Assembly: GCF_000236565.1 (NCBI RefSeq)
Contig: NZ_AHAM01000021.1
Coordinates: forward strand, 1-64,000
DNA: 64,000 nucleotides
Direction: 5' to 3'
DNA from: Mesorhizobium alhagi CCNWXJ12-2
GTDB lineage: Bacteria > Pseudomonadota > Alphaproteobacteria > Rhizobiales > Rhizobiaceae
Part shown: positions 1 to 64,000 of the stretch, in pieces
Numbering within the stretch: the first letter of the stretch is position 1
Layout of the letters: each line of letters starts with the position of its first letter
Notes under the pieces: generated by a model
Databases searched by the model: none
Seen by the model: only the letters and a program-made list of their open reading frames with translations
Told to the model about the DNA's origin: nothing
Translations under genes and position numbers: made by a program

Positions 1-1178
1 TCGCCAAGCGACTTCAAAGCTTCGTCCAGCGTCGGCAGGTCGGAAGCATGCGCCAGGCGGATGAGCACCATTTCCGCCGCACTCACCGGCCGGTTCGAGG
101 CCTGCACCTCGGGAATGCCCTTGAGCAGCATCTGCCAGCTGCGCGACAGCACGCGCACCGACAGCGCCTGGGCGAATTCGCGGCCGCGCCTGCGCTCCTC
201 CTCGGACAGCGAAGCGTCATCGGCCGCCGACGGCACGAAGCGCAAGCGGGTGACGAGATGATTGAACTCGGCAAGGTCGGTCAGCACGGCGACCGGATCG
301 GCGCCGGTGTCGTACTGGGCGCGGAATTCGTTGAGGGCGGCAGCCGCATCGCCCTTCATGACGTGCTCGAACAGGTCGACGATGCGGGCGCGATCGGCAA
401 GTCCGAGCATCGAGCGCACCGCTTCCGCGGTCACCCTGCCGGCGCCATGCGCGATCGCCTGGTCGAGGATCGACTGGGCGTCGCGGACCGAACCTTCGGC
501 GGCGCGCGCGATCATCGCCAGCGCGTCGTCATTGACCTCGATCTCTTCCAGCGAGGCAATATTGCGCAGATTGGCGGTCAGCGTTCCGGCGTCCACGCGG
601 CGCAGGTCAAAGCGCTGGCAGCGCGACAGGATGGTGATCGGGACCTTGCGAATCTCGGTCGTTGCGAAGATGAACTTCACATGCGGCGGCGGCTCTTCCA
701 GCGTCTTCAGCAGGCCGTTGAAGGCCTGCGTGGACAGCATGTGCACTTCGTCGATGATATAGACCTTGTAGCGTGCCGAGACGGGCGCGTAGCGGACTTG
801 CTCGATGATGTCGCGAATGTCGTCGATGCCGGTGTGCGAGGCCGCGTCCATCTCGATTACGTCGACATGGCGGCCATCCATGATCGCCTTGCAGTGCTCG
901 CCGAGCGTCGTAAGTTCGACAGAAGGCTGGTCGATTTCGGCCGTCTTGTAATTGAGCGCCCGCGCCAGGATGCGCGCCGTGGTGGTCTTGCCGACGCCGC
1001 GCACGCCGGTCAGCATCCAGGCCTGAGCGATACGGCCCGAAGAGAATGCGTTGGTGAGGGTGCGGACCATCGGCTCCTGGCCGATGAGGCCCGAAAAATC
1101 GGACGGACGGTATTTTCGCGCAAGAACGCGATAGGCGCCGGGGGCGTTGCCTGTCTGATTGCTTCCGGCTTCGCTCAT
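1..1178 (-). CDS. dnaX: DNA polymerase III gamma/tau subunit, 5' part (cut by window edge)
   Basis: This is the clamp-loader ATPase that loads the beta sliding clamp during replication. The minus-strand frame from the ATG at 1178 runs open to the window edge, giving about 392 N-terminal residues; the C-terminal tau region lies outside. Visible are the DnaX N-terminus (ARKYRPSDF), a Walker A motif GVRGVGKT at about residues 58-65, the Walker B/DExH segment YIIDEVHML and sensor 1 FATTE. The four-cysteine zinc module normally found between Walker A and Walker B is reduced to a single cysteine (GEHCKAIMDG). The SRP RNA gene lies directly upstream on the same strand. Identification is secure. Confidence 0.95.
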   Translation of the reverse strand, partial: MSEAGSNQTGNAPGAYRVLARKYRPSDFSGLIGQEPMVRTLTNAFSSGRIAQAWMLTGVRGVGKTTTARILARALNYKTAEIDQPSVELTTLGEHCKAIMDGRHVDVIEMDAASHTGIDDIRDIIEQVRYAPVSARYKVYIIDEVHMLSTQAFNGLLKTLEEPPPHVKFIFATTEIRKVPITILSRCQRFDLRRVDAGTLTANLRNIASLEEIEVNDDALAMIARAAEGSVRDAQSILDQAIAHGAGRVTAEAVRSMLGLADRARIVDLFEHVMKGDAAAALNEFRAQYDTGADPVAVLTDLAEFNHLVTRLRFVPSAADDASLSEEERRRGREFAQALSVRVLSRSWQMLLKGIPEVQASNRPVSAAEMVLIRLAHASDLPTLDEALKSLG

Positions 1179-1295
1179 TCGCCCGTTTTGCTCCACTGGC
1201 CAACTGTGCTCGGCCGATTCCAGAAATGTGAGTGTCGCCCGCGCCGCAACGCGCCGTCAATGTCGCGGCGGCCCTTAAAAAGCGGTTTGCGAAGA

Positions 1296-1400
1296 GGTGG
1301 GAGGCTGGAACAATGACCCGTTCCGGGCTCGTTAGGGCTGCTTCCTTCCGGACCTGACCCGGTTGGCGAGTGGATCGTCCACCACCAACCTCCCGGGTTC
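1296..1400 (-). ncRNA. ffs: Signal recognition particle RNA (4.5S type)
   Basis: Read on the minus strand, the segment contains the universal SRP domain IV core GGTCAGGTCCGGAAGGAAGC followed by AGCC. Flanking arms (GGGAGGTTGG near the 5' end, CCAGCCTCCC near the 3' end) can pair to close the long hairpin, as in bacterial small SRP RNAs. The RNA partners Ffh and targets membrane proteins co-translationally. It sits between dnaX and the HIT-protein gene. The ends are estimated from the pairing and could be off by several bases. Confidence 0.93.
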
Positions 1401-1530
1401 CATATCGTCAATTGCGTGGCGAATTGCAAGACCGGCGGCAGAATCGGCTGGGACAAGCAATTTGGGCCATGATTCGCTTGCAGCGCCCCGGAAGGCGCTC
1501 TAGCCTTTCCAGAAAGTCGAGGAAACGCCG

Positions 1531-1950
1531 ATGCAGACTGGCCAAAAGGCCGGATTCGAGCTTGACGCCCGGCTCGAGGCCGACAGCGAACAGCTGATGT
1601 GGCTCGGCCTGTGCGAATTGCGCGTCATGAACGACCGGCGCTGGCCGTGGCTCATTCTGGTTCCGCAGCGCCCCGGCGCCGAGGAGGTGCATGAATTGAC
1701 GCCGCTCGACCAGGCCATGTTGACTTTCGAATCCAATATGGTCGCGCAGGCGCTCAAAACCGCCACGGGCTGCACCAAGATCAACAGCGCGGCGCTGGGA
1801 AATATCGTGCGCCAACTCCATGTGCATGTGGTGGCTCGGTCCGAGGGTGACCCTGGCTGGCCGGGGCCTGTTTGGGGCCATGGCATGCGCGAACCCTATA
1901 AGCCTGACGACATCCGCCGCTTTTGCGAGAAAATCAAAGCTGCGCTGTAG
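1531..1950 (+). CDS. HIT (histidine triad) family protein
   Basis: A 139-residue protein of the HIT superfamily, nucleotide hydrolases or transferases acting on AMP-linked or dinucleoside substrates. The signature near residues 95-103 reads QLHVHVVAR: the usual first histidine of the triad is glutamine, while the two that follow (about H97 and H99) are kept, so the nucleophile position appears intact. The Trp-Pro-Trp-Leu segment around residue 38 and the length fit compact bacterial HIT proteins. The ATG at 1531 follows a GAGGA ribosome-binding sequence. The substrate cannot be told from the sequence. Confidence 0.85.
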   Translation: MQTGQKAGFELDARLEADSEQLMWLGLCELRVMNDRRWPWLILVPQRPGAEEVHELTPLDQAMLTFESNMVAQALKTATGCTKINSAALGNIVRQLHVHVVARSEGDPGWPGPVWGHGMREPYKPDDIRRFCEKIKAAL

Positions 1951-1957
1951 CGAGCCG

Positions 1958-2033
1958 AGGGACAGTTTACATTTTTCCGCTCGCATGGAATTTCAGCGGC
2001 CACTGCCTTTCTGCGGAAAAGTAAACTGCCCCT
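1958..2033. repeat. Imperfect inverted repeat between HIT gene and nudC
   Basis: The left arm GGGACAGTTTACATTTTTCCGC (about 1959-1980) and the right arm at 2012-2033 are near reverse complements, both carrying CAGTTTAC and TTTTCCGC. About 30 nt separate them. The unit occupies almost the whole intergenic space. It looks like a dispersed palindromic (REP-like) element or a stable RNA hairpin; no transposase is nearby. Confidence 0.6.
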
Positions 2034-2046
2034 GGAGCCAGACCTG

Positions 2047-2988
2047 ATGCCGTTTCGCCTTTTCGACGCGCCAGAGCGCGAGCCCAGCCAGTCTGTCGGG
2101 TTTGCCGGCAACCTGATCGATCGGCAGTCGGAGAATCGCAGCGACGACTCCGTCGAGAAGGCATTGGAAGACCCGGGCGCACGCGTGATGCTGATGCGCG
2201 AGGGCCGTCTGCTGTTGAAGCGCATCGAGGACCGCTTCGACGCGCATTTCTTGCTGAACGAGTGCGATCCGCTCGAAACGAGGCTGGACGACGCAATCCT
2301 GCTCGGCTTTGACGAAAGCGGGCCGATACTTGCGGCGCCCTGCCTCCTGGATACCGAGCGCCTGCCCGAAACGATCAAGGCGATCGACCACCGCTCTATC
2401 TATATTCAAGGCCTCATTGATCCGGCCGCGCTTGGCGCGCTGGCGCAAGGGGCCGCGCTGTTATCGTGGCATGCAAGCCATGGCTATTGCGGCAGATGCG
2501 GGCACCGGACAGAGATGCGAGCCGGCGGCTACAGGCGGCGCTGCTCGGCTTGCAATACCGAGCATTTTCCGCGCACGGACCCCGTCGCGATAATGCTTTC
2601 AGTTACCGCCGACCGGTGCCTGCTGGGGCGAGGCAAGCATTTCGCACCCGGCATGTATTCGGCGCTCGCCGGCTTCATCGAGCCCGGCGAAACGATCGAG
2701 GCGGCGGTGCGCCGCGAGACCTTCGAGGAAGCAGGTATCCGGCTCGGGCGGGTGGTCTATCACGCGAGCCAGCCCTGGCCGTTTCCTTATTCGCTGATGA
2801 TCGGCTGCTTCGGCGAGGCGCTGAGCGAGGACATTTCAGCCGACATGAACGAGTTGGAGGACTGCCGCTGGTTTTCCCGCGACGAGGTCCTGGCGGCCAT
2901 GGCAGGCAATCATCCCGGCGGCGTATTCGTCCCGCCCAGCGGCGCCATCGCCCACCACCTGATCCGTCACTGGGCGGAGAGCGAATAG
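2047..2988 (+). CDS. nudC: NAD(+) diphosphatase / RNA NAD-decapping Nudix hydrolase NudC
   Basis: A 313-residue Nudix hydrolase that cleaves NAD(H) to NMN(H) and AMP and, in characterised homologues, removes NAD caps from RNA. The order is: an N-terminal NudC domain, a four-cysteine zinc ribbon (CGRC at about 148, then CSAC), the Nudix box from about residue 209 (GFIEPGETIEAAVRRETFEE...), and the NudC-specific SQPWPFP motif at about 241 that distinguishes this family from other Nudix enzymes. Length and domain order are normal. It ends six bases before the first of two operator-like palindromes belonging to the next gene. Confidence 0.95.
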   Translation: MPFRLFDAPEREPSQSVGFAGNLIDRQSENRSDDSVEKALEDPGARVMLMREGRLLLKRIEDRFDAHFLLNECDPLETRLDDAILLGFDESGPILAAPCLLDTERLPETIKAIDHRSIYIQGLIDPAALGALAQGAALLSWHASHGYCGRCGHRTEMRAGGYRRRCSACNTEHFPRTDPVAIMLSVTADRCLLGRGKHFAPGMYSALAGFIEPGETIEAAVRRETFEEAGIRLGRVVYHASQPWPFPYSLMIGCFGEALSEDISADMNELEDCRWFSRDEVLAAMAGNHPGGVFVPPSGAIAHHLIRHWAESE

Positions 2989-2993
2989 TTTAC

Positions 2994-3007
2994 CTGACTC
3001 AAGTCAG
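2994..3007. promoter_or_regulatory. Operator-like palindrome 1 upstream of MarR-GNAT gene
   Basis: CTGACTCAAGTCAG is an inverted repeat with the arms CTGACT/AGTCAG. It lies in the 60-nt gap before the MarR-GNAT gene, 38 bp centre to centre from a second copy with the same core. MarR proteins commonly bind such palindromes at their own promoters; autoregulation here is inferred. Confidence 0.65.
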
Positions 3008-3030
3008 ATAATTCTTGCCTTGGCAAAATA

Positions 3031-3046
3031 CCTGACTAAAGTCAGG
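3031..3046. promoter_or_regulatory. Operator-like palindrome 2 upstream of MarR-GNAT gene
   Basis: CCTGACTAAAGTCAGG repeats the TGACT-N2-AGTCA core of the palindrome at 2994-3007 and ends two bases before the ATG at 3049. Binding here would block initiation or elongation into the gene, consistent with autorepression. Confidence 0.65.
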
Positions 3047-3048
3047 CG

Positions 3049-3930
3049 ATGGACAATTCGCAAATCATACAGATCCGCAGCTTCAGTCGCGCGGTGACGC
3101 GTCGTGTCGGCGCTTTGGACGAAAGCTACCTGCGCCGCGGACGCCCGCTCGGCGAGGCACGGCTGCTTTTCGAGATCGGGCCGGAAGGCGCGGGGCTTGG
3201 CGCGCTCCGCAGCCGGCTTGGACTGGATTCGGGCTATCTCAGCCGCATGTTGCGTTCGCTCGAGGCGCAGGGCCTCGTCTCGGTCGAAAAGCTCGACGGC
3301 GACGCCCGCAGCCGCCGCGCGATGCTGACCGAGAAGGGACGCGCCGAGCACGCAGCCTACGATGCCCTGTCGGACGAATTGGCGAATTCCATTCTCGAGC
3401 CGCTTTCAGCGGCGGCGAGAGACCGGCTTGTTGGCGCGATGGCGGAGGTCGAGCGGCTGCTCGCCGCCGCGTCGATCGCCGTCGAGGAGGAGGCCGCCGA
3501 CACCGAGGAAGCACAGCAATGCCTGACGCAGTATTTCAACGAACTCGCCGAGCGCTTCGAGGAAGGGTTCGACCCGGGTAAGGGAAACGCGACGACCGAG
3601 AGCGATTTCATCCCTCCCCGGGGCAGTTTCGTGATCGCCCGACTAGACGGCAATCCCGTCGGATGCGGGGCGCTGCGGATGATCGATGCCGAGACGGCGG
3701 AAATCAAGCGGATGTGGGTCGCGCCTTCAGCGCGTGGGCTTGGCGTAGCCAGCCGCATGCTGCGCAAGCTGGAGGCGATCTCGGCGAGCTTCGGCGCCAA
3801 GACGGTGTGCCTCGACACCAACCGCTCGCTGAAGGAGGCGCAGTCACTCTATAAGCGCCAAGGCTACGACGAAATTGCCCGGTTCAACGACAATCCGTAC
3901 GCCGACCATTGGTTCGCCAAGCGTCTGTAG
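3049..3930 (+). CDS. MarR-type winged-helix / GNAT acetyltransferase fusion
   Basis: A 293-residue two-domain protein. Residues of roughly 1-140 form a MarR-type winged helix (GYLSRMLRSLEAQGLV as recognition helix, then the wing DGDARSRRAMLTEKG). Residues of roughly 150-293 form a GNAT N-acetyltransferase, with the acetyl-CoA loop in ARGLGVASRMLRKLE and a C-terminal segment LYKRQGYDEIARFNDNPYADHWF. Such fusions are a known bacterial architecture, but the acetylated substrate and the ligand are generally unknown. Two identical-core palindromes lie just upstream, suggesting autoregulation. It stands alone as a plus-strand unit, convergent with pheA. Confidence 0.88.
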   Translation: MDNSQIIQIRSFSRAVTRRVGALDESYLRRGRPLGEARLLFEIGPEGAGLGALRSRLGLDSGYLSRMLRSLEAQGLVSVEKLDGDARSRRAMLTEKGRAEHAAYDALSDELANSILEPLSAAARDRLVGAMAEVERLLAAASIAVEEEAADTEEAQQCLTQYFNELAERFEEGFDPGKGNATTESDFIPPRGSFVIARLDGNPVGCGALRMIDAETAEIKRMWVAPSARGLGVASRMLRKLEAISASFGAKTVCLDTNRSLKEAQSLYKRQGYDEIARFNDNPYADHWFAKRL

Positions 3931-3951
3931 CTGACGGCGCCGTTGCCGGCT

Positions 3952-4818
3952 TCAGTCCGCCACTTTCCATTCCTCACGCGATTCGCTGCGCGGATAGACG
4001 CCGAGAATGCGCACCTCCCTTGAGAAGAAGCGGAGTTCGTCGAGCGCCAGCTTGACATTGTTGTCGTCGGGATGACCCTCAATGTCGGCATAGAACAGCG
4101 TCGCCGTGAACGCGCCGAGCTGGTAGCTCTCGAGCTTCGTCATGTTGACGCCGTTGGTGGCGAAGCCGCCCATGGCCTTGTAGAGGGCGGCGGGCACGTT
4201 TCGCACGCGAAAGATGAAGGTCGTCATCATCCTGGCATCGGCGGTCGGCCGTTCCACCCAGTTCTTGGACCTGGACAAGACGACGAAGCGGGTGACGTTG
4301 TTTTCAGTGTCCTCGACATTCTCTTCGAGGATATCGAGACCGTAGAGGCTGGAAGCGAGCCGGGGCGCCAGAGCCGCCATCGTCCGGTCGTTCAGCTCGG
4401 CGACCAGCTTTGCCGCACCCGCCGTGTCGCCGGCGACCATCGGTTTCCAGCCATTCTTGCGGATGTATTTGCGGCACTGCCCAAGCGCGTGGATATGGCT
4501 GTGTATGGTCTTGATTTCCTGCCTTTTCACGCCCGGCAGCACCATCAGCTGGAAGTGGATCGGCAGGAAATATTCGCCGACGATGTGCAGCCGCGATTCG
4601 GGCAAGAGATGGTGGATGTCGGCCACTCGCCCTGCGATGGTGTTCTCGATCGGGATCATCGCGAGGTCGGCCTTGCCGGTCTCGACCGCGTTGAACGCAT
4701 CCTCGAAGGTTGGGCAGGGCAGCGGCTCCATCGACGGATAGACGTTGCGGCAGGCGGTGTCCGAATTGGCGCCCGGCTCGCCCTGGAAGGATATTCTGTT
4801 GGTCTTTTCAGGCGGCAT
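3952..4818 (-). CDS. pheA: Prephenate dehydratase
   Basis: A 288-residue enzyme converting prephenate to phenylpyruvate in phenylalanine biosynthesis. The PDT domain spans about residues 6-185 (start RISFQGEPGANSD, IPIENTIAGRV, and the catalytic NNVTRF motif). A regulatory ACT domain follows, with KLESYQ in the place of the usual ESRP phenylalanine-binding motif. No chorismate mutase domain is fused, as usual for rhizobial PheA. It lies 9 nt downstream of kdsB on the same strand, so the two are probably co-transcribed. Confidence 0.95.
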   Translation of the reverse strand: MPPEKTNRISFQGEPGANSDTACRNVYPSMEPLPCPTFEDAFNAVETGKADLAMIPIENTIAGRVADIHHLLPESRLHIVGEYFLPIHFQLMVLPGVKRQEIKTIHSHIHALGQCRKYIRKNGWKPMVAGDTAGAAKLVAELNDRTMAALAPRLASSLYGLDILEENVEDTENNVTRFVVLSRSKNWVERPTADARMMTTFIFRVRNVPAALYKAMGGFATNGVNMTKLESYQLGAFTATLFYADIEGHPDDNNVKLALDELRFFSREVRILGVYPRSESREEWKVAD

Positions 4819-4827
4819 GATCGGCCT

Positions 4828-5559
4828 TCAGGAATTGGTCAGGATTTCGCGGGCACGGGCGAGATCTTCGGCCGTGTCGACACCGAGCGGCACCGATTGC
4901 ACGATCTCAACGTCGATACGCATTCCCGCTTCGAGCGCCCGCAACTGCTCGAGTCGCTCACGCCGTTCCAGCGGAGACGGCGAGAGGCTTACGAAGCGTT
5001 CCAGCGCTGCGCGCCGATAGGCGTAAAGCCCGATGTGATGGTAGAGCGGCCCTTCGCCCCAAGGCGCTGTCGCGCGGGTGAAGTAAAGCGCATGCAGCCG
5101 GGTTTCGGAAAGCGGCGAGCCGACGACCTTGACGACGTTCGGGTTGGTCTTTTCCTCGTCGCGGTGAATTTCGACACCCAATGTGGCGATGTCCACCGCC
5201 TGGTCTTCCAAAGGCCGCAAGGCGGCGCGGATGGTTTCCGGATCGATGGTCGGCAGGTCGCCCTGAACGTTGATGACGGTCTCGACCTTGCCGCCGGGAT
5301 CGAGCGCCGACAGGGCTTCGAATATCCTGTCCGAACCCGATTCGTGGTCCGTCCGGGTCATGACCGCCTCGAAGCCGTGAGCCTGCACCGCCTCGCGCAC
5401 GGCTTCGGTGTCGGTTGCCACGACGACGCGGCCGAGCCCGCTCTCGCGCGCTCGATCGGCGACGTGGACGATCATCGGGCGGCCGGAAATGTCGGCCATC
5501 GGCTTGCCCGGAAGGCGGGTCGAAGCCATGCGGGCGGGGATCAGAATGAGGGTCGACAT
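4828..5559 (-). CDS. kdsB: 3-deoxy-manno-octulosonate cytidylyltransferase (CMP-Kdo synthetase)
   Basis: A 243-residue enzyme that activates Kdo with CTP for lipopolysaccharide inner-core synthesis. The N-terminal nucleotide-binding motif [14 protein letters not shown], the segment [21 protein letters not shown] and the late HIGLYAYRR segment are all characteristic of KdsB. The length matches the family. It is the first gene of a likely two-gene unit with pheA. Confidence 0.95.
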
Positions 5560-5766
5560 GGCGCGGGTAAATCAGTCTCGGAAGGGCGGTTGAAAGTGTC
5601 AAAAGGTCTCACTGACCCCGCCCTTATAGGTGTTGCAACCCACAAGCAAAAGACCTAGTTTCCGCCGCAATTCGGCCGGGCACGGCCGGTTTGTGAAATC
5701 ATGCCGGCTGCCTTCGTGGAGGCGCACCTCCTGCCAGCCAGCCGGATCAGGAAGCCTGGGGCGCAG

Positions 5767-6495
5767 ATGGACTCTTTCGAATTCAACAAGCTGATCGGCG
5801 GTCTCCTGGGCGCAGTGTTCGTCGTGTTCTCAATTTCGATCGCTTCCGACGCGATCTTCGCCTCCCCCTCTCCGGAGAAGCCCGGTTTCATCATCGAAGC
5901 GGTCGAAGAAGAGCCCGCTGAAGGCCCGGCGGCGCCCGTTGAAGAGCCTATCGCCGTGCTGCTGGCCAGCGCCAACCCGGAAGCCGGCGCGGCCGCATTC
6001 AAGAAGTGCACCGCCTGCCACACCGCCGAAAGCGGCGGCGCCAACAAGATCGGGCCCAATCTCTGGAACATCGTCAACCGTCCGCTGGCCTCGCATGAAG
6101 GCTTCGCATATTCCGCGGCGATGAAGGAGTTCGCCCAGGGCGGCTCGGTGGTCTGGGATTACGAGCACCTCAGCAATTTCCTCGCGTCGCCGAAAGGCTA
6201 CATCAAGGGCACCGCGATGAGTTTCGCTGGCGTGAAGAAGCCCGACGAGCGCGCCAATCTGATCGCCTATCTGCGCACGCTGTCTGACAGCCCCGCGCCG
6301 CTGCCCGAGGCGGCCGCTCCCGCCGCAGCCGCCGAACCCGCGGCCGCCGCCCCCGAAGGCGCCGCCGCGCCTGCCGAAGCTGCGCCTGCACCGGAAGCAA
6401 CTCCTGCGCCGGCCGAGTCCGCTCCTGCGCCTGCGGAGCCAGCTGCTCCTGCGGAGCCAGCGCCGGCTCCGGCAGAACCGGCGCCTGCTCAATGA
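5767..6495 (+). CDS. Membrane-anchored cytochrome c (c552/CycM type) with Ala/Pro-rich tail
   Basis: A class I cytochrome c of about 242 residues. I chose the ATG at 5767 (MDSFEFNK), because the in-frame upstream start at 5701 adds a stretch without the family's usual N-terminus. An uncleaved membrane anchor lies at about residues 9-32, followed by an acidic linker. The haem site CTACH is at about 81-85 and the likely axial methionine is in GTAMSF near 151. From about residue 178 the protein is a tail of about 65 residues made of Ala, Pro and Glu. Homologues carry electrons from the bc1 complex to terminal oxidases. A strong terminator follows. Confidence 0.88.
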
Positions 6496-6518
6496 CGAAA
6501 TTGTAATCTCGAAAATCA

Positions 6519-6547
6519 CGAAAAAGCCGGGTTCCGCCCGGCTTTTT
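6519..6547 (+). terminator. Rho-independent terminator after cytochrome c gene
   Basis: The stem AAAAGCCGGG/CCCGGCTTTT closes a short loop and runs into a T tract. It lies about 25 nt past the stop codon and separates the cytochrome gene from the peptide-transport operon. The A-rich left flank makes it potentially bidirectional. Confidence 0.9.
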
Positions 6548-6648
6548 TGTTAGACATTCTGAATATGCCGCCGAATGCTGGCCCAAGGCGTTTTCAGGAA
6601 CCGGAGTTGGCCTAGATAGGCTCTCGAAGGTCTGATGGAGAATGAGTG

Positions 6649-8529
6649 ATGAACGTTTGCGGAATCGGTTTCCTTGGCAAGGCCGGACTGGCTGCCGCGA
6701 TACTCGCATCCGGCCTCCTTTCGGCATCGGCGGACGAATGGCGCACCTCCGACTCGCTGACCGGCGAATCCAAATACGGCCAGGATTTCAAACGTTACGA
6801 CCATGTGAACCCTGACGCACCCAAGGGCGGTACGCTCAATTCCACCGTGGTCGGCACATTCGACAGCTTCAACCCCTATATCGTCCAAGGCAGCCCGGCG
6901 GCGGGTTTGGCCGCATTCGGCGGGGGGTTGCTGTATGACACGCTGATGGAGCAGTCGGTCGACGAGCCGAGCGTCAGTCATGCGCTCGTGGCCGAGGCCT
7001 TCAAGTTTCCTGACGATTTCTCCTCGGCCACCTATCGCCTCAACCCGAAGGCGAAATGGCACGACGGCAAGCCGATCACCGTGGAAGACGTCATCTGGTC
7101 CTTCAACGTGCTCAAGGAGCACAGTCCGCAATACAGCCATTATTACGCCAACGTGACGGAAGCGGTGGCGATTTCCGATCGCGAAGTCGAGTTCCGTTTC
7201 GACCAGAAGGGAAATCGCGAACTGCCGCACATCATGGGCGATCTCGTCGTTTTGCCGAAGCACTGGTGGGAAGGCACCGATGCTTCGGGCAAGAAGCGGG
7301 ACATCACGAGGCCGACGCTGGAAGCACCGCTCGGCTCGGCCGCCTATCGCATCGAGAGCTTCAAGCCGGGATCGCAGATCGTCTGGACCCGCGTGCCCGA
7401 TTATTGGGCCGCGGATCTGCCGGTGAAAGTCGGCCGCGAAAATTTCGATCGCCGGACATATCTCTATTTCCAGGACGACAATGCAGCCTGGCAGGCTTTT
7501 ACCAAGGGTGGGTTCGAGGATTTTCACCTTGAGAACCGCTCCCAGCGTTGGGCAACAGGGTATAATTTTCCAGCGGTCCAGGCTGGCGACGTGATCAAGA
7601 AGGAATTTCCGACGACTTCGGGCGAACCGATGCAGGGATTCGTGCTCAATCTGCGCAAGCCGCAATTCCAGGATCGGCGCGTCCGTCAGGCGCTTACTTA
7701 CGCGTTTGATTTCGAAAGCATGAACCGGACGCTGTTCTACAACTCGTATACCAGGACGGACAGCTATTTCGAGGGCGGGGAACTCGCCTCGAGCGGCCTT
7801 CCGCAGGGCAAGGAGCTCGAGATTCTCGAAGAATATCGTGACCAGCTTCCACCGGAACTTTTCACCGAAGAGTTCAAACTGCCTGTCTACGACTCGCCCC
7901 AGGCAACGCGCGACAATCTGCGGCGCGCTTTCCAGCTGCTCAAGGAAGCCGGATGGAACAATCGAGACGGCAAGCTCGTCAACGACAAAGGCGAGCAGTT
8001 CAAAATCGAGTTTCTTGGCGACGATCCAACCGACGACCGTGTGACCGGCCCCTTCATGGAGAACCTTCGGCGACTCGGCATCGATGCAACGCTGCGCATC
8101 GTGGACGCCAGCCAGTATGTGAACCGGTACCGCAGCTTCGAATTCGACGCGCTAACTGCCGTGCTGATGCAGTCGCAATCGCCCGGCAACGAGCAGCGCG
8201 ACTTCTGGAGCTCCAAGGCAGCCGACTCGCCGGGATCGCGCAACATCATGGGCATCAAGAATCCCGTTGTAGACGCGCTGGTCGATCGCGTGATCTTCGC
8301 CACCGATCGTGATGATTTGCTCGCCGCGACCCATGCGCTCGACCGGGTGCTGCTGTGGAATTACTACGTCGTACCGCAATGGCATTTGCCGGAGGTCTGG
8401 ACCGCCTACTGGAACAAGTTCGGCTTCCCCGAAAAGCAGCCGAGCTATGCCGGCGTCGATATAGAATCCTGGTGGGTCGACCCTGAAAAGGAAGCCGCGC
8501 TCGCGGCTAAATACGAGAGCATCAATTGA
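6649..8529 (+). CDS. YejA-like peptide ABC transporter substrate-binding protein (Sec-exported)
   Basis: A 626-residue family 5 periplasmic binding protein, the capture component of a Yej-type peptide importer. The N-terminus is a Sec signal peptide with probable cleavage after SASA (about residue 28). Family landmarks are YDHVNPDAPKGGTLN, AKWHDGKPITVEDV, and the late segment with RNIMGIKNPVVDALVD. A GGAG sequence 8 nt before the ATG at 6649 supports this start; a GTG one codon earlier is the alternative. It overlaps the next binding-protein gene by one base and heads the operon with yejB, yejE and yejF. Confidence 0.9.
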   Translation: MNVCGIGFLGKAGLAAAILASGLLSASADEWRTSDSLTGESKYGQDFKRYDHVNPDAPKGGTLNSTVVGTFDSFNPYIVQGSPAAGLAAFGGGLLYDTLMEQSVDEPSVSHALVAEAFKFPDDFSSATYRLNPKAKWHDGKPITVEDVIWSFNVLKEHSPQYSHYYANVTEAVAISDREVEFRFDQKGNRELPHIMGDLVVLPKHWWEGTDASGKKRDITRPTLEAPLGSAAYRIESFKPGSQIVWTRVPDYWAADLPVKVGRENFDRRTYLYFQDDNAAWQAFTKGGFEDFHLENRSQRWATGYNFPAVQAGDVIKKEFPTTSGEPMQGFVLNLRKPQFQDRRVRQALTYAFDFESMNRTLFYNSYTRTDSYFEGGELASSGLPQGKELEILEEYRDQLPPELFTEEFKLPVYDSPQATRDNLRRAFQLLKEAGWNNRDGKLVNDKGEQFKIEFLGDDPTDDRVTGPFMENLRRLGIDATLRIVDASQYVNRYRSFEFDALTAVLMQSQSPGNEQRDFWSSKAADSPGSRNIMGIKNPVVDALVDRVIFATDRDDLLAATHALDRVLLWNYYVVPQWHLPEVWTAYWNKFGFPEKQPSYAGVDIESWWVDPEKEAALAAKYESIN

Positions 8530-10409
8530 TGCGGCCGATTCCGCGACGGAGTTTTCTTGCCGGGGCCGCGTCCGCGGCGGCCGTACCACTGCTGCCATCG
8601 ATTGCCTTTGCCGCAACGCCGACCAGCACGAAGCTGCATGGCCTGTCGGCTTTCGGCGACCTGAAATACCCCGCGGATTTCCTGCATTTCGACTACGTCA
8701 ACCCCGACGCGCCCAAAGGCGGCACATTCAACTTTTCGCCGCCCAACTGGTTTTTCAACCAGAGCACGCTGACCTTCAACACGCTGAACAGCTTCGTGCC
8801 CAGGGGCGATGCCCCTCCGCGTATGGAAATATGCTTCGACTCGCTGATGACTGGCATCCTGACCGGCCCGCTCGATGAACCCGATGCCGTTTACGGGCTG
8901 CTTGCCGAGACAGTCACACTCTCGGATGACCGCAACACATTTGAGTTTGCGTTGCGCCCGGAAGCGAAATTCCATGACGGGACGCCGCTGACCGCCGAGG
9001 ACTGCGCCTTCACCTTCAAGCTCTTCAAAAAGGAAGGCCACCCCAACCTGCTGCTGCCGCTGAGCGAAATGACCGACGCAGTGGCGGTCGATGCGCGCAC
9101 TCTCCGCCTTGTCTTTTCGGGCAAGCAGTCTGCGCGTACGGTGCTCAACGTTGTCAGCTTTCCGATTCTTTCGAAAGCCTATTTCGACGCCAATCCGTTC
9201 GATGGACGCGGTCTGAAGCCGCTGCTCGGCTCCGGGCCGTACAAGGTCGGGCGTGTCGTGGCCGGACAGGCCATCGAATATGAGCGCGTCGCCGACTATT
9301 GGGGCCGAGATCTGCCGGTCAATCGCGGATTGTACAATTTCGACCGCATCCGGATCGAATTCTACGGCGCGCGGCAGGCCGCATTCGAAGCCTTCAAGAA
9401 GGGCAACATCTTCTACCGGCAGGAACACACCGCGCGCGTCTGGGCCACGGAGTATAATTTTCCGGCGATGGCCGCAGGCAAGGTCATCAAGCGCGAGTTT
9501 CCCGCCGAGAAGCGGCCATCCATGCAGGCAATCGCGGTCAACCAGCGCCGCGAGCGTTTCCGCGACCGGCGCGTGCGTCAGGCGATCGCGCTTTGCTTCG
9601 ACTTCGAATGGACGAAGCGCAATCTGTTCTACGATGCCTATGAGCGGTCGCAATCTTCCTTCGAGAAGTCCGACTACAAGGCCGAGGGCATGCCTTCGCC
9701 GGCGGAACTGGAGTTGCTGGAGCCCCTGCGCGACAAGATTCCGCCGGAGGCATTCGGTGAAGCGGTCATCCAGCCTGTGTCCGACGGGTCCGGCCGTGAC
9801 CGCAAGCTTCTAAGCGCGGCCTCCAAGCTGCTGGCGGAGGCGGGGTGGAAGCGGGACGGTCCTCTCGTCGCCAACGGCAAGGGGGAAAGCCTGGCCGTGG
9901 AATTCCTGGTCGAGGACGACTCGCTTGCCCGCGTTCTCACGTCGTGGATGGAGAATATGAGGGCGATCGGCATCGACGCCACCATCCGCATGGTCGATTC
10001 GGCGCAGTACCAGGCGCGGCAGGCCGATTTCGATTTCGACCTTGTTATGATGGCGCTTTCCTTCACCGCCACGCCGACCCGCGACGACATGGAATCGCTA
10101 TTCCATTCCCGCTCGGCCAATCTGCCGGGCGCGAGAAATCTTCCGGGCACCGCCGATCCCGCCATCGACGAGCTGATCGATGCCGTCGGCCGCGCCGCCG
10201 ACCGCGAAAGCCTGGTTACGGCGGTCCGCGCACTCGACCGGGTCTTGCGCGCGCGGCTCGACTGGATTCCAAATTGGTTTTCGGCGAATCACCGTGCGGC
10301 CTTCTGGGACATGTTCGGCTTCAAGGAGCCGAAACCCGATTACGGCTTCCCGGTCGAAGCCATGTGGTGGTTCGACAAGGACAAGGCGGCAGCGATTGGG
10401 AAGGGCTGA
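8529..10409 (+). CDS. YejA-like peptide ABC transporter substrate-binding protein (Tat-type signal)
   Basis: A second 626-residue family 5 binding protein, clearly paralogous to the gene before it: both have YVNPDAPKGGTFN-like, FHDGTPLTAEDC-like, WATEYNFPA-like and DRRVRQAI-like blocks. Its leader differs, MRPIPRRSFLAGAASAAAVP, which carries a twin-arginine motif (RRSFLAG) and so suggests Tat export of a folded protein. The ATG overlaps the preceding stop (TGATG). A 39-nt gap separates it from yejB. The tandem pair probably serves one permease with different ligand ranges, which is an inference. Confidence 0.88.
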   Translation: MRPIPRRSFLAGAASAAAVPLLPSIAFAATPTSTKLHGLSAFGDLKYPADFLHFDYVNPDAPKGGTFNFSPPNWFFNQSTLTFNTLNSFVPRGDAPPRMEICFDSLMTGILTGPLDEPDAVYGLLAETVTLSDDRNTFEFALRPEAKFHDGTPLTAEDCAFTFKLFKKEGHPNLLLPLSEMTDAVAVDARTLRLVFSGKQSARTVLNVVSFPILSKAYFDANPFDGRGLKPLLGSGPYKVGRVVAGQAIEYERVADYWGRDLPVNRGLYNFDRIRIEFYGARQAAFEAFKKGNIFYRQEHTARVWATEYNFPAMAAGKVIKREFPAEKRPSMQAIAVNQRRERFRDRRVRQAIALCFDFEWTKRNLFYDAYERSQSSFEKSDYKAEGMPSPAELELLEPLRDKIPPEAFGEAVIQPVSDGSGRDRKLLSAASKLLAEAGWKRDGPLVANGKGESLAVEFLVEDDSLARVLTSWMENMRAIGIDATIRMVDSAQYQARQADFDFDLVMMALSFTATPTRDDMESLFHSRSANLPGARNLPGTADPAIDELIDAVGRAADRESLVTAVRALDRVLRARLDWIPNWFSANHRAAFWDMFGFKEPKPDYGFPVEAMWWFDKDKAAAIGKG

Positions 10410-10448
10410 CATCATCTCCAGACCATCTTCCGAAAGGGTTTCGGCCTA

Positions 10449-11543
10449 ATGGGCGCCTATATCCTCAGGCGCGTGCTTTTGATGATCCCGACGCTGTTCG
10501 GCATCATGGCGATCTCCTTCATCGTCATCCAGTTCGCGCCCGGCGGACCGGTCGAGCAGGTGATTGCGCAATTGACCGGGCAGGGCGGCGAAGACCGCCT
10601 TTCGGGCGGCGGCAGCGACATGGCTGCGGGCAATGTCGACGCCGGCGGCGGGGCTTCATCGAGATATCGCGGCGCGCAGGGGCTTAACCCCGAATTCATC
10701 GCCAAGCTGGAACAGCAATTCGGCTTCGACAGGCCGCCGCTCGAACGCTTCTTCAAGATGCTGTGGGACTATGCCCGCTTCGATTTCGGCGAGAGTTTCT
10801 TTCGCGACATCTCGGTCATCGACCTGATCCTTGAGAAAATGCCGGTGTCGATCTCGATTGGGCTGTGGACCACGCTCATCTCGTATCTGATCTCGATCCC
10901 GCTCGGCATCCGCAAGGCTGTCAAGGACGGGTCGGCCTTCGATGTCTGGACCAGCGGAATCGTCATCGTCGGCTACGCAATCCCGGGCTTTCTGTTCGCC
11001 ATCCTGCTCATGGTGCTGTTTGCGGGCGGATCGTTCTTCGACTGGTTTCCGCTGCGCGGCCTGTATTCAGACAATTTCGACCAGCTGTCGCTCGGCGAAA
11101 AAATCCTCGACTATTTCTGGCATCTTGCGCTGCCGCTGACGGCTCTGGTGCTCTCCGCCTTCGCAACCACGACGCTGCTCACCAAGAACTCGTTCCTGGA
11201 TGAAATCCGCAAGCAGTATGTGGTTACGGCGCGCGCCAAGGGGCTGTCCGAAGGGCGCGTCCTTTACGGCCATGTCTTCCGCAATGCCATGCTGATCGTC
11301 ATCGCCGGTTTTCCCGGCGCCTTCATCGCGGCCTTCTTCACCGGTTCGCTGCTGATCGAGAACATCTTCTCGCTCGACGGGCTAGGCCTTCTCGGCTTTC
11401 GCTCCGTGGTCGCGCGCGACTACCCCGTCGTCTTCGCCAACCTCTACATTTTCTCGCTGATCGGCCTGTTCGTGGGCCTCATCTCCGACCTGATCTACAC
11501 CTGGATTGACCCGCGCATCGACTTCGAGCGGAGGGATGTCTGA
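10449..11543 (+). CDS. yejB: Microcin C/oligopeptide-type ABC transporter permease YejB
   Basis: A 364-residue inner-membrane permease. The N-terminus [19 protein letters not shown] is typical for DppB/OppB/YejB permeases, and the YejB-specific long insertion between the first helix and the permease domain is present (about residues 40-95, Gly-rich). The EAA loop [20 protein letters not shown] that contacts the ATPase lies at about residues 258-280. It shares one base with the start of yejE. Confidence 0.92.
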
Positions 11544-12676
11544 TGGCGGCGGTCGAAGGATTCGGCCAGCGCGCCGCCCGGCCATGGCTGTCGCCGCTCA
11601 ACCAGCGGCGCTGGCAGAACTTCAAGGCGAACCGGCGCGGCTACTGGTCACTCTGGATCTTCCTCGTCCTGTTCGTCCTGTCGATGTTTGCGGAGTTCGT
11701 CGCCAATGACAGGCCGATCCTCGCCTTCTACAAGGGCGAATTGCTGGTTCCGGCGCTTATCGACTATCCGGAGGAGAAATTCGGTGGCTTCTATGCAGTC
11801 ACCGACTATCGCGACCCCGTAATATCGGACGAGATCGAGGCCAATGGCTGGCTGCTCTGGCCGCCGGTCCGCTATTCGTACCGGTCGGTGAACAATGAAA
11901 TCCCCGAGGCCGCTCCGTCCAAGCCGTCCTGGATGTTCACGAAGGAAGAACGCTGCCAGCGCTATCCGCTTGGCGTCGACGACCCGAACTGCACCATAGG
12001 CAACTGGAATTGGCTCGGCACAGACGACCAGGCGCGCGACGTGCTGGCCCGCGTCATCTACGGCTTCCGCGTTTCGGTGCTGTTCGGCCTGATCCTGACT
12101 CTCGGGTCGGCGGTCATCGGCGTTTCGTCAGGTGCGGTCCAGGGCTATTTCGGCGGAATGACAGATCTCATCTTCCAACGCATCATCGAGATCTGGTCGT
12201 CGATCCCGGTGCTCTACCTGCTCCTCATCATCGCGGCGATCCTGCCGCCAGGCTTCTTCATCCTGCTTGGCATCATGCTCCTGTTCTCCTGGGTGAGCTT
12301 CGTCGGCATCGTGCGCGCCGAATTCCTGCGCGCGCGCAACTTCGAATATGTAAACGCCGCGCGCGCGCTCGGCGTGCCCAACCGCACCATCATGTTCCGC
12401 CACCTCCTGCCCAACGCGATGGTGGCGACGCTGACGTTCCTGCCCTTCATCCTGAACGGGTCGATCACCACGCTGACCTCGCTCGACTTCCTCGGCTTCG
12501 GCCTGCCGCCAGGTTCAGCCTCGCTCGGCGAACTGCTGAAGCAGGGCCAGCGCAACCTCAACGCGCCCTGGCTCGGCTTCTCGGGTTTCATCGTCATGTC
12601 GCTGATGCTGTCGCTGCTGATCTTCATCGGCGAGGCGACGCGCGACGCGTTCGATCCAAGGAAGACGTTCAAGTGA
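11543..12676 (+). CDS. yejE: Microcin C/oligopeptide-type ABC transporter permease YejE
   Basis: A 377-residue inner-membrane permease of the DppC type, partner of YejB. An N-terminal OppC_N-like region (SPLNQRRWQNFKANRRGYWSL) precedes the first helix; a large periplasmic insertion (about residues 55-150) with GTDDQARDVLARVIYGFRVS marks the family. The EAA loop NAARALGVPNRTIMFRHLLPNA is near residue 270. It overlaps both neighbours, yejB by one base and yejF by four (GTGA), indicating translational coupling. Confidence 0.93.
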   Translation: MAAVEGFGQRAARPWLSPLNQRRWQNFKANRRGYWSLWIFLVLFVLSMFAEFVANDRPILAFYKGELLVPALIDYPEEKFGGFYAVTDYRDPVISDEIEANGWLLWPPVRYSYRSVNNEIPEAAPSKPSWMFTKEERCQRYPLGVDDPNCTIGNWNWLGTDDQARDVLARVIYGFRVSVLFGLILTLGSAVIGVSSGAVQGYFGGMTDLIFQRIIEIWSSIPVLYLLLIIAAILPPGFFILLGIMLLFSWVSFVGIVRAEFLRARNFEYVNAARALGVPNRTIMFRHLLPNAMVATLTFLPFILNGSITTLTSLDFLGFGLPPGSASLGELLKQGQRNLNAPWLGFSGFIVMSLMLSLLIFIGEATRDAFDPRKTFK

Positions 12677-14304
12677 GCGCGGCTCCCCTTCTCTCGGTCC
12701 GCGATCTTTCCGTCGCCTTCAGCCAGGGCGGCAGGACGACCGCCGCCGTCGATCATATCTCCTTCGACATCGCCAAGGGCGAGACGGTGGCGCTGGTCGG
12801 CGAATCGGGGTCGGGCAAATCGGTCTCGGCGCTTTCGGTGCTCAAGCTTTTGCCCTATCCGCCGGCGAGCCATCCGTCCGGCCAGATACTGTTTCATGGC
12901 AACGATCTCCTGGCGCAGGGCGAGAACGAGTTGCGCAAGGTGCGCGGCAACAAGATCACCATGATCTTCCAGGAGCCGATGACCTCGCTTAACCCGCTGC
13001 ACACGATCGAGCAGCAGATCGTCGAAATCCTGGCGCTGCACCAGGGCATGGGCGACCGCCAGGCGCGCGCCCGCACGCTCGAACTGCTCAACGAGGTCGG
13101 CATACGCGAGCCGCAGAAGCGCCTCCAGGCCTACCCGCATCAATTGTCGGGCGGGCAGCGCCAGCGCGTGATGATCGCCATGGCGCTGGCCAACGAGCCG
13201 GAACTCTTGATCGCCGACGAGCCGACCACCGCACTGGACGTGACCGTGCAGGCACAGATTCTCGAACTGCTTGCCGGTCTGAAGGCCCGCAAGGGCATGT
13301 CGATGCTGTTCATCACCCACGACCTCGGCATCGTCCGCAAGATCGCCGACCGCGTCTGCGTGATGACGAACGGCAAGATCGTCGAGACGGGGCCGACCAA
13401 GGAAATCTTCGACAATCCGAAGCACGACTACACCCGCCATCTGCTCGCCGCCGAGCCGAAGGGCCAGCCGCCGGTCGCCGACACCAGCGCAAAGACGGTG
13501 ATGTCGGGAGAAGGCGTGAAAGTGTGGTTTCCGATCAAGCAGGGCTTCTTTCGCAGGATCGTCGATCATGTGAAGGCAGTGGACGGCATCGACGTCACAG
13601 TGCGTGCCGGCCAGACGCTCGGCGTGGTAGGCGAATCCGGCTCGGGCAAGACGACGCTCGGTCTCGCCCTCGCCCGCATGATCTCGTCCGAAGGCAAGAT
13701 CCATTTCAACGGCCGCGACATCGACCGGCTTTCGTTCAACGAAATGCGCCCGCTGCGCCGCGAATTGCAGATCGTCTTCCAGGATCCGTTCGGTTCGCTG
13801 AGTCCGCGCATGTCGATTGCCGAGATCATCGAGGAAGGGCTGAAGATCCACGAGCCGAAATTGTCGGAGGAAGAGCGCGACCGGCGGGTGGTGGATGTGC
13901 TGAAGGAAGTCGGGCTCGATCCCGAGACGCGCTTCCGCTATCCGCATGAATTTTCCGGAGGGCAGCGCCAGCGCATCGCCATCGCGCGGGCGATGGTGCT
14001 CAACCCGCGCTTCGTGATGCTCGACGAGCCGACCTCGGCGCTCGACATGAGCGTGCAGGCTCAAGTGGTGGATCTTTTGCGCGACCTGCAGGTGAGGCAC
14101 GATCTCGCCTATCTGTTTATCAGCCACGATCTGAAGGTGATCCGGGCGCTCGCCAACGAGGTGATCGTCATGCGCAACGGCAAGATCGTCGAGTTCGGCC
14201 CGGCCAAGCAGATTTTCGAGGCGCCGAAGTCGGATTACACGAGAGCGCTGATTTCGGCGGCGTTCAAGATCGAGACTGCGCCGACCGGAATCGTCAGCGA
14301 ATAG
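12673..14304 (+). CDS. yejF: Peptide ABC transporter ATP-binding protein YejF (two fused ATPase domains)
   Basis: A 543-residue protein with two complete ABC ATPase domains. The first has Walker A GESGSGKS at about 43-50, signature LSGGQRQRV at about 158 and Walker [13 protein letters not shown]. The second has GESGSGKTT at about 320, [14 protein letters not shown] at about 426 and [12 protein letters not shown]. The start is the GTG at 12673, giving a 4-base GTGA overlap with yejE; the open frame extends upstream only as an out-of-frame shadow of yejE. It powers import by YejBE. Confidence 0.95.
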
Positions 14305-14328
14305 CATGCCAGGAAAGAGACTGAGATC

Positions 14329-15270
14329 ATGCAGAAGGGCCGCATCCTGCTTTCGGTCACCGGCTTCAATCCGCAGCGCTGGCAGGAATTGCTGTCAGCC
14401 GACCGCGAGGTGGTGCTGGCGCCGGACGGGCCGAACGATCCGACGATCACCTATGCGGTGGTGTGGAAGCAGCGTCCGAACCTGCTTGCCGGCCTGCCGA
14501 ACCTGCGCGCCATATTCTCGATCGGCGCCGGCGTCGATCACATCTTCACCGATCCGACGGTGCCGGACGTGCCCATCGTGCGCGTCGTCGCCGAAAATCT
14601 CACCCAATACATGACCGAATATGTCACCTGGCGGGTGCTCGACCATCATCGGCAGGGCATGCTGTACCGCACCCAGCAGCGCAAGAAGATCTGGCATGAG
14701 CCGCCGCAGCGGCCTGCAAACGACATTTCGGTAGGCATCATGGGTCTGGGGCAGCTTGGCCGCGCGGCAGCCCAGGCGCTGCTGGCGCTTGGCTTCCGCG
14801 TCAATGGCTGGGGCCGCACGGACCGGCCGATGGCCGGCGTCACGACATTTTCCGGCGATGGCGGGCTGATCCCGTTCCTCAACGCCACCGACATCCTCGT
14901 GGTGCTTCTGCCGCTGACGCCGGCAACGCATGGCATCGTCAATTACGGGCTGCTTCGGGAACTCAGACGACGCAACGGTCTCGGCGGGGCGGTGCTGATC
15001 AATGCCGGGCGCGGCAGGCTGCAGCGCGACGCCGACATCTTGCGCGCGCTGGAGGATGGCACGCTGAAGGAAGCGAGCCTCGACGTGTTCGAGGTAGAGC
15101 CCCTGCCCCGCACCAGCCCGCTCTGGGCGCATCCGCGCGTCTTTGTCACGCCGCATGCGGCGGCGACATCCGACCCGGCGCACCTCGCCGCGCCGATGCT
15201 CGAGCAGATGGACGCCTACGAGCGCGGCGAGCCGCTGCACAATCTGGTCAATCGCGAGGCGGGGTATTAA
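14329..15270 (+). CDS. ghrA: Glyoxylate/hydroxypyruvate reductase A-like D-2-hydroxyacid dehydrogenase
   Basis: A 313-residue NAD(P)H-dependent dehydrogenase likely reducing glyoxylate or hydroxypyruvate. The Rossmann motif GLGQLGRAAAQALLALGF lies at about 138-155. Catalytic elements are the arginine in NAGRGRLQRD, the glutamate in DVFEVEPLP and the histidine in VTPHAAA. The early segment SIGAGVDHI and overall length match GhrA rather than the longer GhrB type. It follows yejF by 24 nt and may be read through from that operon, though the functions are not obviously linked. Confidence 0.85.
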   Translation: MQKGRILLSVTGFNPQRWQELLSADREVVLAPDGPNDPTITYAVVWKQRPNLLAGLPNLRAIFSIGAGVDHIFTDPTVPDVPIVRVVAENLTQYMTEYVTWRVLDHHRQGMLYRTQQRKKIWHEPPQRPANDISVGIMGLGQLGRAAAQALLALGFRVNGWGRTDRPMAGVTTFSGDGGLIPFLNATDILVVLLPLTPATHGIVNYGLLRELRRRNGLGGAVLINAGRGRLQRDADILRALEDGTLKEASLDVFEVEPLPRTSPLWAHPRVFVTPHAAATSDPAHLAAPMLEQMDAYERGEPLHNLVNREAGY

Positions 15271-15328
15271 CCCGGGCATTTCTCGCCGGCTCGCCATCCC
15301 GCTTGCAGCGCGGGAGGGGATCACAGTC

Positions 15329-15345
15329 AAAAAGCCTACGGCCTT
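15329..15345 (-). terminator. Weak terminator at the end of the NlpC/P60 gene
   Basis: On the minus strand AAGGCC-GTA-GGCTTTTT forms a six-pair stem (one G-U) followed by a T run. It overlaps the stop codon of the NlpC/P60 gene, so termination there is plausible but the hairpin is short. Confidence 0.4.
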
Positions 15346-16196
15346 CTGAACCCCGTCGGGCCGCCATAGAGATAGCCTATGCGGTCGATGGCGTCGGAGA
15401 GCCGTTCGCGGGAGACCAGCATTGTCTGGCCGTTGGCATGGATCATGTTTTCGGCGTCGGTCATGATCGCGACGTGGCCCTTCCAGAAGACGAGGTCGCC
15501 GCGCCGCAGTCTCGAAAAGCCGGGGCCTGGCTCAACCGGCGCGCCGATGCTTTCGGCCTGCATGTCAGTGTCGCGCAACACGTTCCTGCCGGCCATGCAC
15601 ATGGCGAGCTGCACCAGCCCGGAGCAGTCGATGCCGAAACCTGATACCCCGCCCCAGAGATAGGGCGTGTAGAGGAGCGTCTCCGCCACCGCGACATAGT
15701 CCGTCGCGGCTTCGCCGATCGGGCGCAGGTGCCCCGCCACCAACGCTTCGCCGGAGGGCAGGAGCGCATAACGCGTGCCGCGCGTCTCGGCATAGCCGGT
15801 GGCGGTCACTGCCGAGCCCATCGACAATTCGCCCGAGCGCGGGAGCTTCAGGTCGGGGCCGGGATAGAGAAAACTGCGCGGCGCGGCCACGATATGCGTC
15901 GGTTCGGCCTCGCGCATCCCAAGGGCCGACTCGACCACATAGCCGACATAGCCGTCGCTTTCCGCCTGAATCCAGGCCCAGCCGCCCGCCCGCTCGAAGA
16001 CCCGCACATCGGCGCCGAACAGCGCCTGCGTATCGACACCTGCATCCGGGGCCGGCGCCTTCCTGATGTCGGCGACTGCGGCGACGATGCGCGCCGGCTG
16101 GCCGGCGACAAAGCGCTCAGCCGCGACTTCACCTCTGAGGCGGTCGTCGGCGAGATCGGGACGGAAGGCATGCAGGCGGGCGTCGCGGGCAGTCAA
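15336..16196 (-). CDS. NlpC/P60 family cell-wall peptidase with SH3-like N-terminus
   Basis: A 286-residue C40-family cysteine peptidase that probably cleaves peptidoglycan stem peptides. N-terminal bacterial SH3-like modules (about residues 20-140, with AWIQAESDGYVGYV) precede the catalytic domain. That domain has the nucleophile in GIDCSGLVQ (about residue 190), histidine in GHVAIM and the third polar residue in IHANGQ. This order matches the dipeptidyl-peptidase VI group. No signal peptide is visible, so it may act on imported muropeptides. Its start overlaps the upstream MarR gene by 4 bases. Confidence 0.9.
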   Translation of the reverse strand: MTARDARLHAFRPDLADDRLRGEVAAERFVAGQPARIVAAVADIRKAPAPDAGVDTQALFGADVRVFERAGGWAWIQAESDGYVGYVVESALGMREAEPTHIVAAPRSFLYPGPDLKLPRSGELSMGSAVTATGYAETRGTRYALLPSGEALVAGHLRPIGEAATDYVAVAETLLYTPYLWGGVSGFGIDCSGLVQLAMCMAGRNVLRDTDMQAESIGAPVEPGPGFSRLRRGDLVFWKGHVAIMTDAENMIHANGQTMLVSRERLSDAIDRIGYLYGGPTGFRRP

Positions 16197-16543
16197 ATCG
16201 GCAGCTCCTTGGCTTTGGCGATGATAACATCGCCGAGCCGCTCGACATAGAGCGCGCCTTCGACGGTCCGTCTGACCAGCACGTTGCGCTTGTCGCGTTC
16301 GTCTCGGTGGCGCGAAACCAGCTTCAGCGCGCCCATCGAATCCAGCGCGCGCGTTATCACCGGCTTCGTGACGTTGAGCCGCGCGGCGAGGCCGCGCACG
16401 GTGTGCGGTGGCGGGTCGAGATAGACGGTGAGCAGGATCGCCGCCTGGCGCATGGTCAGGTCAGGCGCGTCGTCACGCACCTCCGAAAGGGTGACCTGCT
16501 GCCAGAGCCGAAGCGCCTGGCTGGGGCGCAAGTTGATGGTCAT
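16193..16543 (-). CDS. Small MarR-type winged-helix regulator
   Basis: A 116-residue protein built of a single MarR-like winged helix-turn-helix: TMRQAAILLTVY, the recognition region VRGLAARLNVTKPVITRALDSMGALKLV and a wing with RHRDERDKRNVLV. It is shorter than typical MarR repressors, lacking part of the C-terminal dimerisation helices. It overlaps the NlpC/P60 peptidase by ATGA, so the pair is translated together and the regulator may control cell-wall turnover genes. The ligand and targets are unknown. Confidence 0.8.
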   Translation of the reverse strand: MTINLRPSQALRLWQQVTLSEVRDDAPDLTMRQAAILLTVYLDPPPHTVRGLAARLNVTKPVITRALDSMGALKLVSRHRDERDKRNVLVRRTVEGALYVERLGDVIIAKAKELPI

Positions 16544-16709
16544 CGCAGCAGAATGAGCGCGAAACGTTTCGGTTCCGTTTCAGTTAGTGCAGATCATCAT
16601 GTGAGGTCGGCGCCACCCCTCACCTGCCAGCCGGCATTTTCTCCCTGTATCTTTCGACAAGCTCAGACAGAGAGAAGCGGACTAGGCAGCTTCAGCCTTG
16701 CCCGAATGC

Positions 16710-18074
16710 TTAGCCATACCTCCGGGCCAGCACGCGCTCCAGCGCACGGATCCCCTGGGCTTCGCCGCCGGCGGGGCCGTGGGCGCGGTCGGACGGGTTC
16801 CAGGCGAAGATGTCGAAATGCGCCCAGCTTGCCGCCTTCTCGACGAAGCGGCGCAGGAACAAGGCCGCCGTGACGGAGCCGGCGAAGCCGTCGGTGGTGA
16901 CGTTGTTTATGTCGGCGATCTTTGAGGTCAGCTTAGCCTCGTAGGGCCGCCACAGCGGCATGCGCCAGAGCGGGTCTTCGACAGCGAGTGCGGCGACCGC
17001 GAGTTCGGCGGCTAGCGCGTCATCGTCAGTATAGAAGGGCGGCAGGTCCGGCCCGAGCGCAACGCGGGCGGCCCCGGTCAGCGTGGCCATGTCGATGAGA
17101 AGCTGCGGCTCCTCCTCGTCGGCGAGCGCCAGCGCGTCGGCCAGAACCAGCCTGCCCTCGGCGTCGGTGTTGCCGATCTCGACGGTGAGGCCCTTCCTGC
17201 TCGGCAGGACGTCGCCGGGCCGGAAGGCGTTGCCCGAAATGGCGTTTTCCACCGCCGGGATCAGCACACGCAGGCGGATTGCGAGTTTCGCTTCCATGAT
17301 CATAGAGGCAAGACCCAGCACATTGGCGGCACCGCCCATATCCTTCTTCATGATCAGCATGCCGCTTGCCGGCTTGATGTCGAGGCCGCCCGTGTCGAAG
17401 CAGACGCCCTTGCCAACCAGCGTGACCTTCAGCGCGTCCTTCGGGCCCCAGCGCATGTCGATCAGACGCGGCGCTTCAGTCGAAGCACGGCCGACAGCGT
17501 GGATCATCGGAAAGTTCTTTTCCAGCAGCGCATCGCCCGAGACGATTTTGATCTTGGCGTTGTGCTTGCCCGCAAGACTCTGGACCGCGGCTTCGAGCGC
17601 GTTGGGTCCCATGTCGTTGGTGGGCGTGTTGACCAGGTCGCGGGCCAGGAACACGGCGTCGGCGACGCGGCGCGCGTGCTCGATGTCGACGCCTGCCGGC
17701 ACGGAAAAGCGTACGTCGCGCGACGGCTTCTTGCCGTAGCGGGTGAAGGCGTAGCCGCCGAGCATCAGGCCGAGCGCTGTGAGCGCCGGGTCCTTCGGCT
17801 CGGAAGCGAAATACCAGTCGCCCTCCGGCAGCGCCTTGGCCAGCGCGCCGGCAGTCAGCGACGCCTCGCCATTGCCCATGCCGCAAAGCGCGCCGGCAGC
17901 CGCGCCGCCGGCGCCAGGCAGGAGCAGCACCTTGCCTGCCTCGCCGGTGAAGCCGTTCGCGGCAGCCCATGCCGCGGCGGCGGGATCGAGGCCGGCTTTT
18001 TCCAGGCCGCCCCTGGTGACGAGATAGACGGGCAGCGCTTTGCGGGGCTGCTTGTGCACGAGTTCAAGAGGCAT
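16710..18074 (-). CDS. Leucyl aminopeptidase family (M17) protein
   Basis: A 454-residue cytosolic dimetal aminopeptidase of family M17. Metal and catalytic residues are visible in VGKGVCFDTGGLDIKP, KKDMGGAANV and NTDAEGRLVLADAL. The start is the ATG at 18074 (MPLELVHKQ); the open frame extends about 320 nt further upstream but antisense over the TadD gene and its promoter region. The N-terminal domain is shorter than in PepA, as in the PepB-like group. It is divergent from the TadD gene. Confidence 0.92.
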   Translation of the reverse strand: MPLELVHKQPRKALPVYLVTRGGLEKAGLDPAAAAWAAANGFTGEAGKVLLLPGAGGAAAGALCGMGNGEASLTAGALAKALPEGDWYFASEPKDPALTALGLMLGGYAFTRYGKKPSRDVRFSVPAGVDIEHARRVADAVFLARDLVNTPTNDMGPNALEAAVQSLAGKHNAKIKIVSGDALLEKNFPMIHAVGRASTEAPRLIDMRWGPKDALKVTLVGKGVCFDTGGLDIKPASGMLIMKKDMGGAANVLGLASMIMEAKLAIRLRVLIPAVENAISGNAFRPGDVLPSRKGLTVEIGNTDAEGRLVLADALALADEEEPQLLIDMATLTGAARVALGPDLPPFYTDDDALAAELAVAALAVEDPLWRMPLWRPYEAKLTSKIADINNVTTDGFAGSVTAALFLRRFVEKAASWAHFDIFAWNPSDRAHGPAGGEAQGIRALERVLARRYG

Positions 18075-18106
18075 GTTTTCGGTCCTGGGACTGGTGAGGG
18101 CGTTCC

Positions 18107-18121
18107 TTAACCATCCATTAG
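18107..18121. promoter_or_regulatory. CtrA-like box upstream of TadD gene
   Basis: TTAACCATCCATTAG fits the bipartite CtrA motif TTAA-N7-TTAA with one mismatch in the last base, and includes the TTAACCAT half-site form. It lies about 60 nt before the TadD start. CtrA controls pilus genes in Caulobacter; control here is inferred from the motif. Confidence 0.45.
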
Positions 18122-18180
18122 GGTTAACGGAATATTTCTCCGAGGTGGGGCAGGCGGCCGGCGAACGGTCGCGGAGACGG

Positions 18181-19023
18181 ATGGAGGTTCGGGCGCCGAT
18201 GTTGACCAATCGCACGATGAACGCAACAGGCAAGCGGCTCGTGACCGGCGTTTTCCTGACTGTGATGGCCGCCGGCCTGGCCGGCTGCGGCACCTCGAAA
18301 ATGATTACAGGCTCGATCTCGCGCGACGCGGGCAGGCCGATCGAAACCATGTCGGCCAGCGAACTCGACTCGACGGCCGACGCGCTGGGCAAGGCCTACA
18401 CGCGCAACACCGAAGACAAGCCGACCGCCATGCGCTACGCCAGCGTGCTGCAGATGAACGGCAAGGCCGACCAGGCGCTCGCCGTCATGCGCAAGCTCGC
18501 CATCGCGCATCCCAAGGATCGCGAGGTGCTCGCCGCTTATGGCAAGGCGCTGGCCGGCGTCGGTCAGCTCGAACCGGCGCTGGACGCGGTGCGCCGGGCG
18601 CAGACGCCGGAATATCCGGACTGGAAGCTGGCCTCGGCCGAAGGCGCGATTCTCGACCAACTCGGCCAGACCGCCGAGGCGCGGCGGCTCTACCGCAAGG
18701 CGCTGGACCTGAAGCCGAACGAGCCTTCGGTGCTTTCCAATCTCGGAATGTCCTATGTGCTGGAAGGGGACCTCAAGACCGCCGAGACTTATATGCGGTC
18801 GGCTTCGCAGGCCGCGGGAGCCGACAGCCGGGTGAGACAGAACCTGGCGTTGGTCGTCGGGCTGCAGGGCCGCTTCGAGGAAGCCGAGCAGATCGCCAGG
18901 CAGGAGCTTTCGCCCGAGCAGGCGGAAGCCAATGTCGCCTATCTGCGCGGCATGCTGGCGCAGCAGAATGCCTGGACCCAGATCAAGGCCGAAGAAGAAA
19001 AGCCGGAAACCAATACGAACTGA
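18181..19023 (+). CDS. tadD: TadD-like tetratricopeptide lipoprotein
   Basis: A lipoprotein of up to 280 residues with a lipobox LAGC at the end of a hydrophobic signal (VTGVFLTVMAAGLAGC), followed by TPR repeats from about residue 90 to 265 (ASVLQMNGKADQALAVMRKLAIAHP, LYRKALDLKPNEPSVLSNLGMSYV). TadD-type pilotins help assemble the outer-membrane secretin of Flp/Tad pili, and the tadB-tadC end of the pilus locus is 450 nt away on the other strand. In-frame ATGs at 18181, 18199 and 18217 compete; the third gives the most compact signal peptide, the first has GGAG five bases before it. Confidence 0.82.
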   Translation: MEVRAPMLTNRTMNATGKRLVTGVFLTVMAAGLAGCGTSKMITGSISRDAGRPIETMSASELDSTADALGKAYTRNTEDKPTAMRYASVLQMNGKADQALAVMRKLAIAHPKDREVLAAYGKALAGVGQLEPALDAVRRAQTPEYPDWKLASAEGAILDQLGQTAEARRLYRKALDLKPNEPSVLSNLGMSYVLEGDLKTAETYMRSASQAAGADSRVRQNLALVVGLQGRFEEAEQIARQELSPEQAEANVAYLRGMLAQQNAWTQIKAEEEKPETNTN

Positions 19024-19061
19024 GGCTGGCATCTACGCCGCCGCGCAGGAACACCGCCGCT

Positions 19062-19415
19062 TCATTCCTCGTGCCAGAGGATGTTCACGAGGCGGCCGAA
19101 CGGGTCGCGAACGTAGAAGCGCCGCACGCCCCAGGGTTCGCTGGCCGGGCCGTATTCGATCTTCAATCCGTGGGCGACGACACGCTGCCGGACCTCCTCC
19201 AGATCATCGACCTCGATCGACAGATCGGGAACCGGCGTCCCCGAACCGCCTTGTGTGGCGAAGCTGATCTGCGGGGCTGCAAGGCCCTCATCCGCGAAGG
19301 TCTGGATCCAGCCGTGATCCATCACAATTCGGAGCCCGAGGATCTCGCCGTAAAAGGCATGAGCCGCGCCGAGATCCTCCGTTGCTATATTGGCGACTAT
19401 GCGCTTGACCGTCAT
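19062..19415 (-). CDS. VOC (glyoxalase/bleomycin-resistance) superfamily protein
   Basis: A 117-residue single VOC domain with paired beta-alpha-beta modules: ATEDLGAAHAFYGEILGLRIVMDHGW, then SIEVDDLEEVRQRVVAHGLKIEYGP, ending YVRDPFGRLVNILWHEE. Glyoxalase-like metal-binding positions appear near the C-terminal FGRLVNILWHEE. The start at 19415 has a GGAGG seven bases upstream; the ATG at 19427 lies inside that Shine-Dalgarno context and is less likely. It sits between tadD and tadC on the minus strand. The substrate is unknown. Confidence 0.8.
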   Translation of the reverse strand: MTVKRIVANIATEDLGAAHAFYGEILGLRIVMDHGWIQTFADEGLAAPQISFATQGGSGTPVPDLSIEVDDLEEVRQRVVAHGLKIEYGPASEPWGVRRFYVRDPFGRLVNILWHEE

Positions 19416-19476
19416 CGGATCCTCCATGCGCCAAGATCATTCGCGGTTCTTTATCTAGGCCTCGGCGCCTGAAGGG

Positions 19477-20493
19477 CTACTGGCTGGACGTCCGGCCGCC
19501 ATCGCCGAAGATCCCTTGCTGACTGATCTGGATGCCGGCGGGGCCAAGGATAATGGCGAAGAGCACCGGCAGGAAGAACAGAATCATCGGCACGGTCAGC
19601 TTTGGCGGCAGCGCGGCCGCCTTCTTCTCGGCCGCATTCATGCGCATTTCGCGGCTCTCGGCCGCCAGCACTCTGAGCGCCGTGGCGACGGGCGTGCCGT
19701 AGCGCTCGGCCTGGACCAGCGCCTGCGTGACCGACTTGACCGATTCCAGTCCGGTGCGGCTGGCCAGGTTTTCATAGGCCTGCTTGCGTTCCTGCAGATA
19801 GGAGAGTTCGGCATTGGTGAGCACGAACTCTTCGGCGAGGTCGACCGACTGGCCGCCTATCTCGTCAGCAACCTTGCGCAAGGCCGCCTCGACGGACATG
19901 CCTGATTCCACGCAGATCAGCATCAGGTCGAGCGCGTCGGGCCAAGCCATCTGGATCGACTGCTTGCGCTTCGAGGCGCGGCTGCTGACGTAGAGATTGG
20001 GCGCGTAGAAGCCGCCATAGGCGACGACGATACAGACGAAGAACCGTATCAGAGGCGGCTGATCAGGCAGGCCGCCGAGCACGAACATATAGACGAGCGC
20101 CAGGGCGAAGCCGACAATGGGCAGCACCAGGCGGAAAAACAGGAACTTCGTCAGCGGATTCTGGCCGCGGAAGCCGGCGACCTTGAGTGCGTTCAGCGTC
20201 TTTTCGTCGACCAGCGCACGCCTCAGATCCAGCTTCTCGACGATGTTACGCATGCCGATCGACTGTTCCTCGCGCAGGCCCTTGCGGCGGCGCTCGGCAT
20301 CGGCGGCGAGGCGCGCGCGCTGCTTGGCGCGGAGTTCGTCACGCTCCAGCGCCACCGATTTCATGCGCGCCTTGAGCGGATTTCCGCCGAATGCCGGCAG
20401 CACAGTGAAGACGGTGGCGAAGACGGCGATGCTGACCAGCATCGCAATGAGAAAGGATGGATCGGTAAGGGCTTTGACAACTTGATCGGTCAT
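19477..20493 (-). CDS. tadC: Tad pilus inner-membrane platform protein TadC
   Basis: A 338-residue type II secretion F-domain protein that forms the inner-membrane platform of the Flp/Tad pilus with TadB. An N-terminal membrane segment (FLIAMLVSIAVFATVFTVLP) is followed by a cytoplasmic basic region, further helices and the F domain with ALDLMLICVESGMSVEAALRKVADEIGG. C-terminal helix VPMILFFLPVLFAIILGPA anchors it. It follows tadB by 4 nt and ends the minus-strand pilus operon. Confidence 0.92.
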   Translation of the reverse strand: MTDQVVKALTDPSFLIAMLVSIAVFATVFTVLPAFGGNPLKARMKSVALERDELRAKQRARLAADAERRRKGLREEQSIGMRNIVEKLDLRRALVDEKTLNALKVAGFRGQNPLTKFLFFRLVLPIVGFALALVYMFVLGGLPDQPPLIRFFVCIVVAYGGFYAPNLYVSSRASKRKQSIQMAWPDALDLMLICVESGMSVEAALRKVADEIGGQSVDLAEEFVLTNAELSYLQERKQAYENLASRTGLESVKSVTQALVQAERYGTPVATALRVLAAESREMRMNAAEKKAAALPPKLTVPMILFFLPVLFAIILGPAGIQISQQGIFGDGGRTSSQ

Positions 20494-20497
20494 TTCT

Positions 20498-21511
20498 TCA
20501 GACCTCGAAATTCATCATCTTGCGCATGACGAAGATGCCGATCGACATCCAGACGCCGGAAATGCCCAGGATCAGATGGCCGGTGCTCGTGGTGAACAGC
20601 GGCATTATGTAATTCGGGCTCGTCAGATAGACGAGGAGGGCGACGATGAAGGGCAGGGCGCCGATGATCGCGGCGGATGCCTTCGCTTCCATGGACAGCG
20701 CCTGCACCTTGGCCTTCATCTTTTTGCGGTCGCGCAGCACGCGCGAAAGGTTGCCCAGCGCTTCCGACAGATTTCCGCCGGCCTGGCTCTGGATCTGGAT
20801 GACGATGCCGAAGAACCCTGCTTCGGGGCACGGCATGGTTTCGGGCATGCGCATAGTCGCCTCCGGGATCGATAGACCGACCTGCTGCGATTCGACGATG
20901 CGGCGGAACTCGGTCCTGACGGGCTCGGGCGATTCATTGGCGATGAGCCGGATGCCATCATTGAGCGGCAGGCCCGACTTCACCGCGCGCACGATGATGT
21001 CGAGCGCGTTGGGAAACTCTTCGAGGAAGGCCTTGACGCGACGCGCCCGCCGAAACGACACGAACCAGCGCGGCAGGCCGAGCGTGCCAGCGATAAGCGC
21101 ACCGCCTACGACCATCAAGGGGGCGCCCAGCACGAAGGTCGCGAGCGTCAGCGCGAGACCGCTGGCGAGCGAATAGAGATAGAAGCGCTCGACCGTCATG
21201 GTCATGCCGGCCTGCCGAATCTGAACCTTTAGCGGCGGCTTCTTGACGTTCTGGTCCTTCGCCTTCTGCTTGGCATCGAGGTCATCCAGCGAATCCTGCA
21301 CGGATCTGCGGCGCTTGGCTGCTTCCGCCATCCGGTCGCGCGACGCCTTGACTACGGAGCGATCGGTATCGGCGCGCTTGACGGTTTCGAGCCGTTTGCC
21401 GGCATTCTTCTCAGCGGCGATGGTGTTGAACAGGAATGCATAGGCGACAGCGCCGGCGCTGCAGCCCGCGAGCGCTATGAAGGCCAGTATCGTTCCGTCG
21501 ATGCCGAACAT
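20498..21511 (-). CDS. tadB: Tad pilus inner-membrane platform protein TadB
   Basis: A 337-residue T2SS F-domain protein, partner of TadC. The start is the ATG at 21511 (MFGIDGTILAFIALAGCSAG); the open frame upstream is antisense-like extension into the cpaF end. The F domain carries FPNALDIIVRAVKSGLPLNDGIRLIANE and the repeat EAGFFGIVIQIQSQAGGNLSEALGNLS. Four membrane segments are apparent. It starts 19 nt after the cpaF stop and is 4 nt before tadC, so one transcript is likely. Confidence 0.92.
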   Translation of the reverse strand: MFGIDGTILAFIALAGCSAGAVAYAFLFNTIAAEKNAGKRLETVKRADTDRSVVKASRDRMAEAAKRRRSVQDSLDDLDAKQKAKDQNVKKPPLKVQIRQAGMTMTVERFYLYSLASGLALTLATFVLGAPLMVVGGALIAGTLGLPRWFVSFRRARRVKAFLEEFPNALDIIVRAVKSGLPLNDGIRLIANESPEPVRTEFRRIVESQQVGLSIPEATMRMPETMPCPEAGFFGIVIQIQSQAGGNLSEALGNLSRVLRDRKKMKAKVQALSMEAKASAAIIGALPFIVALLVYLTSPNYIMPLFTTSTGHLILGISGVWMSIGIFVMRKMMNFEV

Positions 21512-21530
21512 CAGAGCACGCTCCCGCGCA

Positions 21531-23027
21531 TCAATCCGCCTTCTTTTCCATGGCTTCGAGCGCGCTGGCGAGGCGCTGCTCTTCATTATAGTAGCGCGCG
21601 CGGTCCCAGAAATGCGGACGGCCGATGCCGGTGGACACGTGCTCACCCATAAGCCTGCCCGAGGAATCTTCGCCCTTGATGTTGTAGAGGATCAGGTCCT
21701 GCGTGATGATCACGTCACCTTCCATGCCGATCACCTCGGTGACGTGCGTGATGCGGCGCGAGCCGTCGCGCAGGCGGGCGGCCTGGATGATCACGTCCAC
21801 CGAGCCGACGATGATCTCGCGCACGGTCTTTTGCGGCAGCGAATATCCGCCCATCGCGATCATGGATTCGATGCGGTTCAGGCACTCGCGCGGGCTGTTG
21901 GAGTGGATCGTCCCCATCGAGCCGTCATGGCCGGTGTTCATCGCCTGAAGGAGGTCGAACACTTCCGGTCCGCGGACTTCGCCGACGATGATGCGTTCGG
22001 GGCGCATGCGCAGGCAGTTCTTGACCAGATCGCGCATCGTCACCTCGCCCTCGCCCTCGAGGTTGGGCGGACGGGTTTCGAGGCGCACGACATGCGGCTG
22101 CTGCAGCTGAAGCTCCGCCGAGTCCTCGCAGGTGATGACGCGTTCCTCGCGGTCGATGTAGTTGGTCAGGCAGTTCAGGAGCGTCGTCTTGCCGGAGCCG
22201 GTGCCGCCGGAGATCACGATGTTGCAGCGGACCCGGCCGATGATCTTCAAAACCTCGGCGCCCTGCGGGCTGATCGCGCCGAACTTGACCAGTTGGTCGA
22301 GCGTCAGCTTGTCCTTCTTGAACTTGCGGATGGTGAGCGTGGTGCCGTCGATAGACAGAGGTGGCGCGATGACGTTGACCCGCGAGCCGTCGGGAAGGCG
22401 GGCGTCGCAGATCGGGCTCGATTCGTCGACGCGGCGGCCGACCTGGCTGACAATGCGCTGGCAGATGTTGAGGAGCTGCTGGTTGTCGCGGAAGCGGATG
22501 CCGGTCTGCTCGACCTTGCCGTTGACTTCGATAAAGACCTGCTTGGCGCCGTTGACCATGATATCGGCGATGTCGTCGCGGGCGAGCAGCGGCTCAAGCG
22601 GGCCATAGCCCAGGACGTCGTTGCAGATATCCTCGAGCAATTCCTCCTGCTCGGAAATCGACATCGCGAAGTTCTTGATCGCGATGATGTCGTTGACGAT
22701 GTCGCGGATTTCCTCGCGCGCGCTGTCGGGGTCGAGCTTGGCGAGCTGCGACAAGTCGATCGTGTCTATCAGGGCCGCGAAAACCTGCGACTTGGTATCG
22801 TAGTAGCTTTCGCTCCGCTCGCGCGATGCGCGACGCGGCTCGGGCGCGATCGGCGGAGAGGCGACCGCACGTCGGGTTGGGGCTGCGGCGGGAGCAGTCG
22901 CCGACGCAGGCGTCGCCGGGGCCAGTGCCGGCTCCGGAGTCCGGACCACCGGGGGAGCCGCCGGAGTGGGCGCGCGGAATTCGGGCGTCGCCCGGCTTCC
23001 GTCGTCATTGCCTCTTCTGCCAAACAT
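21531..23027 (-). CDS. cpaF: Tad pilus assembly ATPase CpaF/TadA
   Basis: A 498-residue secretion ATPase that powers Flp pilus assembly. A Pro/Ala-rich N-terminal linker (about residues 15-65) precedes the N-terminal domain; then Walker [14 protein letters not shown] at about 275, the aspartate box [11 protein letters not shown], Walker [16 protein letters not shown] and the histidine box [15 protein letters not shown]. The order and spacing are those of the TadA family. It lies 29 nt after cpaE and just before tadB in the minus-strand operon. Confidence 0.95.
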
Positions 23028-23056
23028 GATCGATTACCAATTCCGCTGCCGGTGGA

Positions 23057-24337
23057 TCACTTCTTCTTCAGCTTCAGCTTGCCAAGAAGATCACCGAATG
23101 CGGCTTTCTTCCTGGCCTTGATCTCGCTTCGCCCGGTCAGCACGTGAGCGATGTCGTTGATCGATGCGACGACCGGGTTCTTGGCGTCCATCTCACCGAG
23201 CATGCGCCCGTTGTTGGAGGCGTTGCCGAACAGGAGCGGCTCGAACGGTATGACCGCCATCGGCGTCACGCCGAGCGGTTCGGCGAAGTCGGCTATCGAT
23301 ATCTCAGGCCGCTTCGGGACACCCGCCTGATTGACGATCAGCTTCGGCGGCACGTCATTCGGCCTGATCTTCTTAAGCATATCGACCAGGTTCTTGGCGT
23401 TGCGCAGATTGGCCAGTTCGGGCGTCACCGTGATGACGATCTCGTCGGCTTTCATCAGCGTGTTCTTGGTCCAGCCGGTCCAGACATGGGGCACATCCAG
23501 CACCAGAAGTGGGGCGCTGCGTTGCGCCGTATCGATGATCTGGGCGAAGGCGTCGATGTCGAAATCATAGACGCGGTCGAGCGTCGAGGGCGCCGCCAGA
23601 AGCGACAGCCGCTCGGCGCATTGCGCGAGCAGGCGGTCGAGATAGACTTCGTCGATGCGCTCGGGCGAAAAAACGGCATCCGCTATGCCCTGGGCCGGAT
23701 CCTGATCGAAATTGATGTTGGCAGTGCCGAAGGCCAGGTCCAGATCGGCTACGACGACCTCGGAGGCGAAGAGGTTGGACATGGCCCAGGCGACGTTGTG
23801 GGCGATCGTCGACGAGCCGACGCCGCCCTTTGCGCCGATAAAAGCGATCGAGCGGCCGATCGGTTCGGCCTCGGGATCGACGAAGATCGACGAGATGACG
23901 CTGACGATGTCGGCCATTGAAATCGGGGCTACGACATATTCGGAAATGCCGGTGCGGATCAGTTCCCGATAGAGGCCGACATCATTGTAGTGACCGATGA
24001 CGACGACCTTGGTCGATGGATCGCAGTATTCCGACAATTGCCGGAGCCCGGCGAGCAGTTCCTTCGGCTCGCTGCGGGATTCCAGAATGATCAGGTTGGG
24101 CGTCGGCGCCGTCTGGTAGAATTCGATCGCCGTCGCAAGGCCACCCATATGGACCTTGAGATGGGCCTTCGACATGCGGCGATCCTCGCCGGCGCGCTCG
24201 ATCGGGTTGGCGATGCCCTCGGTCTCGCAGAAGGCCTGCACGGAGATGCGCGGAACCGGGCGCAGCGCTTGCATCGCTGCGATATCCTGCGCCGCGTCGC
24301 TGCTTTCGAGAGTGGTATCGTAGGCCAGATTGTTCAT
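23057..24337 (-). CDS. cpaE: Pilus assembly/localisation ATPase CpaE (TadZ)
   Basis: A 426-residue protein combining an N-terminal atypical receiver-like domain (about residues 50-165, with LIILESRSEPKELLAGLRQL) and a MinD/ParA-type ATPase domain. The deviant Walker A GAKGGVGSSTIAHNVA is at about 168; the usual ParA lysine-lysine pattern ends in Ser-Ser-Thr here, as common in CpaE. CpaE/TadZ positions the pilus apparatus at the cell pole. Between cpaD and cpaF, 30 nt from each. Confidence 0.93.
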   Translation of the reverse strand: MNNLAYDTTLESSDAAQDIAAMQALRPVPRISVQAFCETEGIANPIERAGEDRRMSKAHLKVHMGGLATAIEFYQTAPTPNLIILESRSEPKELLAGLRQLSEYCDPSTKVVVIGHYNDVGLYRELIRTGISEYVVAPISMADIVSVISSIFVDPEAEPIGRSIAFIGAKGGVGSSTIAHNVAWAMSNLFASEVVVADLDLAFGTANINFDQDPAQGIADAVFSPERIDEVYLDRLLAQCAERLSLLAAPSTLDRVYDFDIDAFAQIIDTAQRSAPLLVLDVPHVWTGWTKNTLMKADEIVITVTPELANLRNAKNLVDMLKKIRPNDVPPKLIVNQAGVPKRPEISIADFAEPLGVTPMAVIPFEPLLFGNASNNGRMLGEMDAKNPVVASINDIAHVLTGRSEIKARKKAAFGDLLGKLKLKKK

Positions 24338-24367
24338 GTTTCACGCGCCCCCAAGGCTGCGACTGGA

Positions 24368-25126
24368 TCAGTATTCGACTTCGCGGCGTTGTGGCGGCGC
24401 AAAGACCGGCGCATTGCGGTAGTCGTCGATGACGATGCCGCGCCTTTCGGCGTCAATCGTGGTCTGCTTGCGCGGACCGAGCAGGTCCGACGGATTGGCG
24501 ATCTGCGCGGCCAGATTGTTCTGATAGGAGCAGCCGAAATTGGCGTAATGCTTGTTTTCGGTGGATTCCAGAATGTCTTCCGGCCAGCGCCCGCATTTGC
24601 CCGTCTGCGCCTTCATGGCGGTATAGGCGACGCGGACCGGCGCCGAGATCTCCGGCGACGGCGCCTGGTACGAGCTGATCAGGATCCGGCTGTCGGGAAT
24701 GCCGTTGGCCTTCGCCAGCCTGGCGAAGTCGTTGCCGGCATGAGACGCGGCGATGTCATTGGCTGCGCCCACCGGCACCAATATGCTCACCGGGGGGGCC
24801 GCGCTGCGGTCGTAATCTGCGAAAAAACCTTCCAGGGAGGCACGCTGCCCCGCCGTCATGCCGCGGTCGCTGGCGGCCACGGGAAGATCGATCACCTGGT
24901 CCTTCTCGGCGATGACGATCGGATGGTTGGTGCGGTAGTCGTCCGGGATCGACCCCACGACGACGCTGTCCCGCTGGCCCATCGCGCATCCGGCAAGGAG
25001 CGCCAGTGCAGCCACGCCGAGGATTGAAACCGCCGGCCGGCGGATGCGCGTGGGGGAAACGCCCTTGCGCGCGGCATCCGTCCGGTTCTTAAACGCTGCC
25101 TTAGACATTGCCCGTTCCCCGCTCAT
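24368..25126 (-). CDS. cpaD: Pilus assembly lipoprotein CpaD
   Basis: A protein of about 252 residues of the CpaD family, an outer-membrane-associated pilus component. The lipobox LLAGC follows a hydrophobic stretch at about residues 31-47, and the body has the family pattern YRTNHPIVIAEKDQVIDLPV, GRWPEDI and CSYQNNLAAQIANPSDLLGPR. The ATG at 25126 overlaps the cpaC stop by ATGA; an ATG six codons later is the alternative and gives a shorter leader. Confidence 0.9.
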   Translation of the reverse strand: MSGERAMSKAAFKNRTDAARKGVSPTRIRRPAVSILGVAALALLAGCAMGQRDSVVVGSIPDDYRTNHPIVIAEKDQVIDLPVAASDRGMTAGQRASLEGFFADYDRSAAPPVSILVPVGAANDIAASHAGNDFARLAKANGIPDSRILISSYQAPSPEISAPVRVAYTAMKAQTGKCGRWPEDILESTENKHYANFGCSYQNNLAAQIANPSDLLGPRKQTTIDAERRGIVIDDYRNAPVFAPPQRREVEY

Positions 25127-26721
25127 TTGTAGATGAAGCCGACCATCCCGTGATAGCGGCCATTCGGCTTGTCGGTCTGCATGGTGCCGTAGACGCGGTT
25201 GACCCTGCCGAGGAACATCCCGGCGCCGTCGCTCGCGGCATTAAAATTGTCGTCCGGCTTGGCGAGCGCATTGCGCGCGGTCGGCTTGACCAGATAGGGC
25301 GTCACGATGATGACGAGCTCGGTTTCGTTGCGGACGAAATCGCGGCTGCGGAAAAGCGTGCCCAGAACAGGAATTTTGGCCAGGCCAGGAAGGCCGTTGA
25401 CCGCCTGCCTGACGTCGTCGCGCACCAGGCCGGCTATCATCATCGACCCCCCGGAGGGGAGTTCGACCGTGGTGTCGGCCAGGCGCTTTCGGATCGAAAG
25501 CGCGGTTGAGCCAGGTACGTTGAATCTACTACCCATAGACGGGCTGGAGAAGGTGACCGACCCTTCCGTTGTCGGCTCCGAGACAGAAGTCCTTATCTTC
25601 AGGCTGATCCGGCCCGGCGAAAGCACTACCGGCAGGAATTCCAGACCGATGCCGTATTCAAGCTTCTGGATATCATAGGTAAGGGTGTCGGCTTCACCTT
25701 TGGTCTGGTCTCCTTGCGAGACACTCTGACCGGTAAGCAAGTTGAATTCGCCGCCCACCTTGAAAGTCGCCTTTTCACCGGAAACCGCTGTGAGCGTAGG
25801 TTCGGCGAGAGTTTTCATAACGCCGGACTGCTCCATGGCGTTGATGTAAGCATCGAGCATGGAAGTACCGAGCGATATCTGCGAATCAGAAAGAGGTTTG
25901 CCGAGCCCAAGCACGTTGTCGCTGATAGCGCCCCATGTGATGCCATTTCCGTCGCCGCTGCCAATCATATTGACGCCAAGCTGCTTCATGACGTTGCGGC
26001 TGACTTCGGCAACCGTGACCTTCAGCGTGACCTGATCCTCGCCGATGATCTGGAGAAGATTGACGATCTGGCTGGTGCGGCGGGTGGAATCGGGATTGTC
26101 GATGTCGACACCGCCGTCAGACGAACCACCAGAGGCGGTCTGCGAGTATTGGCCGGTCGTCGCTTCACCGCCGCTGACGAAGATGTTGGCAAGCTCGGCC
26201 GCGCGCTTGGCGTCGAGCGGCGTGTCCACGGTGCCGGTGAGGACCACATTGTCGTTGATGAGCTCGACGGTGATATCCGAATTGGGGATGAAGCGCTGGA
26301 TATAATCCTCCAGGCCGGCAACATCGCGCTCGACGGCGAGGTCGAGACTGACGATCTGTTCGCCATTCGGGCCGAAGACGAAGATGTTGGTCTGGCCGAC
26401 GGCCTTTCCGAACAAGTAGATGCGCCGCGCCGTGCGCGTGACTGCGTCGGCGACCCCCGGATTGGCTACGAGAATGTCATAGGCGTCGCTCGGCAGGTCG
26501 ATCACGATGGACTTGTTGAGACCAAGCTTCACTTGCTGGCCCGCGGCGGCCGAAGAGCCTATTTTCGCAAGATTCTCGGCAGCCTGAACACTGGTGAGGC
26601 CTTCCAGGCCTGTGCCTGCAAGCAGGACCGCGCAGACAGCGGCCAATGTCGTCGCGGTGCGGAAGGTGAACTTACAGGCGTGCCGGACGGACATGACGGG
26701 TGATTTCGCGGTCATTGTCAT
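25123..26721 (-). CDS. cpaC: Tad pilus outer-membrane secretin CpaC (RcpA)
   Basis: A 532-residue secretin that forms the outer-membrane channel for the pilus. A signal peptide ends near VQAAENL (about residue 49), then the pilus N-terminal domain (GLNKSIVIDLPSDAYDILVANPGVADAV), a BON-like module around DITVELINDNVVLTGTVDTPLDAKRAAEL and the secretin domain with VPGSTALSIRKRLADTTVELPSGGSMMIAGLV and PVLGTLFRSRDF. It overlaps cpaB (ATGA) upstream and cpaD downstream. Confidence 0.94.
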   Translation of the reverse strand: MTMTAKSPVMSVRHACKFTFRTATTLAAVCAVLLAGTGLEGLTSVQAAENLAKIGSSAAAGQQVKLGLNKSIVIDLPSDAYDILVANPGVADAVTRTARRIYLFGKAVGQTNIFVFGPNGEQIVSLDLAVERDVAGLEDYIQRFIPNSDITVELINDNVVLTGTVDTPLDAKRAAELANIFVSGGEATTGQYSQTASGGSSDGGVDIDNPDSTRRTSQIVNLLQIIGEDQVTLKVTVAEVSRNVMKQLGVNMIGSGDGNGITWGAISDNVLGLGKPLSDSQISLGTSMLDAYINAMEQSGVMKTLAEPTLTAVSGEKATFKVGGEFNLLTGQSVSQGDQTKGEADTLTYDIQKLEYGIGLEFLPVVLSPGRISLKIRTSVSEPTTEGSVTFSSPSMGSRFNVPGSTALSIRKRLADTTVELPSGGSMMIAGLVRDDVRQAVNGLPGLAKIPVLGTLFRSRDFVRNETELVIIVTPYLVKPTARNALAKPDDNFNAASDGAGMFLGRVNRVYGTMQTDKPNGRYHGMVGFIYK

Positions 26722-27530
26722 TTCCTGGCTCCCACTTCGGAAACTTCGCCCGATTTGATCAGCCGGACCGTGCCGCGCCGGCCATTGCCGGAGACGAGAT
26801 AGTCGGCCTCGACCTGCGGCTCTTCCTGCGCGTCCGCGACCGACCGCAGCGCGAGCGTGAGGCGATCGGCCATCTGCTGCGCCACGGTGATGATCTCGGC
26901 CTGCTGGGGCGTGAGTTCCAAGGTCGCCGTCTCGCCTACTTTGACGCGGCGGCCCTCCTCATCCTCCTGGATTGCCTGGTCGATCGCCAGCACCTTGATG
27001 TTCTGCAGGATGGTTTCTGTGATGAAGCCGCTGCCGGCGCCGGCAGTGTCGGAGCGGCGCGTCATGATGACGTCGACAAAATCGTTGGGAAGGATGAAGC
27101 CGCCGGCCGAGGTGTCGGCGGCGATCTGGGTGGCGACGGCGCGCGACCCCGAGGGCAGGATAGACGACATGAAGCTCTGGCCTTCGCCGACCAGCTTGGA
27201 GCGACGCAGCGGCTCGCCGCCATACATGGCAAGGCGGGCGATCGAGCCTTTCAGCTTTTCCATCGCATCGGGCTCAGCCGCGCGGGCGATGAAATGCTCG
27301 GTAACCGCGTTGGACGGCCAGGCCTGCCAGGATAGTTGGTCCCCGACGGGAGCGCCCATCGGAACATCGCCGGACAACACCAGCACTTCAGTCGTCTCGA
27401 TCGACGGCTGTTGTGGGCCAGCCTCGACGACGATTTCTGCCGGAGGCGCCGACATGTTCTTCGCCACGTAGCCAGCGCCGCCCGCCGCAGCCACGGCCAC
27501 GCCCAAAATGATCAATCTCGATGCAGCCAT
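26718..27530 (-). CDS. cpaB: Flp pilus assembly protein CpaB (RcpC)
   Basis: A 270-residue periplasmic pilus protein and first gene of the minus-strand cpaB-C-D-E-F-tadB-tadC run. One N-terminal membrane segment (LIILGVAVAAAGGAGYVAKNM) is followed by a SAF-like domain (LVLSGDVPMGAPVGDQLSWQAWP) and the RcpC region SRAVATQIAADTSAGGFILPNDFVDVIMTRR. Its stop overlaps the cpaC start. About 190 nt of intergenic DNA upstream should hold the operon promoter. Confidence 0.93.
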   Translation of the reverse strand: MAASRLIILGVAVAAAGGAGYVAKNMSAPPAEIVVEAGPQQPSIETTEVLVLSGDVPMGAPVGDQLSWQAWPSNAVTEHFIARAAEPDAMEKLKGSIARLAMYGGEPLRRSKLVGEGQSFMSSILPSGSRAVATQIAADTSAGGFILPNDFVDVIMTRRSDTAGAGSGFITETILQNIKVLAIDQAIQEDEEGRRVKVGETATLELTPQQAEIITVAQQMADRLTLALRSVADAQEEPQVEADYLVSGNGRRGTVRLIKSGEVSEVGARK

Positions 27531-27673
27531 TTGTCCCAGCCCGCCCTTGGCAACTCATCTAGTCGAGCCGGACATTGCATCGCCAATCGTCAAATTACGG
27601 TTAATGCAATGCTTACGATCGTGATTAATTTAAGGTTTACTCAAATACCGCCGAACCCATGCCGGCAAACGAA

Positions 27674-27696
27674 AACGGGCGGCCAGGCCGCCCGTT
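27674..27696 (-). terminator. Rho-independent terminator after cpaA
   Basis: The arms AACGGGCGGCC and GGCCGCCCGTT are perfectly complementary. On the minus strand the stem is followed by TTTCGTTTG, and it lies 22 nt past the cpaA stop. This separates cpaA from the cpaB operon. The inner pairs must open, since only one base separates the arms. Confidence 0.8.
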
Positions 27697-27717
27697 GTGA
27701 ACGGGGATTGACCGAGG

Positions 27718-28239
27718 TCAACTCGCCGCCAGCCGCTCCAAAGCCCAGACGACCAGCGGCGAAGCGGGATAGGCGACGAGCCCGCCCAGGCCGAGCGCTA
27801 TGCCGTAGGGAATGCCGACGGCATCGTCCGCGAAATGGCGCAGGAACATGTTGCGGCTGGTGAACACCGAAAGCGCTGAGTTGCGATAGGCCAGGATGGC
27901 GACAGTGAGAACGCCGCCGAGGAAGGCCGAAACCACCAAATACTCGATGAGGTGGATGTTGAAGCCAAGGAACAGCGCGGTGGCGGACATGAGCTTGGCG
28001 TCGCCGCCGCCCATACCGCCCAGCGCGAAAAGCGCGAAGGTGACCAGCAGCACGACGCCGCCGGCGGCCAAATGCCAGCCGAAGTCGATCCAGTCCATGC
28101 CGGTGAGAGGCGCGACAATCGCAAACGTCGCCACCAGGACAATCGCGACGCGGTTGGCGATCGTCATCGACAGCATGTCGGAGACCGCGGCAAACAGCAT
28201 GCAGAACGGGAAAACGACGAAAATCGCGGCTTCGAGCAT
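27718..28239 (-). CDS. cpaA: Prepilin peptidase CpaA (TadV)
   Basis: A 173-residue A24-type aspartic peptidase that processes the Flp prepilin and TadE-like pseudopilins. Multiple hydrophobic helices are present. The two catalytic aspartates are expected in SDMLSMTIANR near residue 17 and in GGMGGGDAKLMSATALF near residue 75, both of which match the GxGD-type signature. It is flanked by a terminator on each side and so appears to be its own transcription unit, or readthrough from the Flp pilin gene. Confidence 0.92.
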   Translation of the reverse strand: MLEAAIFVVFPFCMLFAAVSDMLSMTIANRVAIVLVATFAIVAPLTGMDWIDFGWHLAAGGVVLLVTFALFALGGMGGGDAKLMSATALFLGFNIHLIEYLVVSAFLGGVLTVAILAYRNSALSVFTSRNMFLRHFADDAVGIPYGIALGLGGLVAYPASPLVVWALERLAAS

Positions 28240-28297
28240 GTCTGTTCCAATGTGGCTCCCGCCGTCGCCTGCAGAGCGCCGGCATAGTTCCTTTCAA

Positions 28298-28333
28298 ATA
28301 AAAAGGCCGCTCCGTTGGGAGCAGCCTTTTTAT
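28298..28333 (-). terminator. Rho-independent terminator after Flp pilin gene
   Basis: ATAAAAAGGC-CGCTCC pairs with GGAGCAGCCTTTTTAT with one internal mismatch. It lies about 30 nt after the pilin stop codon, and runs of A on one side and T on the other make it bidirectional. It would let a highly expressed pilin message end before cpaA. Confidence 0.88.
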
Positions 28334-28362
28334 ATAGCAAAAGGCCTGCAGCCCTATTCGAA

Positions 28363-28542
28363 TTACGGGTTGTCAACCGCTGTCAGCGAATCCGCGATAG
28401 ACTGGAATTTCAGGGCCAGTTCGTCGCCGATGGCTCCGGCTCCAACGATAATCGCCATGGCGATAAGGGCGGCGATCAGACCGTATTCGATTGCGGTCGC
28501 GCCGGATTCGTCCTTCACAAAACGTGCAATGAGTTTAGACAT
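28363..28542 (-). CDS. Flp/Fap-type major pilin
   Basis: A 59-residue pilin, MSKLIARFVKDESG followed by the mature ATAIEYGLIAALIAMAIIVG segment. The prepilin peptidase cleaves after the glycine at position 14, leaving a mature N-terminus with the Flp-typical Glu-Tyr pair five to six residues in. The leader ends in acidic-Ser-Gly as in rhizobial Flp pilins. A strong AAGGAG lies 8-13 nt before the ATG. Only one copy of the pilin gene is present; it is followed by a terminator and then by cpaA. Confidence 0.93.
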   Translation of the reverse strand: MSKLIARFVKDESGATAIEYGLIAALIAMAIIVGAGAIGDELALKFQSIADSLTAVDNP

Positions 28543-28897
28543 TTGGAGAGCTCCTTACTCCACGTGTTACAGCACTTCCGTCAACTTTTTTGTCGGGGTT
28601 GATCGGATGACCGGAAAGTACAAGCGAGCTCTTTCGATCGGCTTAATAAACAGCCTTACCGAATTCTTTCAGCCGCCTCCCGCCCCTTTTGGTTAACCGC
28701 CGGCTAAACTTCGGCGGGATATTCGAAGCCGGGTGCATTGCTGGAATGGCTCGCTCCGCCGGGCTTTCGCCACGCTCTTATTTATATGCCCGCCGACGAT
28801 CATTCCGACGACGGGGCAGCGACCCTGGAACGCTTAACCGTTGGTTCACCAATATCGTTCATCTTCCGTTGAACACTTCCCTCGCCCGGAGAGCCCC
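28543..28897. promoter_or_regulatory. Divergent control region between Flp pilin and the CpaC-N-like gene
   Basis: This 355-nt gap holds no convincing gene. It should carry the pilin promoter (minus) and the promoter of the plus-strand pilus genes. A CtrA-like bipartite sequence, TTAA-N7-CTAA, is at 28693-28707, next to GGTTAACC. A minus-strand TTGACG hexamer is near 28580, but no matching -10 box is clear. Confidence 0.5.
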
Positions 28898-29323
28898 ATG
28901 GCCGCGCTGAGATCTTTCCTTCGCATTGCTGGCGCAGCCGCGCTCATCGCCGCGTCCACGCTTGCCGCGCATTCGGGCGCCGGCATCGAGGTGGTCATGA
29001 ACCAGGCCAAGATCGTCAAGCTTTCGCGTGCCGCAGACACGATCGTTATCGGCAATCCGGCGATCGCCGATGCGGCGGTGCAGGACGGCACGACGATCGT
29101 GCTGACCGGAAAAGGGTTCGGCGTGACCAATCTCGTCGTGCTGGACCAGACGGGCGCACCGATCGTCGACGAGCAGGTGACGGTGACGCGGCAGACGACT
29201 TCGTCGGTGCGCATCTATCGCCGCGCCAATCTGCAGACATTGTCCTGCACGCCCTATTGCGAAAACTCCTACAAGACCGATGCCGAGCGGGAATCGGACA
29301 TGGCGCTGGGTGCGAGCCAGTAG
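28898..29323 (+). CDS. Short pilus assembly protein with CpaC-type N-terminal domain
   Basis: A 141-residue exported protein that resembles only the N-terminal domain of the CpaC secretin: signal peptide, then MNQAKIVKLSRAADTIVIGNPAIADAAVQDGTTIVLTGKGFGVTNLVVLDQTG, a module also seen in cpaC at 25123-26721. A CxxxC pair follows (SCTPYCENSYKTD). There is no secretin pore domain. It heads a plus-strand run with two TadE-like genes, so an accessory role at the outer-membrane ring is likely. The ATG at 28898 fits the signal peptide; an upstream TTG does not. Confidence 0.8.
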   Translation: MAALRSFLRIAGAAALIAASTLAAHSGAGIEVVMNQAKIVKLSRAADTIVIGNPAIADAAVQDGTTIVLTGKGFGVTNLVVLDQTGAPIVDEQVTVTRQTTSSVRIYRRANLQTLSCTPYCENSYKTDAERESDMALGASQ

Positions 29324-29432
29324 CGGCGGCCAACTCCGTCGGGCAGCCGCGCAAGGCATGGTAACCGCAGGGTAAAATCGGGCGCGCCAATTCTAGCGAC
29401 CATCAAAACCGGACTTCAACCGGTTCAGTCTA

Positions 29433-30062
29433 ATGTCCGGAAGCGATGACATTGGATCGGCGGGAACCGAAATGATTGCCAGACCCGATACGGATAGCGG
29501 AAACCCGCGAAAGCGGCCGCGGAGCATTCTGTCGCGGTTTGTACGCGATCGAAGCGGCGCAACAGCGATCGAGTTCTCGGTCTTGGCGATACCGTTCTCG
29601 CTGCTGATATTCGCGATTCTCGAGAGCTGCATCTCCTTTGCCGGACAGCAGGTCATGTCCAACGCTACCGACGACATCGCCCGCCAGTTGCGGACGGGGC
29701 AGCTCAAGGCCAGCGATCCGACGTTCACCCACGAGTTTCTCAAGGACAAGATTTGCGAAAGGCTCGAGGTCATGGTCGCCGACGGCTGCCTCGGCCTCCA
29801 CGTGGATCTGCGTAGCTTCAACACGTTCGAGGAGGCCGCCGCCCTGCGTATCATTTACGAGGGCAGCGGCAAGGACAAAGCGCTTGCGACGTCCAACTTC
29901 ACATTCGACCCCGGTCCGTCGCTGTCCAAGAACGTCCTGCGAGTGTTCTACGAATGGCCGGTCATAACCGATTTCATGCGCGCGTCGATGTCCAATCTCC
30001 AGGGCGGCAAGACGCTGCATTTCGCAACCGTAACCTGGCAGAACGAGCCGTTCGACGATTGA
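29433..30062 (+). CDS. tadE: TadE-like pseudopilin
   Basis: A 209-residue TadE family minor pilin. After a basic N-terminal region (RPRSILSRFVRDRSG) comes the TadE motif GATAIEFSVLAIPFSLLIFAILE, whose Gly-Ala-Thr-Ala-Ile-Glu-Phe start mimics the Flp prepilin cleavage site processed by CpaA. The rest is periplasmic, with a C-terminal region LHFATVTWQNEPFD. The ATG at 29433 gives a long leader; an in-frame ATG at 29472 is an alternative. It lies 19 nt before a second TadE-like gene. Confidence 0.88.
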   Translation: MSGSDDIGSAGTEMIARPDTDSGNPRKRPRSILSRFVRDRSGATAIEFSVLAIPFSLLIFAILESCISFAGQQVMSNATDDIARQLRTGQLKASDPTFTHEFLKDKICERLEVMVADGCLGLHVDLRSFNTFEEAAALRIIYEGSGKDKALATSNFTFDPGPSLSKNVLRVFYEWPVITDFMRASMSNLQGGKTLHFATVTWQNEPFDD

Positions 30063-30081
30063 ACACGGAAGGTCCAAGGAA

Positions 30082-30699
30082 ATGTCTGTTGGTGCGGGGG
30101 CACAAACTGCAATATCGAAGCTGGCGGCTGGTTTTGCCAGGCTGATCCCGGATCGCCGCGGCGTCGCGGCGGTGGAGTTCGCGCTGATCGCACCGCTGCT
30201 CCTGTCCATGTACTTCGTCACCATGGAAGTGGCGCAGGGCATCGAGGCCAACAAAAAGGTCGGGCGGGTCGGAAGCATGGTGGCCGACCTGATCACGCAG
30301 CAGTCCGAAGTCACGCCGAGCCAACTCGATGCCATCATGAAGATCGGCGGATCGATCATGCAGCCATACAACCGCTCCACGCCCAAGATCGTGGTGACCG
30401 CCATCGGCATCTCGGCGACCTCGGAGGTGACGGTGGAATGGTCGCGCAAGCTTGAGAACGGCGCCTACAGCAAGGGCCCCGTTACTGTGCCTGCGTCTGC
30501 GGTGCCGCCGACGCTCCAAATGCCCGGCTCGTTCCTGATCCGCGTCGAGAGCTATCTCGACTACGAGCCGCTCATCACGTGGTCGCCGGACGCCAAGTCG
30601 ACCCTTGGCCTGATGGCGGCCTTCGACAATATCGACATGAAGGAAACCTACTACTTGCGGCCGCGCATGAGCCCGACCATCAAATGCGCGACCTGCTGA
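30082..30699 (+). CDS. Second TadE/TadF-like pseudopilin
   Basis: A 205-residue protein with the same plan as its upstream neighbour: basic leader, then DRRGVAAVEFALIAPLLLSMYFVTMEVAQG, in which the Ala-Val-Glu-Phe segment is the TadE-type processing region. The periplasmic part ends with a CATC pair. It may be the TadF-position subunit. No vWA-domain TadG gene follows; the next gene is deoB, so that component is absent here or encoded elsewhere. Confidence 0.85.
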   Translation: MSVGAGAQTAISKLAAGFARLIPDRRGVAAVEFALIAPLLLSMYFVTMEVAQGIEANKKVGRVGSMVADLITQQSEVTPSQLDAIMKIGGSIMQPYNRSTPKIVVTAIGISATSEVTVEWSRKLENGAYSKGPVTVPASAVPPTLQMPGSFLIRVESYLDYEPLITWSPDAKSTLGLMAAFDNIDMKETYYLRPRMSPTIKCATC

Positions 30700-30836
30700 G
30701 CAACCTCTAGCTCTTTTTGGCAGGAGCTTGCACCGGGCCTGCTCCGGCGCTTGCGGTGGCGAATTGCCAAGGCCACTCCCGGACCTTATGTCTGGGGGCG
30801 ACCAGCGACCACCCGCAACAATGAGCCGGATACTTC

Positions 30837-32078
30837 ATGGCCCGCGCATTCCTGTTCGTCCTCGATTCATTCGGCATTGGCGGCGCAGCCGACGCCGAGC
30901 GCTTCGGCGATTCCGGGTCGAACACGTTCGGCCACATCGCCAAAACCTGCGCGGCGGGAAAAGCCGACCGGGACGGATTGCGGCAGGGGCCTCTCATGGT
31001 TCCCAACATGCTGGCGCTGGGGCTCGGGCGAGCCGGGGCGCTCGCGACCGGCTTCTCCTTCGGCCAAGATGCACCGCGGCTTATGCCTTCGTCTTTCCAC
31101 GGCGCGGCCGACGAGGTGTCCAGCGGCAAGGACACGCCCTCCGGCCACTGGGAAATAGCGGCAGTGCCGGCGCCGTTCGAATGGGGATATTTCCCGCACA
31201 CCGAACCCACCTTTCCTGCCGAACTGACCGAGGCGATAATCGAGGAAGGCAATGTTCCGGGCATTCTCGGCAATTGCCACGCCTCGGGAACGGAAATTAT
31301 CGCCAAACTCGGCGAAGAGCACATCAGGAGCGGCAAGCCGATCTGCTACACATCGGCGGATTCGGTCATCCAGATCGCCGCGCATGAGAGCCATTTCGGG
31401 CTCCAACGTCTCTATGATCTTTGCAAGACAGTGCGAAAGCTGGTCGATCCGCTCAATATAGGGCGGGTTATCGCGCGGCCCTTCATCGGCGAGAGCCCGG
31501 CGGATTTCGAGCGGACGGCAAATCGGCGCGACTTCGCTGTGCCGCCGCCCGAGCCGACATTGCTCGACCGTCTGGTCGAGCGCGGCAGCCGCGTCATCGG
31601 CATGGGCAAGATCGGCGACATCTTCGCGCATCGCGGCGTCTCCGAAGTACGCAAGGCGGCCGGCAACATGGCGCTGTTCGACAAGACGCTTGTCGCCATC
31701 GACGATGCCGGCGACGGCGACCTGGTGTTCGCCAATTTCGTCGACTTCGACACGCTGTACGGGCACCGGCGCGACATTGCCGGCTATGCGGCGGCGCTCG
31801 AGGAGTTCGACCGCCGCCTGCCGGAGGCGCTGGCGCGGCTGAAAAACGGCGATCTGCTGCTTCTGACCGCCGACCACGGCTGCGACCCCTCCTGGCGCGG
31901 CAGCGACCATACGCGTGAGCGCGTTCCGATCATCGGCATGATCCCGGGGCGTTCCGGCGGGTCAATCGGCCTCAGGAACACCTTCGCAGATATCGGCGAG
32001 ACGGTTGCCGAGCATCTCGGCCTGTCGCCCGGCCGCCACGGTGCGTCATTCTACAAGACGATTTCCGCGCATGCCTGA
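30837..32078 (+). CDS. deoB: Phosphopentomutase
   Basis: A 413-residue alkaline-phosphatase-superfamily enzyme that interconverts ribose (or deoxyribose) 1- and 5-phosphates in nucleoside salvage. Metal-binding motifs appear at both ends: [17 protein letters not shown] near residue 8 and [18 protein letters not shown] near residue 345. Length and motif order are typical. Its last eight bases overlap the start of mutM, suggesting co-translation, although the enzymes act in different pathways. Confidence 0.95.
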
Positions 32079-32961
32079 ACTTCCTGAAGTCGAGACCGTG
32101 CGGCGCGGCCTGCAGCCGGTGATGGAAGGCGCGCACATCATGCGCGTCGAAGCCCGCCGGCCGGATCTGCGCTTCCCGCTGCCCGAACGCTTCGCCGAAC
32201 GGCTCGAAGGCCGCACTGTCACTGCCTTGGGCAGACGGGCAAAATACCTTACCGCGCATATCGATGGCGGGCCGACGCTGATCTGCCATCTCGGAATGTC
32301 CGGATCTTTCCGGGTTGAAGCGGGTGCGGACAGCGATATGCCCGGCGCCTTCCATCACGAACGCTCCAAGGCGTCGGCGCACGACCATGTGGTGTTCCAC
32401 ATGGAAGTGCCGCGAGGCGAAACCGTGCGCGTGGTGTTCAACGATCCCAGGCGCTTCGGCTTCATGCTGTTTGCCGAAGGCGCCTCCGGCGACCACCCGA
32501 TGCTGGCCGGGCTGGGGATCGAGCCGACAGGCAACGCGCTCGACGGGCGGCTGCTCCAGGAATTGTTCCAAGGCCGAAAATCACCGCTCAAGGCGGCGCT
32601 GCTCGACCAAAGGCTCATCGCAGGTCTCGGCAATATATATGTCGCGGAGGCGCTGTGGCGTGCCGGCCTGTCGCCGCTTCGCGCGGCCGGAACCATAGCC
32701 GAGCGGGGAAAGAAGGCCGCGGCCCGCGCCGACGCCCTGGCGGAGGCTGTGCGGTCGGTGATCGCCGACGCCATACAGGCTGGCGGCTCGTCCCTGCGGG
32801 ACTACATCCAGGCCGACGGCTCGCTTGGTTATTTTCAGCATTCGTTCTCTGTCTATGACCGTGAGGGCGAGCGCTGCACGACGCCCGGCTGCAAGGGCCA
32901 CATCACGCGCGTCGTGCAGAGCGGAAGATCGACATTCTATTGCCCGTCCTGCCAGCGTTAG
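32071..32961 (+). CDS. mutM: Formamidopyrimidine-DNA glycosylase
   Basis: A 296-residue DNA repair enzyme that removes 8-oxoguanine and ring-opened purines. The mature N-terminus [13 protein letters not shown] supplies the catalytic proline and glutamate. The helix-two-turn-helix is around [20 protein letters not shown], and the C-terminal zinc finger has the four cysteines in CTTPGC and CPSC. The start at 32071 is fixed by that motif, because the catalytic proline must directly follow the initiator methionine. It overlaps the deoB stop region. Confidence 0.96.
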
Positions 32962-33021
32962 GTTAGAGCAGGGCTGCTCTAGGTCAGGGCGACAGCGCGC
33001 AGATTTCAGGGAGAGCTTCTG

Positions 33022-33795
33022 ATGGCTTACGAAACGATCATCGTCGAAACGCGCGGCAAGGTCGGCCTTGTCACGCTCAATCGACCGGAGGCGCTGAATG
33101 CGCTGAACTCGACGGTTCTCGCCGAAGTGCTGGCAGCGATGCAGATCTTCGAAGCCAACCCGCGCATCGGCGCCATGGTGCTAGCCGGCTCGGAAAAGGC
33201 GTTTGCGGCCGGCGCAGACATCAAGGAGATGCAGTCCAAGAGCTATGTCGACGCCTATTTCGAGGATTTCTTCGCCGGATGGGAGCAGTTTGCCCGCATT
33301 CGCAAGCCGGTGATCGCGGCAGTCGCGGGATATGCGCTCGGCGGCGGCTGCGAACTCGCGATGATGTGCGACTTCATCATTGCCGCCGACAGTGCCAAGT
33401 TCGGCCAGCCGGAAATCACGCTTGGCGTCATGCCCGGCATGGGCGGCTCGCAACGCCTCACCCGCTTCGTCGGCAAGTCCAAGGCCATGGACATGTGCCT
33501 GACCGGCCGGATGATGGACGCGGCCGAAGCCGAGCGCTCCGGCCTGGTGTCTCGCGTCGTGCCGCTGGGCGAACTTCTGGAGGAGACGCTGAAGGCCGCG
33601 GCCAAGATCGCCGAATTCTCGCTGCCCGCCGTGATGATGGCGAAGGAAGCGGTCAATCGCTCCTACGAAACCACGCTTGCCGAAGGCCTGCGCTTTGAGC
33701 GCCGGCTCTTCCATTCCATGTTCGCACTGGAAGATCAGAAGGAAGGCATGGCGGCCTTTATCGAGAAGCGTTCGGCCAATTTCAGGAACCAGTGA
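33022..33795 (+). CDS. Enoyl-CoA hydratase (crotonase family)
   Basis: A 257-residue crotonase that likely hydrates short-chain 2-trans-enoyl-CoA during fatty-acid or amino-acid catabolism. The oxyanion hole segments are [13 protein letters not shown] and [15 protein letters not shown]; catalytic glutamates fall in GGCELAM (about 112) and near [19 protein letters not shown] (about 132). C-terminal [11 protein letters not shown] is typical. A GGGAG site precedes the ATG. It is followed by rpsT after about 160 nt. Confidence 0.93.
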
Positions 33796-33956
33796 CCGCC
33801 GCAGCAAACCCGTTCAAAATCGTGCCCAAACAGCGTTGACGGGCCGGGAAAGCTGCACTATAAGCCGCACCAACCGAGGCGGCCTGTGGCTGCCCGTTTG
33901 TTTTTTGCGCCCAAGCCAAACCCGGGCGCCCATGCAGAGATACAAAGAGAGGCACC

Positions 33957-34223
33957 ATGGCCAATACATCTTCGGCCAAGAAGGCTACGCGCAAGATCGC
34001 ACGGCGCACCGCGATGAACAAGAACCGCCGCTCGCGCGTCCGGACCTATATCCGCAAGGTCGAGGAAGCGCTGGCCGCCGGCGACAAGACCGCTGCGGAG
34101 GCGGCCTTCCTGGCTGCCCAACCGGAACTGATGCGCGCGGCGACCAAGGGCGTCATGCACAAGAACACCGCCTCCCGCAAAGTTTCACGGCTGGCTCAGC
34201 GCCTCAAGACGCTTTCCGCCTGA
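33957..34223 (+). CDS. rpsT: 30S ribosomal protein S20
   Basis: An 88-residue basic protein that binds 16S rRNA. It begins [19 protein letters not shown], has the helical segment [20 protein letters not shown] and ends [20 protein letters not shown], all conserved in bacterial S20. The location next to dnaA is typical for Rhizobiales. An AGAGAGG sequence precedes the ATG. A strong terminator follows. Confidence 0.97.
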
Positions 34224-34249
34224 AGCGCAGGAAGCATCCAACCGAAACG

Positions 34250-34276
34250 AACCCGGCCTAATCCGCCGGGTTTTTT
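34250..34276 (+). terminator. Rho-independent terminator after rpsT
   Basis: AACCCGGC pairs with GCCGGGTT across a 7-nt loop and runs into TTTTTT. It lies 26 nt after the rpsT stop and isolates the dnaA control region. Confidence 0.9.
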
Positions 34277-35029
34277 CGTTTGCCGACAATGGGTTGCAAA
34301 ATGCCCGCAACAGGATGCCCCAGCGGAACTCTCAACAGTTGCAACTGTTTTGCCGGCATATGCGGAATTTCTGAACTCAGGCAGCCCAAAGCGCCGCTTC
34401 AGCGTATAACTATCCTGACACGTTTTCCTCTTTAAATTCAGATAGTTGCGAAAGGTTGTCCACAGCTTGTTCAATATGCCGGTGGATGATCCGGGGCATT
34501 TAGCTGTCAAGCAAATATTTTAAAAATTTTTCGCGCTAGCGCCCGGCTCCGGCAACCGGCGAAAAACGATTTGAATCCACACGCTTTTGTCGTTTCGGCA
34601 ACCAACGGCGCCCCAGAGTCGGGCAATTCACCAATCAGATTCATTAAAAATCCGTTAGCTGCGGCCTTGCCCTGTCCACAGCGATTTTTGTAATGTCTGT
34701 ACATCGAAAGGGACGGGCCAATGGCCTGACGACCTAGCTGGAAATCGCAGAATTTGAGCGTGGGGGTTTGTCTCTGCGAATGGATTAGGTTTGCCTTTCG
34801 AGCGTGTAGGGGACTGGGGGCAAGACAAATTTTGGGGAAGCGAGTGCGCTCTGGCTATTTGCCGGAAACGAGCTTCCTTTGCCTTGTTGGGGTGATGCCG
34901 GTGCGGGCGGGGACAAGCCCGTGCCGGCAATGAAGGAACCGTGTCGCCGGGCGGATGCACGGCGATCGGGATCAACTGTCGACGGGCGCGGCGTCGGCGA
35001 AAACAGAAAATGAAGCGAGGGATTGAACA
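34277..35029 (+). promoter_or_regulatory. dnaA upstream control region
   Basis: About 750 nt without a convincing gene. It contains a perfect 16-bp palindrome (34334-34349), two DnaA-box-like sites, TTGTCCACA at 34456-34464 and CTGTCCACA at 34672-34680, and three GANTC sites within 66 bp (GAATC 34573, GAGTC 34616, GATTC 34638). A promoter candidate, TTGCCC at 34667-34672 and TAATGT at 34691-34696 with 18 bp between, encloses the second DnaA box. This layout suggests DnaA autorepression and CcrM-methylation input. I see no clear AT-rich unwinding element that would justify calling an origin. Confidence 0.6.
34334..34349. promoter_or_regulatory. Perfect 16-bp palindrome upstream of dnaA
   Basis: AACAGTTGCAACTGTT is identical to its reverse complement and is not followed by a T tract, so a protein-binding site is more likely than a terminator. 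It is about 700 nt before the dnaA start. The binding protein is unknown. Confidence 0.5.
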
Positions 35030-36562
35030 ATGCAAAGCGGCATCGAAAGAGAGGCTAAGTCCGGCTTCTCTTTTCCTGGAAACCGGATCGGGGGAGACGG
35101 CATGGCAGCGTCGGGCAGCGCGGAAAAGGCATTCGACAAAGTTAAGGCGCAGCTAAAGGCGCGTCTCGGAGGCGAGGTCTATTCCAGCTGGTTCGGCCGG
35201 ATGAAGGTCACCGAAGCGTCCAAGGGCCTGGTCCGGATTTCCGTGCCGACCGCGTTCCTGCGCTCCTGGATCAACAGCCACTATCTCGATTTGATTTCCG
35301 AGCTTTGGAAGCAGGAAGATCCCGACGTCCTGAAGATCGACATCGTGGTTCGCACCGCGACCCGCATGGCAGCGCCGGCCGGTGAGGCCGAGCCGGCCTT
35401 CGCCCGCAAGGCGACACGGCAGGTGCACACCGCGCTTTCGGCCGGCACAGCCGCAGCGGCTGCTGTCGAGCGGGCGACGCCCGCCCGGGCAAACGGCGCC
35501 GACGTGGAGTTTCGGCAGAGCGTTCTCGGCTCTCCGCTCGACCCGCGCTATACGTTCCAGTCCTTCATCGAAGGACCGTCAAACCGCGTCGCGCTCGCGG
35601 CTTCGCGAGCGGTGGCGGAATCGAACTCACGATTCAATCCGCTGTTCCTTCACGCCACCGTCGGGCTCGGCAAGACCCATCTCCTGCAGGCGATCGCAGC
35701 CGAATCCCTGAAGCAGAACCCGAAATCGCGGGTGGTCTATCTGACGGCGGAATATTTCATGTGGCGCTTCGCCACCGCCATTCGCGACAACAATGCGCTG
35801 ACGCTCAAGGAACAGTTGCGCGACATCGACCTGCTGATCATCGACGACATGCAGTTCCTGCAGGGAAAATCGATCCAGCACGAGTTCTGCCATCTGATCA
35901 ACATGCTGCTCGACAGCGCCAAGCAGGTCGTGGTGGCGGCCGATCGTCCGCCCTCCGAGCTGGAATCGCTCGAGCCGCGCGTGCGTTCGCGGTTGAATGG
36001 CGGCGTGGCGCTGGAAATGTCGGCACCGGATTTCGGCATGCGGCTCGGCATGCTGCAGCTTCGGCTGGCAAGCGCCAAGGCCGACGACCACGCGCTCGAT
36101 ATATCGGAGGAGATCCTGACCCATGTCGCGCGCACCGTCACCGGCAGCGGCAGGGAACTGGAAGGCGCTTTCAACCAGCTCTTGTTTCGTCAGTCCTTCG
36201 AGCCGCAGATCACCATCGACCGTATCGACGAGATCCTCGGCCATATCTATCGCTCGGGCGAGCCTAAACGGGTACGCATCGAAGACATCCAGCGGATCGT
36301 GGCGCGGCACTACAATGTGTCCAAGACCGAGCTTCTGTCGAACCGGCGCACGCGCACGATCGTCAAGCCGCGGCAGATCGCCATGTATCTCGCCAAGGTG
36401 ATGACGCCGCGCTCGCTGCCCGAGATCGGCAGGCGTTTCGGCGGCCGCGACCACACCACGGTGCTGCACGCAGTACGCAAGATCGAGGATTTGTCCGGCG
36501 GCGACAACACGCTGGCGCAGGAACTGGAACTGCTGCGCAGGCTTATCAGCGACCAGGCTTGA
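35030..36562 (+). CDS. dnaA: Chromosomal replication initiator DnaA
   Basis: A 510-residue AAA+ protein that binds DnaA boxes and opens the origin. Domain I spans about residues 24-110 ([24 protein letters not shown]). The AAA+ core starts near 165 with [15 protein letters not shown]; Walker A is in [13 protein letters not shown], Walker B in [13 protein letters not shown]. Domain IV ends with the DnaA signature [18 protein letters not shown] near residue 470. The start at 35030 (MQSGIERE) matches my memory of Mesorhizobium DnaA; a start at 35102 (MAASGS) is also possible. Confidence 0.95.
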
Positions 36563-36598
36563 GCCCCTAAGGACAAGCGGCCGGCCGCCAGGGCCAGC

Positions 36599-36607
36599 TT
36601 ATCCCCA
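36599..36607 (+). promoter_or_regulatory. DnaA-box-like site between dnaA and dnaN
   Basis: TTATCCCCA differs at one base from TTATCCACA. It lies 37 nt after the dnaA stop, upstream of dnaN, where DnaA control of dnaN expression is plausible. A single such match could be chance. Confidence 0.35.
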
Positions 36608-36757
36608 GAAAGACTGCGGAACCGCATGCTTGCGGTTTCGCGGGCTTGCCTTTCGCAGCTTTTTCTTGTCAGTCTGACGCATTCTGTCCAAGTTGGGCCT
36701 TACGCGGGAATCCGAGCCCGGAATTCCGTTCCTTCGTTCAAGCGAGCCTATTTCGTC

Positions 36758-37876
36758 ATGCGTGTAATCCTGGAACGCTCAAACCTCTTGAAGTCGCTTA
36801 ACCACGTTCATCGCGTGGTCGAGCGACGCAATACCATCCCGATCCTGTCAAACGTGCTGCTCGCCGCCGAAGGCCAGAGCCTCGAACTGAAGGCGACGGA
36901 CCTCGACCTCGAAATCACCGAGGCGACCGCGGCCAAGGTCGAGCGCGGCGGCGCCACCACTGTTCCGGCGCATCTGCTCTACGACATCGTTCGCAAGCTG
37001 CCGGAAGGCGCCGAGGTGATGCTAAAGACCGACGAGGACGGCAACGCCATGACTGTAGCGTCGGGGCGGTCGAGCTTCCGCCTGCAGTGTCTGCCGCAGT
37101 CGGATTTCCCGGAACTCTCAGCCGGCTCGTTCTCGCATATTTTCCGCCTGGAATCGGCGGCGCTGAAGGGGCTGATCGACAAGACGCAGTTCGCAATCTC
37201 GACCGAGGAGACGCGCTACTATCTGAACGGCATCTATTTCCACGCCATCGAGGCCGGCGGCAAATTGAAGCTGCGTTCGGTCGCGACCGACGGCCACCGG
37301 CTGGCGCGCGCCGAAATGGATGCGCCAGCGGGTTCCGAGGGCATGCCGGGCATCATCATTCCGCGCAAGACCGTCAGCGAATTGCAGAAGCTCGTGGACG
37401 ATCCGGACGTGGCGGTCACCACGGAACTATCGGACACCAAGATCCGCTTCACCATCGGCAGCGTGATTTTGACCTCCAAGCTGATCGACGGCACGTTCCC
37501 GGACTATCAGCGGGTCATCCCAACCGGCAACGACAAGAAGCTCATCATCGATCGTGAGACTTTTGCGCGCGCCGTTGACCGCGTGTCGACGATTTCGTCG
37601 GAGCGCGGCCGCGCCGTGAAACTGTCGATTTCCGACGGGCAAGTCACGCTGGCTGTGAACAATCCGGATTCGGGCAGCGCGACCGAGGAATTGGCCGCCG
37701 ACTATTCGTCCGACCCGATCGAGATCGGCTTTAACGCGAAATACCTGCTGGATGTCGCAGCGCAGCTTTCGGGCAGCGAAGCGCGCTTCATGCTGGCCGA
37801 TGCCGGGTCGCCGACCCTGATTCACGACACGTCGGACGAGCACGCGCTCTACGTGCTCATGCCGATGCGCGTTTAG
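36758..37876 (+). CDS. dnaN: DNA polymerase III beta subunit (sliding clamp)
   Basis: A 372-residue ring-forming clamp that tethers DNA polymerase. The start at 36758 (MRVILERSNLLKSLNHVHRVVERRNTIPILSN) matches the conserved beginning of alphaproteobacterial DnaN; the frame extends upstream into the intergenic region without homology. The C-terminus HALYVLMPMRV is the conserved end of the clamp. It lies in the classical dnaA-dnaN-recF order and 30 nt before recF. Confidence 0.97.
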   Translation: MRVILERSNLLKSLNHVHRVVERRNTIPILSNVLLAAEGQSLELKATDLDLEITEATAAKVERGGATTVPAHLLYDIVRKLPEGAEVMLKTDEDGNAMTVASGRSSFRLQCLPQSDFPELSAGSFSHIFRLESAALKGLIDKTQFAISTEETRYYLNGIYFHAIEAGGKLKLRSVATDGHRLARAEMDAPAGSEGMPGIIIPRKTVSELQKLVDDPDVAVTTELSDTKIRFTIGSVILTSKLIDGTFPDYQRVIPTGNDKKLIIDRETFARAVDRVSTISSERGRAVKLSISDGQVTLAVNNPDSGSATEELAADYSSDPIEIGFNAKYLLDVAAQLSGSEARFMLADAGSPTLIHDTSDEHALYVLMPMRV

Positions 37877-37906
37877 GAACGGGCCTGACCCGGACCGGAG
37901 CCAGAT

Positions 37907-39043
37907 GTGGAAACGGTCCACATAAGCAAGCTCACGCTTGCCGATTTCCGCAATTACTCGGCGCTCGCGCTTGAACTCAAGCCCGGGCCGGTGGTGTTCA
38001 CCGGCGAAAACGGGGCCGGCAAGACCAATCTGCTCGAAGCGATTTCGTTCCTGACGCCTGGACGCGGGCTGCGCCGCGCGCCCTATGGCGATGTCGCCCG
38101 CGAGGGCAGTGCGGGCGGGTTTGCGGTCCACGCCAGCCTCGACGGGCCGGAGGGCCCGGCGGAGATCGGCACCGGGACCAGCGGCGCGGAGGCAGAGGGC
38201 GGACGCCGGGTGCGCATAAACGGCGCCAACGCCCGATCGGCCGAGGACATGCTGGAATGGTTGCGCGTGGTGTGGCTGACGCCGGCCATGGACGCGCTGT
38301 TCACAGGGCCGGCGGGCGACCGGCGGCGCTTCCTCGACCGGCTGGTGCTGGCGATAGATGCGCGGCATGGCCAACGGGCTCTGGATTACGAGAAGGCGAT
38401 GCGTGGGCGCAACCGGCTGCTTGCCGACGATTCGCGCGACCTTGCCTGGTTCGAGGCGATCGAGGGCCAGATGGCCGAAACCGGCGTGGCGATCGCGGCG
38501 GCGCGCGTCGAACTGGTGCGGCTGCTTGCGGCAATGATTGAAAAACTGCCCGACAGCGGACCGTTTCCCCAAGCTGATATCAGCCTGGCCGGAACGCTGG
38601 AGGCGCGGATCGGGTTGGAGCCAGCGGTCGACGCCGAGGAAGGTTTTCGCGAGGCGCTGGCACAGGGGCGGGACCGCGACCGCGCAGCGGGCCGCACGCT
38701 GGAGGGGCCGCACCGCTCCGATTTGATCGTGCGCCACCGCCCCAAGGCGATGCCAGCGGAACTCTGCTCCACCGGCGAGCAGAAGGCGCTGCTGGTCGGC
38801 ATTGTGCTTTCGCATGCCAGGCTCTGCGGCGAGATGTCGGGGCAGGTGCCGATCCTGCTGCTCGACGAAATCGCCGCGCATCTCGACACCGGCCGGCGCG
38901 CCGCGCTGTTCTCCATTCTGGAGGAGCTGAACTGCCAGGTCTTCATGACCGGGACCGAGCCGGCGCTGTTTTCCAGCCTGAAAGGCAAGGCGCAGTTTCT
39001 GACCGTCGATCACGGCCGCGTCTTTCCGACGGCAGACGCCTGA
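37907..39043 (+). CDS. recF: DNA replication/repair protein RecF
   Basis: A 378-residue SMC-like ATPase that helps load RecA at gapped DNA. The N-terminal Walker A FTGENGAGKTNLLEAISFL is at about 34-52, the signature region HRPKAMPAELCSTGEQKALLVGI near 280-300, and Walker B ILLLDEIAAHLDTGRR near 320. It uses GTG as start and follows dnaN by 30 nt, consistent with one transcript. Confidence 0.95.
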   Translation: METVHISKLTLADFRNYSALALELKPGPVVFTGENGAGKTNLLEAISFLTPGRGLRRAPYGDVAREGSAGGFAVHASLDGPEGPAEIGTGTSGAEAEGGRRVRINGANARSAEDMLEWLRVVWLTPAMDALFTGPAGDRRRFLDRLVLAIDARHGQRALDYEKAMRGRNRLLADDSRDLAWFEAIEGQMAETGVAIAAARVELVRLLAAMIEKLPDSGPFPQADISLAGTLEARIGLEPAVDAEEGFREALAQGRDRDRAAGRTLEGPHRSDLIVRHRPKAMPAELCSTGEQKALLVGIVLSHARLCGEMSGQVPILLLDEIAAHLDTGRRAALFSILEELNCQVFMTGTEPALFSSLKGKAQFLTVDHGRVFPTADA

Positions 39044-39074
39044 CAAGCGCCGCGGACCGCATTATGGTCGCGCC

Positions 39075-39833
39075 ATGGATGCTGCAACGCCGCTTACCCC
39101 CGAGGAACTCGAACGCTATGCGCGCCACATCGTGCTGCCGGAAATCGGCGGCGCCGGCCAGCAGAGGCTGAAGCGCGCGCGTGTGCTGGTGATCGGTGCG
39201 GGCGGGCTCGGCGCGCCGGTGCTGCAATATCTCGCGGCGGCCGGCATCGGCACGCTGGCCATAGTCGATAACGATCACGTCTCGCTGTCGAATTTGCAGA
39301 GGCAGGTGGTGCACGACACCCAGTCGATAGGCATGGCCAAGACCCAAAGCGCGCGTGCGGCGATTTCCCGGATAAACCCGAACGTCATCGTCATCCTGCA
39401 CGATCTGCGCGTGACGGCGGCAAATGCCGCACAGCTCGTGTCGCAATACGATATCGTCGCCGACGGCTCGGACAATTTCGAGACGCGCTATGCGATCGCC
39501 GATGCGTGCGCGGCGGAAGGAAAGCCGCTGGTGCATGCGGCGGTCGGGCGGTTCGACGGCTCGATAACAGTGCTGAAGCCGTTCGAGAGCGATGCGGAAG
39601 GACGGCCGAACCCGAGCTATCGTGATCTGTTCCCCTCGCCGCCGCCGCCCGGCCTGGTGCCTTCTTGCGCGGAGGCCGGCATTCTGGGCGCGCTGACCGG
39701 CGTGGTCGGGACGCTGCAGGCGATGGAGGTGATAAAGCTCGTCACCGGCATCGGCGAGCCGCTGGTAGGAAAACTGCTGCTTTACGATGCGCTTGCCGCG
39801 CGTTTCGAGACGATGCGCTACAGGCGGGCCTGA
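39075..39833 (+). CDS. moeB: MoeB/ThiF-type adenylyltransferase (E1-like)
   Basis: A 252-residue E1-like enzyme that adenylates the C-terminal glycine of a ubiquitin-like sulfur carrier such as MoaD or ThiS. Visible are ELERYARHIVLPEIGGAGQQRL, the nucleotide-binding VIGAGGLGAPVLQYLAAAGIG (about 38-58), DNDHVSLSNLQRQV and ADGSDNFETRYAIADAC. The candidate catalytic cysteine is in PSCAEAGILGALTG. The two CxxC zinc pairs of E. coli MoeB are not evident. The exact carrier partner is therefore open. Confidence 0.85.
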   Translation: MDAATPLTPEELERYARHIVLPEIGGAGQQRLKRARVLVIGAGGLGAPVLQYLAAAGIGTLAIVDNDHVSLSNLQRQVVHDTQSIGMAKTQSARAAISRINPNVIVILHDLRVTAANAAQLVSQYDIVADGSDNFETRYAIADACAAEGKPLVHAAVGRFDGSITVLKPFESDAEGRPNPSYRDLFPSPPPPGLVPSCAEAGILGALTGVVGTLQAMEVIKLVTGIGEPLVGKLLLYDALAARFETMRYRRA

Positions 39834-39837
39834 CCGG

Positions 39838-40326
39838 ATGCGCTCTGCGCCGATCGTGCTGATTGAGAGGCTGCCCGCCGGCTTCAACCGATGGGAAGAA
39901 GTGCTTTCGCTGATCAACCGCTCCTTCGCCTATATGGACGGCGTTATCGACCCGCCATCCTCCGCCCATCGGCTTACGGCGGAAGGCCTGCGCCGCAAGG
40001 CCGAGGACGAGACCGGATTTCTCGCGGTATGCGAGGGCAGGATCGTCGGCTGCGTCTTCGTGGTCGAGCGGGAGCATGACTGCTACTTCAGCAAGCTGGC
40101 GGTCGAGCCTGAGCTTCAACGACAGGGGATGGGGAAAAATCTCGTTGAGGCTGTTGAGGAATTCGCGATGACTCGCGGGAAGGTCGCGCTGGAGCTGCAG
40201 ACGCGCATAGAGCTGGCCGCCAACCATGCGGCGTTCACCCGGCTCGGCTTTCGTGAGACGGCTCGCACCGCGCATGAAGGCTATGATCGGGCAACGTCCA
40301 TCACCATGCGCAAGGTGCTGCGGTGA
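39838..40326 (+). CDS. GNAT family N-acetyltransferase
   Basis: A 162-residue GNAT protein with the acetyl-CoA binding segment FSKLAVEPELQRQGMGKNLVEAVEEFA at about residues 80-105 and the C-terminal ELAANHAAFTRLGFRETARTAHEG typical of the fold. I use the ATG at 39838 (MRSAPIVLIERLP), four bases after the moeB stop; the earlier in-frame ATG lies within moeB. It overlaps the next gene by GTGA. The substrate is unknown. Confidence 0.85.
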   Translation: MRSAPIVLIERLPAGFNRWEEVLSLINRSFAYMDGVIDPPSSAHRLTAEGLRRKAEDETGFLAVCEGRIVGCVFVVEREHDCYFSKLAVEPELQRQGMGKNLVEAVEEFAMTRGKVALELQTRIELAANHAAFTRLGFRETARTAHEGYDRATSITMRKVLR

Positions 40327-41582
40327 CGCTGGCGCTGTCGCCGGAAGAGCAAGCCATCGCAGCGGGTTCGAATGGAGCCGGCGCGGCGATGGCTATGCGG
40401 ATTGTGGCCGACAGCGCGCGGCTGCTCGGCGCTCCACGGCTGATCCCGATCGCCTCGGCGCATATCGACGGGGCGCTCTACCACGGTGATTCCGGCACGC
40501 TGTTTGCCGAAAGGCTGGTCGAAGGCGGCGCGCGGGTGGCGGTGCGCGCAACGCTGAATGTCGGCGCACTCGACCTGATGGGCTGCTCGCGCGTGCGGCT
40601 GGAGGAGCCGGCGCGCGAGATGGCACGGCGGATGATGGAGGCCTATCGCAGGCTTGGCTGCGAACAGAGCTGGACCTGCGCGCCCTATCAGGCAGGCCAC
40701 CGGCCGGCATTCGGCAGCGATGTCGCCTGGGGCGAATCCAATGCGGTCGCGTTCTGCAACTCGGTGCTCGGCGCGCGAACCAACCGCTATGGCGATTTCC
40801 TGGACATCGCCTGCGCGATCACCGGCTGCGCGCCCGATTACGGCCTGCACCGGCCGGAAAACCGTATCGCCAGGCTCGTTTTCGATGTCAGCGCCCTGCC
40901 CGCCGGCTTCATGGCGTCCGAAATCGCCTGGCCCGTGCTCGGCAGCCTCTACGGCCGCGAGGTTGGGAATAGGGTCGGGGTGATTGCAGGGGTGCAAAAA
41001 CATCCGGGGGATGACGCGTTAAAGGCATTCGGAGCTGCGGCGGCCTCGACCGGCGCAGTTGGGCTTTTCCATATCGCAGGCGTGACTCCGGAAGCGCCGG
41101 ATGTCGAGACGGCGCTGGGCTCCACGCTACCGGAAGCGACGATCCGCGTGACGCCCGACATGGTGGCGGACGCGCAGGCGCGGCTGTCGACCGCGGAAGC
41201 GCCGGCGACCATCGATGCGGTGGCGATCGGCAGCCCGCATCTGTCGCTGGCCGAGTTCGACGCGCTGGAGCGGCTGATCGCCGGGCGGCGGCTTGCGGTG
41301 CCGATCCACGCCTGCACTGGCCGGCACGTGCTCTCCGAACTGGAACGAAGCGGTCGGCGGCGGGCACTGGAAGCGTTGGGCGTGGTCATCGTCGCCGACA
41401 CCTGCGTCGTCGTCACGCCTATACTGGCAAGCACGACGGGCGGCGTCCTGATGACCAGTTCCGGGAAATTCGCGCAATATGCGCCGGGAAATACCGGCTA
41501 TTCGGTGCTCTACGGCTCGCTGGCCGACTGCGTCGAGAGCGCGGTTGCCGGTAGGCCCGTGTTTTCGGAAGCTCTTGCATGA
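40323..41582 (+). CDS. Aconitase X catalytic (large) subunit
   Basis: A 419-residue protein of the AcnX (formerly DUF521) family. It starts with LALSPEEQAIAAGSNGAGAAMAMRIV and carries SAHIDGALYHGDSG, WGESNAVAFCNSVLGARTNRYGD and the late ADTCVVVTPI, segments that hold the cysteine and polar ligands of the iron-sulfur site in this family. Characterised bacterial members are cis-3-hydroxy-L-proline dehydratases; archaeal ones act on phosphomevalonate. No hydroxyproline gene is nearby, so the substrate is inferred only weakly. GTG start; overlaps the small subunit by ATGA. Confidence 0.85.
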   Translation: MTLALSPEEQAIAAGSNGAGAAMAMRIVADSARLLGAPRLIPIASAHIDGALYHGDSGTLFAERLVEGGARVAVRATLNVGALDLMGCSRVRLEEPAREMARRMMEAYRRLGCEQSWTCAPYQAGHRPAFGSDVAWGESNAVAFCNSVLGARTNRYGDFLDIACAITGCAPDYGLHRPENRIARLVFDVSALPAGFMASEIAWPVLGSLYGREVGNRVGVIAGVQKHPGDDALKAFGAAAASTGAVGLFHIAGVTPEAPDVETALGSTLPEATIRVTPDMVADAQARLSTAEAPATIDAVAIGSPHLSLAEFDALERLIAGRRLAVPIHACTGRHVLSELERSGRRRALEALGVVIVADTCVVVTPILASTTGGVLMTSSGKFAQYAPGNTGYSVLYGSLADCVESAVAGRPVFSEALA

Positions 41583-41995
41583 AGCCGGCAGTGCAAGGCG
41601 AAATCCTGGTTCCGGGCGCCGCTGGCGAGGGGGAAGCGTTGGTGCTGACGGCGCCAATCAGCTTCTGGGGCGGCGTCGACCCGAAGAGCGGGCGCATTGT
41701 CGACGTACGTCACCCCGAATACGGCGAAACGATTTCCGGCCGCGTTCTCTTTCTCCCCGGCACGATCGGCTCATCGTCGGCTTCTGCGGTGCTGATGGAA
41801 CTCGTCCACAGCGGCCATGCGCCGACCGCGTTGGTGCTGCACGAGCCGGATCCGATCCTGCTGCTCGGACTGATCGTGGCGCGGGAGGTGGGCTGGCAGA
41901 CGCCGATCGCGGTGAGGCTCGACAGTGCCCGATTCGCCGGTTTCGCAGGCAGTCAGGCTGCGGTTTCGCAGGATGGTTTTGTGAACATGGCGTAG
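41579..41995 (+). CDS. Aconitase X swivel (small) subunit
   Basis: A 138-residue DUF126-type swivel domain that partners the large AcnX subunit. Landmarks are GEALVLTAPISFWGGVDPKSGRIVDVRHPEYGETISGRVLFLPGTIGSSSASAVL in its N-terminal half, where the GSSSAS loop contacts substrate, and LHEPDPILLLGLIVA later. In many bacteria the two parts are fused; here they are separate and translationally coupled. It ends the moeB-GNAT-acnX run. Confidence 0.85.
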   Translation: MKPAVQGEILVPGAAGEGEALVLTAPISFWGGVDPKSGRIVDVRHPEYGETISGRVLFLPGTIGSSSASAVLMELVHSGHAPTALVLHEPDPILLLGLIVAREVGWQTPIAVRLDSARFAGFAGSQAAVSQDGFVNMA

Positions 41996-42003
41996 TTCTT
42001 CGG

Positions 42004-42080
42004 TGCGTCCTTCGAGGCTCGCCTGTCGAGATTGGCATGCAATCCGCGGAGGTTCTGCGAGCTCGCACCTCAGGATGAGG
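42004..42080 (-). repeat. Palindromic repeat copy 1, interrupted
   Basis: This reads as the inverse of the repeat at 42180-42221. Its left part (42004-42022, ending GGCTCGC) and right part (42061-42080, GCTCGCACCTCAGGATGAGG) match the other copy, but 38 nt (42023-42060) replace the three central bases there. The sequence resembles dispersed palindromes common in rhizobial intergenic DNA. Confidence 0.65.
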
Positions 42081-42179
42081 AAGGTCGGCGTATCGTTGCC
42101 AGGTTCTGCGACGCCGACGATTGCAATGCTGCCTATGAAGCATGCTTTCATCTCAGAGCCGACGATCAGCGCCAACAGC

Positions 42180-42221
42180 CCTCATCCTGAGGTGCGAGCG
42201 TAGCGAGCCTCGAAGGACGCA
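42180..42221 (+). repeat. Palindromic repeat copy 2, intact
   Basis: A 42-nt element beginning CCTCATCCTGAGGTGCGAGC and ending GAGCCTCGAAGGACGCA, with internal hairpin CCTCATCCTGAGG and GCGAGCGTAGCGAGC. It is inverted relative to copy 1, so the pair could form a large stem enclosing about 100 nt between AcnX and the dehydrogenase gene. Confidence 0.65.
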
Positions 42222-42243
42222 CCCAGATGAGAGGGCATTCATT

Positions 42244-43245
42244 TCAATCCCGGAGCGGCAGGACCCGATCCGGCGGGCGGTGGCCGTCGAAGAAGGTCCG
42301 GATGTTGATGATGACCTTCTCGCCCATGTCGATGCGACCCTCGATGGTGGCCGAACCCATATGCGGCAGGAGCACGACCTTGCCTTTTGCCGCCAGCTTC
42401 AGCAGCTTCGGATTGACCGCAGGCTCATGCTCGAACACGTCGAGGGCTGCGCCCGCGAGCTTGCCGTCCTGCAACATCTTGATCAGCGCGTCCTCGTCGA
42501 TCAGGTCGCCGCGCGCGGTGTTGACGATGTAGCTGGACGGCTGCAGCAGCGCCAGCCGCCGTGCCGAGAGCAGATGGAATGTGGCTGGCGTCGAGGGGCA
42601 ATTTACGGAAATGATGTCCATGCGCGCCAGCATCTGGTCGAGACTGTCCCAATAGGTCGCCTCAAGCTCGTCCTCGACCTTCTGCAGCACACGGTGGCGA
42701 TTGTGGTAATGGATGGAGAGGCCGAAAGCCTTGGCGCGGCGGGCGACCGCGGTGCCGATGCGGCCCATGCCGACAATGCCGAGGCGCTTGCCCCAGATGC
42801 GCCGGCCGAGCATCCAGGTCGGCGACCAGCCGGCCCATTTGCCGTCGCCTCGCAGCACATTGGCGCCTTCCGCCAGCCGGCGCGGCACCGCGAGCATCAG
42901 CGCCATCGTCATGTCGGCCGTGTCTTCGGTGAGCACGTTAGGCGTGTTGGTGACGGTGATGCCCTTCTTCGCCGCAGCCGTCACGTCGATCTTGTCGACG
43001 CCGTTGCCGAAATTGGCGATCAGCTTCATTTGCGGGCCGGCCTGTTCGATCAGCGCCGCGTCGATGCGGTCGGAGATGGTCGGCACCAGCACGTCGGCTT
43101 CCTTGACCGCAGCGACAAGTTCGGGCTGGCTCATCGGTTTGTCGTCGACATTCAGGCGCGCGTCGAACAATTCGCGCATACGCGTTTCCACCTGGTCCGG
43201 CAGCTTGCGCGTGATTACCACGAGAGGCTTCTTTTTGCCGACCAT
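42244..43245 (-). CDS. D-2-hydroxyacid dehydrogenase (D-glycerate/glyoxylate reductase type)
   Basis: A 333-residue NAD(P)-dependent dehydrogenase. It begins MVGKKKPLVVITRKLPDQVETRM; the Rossmann motif GIVGMGRIGTAVARRAKAFG is at about 154-173. Catalytic residues lie in NTARGDLIDEDAL (Arg), DVFEHEPAVNP (Glu) and LLPHMGSAT (His). The PHMGSAT form and the WAGWSPTWMLG loop are typical of bacterial glyoxylate reductase/D-glycerate dehydrogenases. The start at 43245 is chosen because the longer frame upstream is unrelated sequence antisense to the SH3 gene. Confidence 0.88.
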   Translation of the reverse strand: MVGKKKPLVVITRKLPDQVETRMRELFDARLNVDDKPMSQPELVAAVKEADVLVPTISDRIDAALIEQAGPQMKLIANFGNGVDKIDVTAAAKKGITVTNTPNVLTEDTADMTMALMLAVPRRLAEGANVLRGDGKWAGWSPTWMLGRRIWGKRLGIVGMGRIGTAVARRAKAFGLSIHYHNRHRVLQKVEDELEATYWDSLDQMLARMDIISVNCPSTPATFHLLSARRLALLQPSSYIVNTARGDLIDEDALIKMLQDGKLAGAALDVFEHEPAVNPKLLKLAAKGKVVLLPHMGSATIEGRIDMGEKVIINIRTFFDGHRPPDRVLPLRD

Positions 43246-43413
43246 TAATGCCTCGAATCCGGATCCTGTTGAGACCTCTTTAACCAAGACGGGCGAAACT
43301 GAAAACCAGTCCCGGCGCGACAACTGTGTAACAAGCGGTTCGGCCGATGACAAAGAAAAAGGGGTGCCTGAACCGGGGACGGCGCGGCGCCGGATACAAA
43401 AGGACGAACAAGA

Positions 43414-43974
43414 GTGTCTCGCTTCGCATCGCTTCGCATGACCGTCAGTGCAGCGCTGCTCGGTCTGGCGTTCATTTGCCCCAGCACATTGCCGGCAACC
43501 GCGCAAATGGCGGCCGGCCAGCAGGTCAACCGCGGCGCGAGCGGGCTGCCGCTGCCGCGCTTCGTCAGCCTCAAATCTGGCCGCGTGAACTCGCGCATCG
43601 GCCCCGGCCTCAATTATGCGGTCGACTGGCTGTACATGAAACCCGGCCTGCCGATGGAGATCATCCAGGAATACGACAATTGGCGGCGCGTTCGCGACGC
43701 GGACGGCTCCGAGGGCTGGATCAACCAGTCGCTGCTGTCGGGCCGGCGCACGGCGATAACCGCGCCATGGCAGCGCGGCAAGGATGCCCGGCTCACGCTT
43801 CTGGCCGAGCCCGACCGGGAGGCGGGCACGGTGGCCATCATCGAGCCGGGCGTGGTCGGCACGATCAAGCAGTGCAACGGCGAGTGGTGCCAGATGACCT
43901 TCGACGGGCATACGGGCTGGATCGCCCAGACGCAGGTCTGGGGCGCCTATCCGGGCGAGCAGGTCAAGGATTGA
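43414..43974 (+). CDS. Exported protein with two bacterial SH3 domains
   Basis: A 186-residue protein with a signal peptide (cleavage near PATAQ, about residue 30) and two SH3-like segments: SLKSGRVNSRIGPGLNYAVDWLYMKPGLPMEII...WRRVRDADGSEGWINQSLLSG and then LLAEPDREAGTVAIIEPGVVGTIKQCNGEWCQMTFDGHTGWIAQ. Such proteins usually bind the cell wall or regulate periplasmic enzymes. The GTG at 43414 has AGGA ten bases upstream; an ATG at 43438 is an alternative. It stands alone, divergent from the dehydrogenase. Confidence 0.82.
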   Translation: MSRFASLRMTVSAALLGLAFICPSTLPATAQMAAGQQVNRGASGLPLPRFVSLKSGRVNSRIGPGLNYAVDWLYMKPGLPMEIIQEYDNWRRVRDADGSEGWINQSLLSGRRTAITAPWQRGKDARLTLLAEPDREAGTVAIIEPGVVGTIKQCNGEWCQMTFDGHTGWIAQTQVWGAYPGEQVKD

Positions 43975-44362
43975 CGCTTCGATCTCGCCCGATGCGGCCG
44001 AGATGCGTGTCCTGAAATCCGGTGGAGAATTTCAGACCATAGCCGAGCGCGCGGTCGATCGCGATGTGGGCGAGCCATATCGCGGCGATGTGCATCGCCA
44101 GATACTGCCCGGCCAGGAAGCCGAATGCCAGAAGGCACAGCGGCAGGATCAGCGCGTGGAAGAGATTGTAGGCGAAAGCCCCGATGCGCGGGCCGGCGAG
44201 ATAGCCGAGCATCGAGAGGTCGGGCGCGAGGATCAGCAGGAAAAATAACAGCCCGGAACCGCCGGACAGGGCATAGGCTGCACAGCACAGGACAAACAAA
44301 AAGGCCCATTCGAGCCTGACGAGGAGATCGATCGGTCCGAGAGATCGGCGCTGTTCAGACAT
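43964..44362 (-). CDS. DUF4260 family membrane protein
   Basis: A 132-residue integral membrane protein with about four hydrophobic helices. The family pattern YLAGPRIGAFAYNLFHALILPL and HIAIDRALGYGLKFSTGFQDTHLGRIGR is well conserved. The start at 44362 (MSEQRRSLGPIDLLVRLEWA) overlaps the irr stop by eight bases, so the gene is probably co-expressed with irr. It also overlaps the SH3 gene end by 11 bases tail to tail. Function is unknown. Confidence 0.85.
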   Translation of the reverse strand: MSEQRRSLGPIDLLVRLEWAFLFVLCCAAYALSGGSGLLFFLLILAPDLSMLGYLAGPRIGAFAYNLFHALILPLCLLAFGFLAGQYLAMHIAAIWLAHIAIDRALGYGLKFSTGFQDTHLGRIGRDRSVNP

Positions 44363-44783
44363 TCCGCTTGGGGCGGAGCCGCACGACAATGTCGACGTTG
44401 CAGATTTCCATGCCTTCGGGCGGTTCGGGCAGGTTGCGTACCTCGACCGGGCCGGAATCGATGTCGAAGATCTTGTTTTCGCCTTCGATGTAGAAATGGT
44501 GGTGGTCGGAAGTGTTGGTGTCGAAATAGGTTTTCGATCCTTCGACCGCCAGTATGCGCAGCAGGCCAGCCTCGGTGAACTGGTGTAGCGCGTTATAGAC
44601 TGTCGCCAGCGAGACGGGAACGCCCGCGGCGAGCGCTTCCTCGTGCAGTTCCTCGGCGGAGAGATGGCGATCGCCCTTGGCGAACAGCAGATCTGCCAGC
44701 GCCACGCGCTGACGCGTCGGCCGCAGGCCCGCTTCGCGCACCCGCTGATCGACGCTCACACCGTCCTTGCAATTTGGAACCAT
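44355..44783 (-). CDS. irr: Iron response regulator Irr (Fur family)
   Basis: A 142-residue Fur-superfamily regulator of iron and haem homeostasis in Rhizobiales. The winged helix is in LRPTRQRVALADLLFAKGDRHLSAEELHEEA...VSLATVYNALHQFTEAGLLR, and the triple-histidine haem/metal motif is in SDHHHFYIEGENKIFDI. Unlike Fur it lacks C-terminal CxxC zinc pairs. The ATG at 44783 is preferred; a TTG one codon before is unlikely. It is divergent from fabA-fabB-fabI, an order I recall as common in Rhizobiales. Confidence 0.93.
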   Translation of the reverse strand: MVPNCKDGVSVDQRVREAGLRPTRQRVALADLLFAKGDRHLSAEELHEEALAAGVPVSLATVYNALHQFTEAGLLRILAVEGSKTYFDTNTSDHHHFYIEGENKIFDIDSGPVEVRNLPEPPEGMEICNVDIVVRLRPKRNV

Positions 44784-45018
44784 CAACCCGCCAAACTTCG
44801 CCTATATGCCTTCCGGACCGTCGATTCTGTAGGTTCGACGGCGCCGGATGGTTCCCGACATATATTCGGTCACGGCAAACCGATCAATAGGCGCGGATTG
44901 ACCCGGCAAGGCCGGCACGCTAGGTCGTGCACTGCTGTTTCCGACCCGAAACAGACTGTGATAATGACATTGCCAAGGGCGCCGCAGCGCGCCCACAAAT
45001 TTATGGGGACGGAATTTC

Positions 45019-45537
45019 ATGGCGGTTGCGAAGTCCAGCTACGAATACGAAGAACTGCTTGCCTGCGCGCGCGGCGAACTCTTCGGGCCCGGAAATGCGC
45101 AGCTTCCCTACCCGCCGATGCTGATGTTCAACCGGATCACCGAAATCAGCGAAACCGGCGGCGAATTCGGCAAGGGCTTCGTGCGCGCCGAACTCGACAT
45201 TCACCGCGACCTCTGGTTCTTCCCCTGCCACTTCATCGGCGACCCGGTGATGCCGGGCTGCCTCGGACTTGATGCACTGTGGCAGCTCTCCGGCTTTTTC
45301 CTCGGCTGGCTCGGCGAACCCGGCAAGGGCCGCGCGCTGTCGACCGGCGAAGTGAAGTTCACCGGCATGGTGACGCCCGCCAACAAACGGGTGGAATATG
45401 GCGTCGATTTCAAGCGCGTGATGCGCGGACGGCTGGTGCTTGGCATCGGCGACGGCTGGCTGAAAGCCGACGGCGAGACCATATACAAGGCCACCGACCT
45501 TCGGGTCGGCCTGTTCAAGGAAGCAGCGGCCGCCTGA
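45019..45537 (+). CDS. fabA: 3-hydroxydecanoyl-ACP dehydratase/isomerase
   Basis: A 172-residue hot-dog enzyme that introduces the cis double bond in anaerobic unsaturated fatty-acid synthesis. The catalytic histidine is in [27 protein letters not shown] (about residue 72-76) and the aspartate in [15 protein letters not shown] near the end is conserved. It starts the fabA-fabB-fabI unit. Irr lies 235 nt upstream on the opposite strand. Confidence 0.96.
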
Positions 45538-45566
45538 ACGGCCCAGCAAAATCGAAGGAGTTGCCG

Positions 45567-46787
45567 ATGAGACGTGTCGTCGTGACAGGCCTTGGGATCG
45601 TATCGTCCATCGGCAACAATGCCGACGAGGTGCAGGCCTCGCTGCATGGCGCCCGGTCGGGCATCAGCTTTTCCAGTGATTTCGCCGAGCACGGCTTCCG
45701 CTGCCAGGTGTGGGGGGCGCCGACGCTCGACCCGGCCGAGCTGGTCGACCGGCGGGCGATGCGCTTCCTGCACAAGGGCGGGGCGTGGAACCATGTCGCC
45801 ATGCAGCAGGCGATAGCATCCGGGGGGCTCGAGGAAGGCGACATCACCAACGAGCGCACCGGCATCATCATGGGCTCGGGCGGGCCATCGACGAAGACGA
45901 TCGTGGAAGCCGCCGAGATCACGGAAAAGAACAACAGCCCGAAGCGCATCGGGCCGTTTGCGGTGCCGAAGGCGATGTCGTCGACCGCATCGGCGACACT
46001 CGCGACCTGGTTCAAGATCCACGGCGTCAACTATTCGATCTCGTCCGCCTGCTCGACCTCGGCGCATTGCATCGGCAATGCCTATGAGCTGATCCAGTTC
46101 GGCAAGCAGGATATCATATTCGCGGGGGGCCACGAGGATCTCGACTGGACGATGTCGAACCTGTTCGACGCTATGGGCGCGATGTCCTCTAAGTTCAACG
46201 ACAGGCCCTCCGTGGCGTCCCGTGCCTATGACATCAACCGCGATGGCTTCGTCATCGCCGGCGGCGCGGGCGTGCTGGTGGTGGAAGAGCTGGAGCACGC
46301 CAAGGCGCGCGGCGCGAAAATCTATGCCGAGATCGTCGGCTACGGCGCGACATCGGACGGCTACGACATGGTCGCGCCGTCAGGGGAAGGCGCGGTGCGC
46401 TGCATGAAGCAGGCGTTATCCACCGTCAAAGGCGATATCGACTACATCAACACGCACGGCACCTCGACGCCGGTCGGCGATTCCAAGGAGATGGGCGCGA
46501 TCCGCGAAGTTTTCGGCGACAAGATGCCGAACATCACCTCGACCAAGTCGCTGACCGGGCACTCGCTGGGGGCGGCCGGCGTGCAGGAATCGATCTACTC
46601 GATCCTGATGATGCAGGGCGGATTCATCGGCGAAAGCGCCCATATCGAGGAGCTCGATCGGGAATTCGAAGGCATGCCGGTCGTGCGCAAGCGCATCGAC
46701 AACGCAAAGATCGATACCGTGCTGTCGAACTCGTTCGGCTTTGGCGGCACCAACGCCACGCTGGTCTTCCAACGCTATAACGGTTGA
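45567..46787 (+). CDS. fabB: 3-oxoacyl-ACP synthase I
   Basis: A 406-residue condensing enzyme required to elongate unsaturated acyl chains made by FabA. The nucleophile cysteine is in [16 protein letters not shown] (about residue 161), the two catalytic histidines in [11 protein letters not shown] (about 297) and [10 protein letters not shown] (about 332), and the lysine in TSTKSLTGH. The start at 45567 ([16 protein letters not shown]) has AAGGAG eight bases upstream. It lies 29 nt after fabA. Confidence 0.96.
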
Positions 46788-46800
46788 AGGTTTCAGGCAG

Positions 46801-47613
46801 ATGGACGGATTGATGAAGGGCAAACGCGGCCTGATCATGGGCGTCGCGAACGATCACTCCATCGCCTGGGGCATCGCGAAGAAACTGGCCGAGCAGGGCG
46901 CGGAACTCGCCTTCACCTATCAGGGCGAGGCGTTCGGCCGCCGCGTCAAGCCGCTGGCCGAGAAGGTCGGCGCATCGCTGGTGCTGCCTTGCGACGCGGA
47001 GGACAGCGCCTCCGTCAGCTCCGTGTTCGAGACGCTGGGCAAGGAATGGGATGGCATGGATTTCATCGTCCATGCCATCGGCTTTTCCGACAAGAACGAG
47101 CTCAAAGGCCTCTACGCCGACACCAGCCGCGAGAACTTCATCCGCACCATGGTGATCTCCTGCTACTCCTTCACCGAAGTGGCGCGCCACGCGGCGGCGC
47201 TGATGAAGGAAGGCGGATCGATGATCACGCTGACCTATGCCGGATCGGTGCGCATCATGCCCAACTACAATGTGATGGGCGTCGCCAAGGCCGGGCTGGA
47301 AGCCAGCGTGCGCTATCTCGCCAATGATTACGGCCCGCGCGGCATCCGCGTAAACGCGATCTCCGCCGGTCCGGTGCGTACGCTTGCCGGCGCCGGCATT
47401 GCCGATGCGCGCCACATGTTCTCCTATCAGCAGCGCAATTCGCCGCTGCGCCGCACGGTGACGATCGAGGAAGTCGGCGGTTCGGCGCTCTATCTGCTGT
47501 CCGATCTGTCGTCCGGCGTCACCGGCGAGATCCACTACGTCGATTCCGGCTATCACATCGTCTCGATGCCGACGCTGGATGAGCTGAAGCGGACGGGCGA
47601 AGAGCGGGAATAG
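46801..47613 (+). CDS. fabI: Enoyl-ACP reductase (NADH)
   Basis: A 270-residue short-chain dehydrogenase-type reductase completing fatty-acid elongation. The NAD-binding segment GVANDHSIAWGIAKKLAEQGA is at about 15-35. The catalytic pair is the FabI Tyr-x6-Lys in NYNVMGVAKAGLEA near residue 160. The start at 46801 (MDGLMKGKRGLIMG) is 13 nt after fabB. It is the usual target of triclosan-type inhibitors in related bacteria. Confidence 0.95.
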   Translation: MDGLMKGKRGLIMGVANDHSIAWGIAKKLAEQGAELAFTYQGEAFGRRVKPLAEKVGASLVLPCDAEDSASVSSVFETLGKEWDGMDFIVHAIGFSDKNELKGLYADTSRENFIRTMVISCYSFTEVARHAAALMKEGGSMITLTYAGSVRIMPNYNVMGVAKAGLEASVRYLANDYGPRGIRVNAISAGPVRTLAGAGIADARHMFSYQQRNSPLRRTVTIEEVGGSALYLLSDLSSGVTGEIHYVDSGYHIVSMPTLDELKRTGEERE

Positions 47614-47617
47614 GCGC

Positions 47618-48634
47618 TCAGCGTTTCGCTGCGAAAACTTTGAACATGCCGTCGCGCGCGACTTCGGAATAACTGGAAAAGACCTCCGCGAGCGTCTTCT
47701 CGTAGGGAAGCTGGCGGTTCGCGACCATCATGAGCCGTCCGCCGGGTTTAAGAGCGGCGCCTGCCGTGCGGATCATCCGCTGGCCAATATCCGGCTCCGC
47801 CTCCCGCTTCTGGTGGAAGGGCGGGTTCATGACTATGAAATCGTAGCGGTGGGGAACCTCTTCGGCCAGCAGATCGTGCCAGAAGAAGCGCAGTTCAAGC
47901 GCGCCGGTGGCGGCGACATTGCGCTTCGCCGCCTCAAGGGAGGCGAAATCAGCCTCGTAGAGATCCAGCGCCGATATTTTCGGGTAACGCCCCGCCAGTT
48001 CGGCGGCAAGAAAACCCCAGCCGGCGCAAAAATCGGCCACCGCACCGGAAATCTTGTCCGGCAGATGTGCGGCCAGAAGTTTCGAGCCGGCGTCGATGCG
48101 GTCCGACGAGAACATGCCGGGAGCCGCGACGAAGCGGCCCTCGATCAACGTCTCGCCATTGCCGGCGCGCAGGGCGGCCACAGCCTGCGAGACATCGCCA
48201 GGTCGTCGGAACCAGAAGGCGACGCCATGATGCTTCGGCGTATGTCCTTCCAGTTCGACAAGTCCCTCCACCCGCTTGCGCAGGCTGGCTATGCCGTCAT
48301 CCTTGCCTCCCCCGACAAGGATCAACCCGCCTGTCCTGATGCGTTCGAGCGCCTCGGCAATGCGAAGCTCGTTCTCGCCGCGATGCCGGCCGCAGAGGAC
48401 CAGCGCTGAATCGAAATTTTCTTCCTCCGGCTGTGGCGTGACTTTATAGCGGCCAGCCAGCGCCCGGAACCAGGGGCGAAATCCCTGGATAAGCGAAAGA
48501 TCGGCGGCAAAGCCTTCCGGAAGCCGGAACCCGGGTTCAGCACCGAAGAAGAGAACGCGCTGATTCCGGCCAGGCGCTGCAAGTGACTCTGCTTCGAACG
48601 GGTGGAACAAGGTTTTCAGCGCGTCGCTGGTCAT
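47618..48634 (-). CDS. RsmC-like class I SAM-dependent methyltransferase
   Basis: A 338-residue protein with a degenerate N-terminal methyltransferase-like half and a catalytic C-terminal half, the arrangement of RsmC/RlmG 16S/23S guanine-N2 methyltransferases. The SAM motif is in ADFCAGWGFLAAELAGRYP (about residue 195) and the target-base motif IV is NPPFHQ (about 273). RsmC modifies G1207 of 16S rRNA in E. coli; the target here is inferred. It is convergent with fabI, separated by 4 nt. Confidence 0.85.
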   Translation of the reverse strand: MTSDALKTLFHPFEAESLAAPGRNQRVLFFGAEPGFRLPEGFAADLSLIQGFRPWFRALAGRYKVTPQPEEENFDSALVLCGRHRGENELRIAEALERIRTGGLILVGGGKDDGIASLRKRVEGLVELEGHTPKHHGVAFWFRRPGDVSQAVAALRAGNGETLIEGRFVAAPGMFSSDRIDAGSKLLAAHLPDKISGAVADFCAGWGFLAAELAGRYPKISALDLYEADFASLEAAKRNVAATGALELRFFWHDLLAEEVPHRYDFIVMNPPFHQKREAEPDIGQRMIRTAGAALKPGGRLMMVANRQLPYEKTLAEVFSSYSEVARDGMFKVFAAKR

Positions 48635-48638
48635 TGGT

Positions 48639-49097
48639 TCAAGCCGCGGTTTGCCGGGCTCGATATTCGCGTATCAGCACCGCCCATTCGTCAATGCCCG
48701 CGGCAAAGGATTCAGGCGTGATGGCAGCAATGAACGCGCGGCCTCGCTCCGACAACGGAACATACGAGTAGGAAACGCAAGCCATCGTCCGTGCGGCGCC
48801 GTCCGGCTTGCAGGTCACGTCGACAAAAGCCACCCGCGAGCCGGGAGTGGTCCGCAGATAGCGGACATGGCGCTCGGCCGGCTGCCATTCGAGGCATGTC
48901 CAAAGTGTCGCTTCGTCGCCGCTGCCGGTGGCGAAGATCATCTCTTTGCATACTTCCCCTGACGCCGGCGAAATATATTCGGGCGCCCAGTCAGGCACCC
49001 AAAGTTCCTCTCCCCTTGGCGTGAACAACGGGAAGGCTTCTTCGGCCGGCAACGGAAGTGAAATCTCGTGGCAAAATGCGACGCGCATGACTGTCAT
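48639..49097 (-). CDS. SRPBCC (START-like) domain protein
   Basis: A 152-residue single-domain protein of the SRPBCC hydrophobic-ligand fold: VAFCHEISLPLPAEEAFPLFTPRGEELWVPDWAPEYISP at the start, then WTCLEWQPAERHVRYLRTTPGSRVAFVDVTC and a long C-terminal helix ESFAAGIDEWAVLIREY. The start at 49097 overlaps the stop of the preceding RHH-like gene by ATGA, so the two are coupled. No known enzyme motif is visible. It ends 4 nt from the start of the methyltransferase gene. Confidence 0.75.
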   Translation of the reverse strand: MTVMRVAFCHEISLPLPAEEAFPLFTPRGEELWVPDWAPEYISPASGEVCKEMIFATGSGDEATLWTCLEWQPAERHVRYLRTTPGSRVAFVDVTCKPDGAARTMACVSYSYVPLSERGRAFIAAITPESFAAGIDEWAVLIREYRARQTAA

Positions 49098-49336
49098 TCG
49101 TCCTGGTCGGGATGAAGGTGACTGTCCGCGCTCGTCAGCCGGCAATCGTAAATGTCCTTCAGTTTCTCGATGACGGAGAGAGTGTCGTTCGAGAAAGGTT
49201 GTCTGCCCTCGAACGCATGCAGCACGATGCCTTCAAGAAGGTCGCCGAGGCTCATGTCCTTTTTCTCGGCAAGCGCCTTCAGCACCTTGAGCAGAGACGT
49301 GGAAATGCGGACACCGGTTTGCGTTCTCTCGATCAT
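49094..49336 (-). CDS. Small RHH-like (CopG/Arc-type) DNA-binding protein candidate
   Basis: An 80-residue protein. Residues of about 5-45, TQTGVRISTSLLKVLKALAEKKDMSLGDLLEGIVLHAF, follow a ribbon-helix-helix pattern: a short strand with alternating polar residues and two amphipathic helices split by a Met-Ser turn. The C-terminus (SFSND... to DQDE) is acidic. A 16-bp palindrome lies 8-23 nt upstream of its ATG, consistent with an autoregulator. It is coupled to an SRPBCC gene. The fold assignment is my reading of the pattern, not a database match. Confidence 0.65.
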   Translation of the reverse strand: MIERTQTGVRISTSLLKVLKALAEKKDMSLGDLLEGIVLHAFEGRQPFSNDTLSVIEKLKDIYDCRLTSADSHLHPDQDE

Positions 49337-49343
49337 AACAGGA

Positions 49344-49359
49344 TGTTACCGTGGTAACA
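49344..49359. promoter_or_regulatory. Palindromic operator candidate at the RHH-like gene
   Basis: TGTTACCGTGGTAACA has seven-base perfect arms around a GT centre. It ends eight bases before the ATG of the RHH-like gene, overlapping the expected ribosome-binding or -10 region. No strong Shine-Dalgarno sequence is visible there, so binding could cover a start of a short-leader or leaderless message. Confidence 0.65.
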
Positions 49360-49378
49360 CTGGACACGCAAGCCAAAC

Positions 49379-49411
49379 AAAAGGGCGCGGCCTTCCGGCA
49401 CGCGCCCTTTT
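49379..49411 (-). terminator. Rho-independent terminator after pnp
   Basis: AAAAGGGCGCG pairs with CGCGCCCTTTT (11 bp) across an 11-nt loop, followed on the minus strand by TTTTGTTTGG. It lies 19 nt after the pnp stop and close to the start of the RHH-like unit. Confidence 0.93.
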
Positions 49412-49429
49412 GCCGTCAGTTTGCTGAAA

Positions 49430-51577
49430 TCAGGCGGCGGTCTCTTCGCCTTCGGCCTTCTTCTCGCGCACGATTTCCTTGCCGGTCTCCTGGTCGACGA
49501 CCTTCATCGACAGGCGAACCTTGCCGCGCTCGTCGAAGCCCATGAGTTTGACGAAGACCTTGTCGCCTTCCTTGACCACGTCCGACGTCTTGGCGACGCG
49601 GTCGTTGGCAAGCTGCGAGATGTGGACCAGGCCGTCCTTCGGACCGAAGAAGTTCACGAAAGCGCCGAAGTCGGCGGTCTTGACGACCGTGCCTTCGTAG
49701 ATCTCGCCAACTTCCGGCTCGGCGACGATGGTGTGGATCCACTTCTTCGCCGCCTCGATCTCCTTGGCGTTCGACGAAGCGATCTTGACCGTGCCGTCAT
49801 CCTCGATGTTGATCTTGGCGCCGGTCTTCTCAACGATCTCGCGGATGACCTTGCCGCCCGAACCGATCACGTCGCGGATCTTGTCGGTCGGGACGTGCAT
49901 GACCTCGATGCGCGGCGCGAACTCGCCGAGCTCCGAACGGCCTTCGGCGATCGCCTTAGACATTTCGCCGAGAATGTGCACACGACCTTCCTGCGCCTGG
50001 GCGAGCGCAACCTTCATGATCTCCTCGGTAATGCCTTCGATCTTGATGTCCATCTGCAGCGCGGTGATGCCGCCCTGGGTTCCGGCCACCTTGAAGTCCA
50101 TGTCGCCGAGGTGGTCCTCGTCGCCGAGAATGTCGGAAAGGACGGCGAAGCGCTCGCCTTCCTTGATCAGGCCCATGGCGATGCCGGCAACGGGCTTGGC
50201 CAGCGGCACGCCGGCATCCATAAGCGCTAGCGAGGTGCCGCAGACGGTAGCCATCGAGGACGAACCGTTGGATTCAGTGATCTCCGAGACGACGCGAAGC
50301 GTGTAGGGGAAGGCGTCCGCGGCCGGCAGCATCGGACGGATAGCGCGCCAGGCGAGCTTGCCGTGGCCGATTTCGCGGCGGCCGGGCGAACCCATGCGGC
50401 CGGTTTCACCGACCGAATAGGGCGGGAAGTTGTAGTGAAGGAGGAACTTCTCCTTGTACATGCCGGTCAACGAATCGACGTACTGTTCGTCTTCGCCGGT
50501 GCCCAGCGTGGCGACAACGATCGCTTGGGTCTCGCCGCGGGTGAACAGCGCCGAACCGTGGGTGCGCGGCAGGATGCCGACTTCCGAGACGATCTGGCGA
50601 ACGGTCTTAAGGTCGCGGCCATCGATGCGCGAACCGGTGTCGAGGATGTTCCAGCGCACGATCTTGGCCTGCAGGTCCTTGAACACCGCGTTCACCTGCT
50701 CGGAAGTCCAGGTCGTCGTCTCGGCGCCTTCCGGCAGCAGAGCCGCCTTCACCTTGGCCTTTGCAGTATCCACCGCCGCATAGCGCTCCTGCTTGAGCGT
50801 GTTCTTGTAGGCGGCGCGCAGGTCGTCTTCGACCATGCCGAGCATGGTAGCTTCCAGCTCGGAAAGATCCTTGACCTGATGGTCGCGCGGCTCCTTCGCG
50901 GCCACTTCGGCGAGCTTGATGATCGCATCGATGACCGGCTGGAAGCCCCTGTGGCCGAACATGACAGCGCCGAGCATGACGTCCTCGGGAAGCTCCTTGG
51001 CTTCCGATTCGACCATGAGGACCGCATCACCGGTTCCTGCGACGATGAGGTCGAGTTTCGATTCCTCCATCTCGTCGACGTGAGGGTTCAGCACGTATTC
51101 GCCGTTGATGTAGCCGACGCGGGCGCCGCCGATCGGACCCATGAAGGGCACGCCCGAAAGCGTCAGGGCCGCCGAGGTGGCGACGATCGACAGGATGTCC
51201 GGATCGTTTTCGAGGTCGTGCTGGACCACGGTCACGACGACCTGTGTGTCGTTCTTGTAGCCTTCGGCGAAGAGCGGACGGATCGGACGGTCGATGAGGC
51301 GGGAAACCAGCGTTTCCTTCTCGCTCGGACGGCCTTCACGCTTGAAGTAGCCGCCCGGGATCTTGCCGGCGGCGTAGGTCTTTTCCTGGTAGTTGACGGT
51401 TAGCGGGAAGAAGTCGAAGCCGGGCTTGGGCTCCTTCGCCGAAACGACTGTGGCGAGCACGATGGTCTCGCCGTAGGTGGCGAGAACGGCGCCGTCGGCC
51501 TGACGGGCTATCTTGCCGGTTTCCAGAATGAGCGGACGGCCCGCCCATTCGATCTCTACCTTGTGATGATTGAACAT
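49430..51577 (-). CDS. pnp: Polynucleotide phosphorylase
   Basis: A 715-residue 3'-5' phosphorolytic exoribonuclease of the RNA degradosome. Two RNase PH domains (about residues 5-220 and 310-545), a KH domain ([34 protein letters not shown], about 555-610) and an S1 domain ([33 protein letters not shown], about 620-690) are in the standard order. The start at 51577 ([11 protein letters not shown]) matches the family. It follows rpsO by about 300 nt in the classical rpsO-pnp order. Confidence 0.97.
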
Positions 51578-51879
51578 TTCTTGTCCTTGCGTAATGCGGA
51601 AAGGGCCGCGAACTTCTCGCGGCGTCCTTCTCCTGGCTTGTTCCAGACGAGCCACGGGCAAGACAACGGGGTGTCTGGACAGTCGGCGTCAGATCAACGC
51701 CCCAGGCATCCTGCAATCCTGCCCCATGACCGTCTCATGAGGCGGTTCCGATGCCGCCCTGTGCCGCACCTGGAACCAGTTCGGACATGATCCCCCGGAC
51801 CATGTCCTGTCGGGAAGCCTTTGACGGCCGCCCGGATAAGCGAACGGCGGACCTCAATGAAGCCCGCCGGCCGGAAGTC
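51578..51879 (-). promoter_or_regulatory. rpsO-pnp intergenic region with pnp leader hairpin
   Basis: About 300 nt without a gene. A hairpin with seven-base perfect arms, GCCGCGA and TCGCGGC around ACTTC, is at 51605-51623, 28 nt before the pnp start. In E. coli the pnp leader hairpin is cut by RNase III and lets PNPase repress itself; a similar role here is inferred. The rest shows no obvious terminator after rpsO. Confidence 0.5.
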
Positions 51880-52149
51880 TTAGCGGCGCAGACCGAGTTT
51901 CTCGATCAGCGTCTGGTAGCGGCCTTCTTCGCGCGACTTCAGATAGTCGAGCAGACGGCGGCGCTGCGAAACGAGAGCGAGAAGACCACGACGGGAGTGA
52001 TTGTCCTTCTTGTGGTCCTTGAAGTGTTCGGTCAGGTTCTTGATGCGCTCGGAAAGAATGGCCACCTGGACTTCCGGCGAACCGGTATCGCCTGCGGCGG
52101 TCGCAAATTCCGTCATCAATTCCTTCTTGCGTTCAGCAGTAATCGACAT
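51880..52149 (-). CDS. rpsO: 30S ribosomal protein S15
   Basis: An 89-residue protein binding the central domain of 16S rRNA. It reads [36 protein letters not shown], then [30 protein letters not shown] and ends EKLGLRR, all conserved. The frame extends upstream but homologues start at this ATG. In rhizobia S15 is known to bind its own mRNA leader; the 170 nt upstream could host that structure, which I could not resolve by eye. Confidence 0.97.
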
Positions 52150-52322
52150 CGTGCTTTTCCTTTCGAATTTGAGGAAACGGGTCGCCCTCAGCCGGGATGT
52201 CGTCCAGCAGGGGCCGGTGTACATTGCGCGTCTCGCCCAATGCTGCGGCGCATATAGTGCAAAACCGGACGGAAAGCCAGAGAGAATCCAAACCGGCAAA
52301 GAATCTCGATCGGGCAGTCAGT

Positions 52323-53417
52323 TCAGAGCCATTTCTTCCAGCGGAAGAAGCCGACGAGCGAAAATCCGATGACAGCCATAATGCCAAGCGCGATCGGGTA
52401 GCCGTAATAGCTCAAGAGTTCCGGCATGTTCCAGGGAGAAGCGCCTGGATCGAAATTCATGCCCCATATACCGGCCAGAAAGGTCAGCGGGATGAAGATC
52501 GCCGAAACGATGGTCAGGAAGCTGATCACGTCGTTGGTGCGGGCCTGGCTCAGCGAAAGATGCATCTCGATCAGCCCCGTCAACATGTCGCGGTGCATCT
52601 CGACCACCTCGATCAGCCGGATCGAATGGTCGTGCGTGTCGTTCAAATAGACCTTGGTTTCGGGATGGACGAAGGGGACCTCGGCGCGCAGCAGGGCCGC
52701 GAGTGCGTCACGAAGCGGCCACAGCGCCCGCTTGAGCACGATCATGCCGCGCTTGAGCTCGTGCAACTCGCGCACCTGATGCCGCCCCACCCCCCGTAGC
52801 ATCTCGTCCTCGATGCCGTCGATCTTTTCGCCCTTGGTTTCCAGGATGGGGAAATAGCTGTCGACGATTGCGTCTATCAGGGCATAGGCGAGGTAGTCGG
52901 CCTTGCGCGTGCGCAGCCTGTTGGGCAGCGAAGCCTTGATGCGCTTGCGCACCGGCCCGAACGGATCACCCTCGCGCTCCTGAAAGGTGACGACGAAGTT
53001 CTCGCCGAAGAACAACGATATCTGCTCGTAGCGGCCGGCGGCCGCGTCGTCGATCGCTGAGACGACGACGAAGGCGTGGTCATCGAAGAAATCAACCTTC
53101 GGGCGCTGGCCGGTGTTGACTGTGTCCTCGAGCGCCAGTTGGTGCAGCTTGAAGATCGCGCCAATCTCGGCAATCAGCTCGACATTGGCGAGGCCGACGC
53201 AATCGAGCCAGATGACAGGCCATTCGGCGCAGCTTTCAACGACATCCCGAAGGCTGGCATTGTCGATGAACTTGCACTCGTCGGGAGCAATCAAGGTGAG
53301 GCTGAGCGCCGACTGGCGGGCGGCGGGATCGGCGATCAACGTACCGGGCGACGCGCCGATGGGCGACCTCTTGACCTTGCGCAGGGACCGCCTTTTGACC
53401 GCCTCAACCTTCGCCAT
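52323..53417 (-). CDS. corA: CorA-type magnesium/cobalt transporter
   Basis: A 364-residue CorA-family channel. A large cytoplasmic domain (about residues 1-300) precedes two C-terminal membrane helices; the GMN selectivity motif occurs in FLAGIWGMNFDPG at the end of the first helix. The basic C-terminus FFRWKKWL is typical. The ATG at 53417 (MAKVEAVKRRSLRKVKR) is preferred over one seven codons upstream. It lies between rpsO and truB on the same strand. Confidence 0.92.
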   Translation of the reverse strand: MAKVEAVKRRSLRKVKRSPIGASPGTLIADPAARQSALSLTLIAPDECKFIDNASLRDVVESCAEWPVIWLDCVGLANVELIAEIGAIFKLHQLALEDTVNTGQRPKVDFFDDHAFVVVSAIDDAAAGRYEQISLFFGENFVVTFQEREGDPFGPVRKRIKASLPNRLRTRKADYLAYALIDAIVDSYFPILETKGEKIDGIEDEMLRGVGRHQVRELHELKRGMIVLKRALWPLRDALAALLRAEVPFVHPETKVYLNDTHDHSIRLIEVVEMHRDMLTGLIEMHLSLSQARTNDVISFLTIVSAIFIPLTFLAGIWGMNFDPGASPWNMPELLSYYGYPIALGIMAVIGFSLVGFFRWKKWL

Positions 53418-53540
53418 GCTGCTTCTCGCCCAGCGCATGACCCCGAAAACCGGAAACGGCTTTCATGCGCAGATTGACAGTCTTAGAGCGTCCGGGAGGA
53501 CGCGCGGCGCTCTACCGATTCGGCTCGGAGAATACAGGAA

Positions 53541-54509
53541 TCAGCCGGCAAAAACCCGCTTCGGTTTGAACATGCCGGCTTCGACAGCGCCGATCGCGAC
53601 CAGCTTGCCGCGGGCGGTGGCGCAAGCCTCCTCCGCCTCGACCGGGGCGTCGCGGCCGCGGATGATGACGGGATTGCCGAGCCGGATCTTTGCCGCGGCA
53701 TCGTCGGTGATGGCGATTTGCGGCAGGCATTCGAGGGCTGCGCCGGTGTCGACCAGATAGGCGTCGATCGCGTCGAAGCGGTCGTTCCAATTACCCAGCG
53801 CAAGGGCCGGCTGATCCGGATCCGGCTTTGGCGGCGCGGCGGCCTCGAGTTCTTCCAGCGTGACGAAATCTTCCGCCGTGAACGGCTCGACCTCGACACG
53901 GCGCAGTTCGGCGATGTGGCCGAAACAGTCGAGATCGCGGCCCATGTCGCGGGCCAGCGAGCGCACATAGGTGCCCTTGCCGCATTCGGTCTCGAAGACG
54001 GAGCGGCCATCGGCCGTCGTTTCGATCAGGTCGAGCCGGCCGATCTCGATCTCGCGCGCAGGGATGTCGACGCTTTCGCCCTCGCGGGCGAGGTCGTAGG
54101 CGCGTTCGCCACCAATCTTGATGGCGGAGAACTGCGGCGGCGTCTGCATGATGACGCCCGTGTATTTCGGCAGCAGCGCCCGGATCTCTGCGTCGCTGGG
54201 GCGCTTGTCGGAGGTTTTCGTCACCGGGCCCTCCAGATCGTCGGTCGAGCGCTCCTCGCCCCAAGCGACGGTGAAACGATAGACCTTGGCGCCGTCCATG
54301 ACGTAGGGCACGGTCTTGGTCGCCTCGCCGAGCGCGATCGGCAACATGCCGGAGGCCAGCGGGTCGAGCGTGCCGGCATGGCCGGCTTTCTCGGCCTGGA
54401 ACAGCCATTTGATCTTGGCGACGGCGTCGGTCGAGCCCATGCCGACCGGCTTGTCGAGGATCAGCCAGCCGGAGACCGGCCGGCCCTTTTTCTTGCCGCG
54501 GCGCGCCAT
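53541..54509 (-). CDS. truB: tRNA pseudouridine(55) synthase
   Basis: A 322-residue enzyme that makes pseudouridine 55 in the T-loop of tRNAs. The N-terminal [17 protein letters not shown] and the catalytic aspartate in [22 protein letters not shown] are conserved, as are [19 protein letters not shown] and [15 protein letters not shown]. Its ATG directly abuts the rbfA stop codon (TAGATG), so the two are coupled. Confidence 0.96.
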
Positions 54510-54911
54510 CTATTCCTCGTCGTCCTTGTCCAGGTCGCGCACCACTTCGGGCGAGCGCAGAAGCTCGTCGATCTTCGCGAAATTGTCGTAGCTGGTGTCC
54601 CGGCGGAAACGGAACTCGGGCATGTACTTCATCTGCCGGAGCGCCGATGACACACGTCCGCGAATGAATTTCGCGTTCCGGTTCAGCGCCTCTATCACCG
54701 CCTCGTCGTCCTTAGCGCCAAGCGGCGAGACGAAGGCTGTCGCGATCTTGAGATCGGGCGACATCCGGACCTCGGAGATCGAGATCACCGTGGATTCGAC
54801 TACGTCGTCGCGGACCTCGCCGCGCTGGATCAGGTCTGAGAGGGCATGGCGCACCTGCTCGCCGACGCGAAGCATGCGCTGGGAGGGGCCTGAGGACTGG
54901 GATCGGGACAT
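54510..54911 (-). CDS. rbfA: Ribosome-binding factor A
   Basis: A 133-residue KH-type factor for 30S subunit maturation. The family pattern [45 protein letters not shown] and [28 protein letters not shown] is clear. An acidic C-terminal tail ends in DKDDEE. A long hairpin separates it from infB; truB follows directly. Confidence 0.95.
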
Positions 54912-54925
54912 CGTTTAAATCCAAA

Positions 54926-54961
54926 AGACATGGAACGGGTGTAGGACCGCGTTCCATGTCT
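54926..54961 (-). promoter_or_regulatory. Long hairpin between infB and rbfA (attenuator or processing site)
   Basis: AGACATGGAACG and CGTTCCATGTCT form a perfect 12-bp stem around a 12-nt loop. On the minus strand it is followed by TTTTGGATTT and then the rbfA ATG about 15 nt further. The short T run could give partial termination, and the stem could be an RNase III site. Confidence 0.65.
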
Positions 54962-55017
54962 GGTCGTTACGAACGCGGCGCCTGCCGCCGTTCCTTTATG
55001 CGCCGGCTACAAAGCGG

Positions 55018-57573
55018 CTAAAGCGTGCGGGTCACCATCTCGACGCGGAAGCACTCGATGACGTCGCCAGCGCGCATGTCTTCGTAGTTCTGGAACGCCA
55101 TGCCGCATTCCTGGCCGGCAGGGACTTCCGACACTTCGTCCTTGAAGCGCTTCAGCGTCTTCAGCGTGCCTTCGTGAATGACGACGTTGTCGCGGATCAG
55201 GCGGACGCCCGCACCGCGTTCGACCTTGCCTTCCGTGACACGGCAGCCGGCGATCTTGCCGACCTTGGTGATGTCGAAGATCTCGAGGATTTCCGCATTG
55301 CCGATGAAGGTCTCGCGACGCTCCGGCGACAGCAGGCCCGACATCGCCGCCTTAACGTCATCCACCAGATTGTAGATGATGTTGTAGTAGCGGATCTCGA
55401 TGCCGGCGGCTTCCGCCGCCTGGCGCGCCTGCGGGTTGGCGCGGACGTTGAAGCCGATCATCGCCGCGCCAGAGGTTGCCGCCAGTGACACGTCGCTTTC
55501 GGTGATGCCGCCGGCGCCGGCGTGAACGATGCGTGCCCGCACCTCGTCGGTTCCGAGCTTGTCGAGCGCTGCAACGATAGCCTCTACCGAGCCCTGCACG
55601 TCGCCCTTGATGACGAGCGGGAACTCCTTGAGGCCGCTCGACTGCAATTGCGTCATCATCTGCTCGAGCGAACCGCGCTGGCCGACATGCTTGGCCACCG
55701 CCTTGTCGCGAGCCAGACGCTGGCGATACTCGGTGATCTCGCGGGCGCGCGCCTCATTGTTGACGACTGCGAAGCGATCGCCGGCCTGGGGCGTGCCCTG
55801 GATGCCGAGGATTTCAACCGGGGTCGCCGGGAGGGCTTCGTCGAGTTGCTCGCCGCGATCTGTGACGAGCGCGCGAACACGGCCCCACTCGCTGCCGGCG
55901 ACGACGATGTCGCCGACCAAGAGCGTGCCCGTCTGCACCAGGACGGTCGCGACAGGGCCGCGGCCCTTGTCGAGCTTGGCCTCGATGACGACGCCCTCGG
56001 CGGTGCGGTCGGGGTTTGCCTTGAGGTCGAGAAGCTCGGCCTGCAGCAGGACCGCCTCGAGCAGCTTGTCGAGATTGGTGCCCTTGGTGGCCGAGACCTC
56101 GACGTCCAGCACGTCGCCGCCCATAGATTCCACGAACACTTCATGGCGCAGCAGGTCGGCCCGGATCTTCTGGGGATCGGCCTGCGGCTTGTCGATTTTG
56201 TTGATCGCCACGATGATCGGGACACCGGCAGCCTTGGCGTGGCTGATCGATTCCACCGTCTGCGGCATCACGCTGTCGTCGGCTGCCACCACCAGAATGG
56301 CGATGTCAGTGGCCTGCGCGCCGCGGGCGCGCATCGCCGTAAAGGCGGCGTGGCCGGGCGTGTCGATGAAGGTGATCTTCTGGCCGTTTTTCTCAACCTG
56401 ATAGGCGCCGATATGCTGGGTGATGCCGCCGGCTTCGCCCGACACGACATTGGCGTTGCGAATGGCGTCGAGCAGCGAGGTCTTGCCGTGATCGACATGG
56501 CCCATGATGGTGACGACCGGCGAACGCGGCTTCAGATCCTCGGGCTTGTCTTCGACATCGAACAGGCCGCCTTCGATATCCGACTCGGCGACGCGGCGAA
56601 CCGTATGGCCGAATTCGGAGGCGATCAGTTCGGCGGTGTCGGCGTCGATCACGTCGCCGGGCTTCAGGATCTGACCCTGCTTCATGAAATATTTGACGAC
56701 ATCGACCGCGCGCTCGGACATGCGCTGCGCGAGTTCCTGGATGGTGATGGTTTCGGGCAGCACGACTTCGCGCACGATCTTCTCGCGCGGCTCCTGATGC
56801 ATGGCGCGCTTGAATTTCTCCTGGCGGCGACGCATCGACGACAGCGAGCGGGCGCGGCCGTCGCCATCCGAAGTCGCCGTGCTGAGCGTCAGCTTGCCGC
56901 GGCGCCGATCTTCCTCGCCCTTGGCCTTGGCGGGACGCGCCACTTCCGGCGTGACGATGCGCTTGATCGGCGCGCCGCGGGCGAGCGCCGGGCTCTTGCT
57001 CTTGGCCTCCGGCTCATCATCAACGCCGATGTCGGATTGCGGCGCACGGCGGCGCGCTTCTTCTTCGGCGCGGCGGCGCGATTCGGCTTCGGCCTGCAGG
57101 CGCGCTTCCTCTTCCGCCTGGCGGCGGGCGGAAGCTTCACGCTCGCGCTTGCGCAGCTCTTCCTCTTCGAGGCGGCGCTTGGCTTCCTCAAGGGCGCGCT
57201 GGCGGTCCTCGACCTCGCGAGCCTTCGAACCTTCGAGGGCGCGACGGCGCGCTTCCATCTCGCTGGTGGACAGCTCGTTCAAGACGATGTGCGGACGCTC
57301 GACCGGGGCCGCCTTGGGCGCTTCCTGCTGGACGGCCGGAGCAGCAGCCGCGGGCGCCGCCGGCTTCGGCTTGAACACCGAGGCCGCCGCGTCCGGCTTG
57401 TCGCCGGGCATCGAGAATTTGCGCTTCTTGGTTTCGACAACCACGGACTTGGTGCGCCCATGCGAGAAGTTCTGCCGCACGGTGCCCTGCTCCAGTCCGG
57501 GCCGCTTCAGCGTCAGCGTCTTTTTGGTGTTAACGCTCAGCGTGTTGTCGTCACCGGTTTTCGTATCGCTCAT
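55018..57573 (-). CDS. infB: Translation initiation factor IF-2
   Basis: An 851-residue GTPase that places initiator tRNA on the ribosome. The N-terminus has the alphaproteobacterial motif [16 protein letters not shown], followed by a long charged Ala/Arg/Glu coiled region (about residues 100-215). IF2-N is near 265-320; the G domain begins about 350 with [16 protein letters not shown], then DTPGHAAF and NKIDKPQ. C-terminal domains end in VEMVTRTL. It overlaps the ylxR gene stop by ATGA. Confidence 0.97.
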
Positions 57574-58229
57574 TCCATATCCTCTGCGGCTTCATCTCCG
57601 TCAGCAATTGCCGCAAACATTGCCCGGTCATCCGGGGATCCGCCCCGGTATCGGTCAAGCGCAACCATGCGCTTCAACACCGCTTTTCCCGCGTCTTGCG
57701 CGAGAACGGCAGCATGTATCACATTTGTACCCCCCAATGCCAAACTCAAATCGGCTTCCGAAAAAAGTTTATAGGCATGGATATGGGGTCCGCCGGCGTA
57801 GGCGGTCGCCCGCCTCGCCTGAGTGATCTTGCGCAATCCGTCCGGCGATGCCTCTTCGGCATGCAGTACGAGTAGGGCTTCGCCGCTGCGCACGACGCTT
57901 TCGACCTTGGTCGCTCCCAATGCGACGGCGCCTGCCTTGCGCGCCAGACCAAGCGCGCCGAGCGCCGATTTCGCGAGCAACGCGTCGATCATCGCGCCGA
58001 GATCCGGCGGAACGGCCACCTCTTTCCTGAACGCTCGGGAAAACAGGTTCTTGGCCGCAGCCTTTTCTATATGTAGGCGCTCGCCGGTAACCCAGCAACC
58101 GCGGCCGGGCAGGTTTCTTTTCAGATCGGGAACGATGGCGCCGTCCGGCCCGACGACGAAACGGATCAGCTCATCCGGATCGGCGCTGTTGCGCGTGACG
58201 ATGCAGGTGCGATCGTTCATCTCGTCCAA
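57570..58229 (-). CDS. YlxR-YlxQ-type RNA-binding protein
   Basis: A 219-residue protein with a YlxR (DUF448) domain at about 5-85 ([41 protein letters not shown]) fused to an L7Ae/YlxQ-like domain at about 95-190 ([44 protein letters not shown]). The usual second cysteine-rich part of YlxR is reduced. The gene sits between nusA and infB as in most bacteria, where YlxR acts with RNA or RNase P. It is coupled to infB by ATGA overlap. Confidence 0.9.
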
Positions 58230-58258
58230 GGGCGGCTCGTGTGCGATGCGTGTTCACC

Positions 58259-59872
58259 TCACGCACCGGCGGCAAGATCGGCCGCTTCTTCTTCACCGGC
58301 CAATTCTTCCTCGGTGATCCAGCCGGCCTTGAGGCGGGCGGCCATCACCATCTGCTCGGCGTCCGCACGCGAAATCGAGTGATTTGCCAGAACGCCGGTG
58401 AAGAACTTGGTCTCGCCGTCCTTGCGCTCCTTCCAGCCGACAAGATCGTCGACCGCATAACCAGCAAAGTCCTCGATCGACTTCACGCCGTCCTCGCCGA
58501 GCGTCGCCATCATGGCGGTGGTGATGCCGGGGATTTCGCGCAGTTCGTCCAAAACGCCCAAAGCGCGGCGCTTCTCGTCATGCTCCGCTTCGATCTTGGC
58601 GAGATACTCCTTGGCGCGCGACTGGATTTCGTTAGCCGTGTCCTCGTCGAAGCCGTCGATCGAGGCGATCTCGTCCTGGTCGACGAAGGCCACTTCCTCG
58701 ACGCTGGTAAAACCTTCGGAAGCCAGCACCTGGCCGACCATCTCATCGACGTCCAGCGCTTCCATGAACAGGGTCGAACGCTCGACGAATTCCTTCTGGC
58801 GGCGTTCGGATTCTTCCTGCTCGGTGAGGATGTCGATGTCCCAGCCGGTCAACTGCGAAGCGAGGCGCACATTCTGGCCGCGGCGGCCGATGGCCAGCGA
58901 AAGCTGGTCGTCGGGCACCACGACTTCGATGCGCTCGGCATCCTCGTCGAGAACGACCTTGGCGACCTCGGCCGGTTGCAGCGCGTTGACGATGAAGGAA
59001 GCGGCCGATGGCGACCACGGAATGATGTCGATCTTCTCACCCTGCAGTTCGGCGACGACCGCCTGGACGCGCGAGCCGCGCATACCGACGCAGGCGCCGA
59101 CCGGGTCGATCGACGAATCGCGCGAAATCACGGCGATCTTGGCGCGCGAACCCGGGTCGCGGGCGACCGACTTGATCTCGATGATGCCGTCATAGATTTC
59201 CGGCACTTCCATGGTGAAGAGCTTCGCCATGAACTGCGGATGTGTGCGCGACAGGAAAATCTGCGGGCCGCGCTGCTCGCGGCGCACGTCGTACACATAG
59301 GCGCGGACGCGGTCGCCGTACTTGTAGTTTTCGCGGGGGATCAATTCGTCGCGGCGGATGATCGCCTCGCCGCGGCCGAGATCGACGATGACGTTGCCGT
59401 ATTCGACCCGCTTGACAGTGCCGTTGAGGATCTCGCCGATACGGTCCTTGTATTCGTCGTATTGGCGATCACGCTCAGCCTCGCGCACCTTCTGCACAAT
59501 GACCTGCTTGGCCGACTGGGCGGCGATGCGGCCGAAATCCATCGGCGGCAGCTGCTCGGCGATGAAGTCGCCGACCTGCGCGTCCGGATTGCGCTCGCGG
59601 GCCGAGGACAGCGCGATCTGCGTGGCGTAGTCTTCGACGTTCTCGACGACTTCCATCAGCCGCTGCAGCTTCATCTCACCGGTATTCGGATTGATGTCGG
59701 CGCGGATGTTGGTTTCCTGGCCGTAGCGCGAGCGTGCGGCCTTCTGGATCGCATCGGCCATGGCCGCGATCACGATCGATTTGTCGATAGACTTCTCACG
59801 CGCAACCGCATCGGCGATCTGCAGCAGTTCAAGTCTGTTCGCACTGACTACCATTTTCGTCTCCCGGAACAA
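58259..59872 (-). CDS. nusA: Transcription termination/antitermination factor NusA
   Basis: A 537-residue RNA polymerase-binding factor. The N-terminal domain (about 1-130) begins [25 protein letters not shown] (the start codon is preceded by a possible alternative 4 codons upstream); S1 is around 140-200 ([39 protein letters not shown]), followed by two KH domains to about 345 and two C-terminal helix-hairpin repeats ([16 protein letters not shown]..., [23 protein letters not shown]). It sits in the rimP-nusA-ylxR-infB order. Confidence 0.96.
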
Positions 59873-59903
59873 TGCCGGCGGAACCTTCCGCGCGGCTGCT
59901 CAA

Positions 59904-60533
59904 TCAAACTTCGGTTTCGTTCTGTTCTTCCTGGTCGTCGTCGGGTTCGCCACGACGCTTCCTGGCTTCCTTGCGCGCCTTGTTGTCCTTCGACAACGCG
60001 TCGCGAATGAGATCGTCGGTCAGGATCAACCGCGCCTCGGCGATCGCCTCGAACGGCACACGAACGCTCGGCTCCTCGCCATAAGCCGCCTGGTCGCGCT
60101 CGATGACGACGCCATCCTCGTCGGCTGACACGATCTTGCCGCGAAAGCGCTTGCGGTCGGCGACCAGGATCGACGTTTCCATCTTGACGAGATGACCGGT
60201 CCACGCGGCGAAATCGGATTTGCGGACCAGCGGACGGTCGATGCCGGGCGACGAAACTTCGAGATGATAGGCCTTGTCGATCGGATCGTCGACGTCGAGC
60301 GCCGGCGACACCGCACGGCTAACCTCTTCGCAATCCTCGACGGTCATCGTGCCGTCCTCGCGCTCGGCCATGATCTGCAGGGTCAGGCCGTTCTGGCCCG
60401 ACAGCCGCACGCGCACAAGGCGAAAGCCGATAGCGCGCAACACCGGCTGGATGATCGACGCCACGCGCGCATCCATGCCGCTCTCGCGGATGATGCGGTC
60501 GTCGCCGATGCCTTCGCCTGTGGTTTCGCTCAT
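59904..60533 (-). CDS. rimP: Ribosome maturation factor RimP
   Basis: A 209-residue protein needed for 30S assembly. The conserved core is [65 protein letters not shown], followed by a Sm-like C-terminal domain and an acidic tail. The start at 60533 (MSETTGEG) is preferred: the frame extends 24 codons upstream through a terminator-like hairpin. It heads the nusA-infB operon, 31 nt before nusA. Confidence 0.94.
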
Positions 60534-60556
60534 GCCGTCTCCGGGCGGTCCAGGTA

Positions 60557-60590
60557 ACAAAAAAGAGCGGGACCGGGTGGACCCACTCTT
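60557..60590 (-). terminator. Terminator-like leader hairpin before rimP
   Basis: On the minus strand AAGAGTGGG pairs with CCCGCTCTT (one G-U) over a 10-nt loop, followed by TTTTTTGTT. It ends about 24 nt before the rimP ATG and about 20 nt after the predicted transcription start. It could be an attenuator of the rimP-nusA-infB operon. Confidence 0.7.
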
Positions 60591-60617
60591 CGTCATACCG
60601 ACCAAGAATTTGATGCC

Positions 60618-60646
60618 GATATAGTCCTATTGGGAGTTATTTGCAA
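60618..60646 (-). promoter_or_regulatory. Candidate sigma-70-type promoter for rimP operon
   Basis: On the minus strand, TTGCAA (60641-60646) and TATATC (60618-60623) are spaced by 17 bp. Transcription would start near 60611 and meet the leader hairpin within about 50 nt. This is motif reading only. Confidence 0.55.
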
Positions 60647-60810
60647 GAGTTGACGCATGTCGCCAGACATCTCGACGACGGCCTCGCCGCAGGAGCACGA
60701 TACGAAGCACCAATGCGCCGGCGGCATGCCTGCATTGCGGCCAAGGGTCTGACAAACCGCCCGCCGAGTGCCTACCTATGTTGCATCGCACAACGCGAAA
60801 GGAACATAGC

Positions 60811-60975
60811 ATGTCATATCGTCAACAGCGCGCGAGACTAGGCGAATTTTTCAACCTGTTCGGCAGCGCCATTGCGGCCGCCTCCGCGGTCGAGAATGGC
60901 CGCCAACCGGCAGCGCGCGATCTGCGCGCCCTGGGGATCGATCCCGCGCGGTTCCGCCAGATCAAAAGCCTCTAA
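60811..60975 (+). CDS. Small uncharacterised 54-residue protein
   Basis: I do not recognise a named family. The protein reads MSYRQQRARLGEFFNLFGSA, then IAAASAVENGRQPAARDLRALGIDPARFRQIKSL. It appears to be an amphipathic N-terminal helix with an Ala-rich middle and a C-terminal Leu-Gly-Ile-Asp-Pro-x-x-Phe motif, which resembles short conserved rhizobial proteins. AAAGGAA lies 7-13 nt before the ATG, which supports translation. It is isolated, divergent from rimP and convergent with tctA. An upstream TTG extension adds eleven residues and is less likely. Confidence 0.7.
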   Translation: MSYRQQRARLGEFFNLFGSAIAAASAVENGRQPAARDLRALGIDPARFRQIKSL

Positions 60976-61024
60976 TTGCCGTCAATAGTCGCTACCCCCG
61001 GCCGCACAGCAACTGGGGAGGACT

Positions 61025-62542
61025 TCAATCCTCGTCGCCGGCCAATTGCGCCAGTACCTTGCCTTGTCCCCGCGCCCGCAGGATCATCGGCAGGACGACG
61101 GCGGTTACCGCTAGTAGAAGTAGAACGATGGCGATCGGCGAGCCTACCAGAACAGTCGGATCGCCTTGGCTGATCGCAAGCGCGCGGCGCAATTGCTGCT
61201 CCGCCATCGGTCCGAGTATCAGCCCGACGACCACCGGCGCGATCGGGTAGCCGAAGCGCCTAAGCCCATATCCCATAAGACCAAACGCCAGCAGCATGCC
61301 GAGTTCGAAACTCGACGGGTTGGCTCCGATCGTGCCGAGCGTGGCGAACATCAGGATGCCGGCATAAAGCCAATGCGTCGGGATGCTCAACAATCTGACC
61401 CACAGCCCGATCAGCGGCAGGTTCAACACTACGAGCATGAAATTTGCGACCAAAAGGCTGGCGATCAGGCCCCAAACAAGCTGCGGATTGTTGGCAAACA
61501 GCAGCGGCCCCGGCTGCAGGCCGAATTGCTGGAATCCGGCAAGCATAATGGCGGCCGTCGCGGTCGTCGGCAGGCCGAGCGTCAGCAGCGGCACGAGCGT
61601 GCCCGCGGCGGACGCGTTGTTTGCCGCCTCCGGCCCGGCGACGCCCTCGATGGCGCCATGGCCGAATTCCTCGGGTTTCGTGGTGAGTTGCTTTTCCACC
61701 GAATAGGACAGGAAGGTGCCGATTTCGGCGCCGCCCGCCGGCATCGCCCCGATTGGAAAGCCGATAGCGGTGCCGCGCAGCCAAGGCTTCCATGAACGCG
61801 CCCAGTCCTCACGGTTCATCCACACCGAGCCTTTTACCGGCTCGATCTTCTGTTCGCGGGCGCTCTTGGTCGCCGCAACGCTCAATGCCTCTCCGACCGC
61901 AAACAAAGCGACTGCCAGCGTCGTCACCTCGATGCCGTCCAAAAGGTCGGGAATTCCGAATGCCAGCCGGGCCTGTCCGGTCTGGAGGTCGATGCCGATC
62001 AGGCCTAGCGTCAGGCCGATGGCCAGCGCCGTCAATCCGCGCAGCGCCGAATCGCCGAAAGCCGCCGAGACGGTCATGAAGGCAAGCACCATCAGCGCGA
62101 AATATTCAGCCGGCCCAAACGACAGCGCAATGCTTACGATCCAGGGCGCGATGAAAGCCAGGCCGAGTGTAGCAATGAGCCCGGCGATGAAGGATCCAAT
62201 CGCCGCGGTCGCAAGCGCCGGGCCGCCACGCCCCGCCCTGGCCATCTTGTTGCCTTCGAGCGCAGTGACGATGGAAGCGCTTTCGCCAGGCGTGTTGAGC
62301 AGGATCGAGGTGGTCGAACCGCCATACATGCCGCCGTAATAGATGCCTGCGAACATGATCAGCGAACCGGCGGGATCAAGCTTGTAGGTGACAGGCAGCA
62401 ACAGCGCGACAGTCAAGGCCGGGCCGATGCCCGGCAACACGCCGACAGCGGTGCCAAGCGTCACGCCAACCAGTGCGTAAAACAGATTGATGGGCTCGAG
62501 GGCGGTAAGCAGCCCTTGCGCGAGCAGAGCGAAAGTATCCAT
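61025..62542 (-). CDS. tctA: Tripartite tricarboxylate transporter large permease TctA
   Basis: A 505-residue inner-membrane permease with about 11-12 helices. The family signature is in [58 protein letters not shown] near the N-terminus; a second conserved region is [21 protein letters not shown] near 260. It is the last gene of tctC-tctB-tctA, 18 nt after tctB. The substrate is set by TctC and is not predictable. Confidence 0.95.
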
Positions 62543-62560
62543 GCCTTCGTCTAACCTCGC

Positions 62561-63046
62561 TTAAAATAGTCGCTCAAGGGGACCGGCGGGCAGAGCTAGC
62601 TGCAGGCCCTTTGCGAAGACGAACCAGATGGCGAAGGCGAGAACAATGCCGAGCGGCACCGTCATCCACAACGGACCCTTGCCGAAACCGCGTGCGGTGG
62701 CTGCAAAAAGCAGGCCGGTGGCGATCGAGAAGCCGACGGTTTTCAGGAGCAGCATCTGCGCCGCGAGGCCCCCGACAATCCAGAGCATCGGCGGAAAGTT
62801 CTGTTCTTCGCGCTGCGGAAAATCGCCGCGTAAAGCTACATATGCCGTACAGATCGCAAGGACAAACAGGCCGAAGGCGATCACATAGGGGAAAGTTGTT
62901 GGCCCAATCCGCGCATAGGTAGCTGCACCGCCCATATTGGCGGTGCTCCAGGCGATCACAATAGCAACCACAGCCAGCGCCGCGGCAATGACAAGCGCCG
63001 CCCGGTCGGGGCGACGCTCCTGACGTGGCTGGTTGCCGTCGCTCAT
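62561..63046 (-). CDS. tctB: Tripartite tricarboxylate transporter small permease TctB
   Basis: A 161-residue membrane protein with four predicted helices (AALVIAAALAVVAIVIAWSTA, FPYVIAFGLFVLAICTAYVAL, MLWIVGGLAAQMLLLKTVGF and MTVPLGIVLAFAIWFVFAKGL), the arrangement of TctB. A short basic N-terminus precedes the first helix. Its start overlaps the tctC stop by ATGA, and tctA follows by 18 nt. Confidence 0.9.
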   Translation of the reverse strand: MSDGNQPRQERRPDRAALVIAAALAVVAIVIAWSTANMGGAATYARIGPTTFPYVIAFGLFVLAICTAYVALRGDFPQREEQNFPPMLWIVGGLAAQMLLLKTVGFSIATGLLFAATARGFGKGPLWMTVPLGIVLAFAIWFVFAKGLQLALPAGPLERLF

Positions 63047-63987
63047 TTAACGAGGCCGATATCTTTCAGAATGGCCGAAGTCGATTCGATGTCCTTGGCA
63101 AGCTGGGCCTTGAACTCGTCGCCGGCGAGATAGGTGTTCGCCCAGCCATTGTCGGCGAGGATCTTCTTCCAGGTTTCCGACATCGCCATCTTTTCGATGT
63201 CGGCGTTTATGGCGGCCGTCTGCTCGTCGGTGATGCCGGGACCAGCCGCAACCATGCGCCAGTTCTGGATCGAAACGTCGACACCGGCTTCCTTGAAGGT
63301 CGGCGCGTCGATGCCTTCAACCTTCTCGTCGCTCGAAATGCCGATGATGCGCAACGCGCCGGCTTCGATCTGCGAGGCAAACTCGCCGTAACCCGAGATG
63401 CCGACTGTCACCTGACCGCCAAGGATGGCGGCGAGCGCTTCGCCGCCGCCGGAAAAGGCGATGTAGTTGACCTTGGTCGGGTCGACGCCGACGGCCTTGG
63501 CGATCAGGCCGGCCGTGATGTGGTCGGTGCCGCCGGCGGAACCGCCGCCCCAGGAAACCGCGCCCGGATCGGCCTTCAGCTTTTCGACCAGACCGGCCAT
63601 GTCCATGATGTCGGAAGCGGCAGGCACAACGATCGCTTCATATTCGCCGGTGAGGCGAGCGATCGGCGTTACCTGGTCGAGCGTCACCGGAGACGCATTG
63701 GTGAGAATTGCGCCGACCATGACATAACCGCCGACGATCAACTGCGACGGGTCGCCGCTAGCCTGGTTGACGAACTGGGCAAGTCCGATCGTGCCGCCGG
63801 CGCCCGGAACATTGGTCACCTGCACGTTGCCGGAAATCTTCTCGTCCTGCAGCGCGGTCTGCATCGAGCGGGCCGTCTGGTCCCAGCCGCCGCCAGGAGC
63901 GGCGGGCGCCATGATCTTGTAGTCGGCCGCGTGGGCCGGCAGCGCCAAAAAGGCGCCGAGGATGGATGCAAATACGAAATGCTTCAC
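63043..63987 (-). CDS. tctC: Tripartite tricarboxylate transporter substrate-binding protein TctC
   Basis: A 314-residue periplasmic binding protein of the Bug/TctC family. The Sec signal ends near AHAAD (about residue 20). The body has [28 protein letters not shown], a common ligand-binding loop, and [27 protein letters not shown]. The start is a GTG at 63987 with a strong AGGAGGA eight bases upstream (63994-64000). It is the first gene of the tct operon and lies at the window edge; control elements are outside. Confidence 0.93.
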
Positions 63988-64000
63988 TGAATTTCCTCCT

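Follow-up and report, generated by a model that had tools for sequence, protein, structure and literature searches.

A hairpin overlapping the leader terminator of the rimP-nusA-infB operon in Mesorhizobium alhagi and its relatives: a candidate antiterminator/terminator attenuator

The leader of the rimP-nusA-infB operon of Mesorhizobium alhagi CCNWXJ12-2 contains, upstream of its intrinsic terminator, a second hairpin (P1) at the 5' end of the RNA, built from the initial ~27 transcribed nucleotides, whose 3' strand, RAGAGU (AAGAGU in this genome), doubles as the base of the 5' arm of the terminator. Since this 6-nt strand is common to both, the two hairpins are mutually exclusive, and the best reading of their conserved pairings, judged from sequence comparison, is that of an antiterminator/terminator attenuator, which we consider probable. 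An earlier note on the same DNA, from which P1 was absent, had suggested an attenuation loop controlling the supply of NusA, IF-2 and RimP, a suggestion now well supported by conservation and by the newly found overlapping antiterminator hairpin. Attenuation at the rimP leader is itself an older idea, put forward by Naville and Gautheret in 2010 (PMC2965389); a terminator in rimP leaders was already known, and the P1 variant of the switch is new as far as the open-access literature shows, where it was not found in print.

Organization of the rimP leader

The stretch of DNA analysed here, referred to as the window, comprises 64,000 nt (NZ_AHAM01000021.1, positions 1–64,000), and the leader lies on its minus strand, as do all features given below unless indicated otherwise. 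A sigma70-type promoter was found as the earlier note had described it (60646–60618), consisting of a -35 hexamer TTGCAA at 60641–60646 and a -10 hexamer TATATC at 60618–60623 separated by a 17-nt spacer; the consensus for Sinorhizobium meliloti, in the available text of PMC2873474, is CTTGAC-N17-CTATAT. The putative +1, inferred from the spacing to the -10 hexamer, is at ~60611. P1 (AUUCUU-G-GUC-GGUAU-GAC-G-AAGAGU) is predicted at 60585–60609 from folding and cross-family comparison, and folding places the terminator hairpin, P2, at 60563–60590, with RNA arms AAGAGUGGG (60590–60582) and CCCGCUCUU (60571–60563). The corresponding DNA arms, AAGAGTGGG and CCCGCTCTT, form 9 bp, the interior of P2 contains CC/GG plus a U-U mismatch, and the first two T of the T6 tract (60559–60564) are also paired in P2. 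Promoter, hairpin and T tract (60590–60559 for the latter two) fit the interval 60557–60646 in which the earlier note had placed them, and the tract ends 25 nt before the ATG of rimP (60533).

Downstream, a Pfam search recovered the gene order rimP, nusA, ylxR, infB, so that RimP, NusA, YlxR and IF-2 are indeed encoded in succession: rimP at 59904–60533 (PF02576, PF17384), nusA at 58259–59854 (PF08529 and PF13184 on 58262–59848), a ylxR-like gene at 57570–58229 (PF04296) and infB at 55018–57573 (PF11987, PF04760). The start of nusA was set by eye at the ATG at 59854, the listed open reading frame beginning farther upstream, at a TTG at 59872. Upstream of rimP, on the same strand, lies tctA (Pfam); the region 61025–64000 also holds, upstream of tctA, two tctB-/tctC-like open reading frames recognised by eye, and together these make up an apparent tripartite tricarboxylate transporter. 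The interval separating tctA from the rimP promoter contains, on the plus strand, a 54-aa open reading frame (60811–60972) matching no Pfam family.

Taken alone, the signal in the window barely exceeds chance; it is comparison that puts it far beyond chance. A terminator scan of a 3.5-kb region returned 4 sites against 2.6 +/- 1.4 in shuffled sequences, the leader fold has a z-score of -2.59, and a promoter scan of the same region did not include among its calls the leader promoter, whose -10 hexamer ends in C where the scan wants T. A search of the M. alhagi genome found this copy of the leader and no other.

A coding role for the leader was also considered, in which the hairpin would be read through by ribosomes as part of a leader peptide or of an N-terminal extension of RimP: an open reading frame in frame with rimP runs from a TTG at 60605, and GGTATGACG includes an ATG. 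This ATG is lost in several relatives, among them L016, L018, L020, L025 and L031, and the distance between terminator and rimP varies widely, both of which speak against a coding role; the chance of either coding role seems close to negligible. A leader-peptide attenuator was rejected, as was a RimP extension, there being no conserved short open reading frame and the ATG being missing in relatives.

Conservation of the terminator

Conservation was assessed first of all in a family set of 151 Rhizobiaceae rimP loci picked by RimP protein rather than by hairpin; RimP homologues were present in 150 of the 151 family genomes, the exception being a genome that is 68% complete, and a third genome of the genus was added to give 151 loci. 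With GCTCTT as the search key, an arm of this sequence with a T-rich tail, mostly CCYGCTCTTTTTTRTT, was found upstream of rimP in 150/151 loci; the sole locus without it, L152, has a variant hairpin, and a structural rule (hairpin plus T tract) identified a terminator in all 151. Close relatives are near letter-identical from about +1 to past the T tract.

Beyond the family, a covariance model (R1) run at E 0.1 had matches in 160 of the 249 order-level genomes and in 67 of the 385 from the class, the 89 order genomes without a match being counted under strict filters that drop weak matches. Among 59 order- and class-level loci that were fetched, rimP follows in 47, to which every locus with E < 0.001 belongs, and the remaining 12, all class-level with E > 0.001, are unrelated terminators without rimP. 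Because these loci were found either by R1, which also models letters of the P1 region, or by a pattern starting inside the arm, the presence of the terminator at order and class level is given by construction, and the family set alone is free of this bias. An exact terminator pattern, searched in 84,980 genomes, gave at least 118 matches, and among the matches listed 115 lie directly upstream of rimP, none lies away from it and 3 are on sequences too short to tell. The titles available for 80 matches are nearly all recognised as names of Hyphomicrobiales; two give no more than 'Proteobacteria bacterium' and a third 'Rhodobacterales bacterium', and this third record (L231, strain BW5) has a leader closely resembling those of Roseibium, and its name may be wrong.

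For structural comparison, 368 loci were reduced to 353 with rimP, 352 with the hairpin (the sole failure of the structural rule being L367, from another family), 350 with enough upstream sequence and finally 141 non-redundant leaders, in which counts were keyed on the arm U (GTRG). A promoter-like pair, TTG at -35 and TA at -10, is present in 131/141, with a spacer of 17 in 98 of these. The terminator contains a U-G wobble whose G is kept in 140/141 leaders, as dual pairing would explain, the U being needed opposite an A in P1 as well. In a 59-row family alignment the GGG/CCC pairs G51-C68, G50-C69 and G52-C67 occur in 59, 57 and 55 rows, respectively.

Two side observations concern the vicinity of these elements. 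The position above GGG/CCC (60581 and 60572 in the window) is C-A in 20/59 rows and U-U in 16/59, and columns 55/66 are non-standard in 42 of the 52 rows having both letters, a hint that selection maintains a weak point here or that a protein makes contact. Beyond the T tract (60553–60558) the sequence RTT followed by ACC or GCC is conserved, its two T in 134/141 and 126/141 leaders, though termination should not require it; in folding, GGUA of P1 is able to pair with UACC of the read-through RNA.

The 3' arm, with the core GCTCTTT in 129/141 leaders, matches the first 7 letters of the boxA consensus GYTCTTTAANA (PMC5725501, from Gammaproteobacteria), and autoregulation of a Nus-factor gene, suhB, through boxA is known (PMC5725501); GCUCUUU might be bound by NusB-S10 after read-through and feed back on the operon. 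The AANA end of the consensus is however replaced by TTTG in the window and by T-rich sequence in nearly all 141 leaders, termination requires the T run in any case, and outside the order the 3' arm is often altered, to GCTTTTT or GCCTTTT. When the leaders of four rrn operons of the order, taken from named plasmid records, were compared, two carried GTTCTTTG, one GTTTCTTTG and one no candidate; a search for 16S genes with Rfam RF00177 gave no match in the M. alhagi genome and 8 relatives, and no paper combining boxA, NusB and rimP was found in the open-access literature. On the AANA end, the changes of the 3' arm and the rrn comparison, boxA was rejected as the main explanation, and we regard such a site as very unlikely.

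The overlapping hairpin

Of the 141 leaders, 125 remain after excluding 16 without a promoter call; in these the shared arm ends a median of 27 nt from +1, and when the transcript up to the arm is folded at least 4 of the 7 arm nucleotides are paired upstream in 121/125. The folding energy of P1 is below 95% of shuffles in 73/125 leaders, and with a fixed 20-nt upstream stretch the same 5% threshold is passed by 70/125 rimP leaders but by 2/66 control terminators, the latter drawn from 118 named loci and three Ensifer regions rather than from whole genomes. Counting pairs is less informative: at least 4 arm nucleotides are paired in 101/125 rimP leaders and also in 35/66 controls, and the number of arm pairs exceeds 95% of shuffles in only 9/125 leaders. 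Controls often reach four pairs because chance pairing comes easily to purine-rich arms; what carries the signal is energy and covariation.

In most cases the strands of P1 also fit each other better than those of other leaders. Native strands out-pair the mean of swapped ones in 107/141 leaders (mean -7.4 vs -6.0 kcal/mol), in a test whose 5' stretches extend into the promoter; with transcribed sequence only and one leader per family group, native strands beat cross-family swaps in a median of 31 of 37 groups (range 27–32), these groups not all being distinct, as family codes and NCBI family names may coincide, six being class-level codes outside the order and 11 leaders without a family label being excluded. 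At pair 29-44 of the 59-row alignment U-A occurs in 38 rows, C-G in 14, U-G in 3, G-U in 1 and C-C in 3, while the terminator partner of this pair is U in 59/59. In other families P1 varies in size, and its letters are wholly different yet paired, as in CUUAAAC/GUUUGAG (L168) and UCUCGA/UCGAGA (L167), and further rebuilt pairs are CUCAUACG/GCGUAGUGAG (L188) and CUUAUAG/CUAUGAG (L194). The hairpin is weak in L184, L209 and L247, and L151, whose genome measures 1.5 Mb, has none. Four leaders from one other family of the class (L201, L202, L203 and L205), of the form GGGTGGGCC..GGCCCGCTCTTTTTT, are without a short P1 beside the arm, and in L201 and L205 the arm can pair only with a more distant ACCC.

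The tests of covariation are mixed. In the family alignment 83.4% of the P1 cells are paired, against 76.6% in shuffles, and the covariation score is also higher; P1 pairs altered in both strands are no more numerous than in shuffles (4 vs 3.9). A tree-aware sign test of pair 29-44 gave p = 1 and was underpowered, the tree offering no more than 3 to 5 changes; of 205 leaders with full-length RimP it kept 119, and the 86 dropped included possible mismatches, namely 8 with A or G as the 5' base and 4 with an arm base other than A or G. RNAalifold, applied to the family alignment, predicts the terminator alone and does not show P1.

This consensus fold would agree with another explanation, namely that the hairpin ends transcription early and constitutively, or blocks read-through from upstream, and that the 5' hairpin only stabilises the RNA end, with no switch involved. 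The full terminator is also more stable than the P1 state, by a median of 4.4 kcal/mol (n = 125), and the position of tctA on the same strand provides a source from which read-through could come. Against it, a promoter-like pair precedes the terminator in 131/141 leaders, a pure terminator would have no need of a P1 that shares its arm and keeps pairing it across families, and the energy signal of P1 is rare at other terminators, as the controls indicate. We therefore consider this explanation rather unlikely, and the attenuator the better account of the shared arm.

Relation to a reported rhizobial RNA

The proposed short RNA has very probably been detected before. Valverde et al. (2008, PMC2573895) placed the S. 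meliloti RNA Sm76, with an expected length of 60–150 nt, between SMc02910 and SMc02911 and, in the available text, reported that its sigma70 promoter and terminator are conserved to Mesorhizobium, Ochrobactrum and Brucella. Their Northern blots showed bands of ~90–100 and ~180–210 nt, a 'complex banding pattern' said to require more work, and a supplementary figure gives alternative structures for two possible transcripts (PMC2573895). Sm76 is overlapped by SmelC037, a 94-nt mRNA leader at 267059–267152 (Schlueter et al. 2010, PMC2873474).

In S. meliloti the 4.5S RNA lies 7.1 kb upstream of Sm76/SmelC037 on the same strand, and in three Ensifer/Sinorhizobium genomes the rimP leader follows it, also on the same strand, at distances of 7.3, 8.5 and 9.5 kb; the upstream neighbour is divergent in both S. 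meliloti and S. fredii. We take SMc02911 to be rimP, an assignment supported by this similar spacing. By synteny, Sm76/SmelC037 is probably the rimP leader of S. meliloti, resembling it as a short RNA with a conserved sigma70 promoter and terminator in a similar position relative to the 4.5S RNA. In the window a bacterial small SRP RNA (RF00169) is found at 1297–1393, 59 kb downstream of rimP on the same strand; since it lies 7–10 kb upstream of rimP in the three Ensifer/Sinorhizobium genomes, the order has been rearranged here.

The two descriptions differ from ours in some respects: this RNA was presented as an sRNA candidate and later as an mRNA leader, in published accounts whose available text makes no link to rimP-nusA, and both the Sm76 bands and the 94-nt SmelC037 are longer than the ~55–60 nt expected from the conserved promoter. 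A second, Sinorhizobium-specific promoter of Sm76, noted by its authors (PMC2573895, available text), could account for the longer band. As the original listing among sRNA candidates with their own promoter and terminator (PMC2573895) would suggest, the short RNA might instead act in trans and merely lie upstream of rimP without common regulation. Such a function is hard to reconcile with the pattern matches listed above, in which no copy was placed away from rimP, with the later deep sequencing, which in its available text classed SmelC037 as an mRNA leader of type 3 (PMC2873474), or with a ~55-nt RNA that is paired in one or the other state save for a few nucleotides, and we hold it to be highly unlikely.

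Possible mode of action

If the leader acts as an attenuator, its behaviour would depend on the timing of folding. In the window the state with P1 and a small hairpin has an energy of -17.7 kcal/mol and the full terminator one of -21.2, a gap of 3.5. Folds of the growing chain give P1 first and next, beside it, a small GGG...CCC hairpin; the two outer pairs of P1 are lost at 46–48 nt, and the full terminator becomes the best fold only once the CUCUU arm is free, with 50 nt exposed. With CUCUU withheld, the upstream strand holds the arm in 122/125 folded leaders.

RNA polymerase would initiate at ~60611 and the first ~27 nt would fold as P1, sequestering RAGAGU. As long as CUCUU is still inside the polymerase, P1 and the GGG...CCC top hairpin would be preferred, and transcription would tend to read through into rimP-nusA-ylxR-infB; if instead the lower stem zips in the exit channel and ousts P1, transcription would stop after ~55 nt. 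At the termination point the last ~9–14 nt of the transcript are within the polymerase, and the lower stem must therefore form in the exit channel at the expense of P1.

This is a step at which NusA could intervene. NusA favours hairpins in the exit channel (PMC12288461, available text), and work on E. coli from the 1980s, cited in PMC2965389, reported that NusA represses the rimP-nusA operon. Given these two points, a negative loop is the most economical reading: higher NusA would lead to more termination and hence to less NusA, IF-2 and RimP. NusA would be the most likely effector of the leader, an assignment that we put forward tentatively, at slightly less than even odds. We would go further only as a possibility that is by no means the expected outcome, namely that the leader is a ligand-free NusA meter, in which a ~55-nt RNA keeps P1 and the terminator balanced within a few kcal/mol and NusA occupancy decides; the wobble, the mismatch and the GCUCUUU arm might then have been held across Hyphomicrobiales while P1 was rebuilt family by family, which we hold with the same reserve.

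Comparison with known leaders

Among the closest known systems is the rimP leader of PMC2965389, with an intrinsic terminator between the promoter and rimP of rimP-nusA-infB, as is also found here by sequence and conservation. Its 5' arm is G-rich (GGG) and its 3' arm C-rich (CCC), with GUGGG and CCCGC as the counterparts here; its terminator lies 4–130 nt before the gene, against 25 nt here and more in some relatives; and NusA was likewise the proposed regulator. The c...g motif beside its GGG/CCC is absent here, the window having the U-U mismatch instead, and no antiterminator was visible in it save in some Gammaproteobacteria with tandem terminators, whereas here P1 competes with a single terminator. 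The corresponding Rfam family, RF01770 (rimP), shares the gene context of the M. alhagi leader but does not match it at E up to 10 or at its gathering score of 47, and its best match in the whole genome scored 19.9 bits at another place. Matches of other Rfam elements, ar35 and sbrA, were weak and far below the gathering score, so that a known Rfam element was rejected, as was a riboswitch or T-box, in view of the absence of any Rfam family above cut-off at the leader and of the median of 27 nt that separates +1 from the shared arm's end.

The metY-rimP leader of E. coli has a terminator of the form GGGC-UUUA-GGCCC + T7 directly before rimP, as here, but differs in an additional upstream terminator and in that, by eye, the hairpin before the last terminator has no overlap with its arm; this hairpin, GUUAU..AUAAC, lies directly before the last terminator in the E. 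coli rimP leader (L376, 1490–1620, minus strand). The suhB leader of E. coli resembles our proposal in that a Nus-factor gene is autoregulated through its leader (PMC5725501), with the difference that boxA binding, a block of translation and then Rho-dependent termination are used there, and two exclusive hairpins with an intrinsic terminator here.

Conclusions

In conclusion, autoregulation of nusA-infB has been proposed in many bacteria without a visible antiterminator, and the leader described here offers a concrete candidate switch for it. It also ties to the rimP-nusA operon a rhizobial RNA, Sm76/SmelC037, that has probably been seen before but lacked an explanation, represents a leader form in the M. 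alhagi genome that the Rfam rimP model does not cover, and may provide a very small system, of ~55 nt with neither ligand nor peptide, for direct study of NusA and of folding in the exit channel. Kept across rhizobia and their relatives, this two-way switch probably allows the cell to hold its production of NusA and IF-2 in check.
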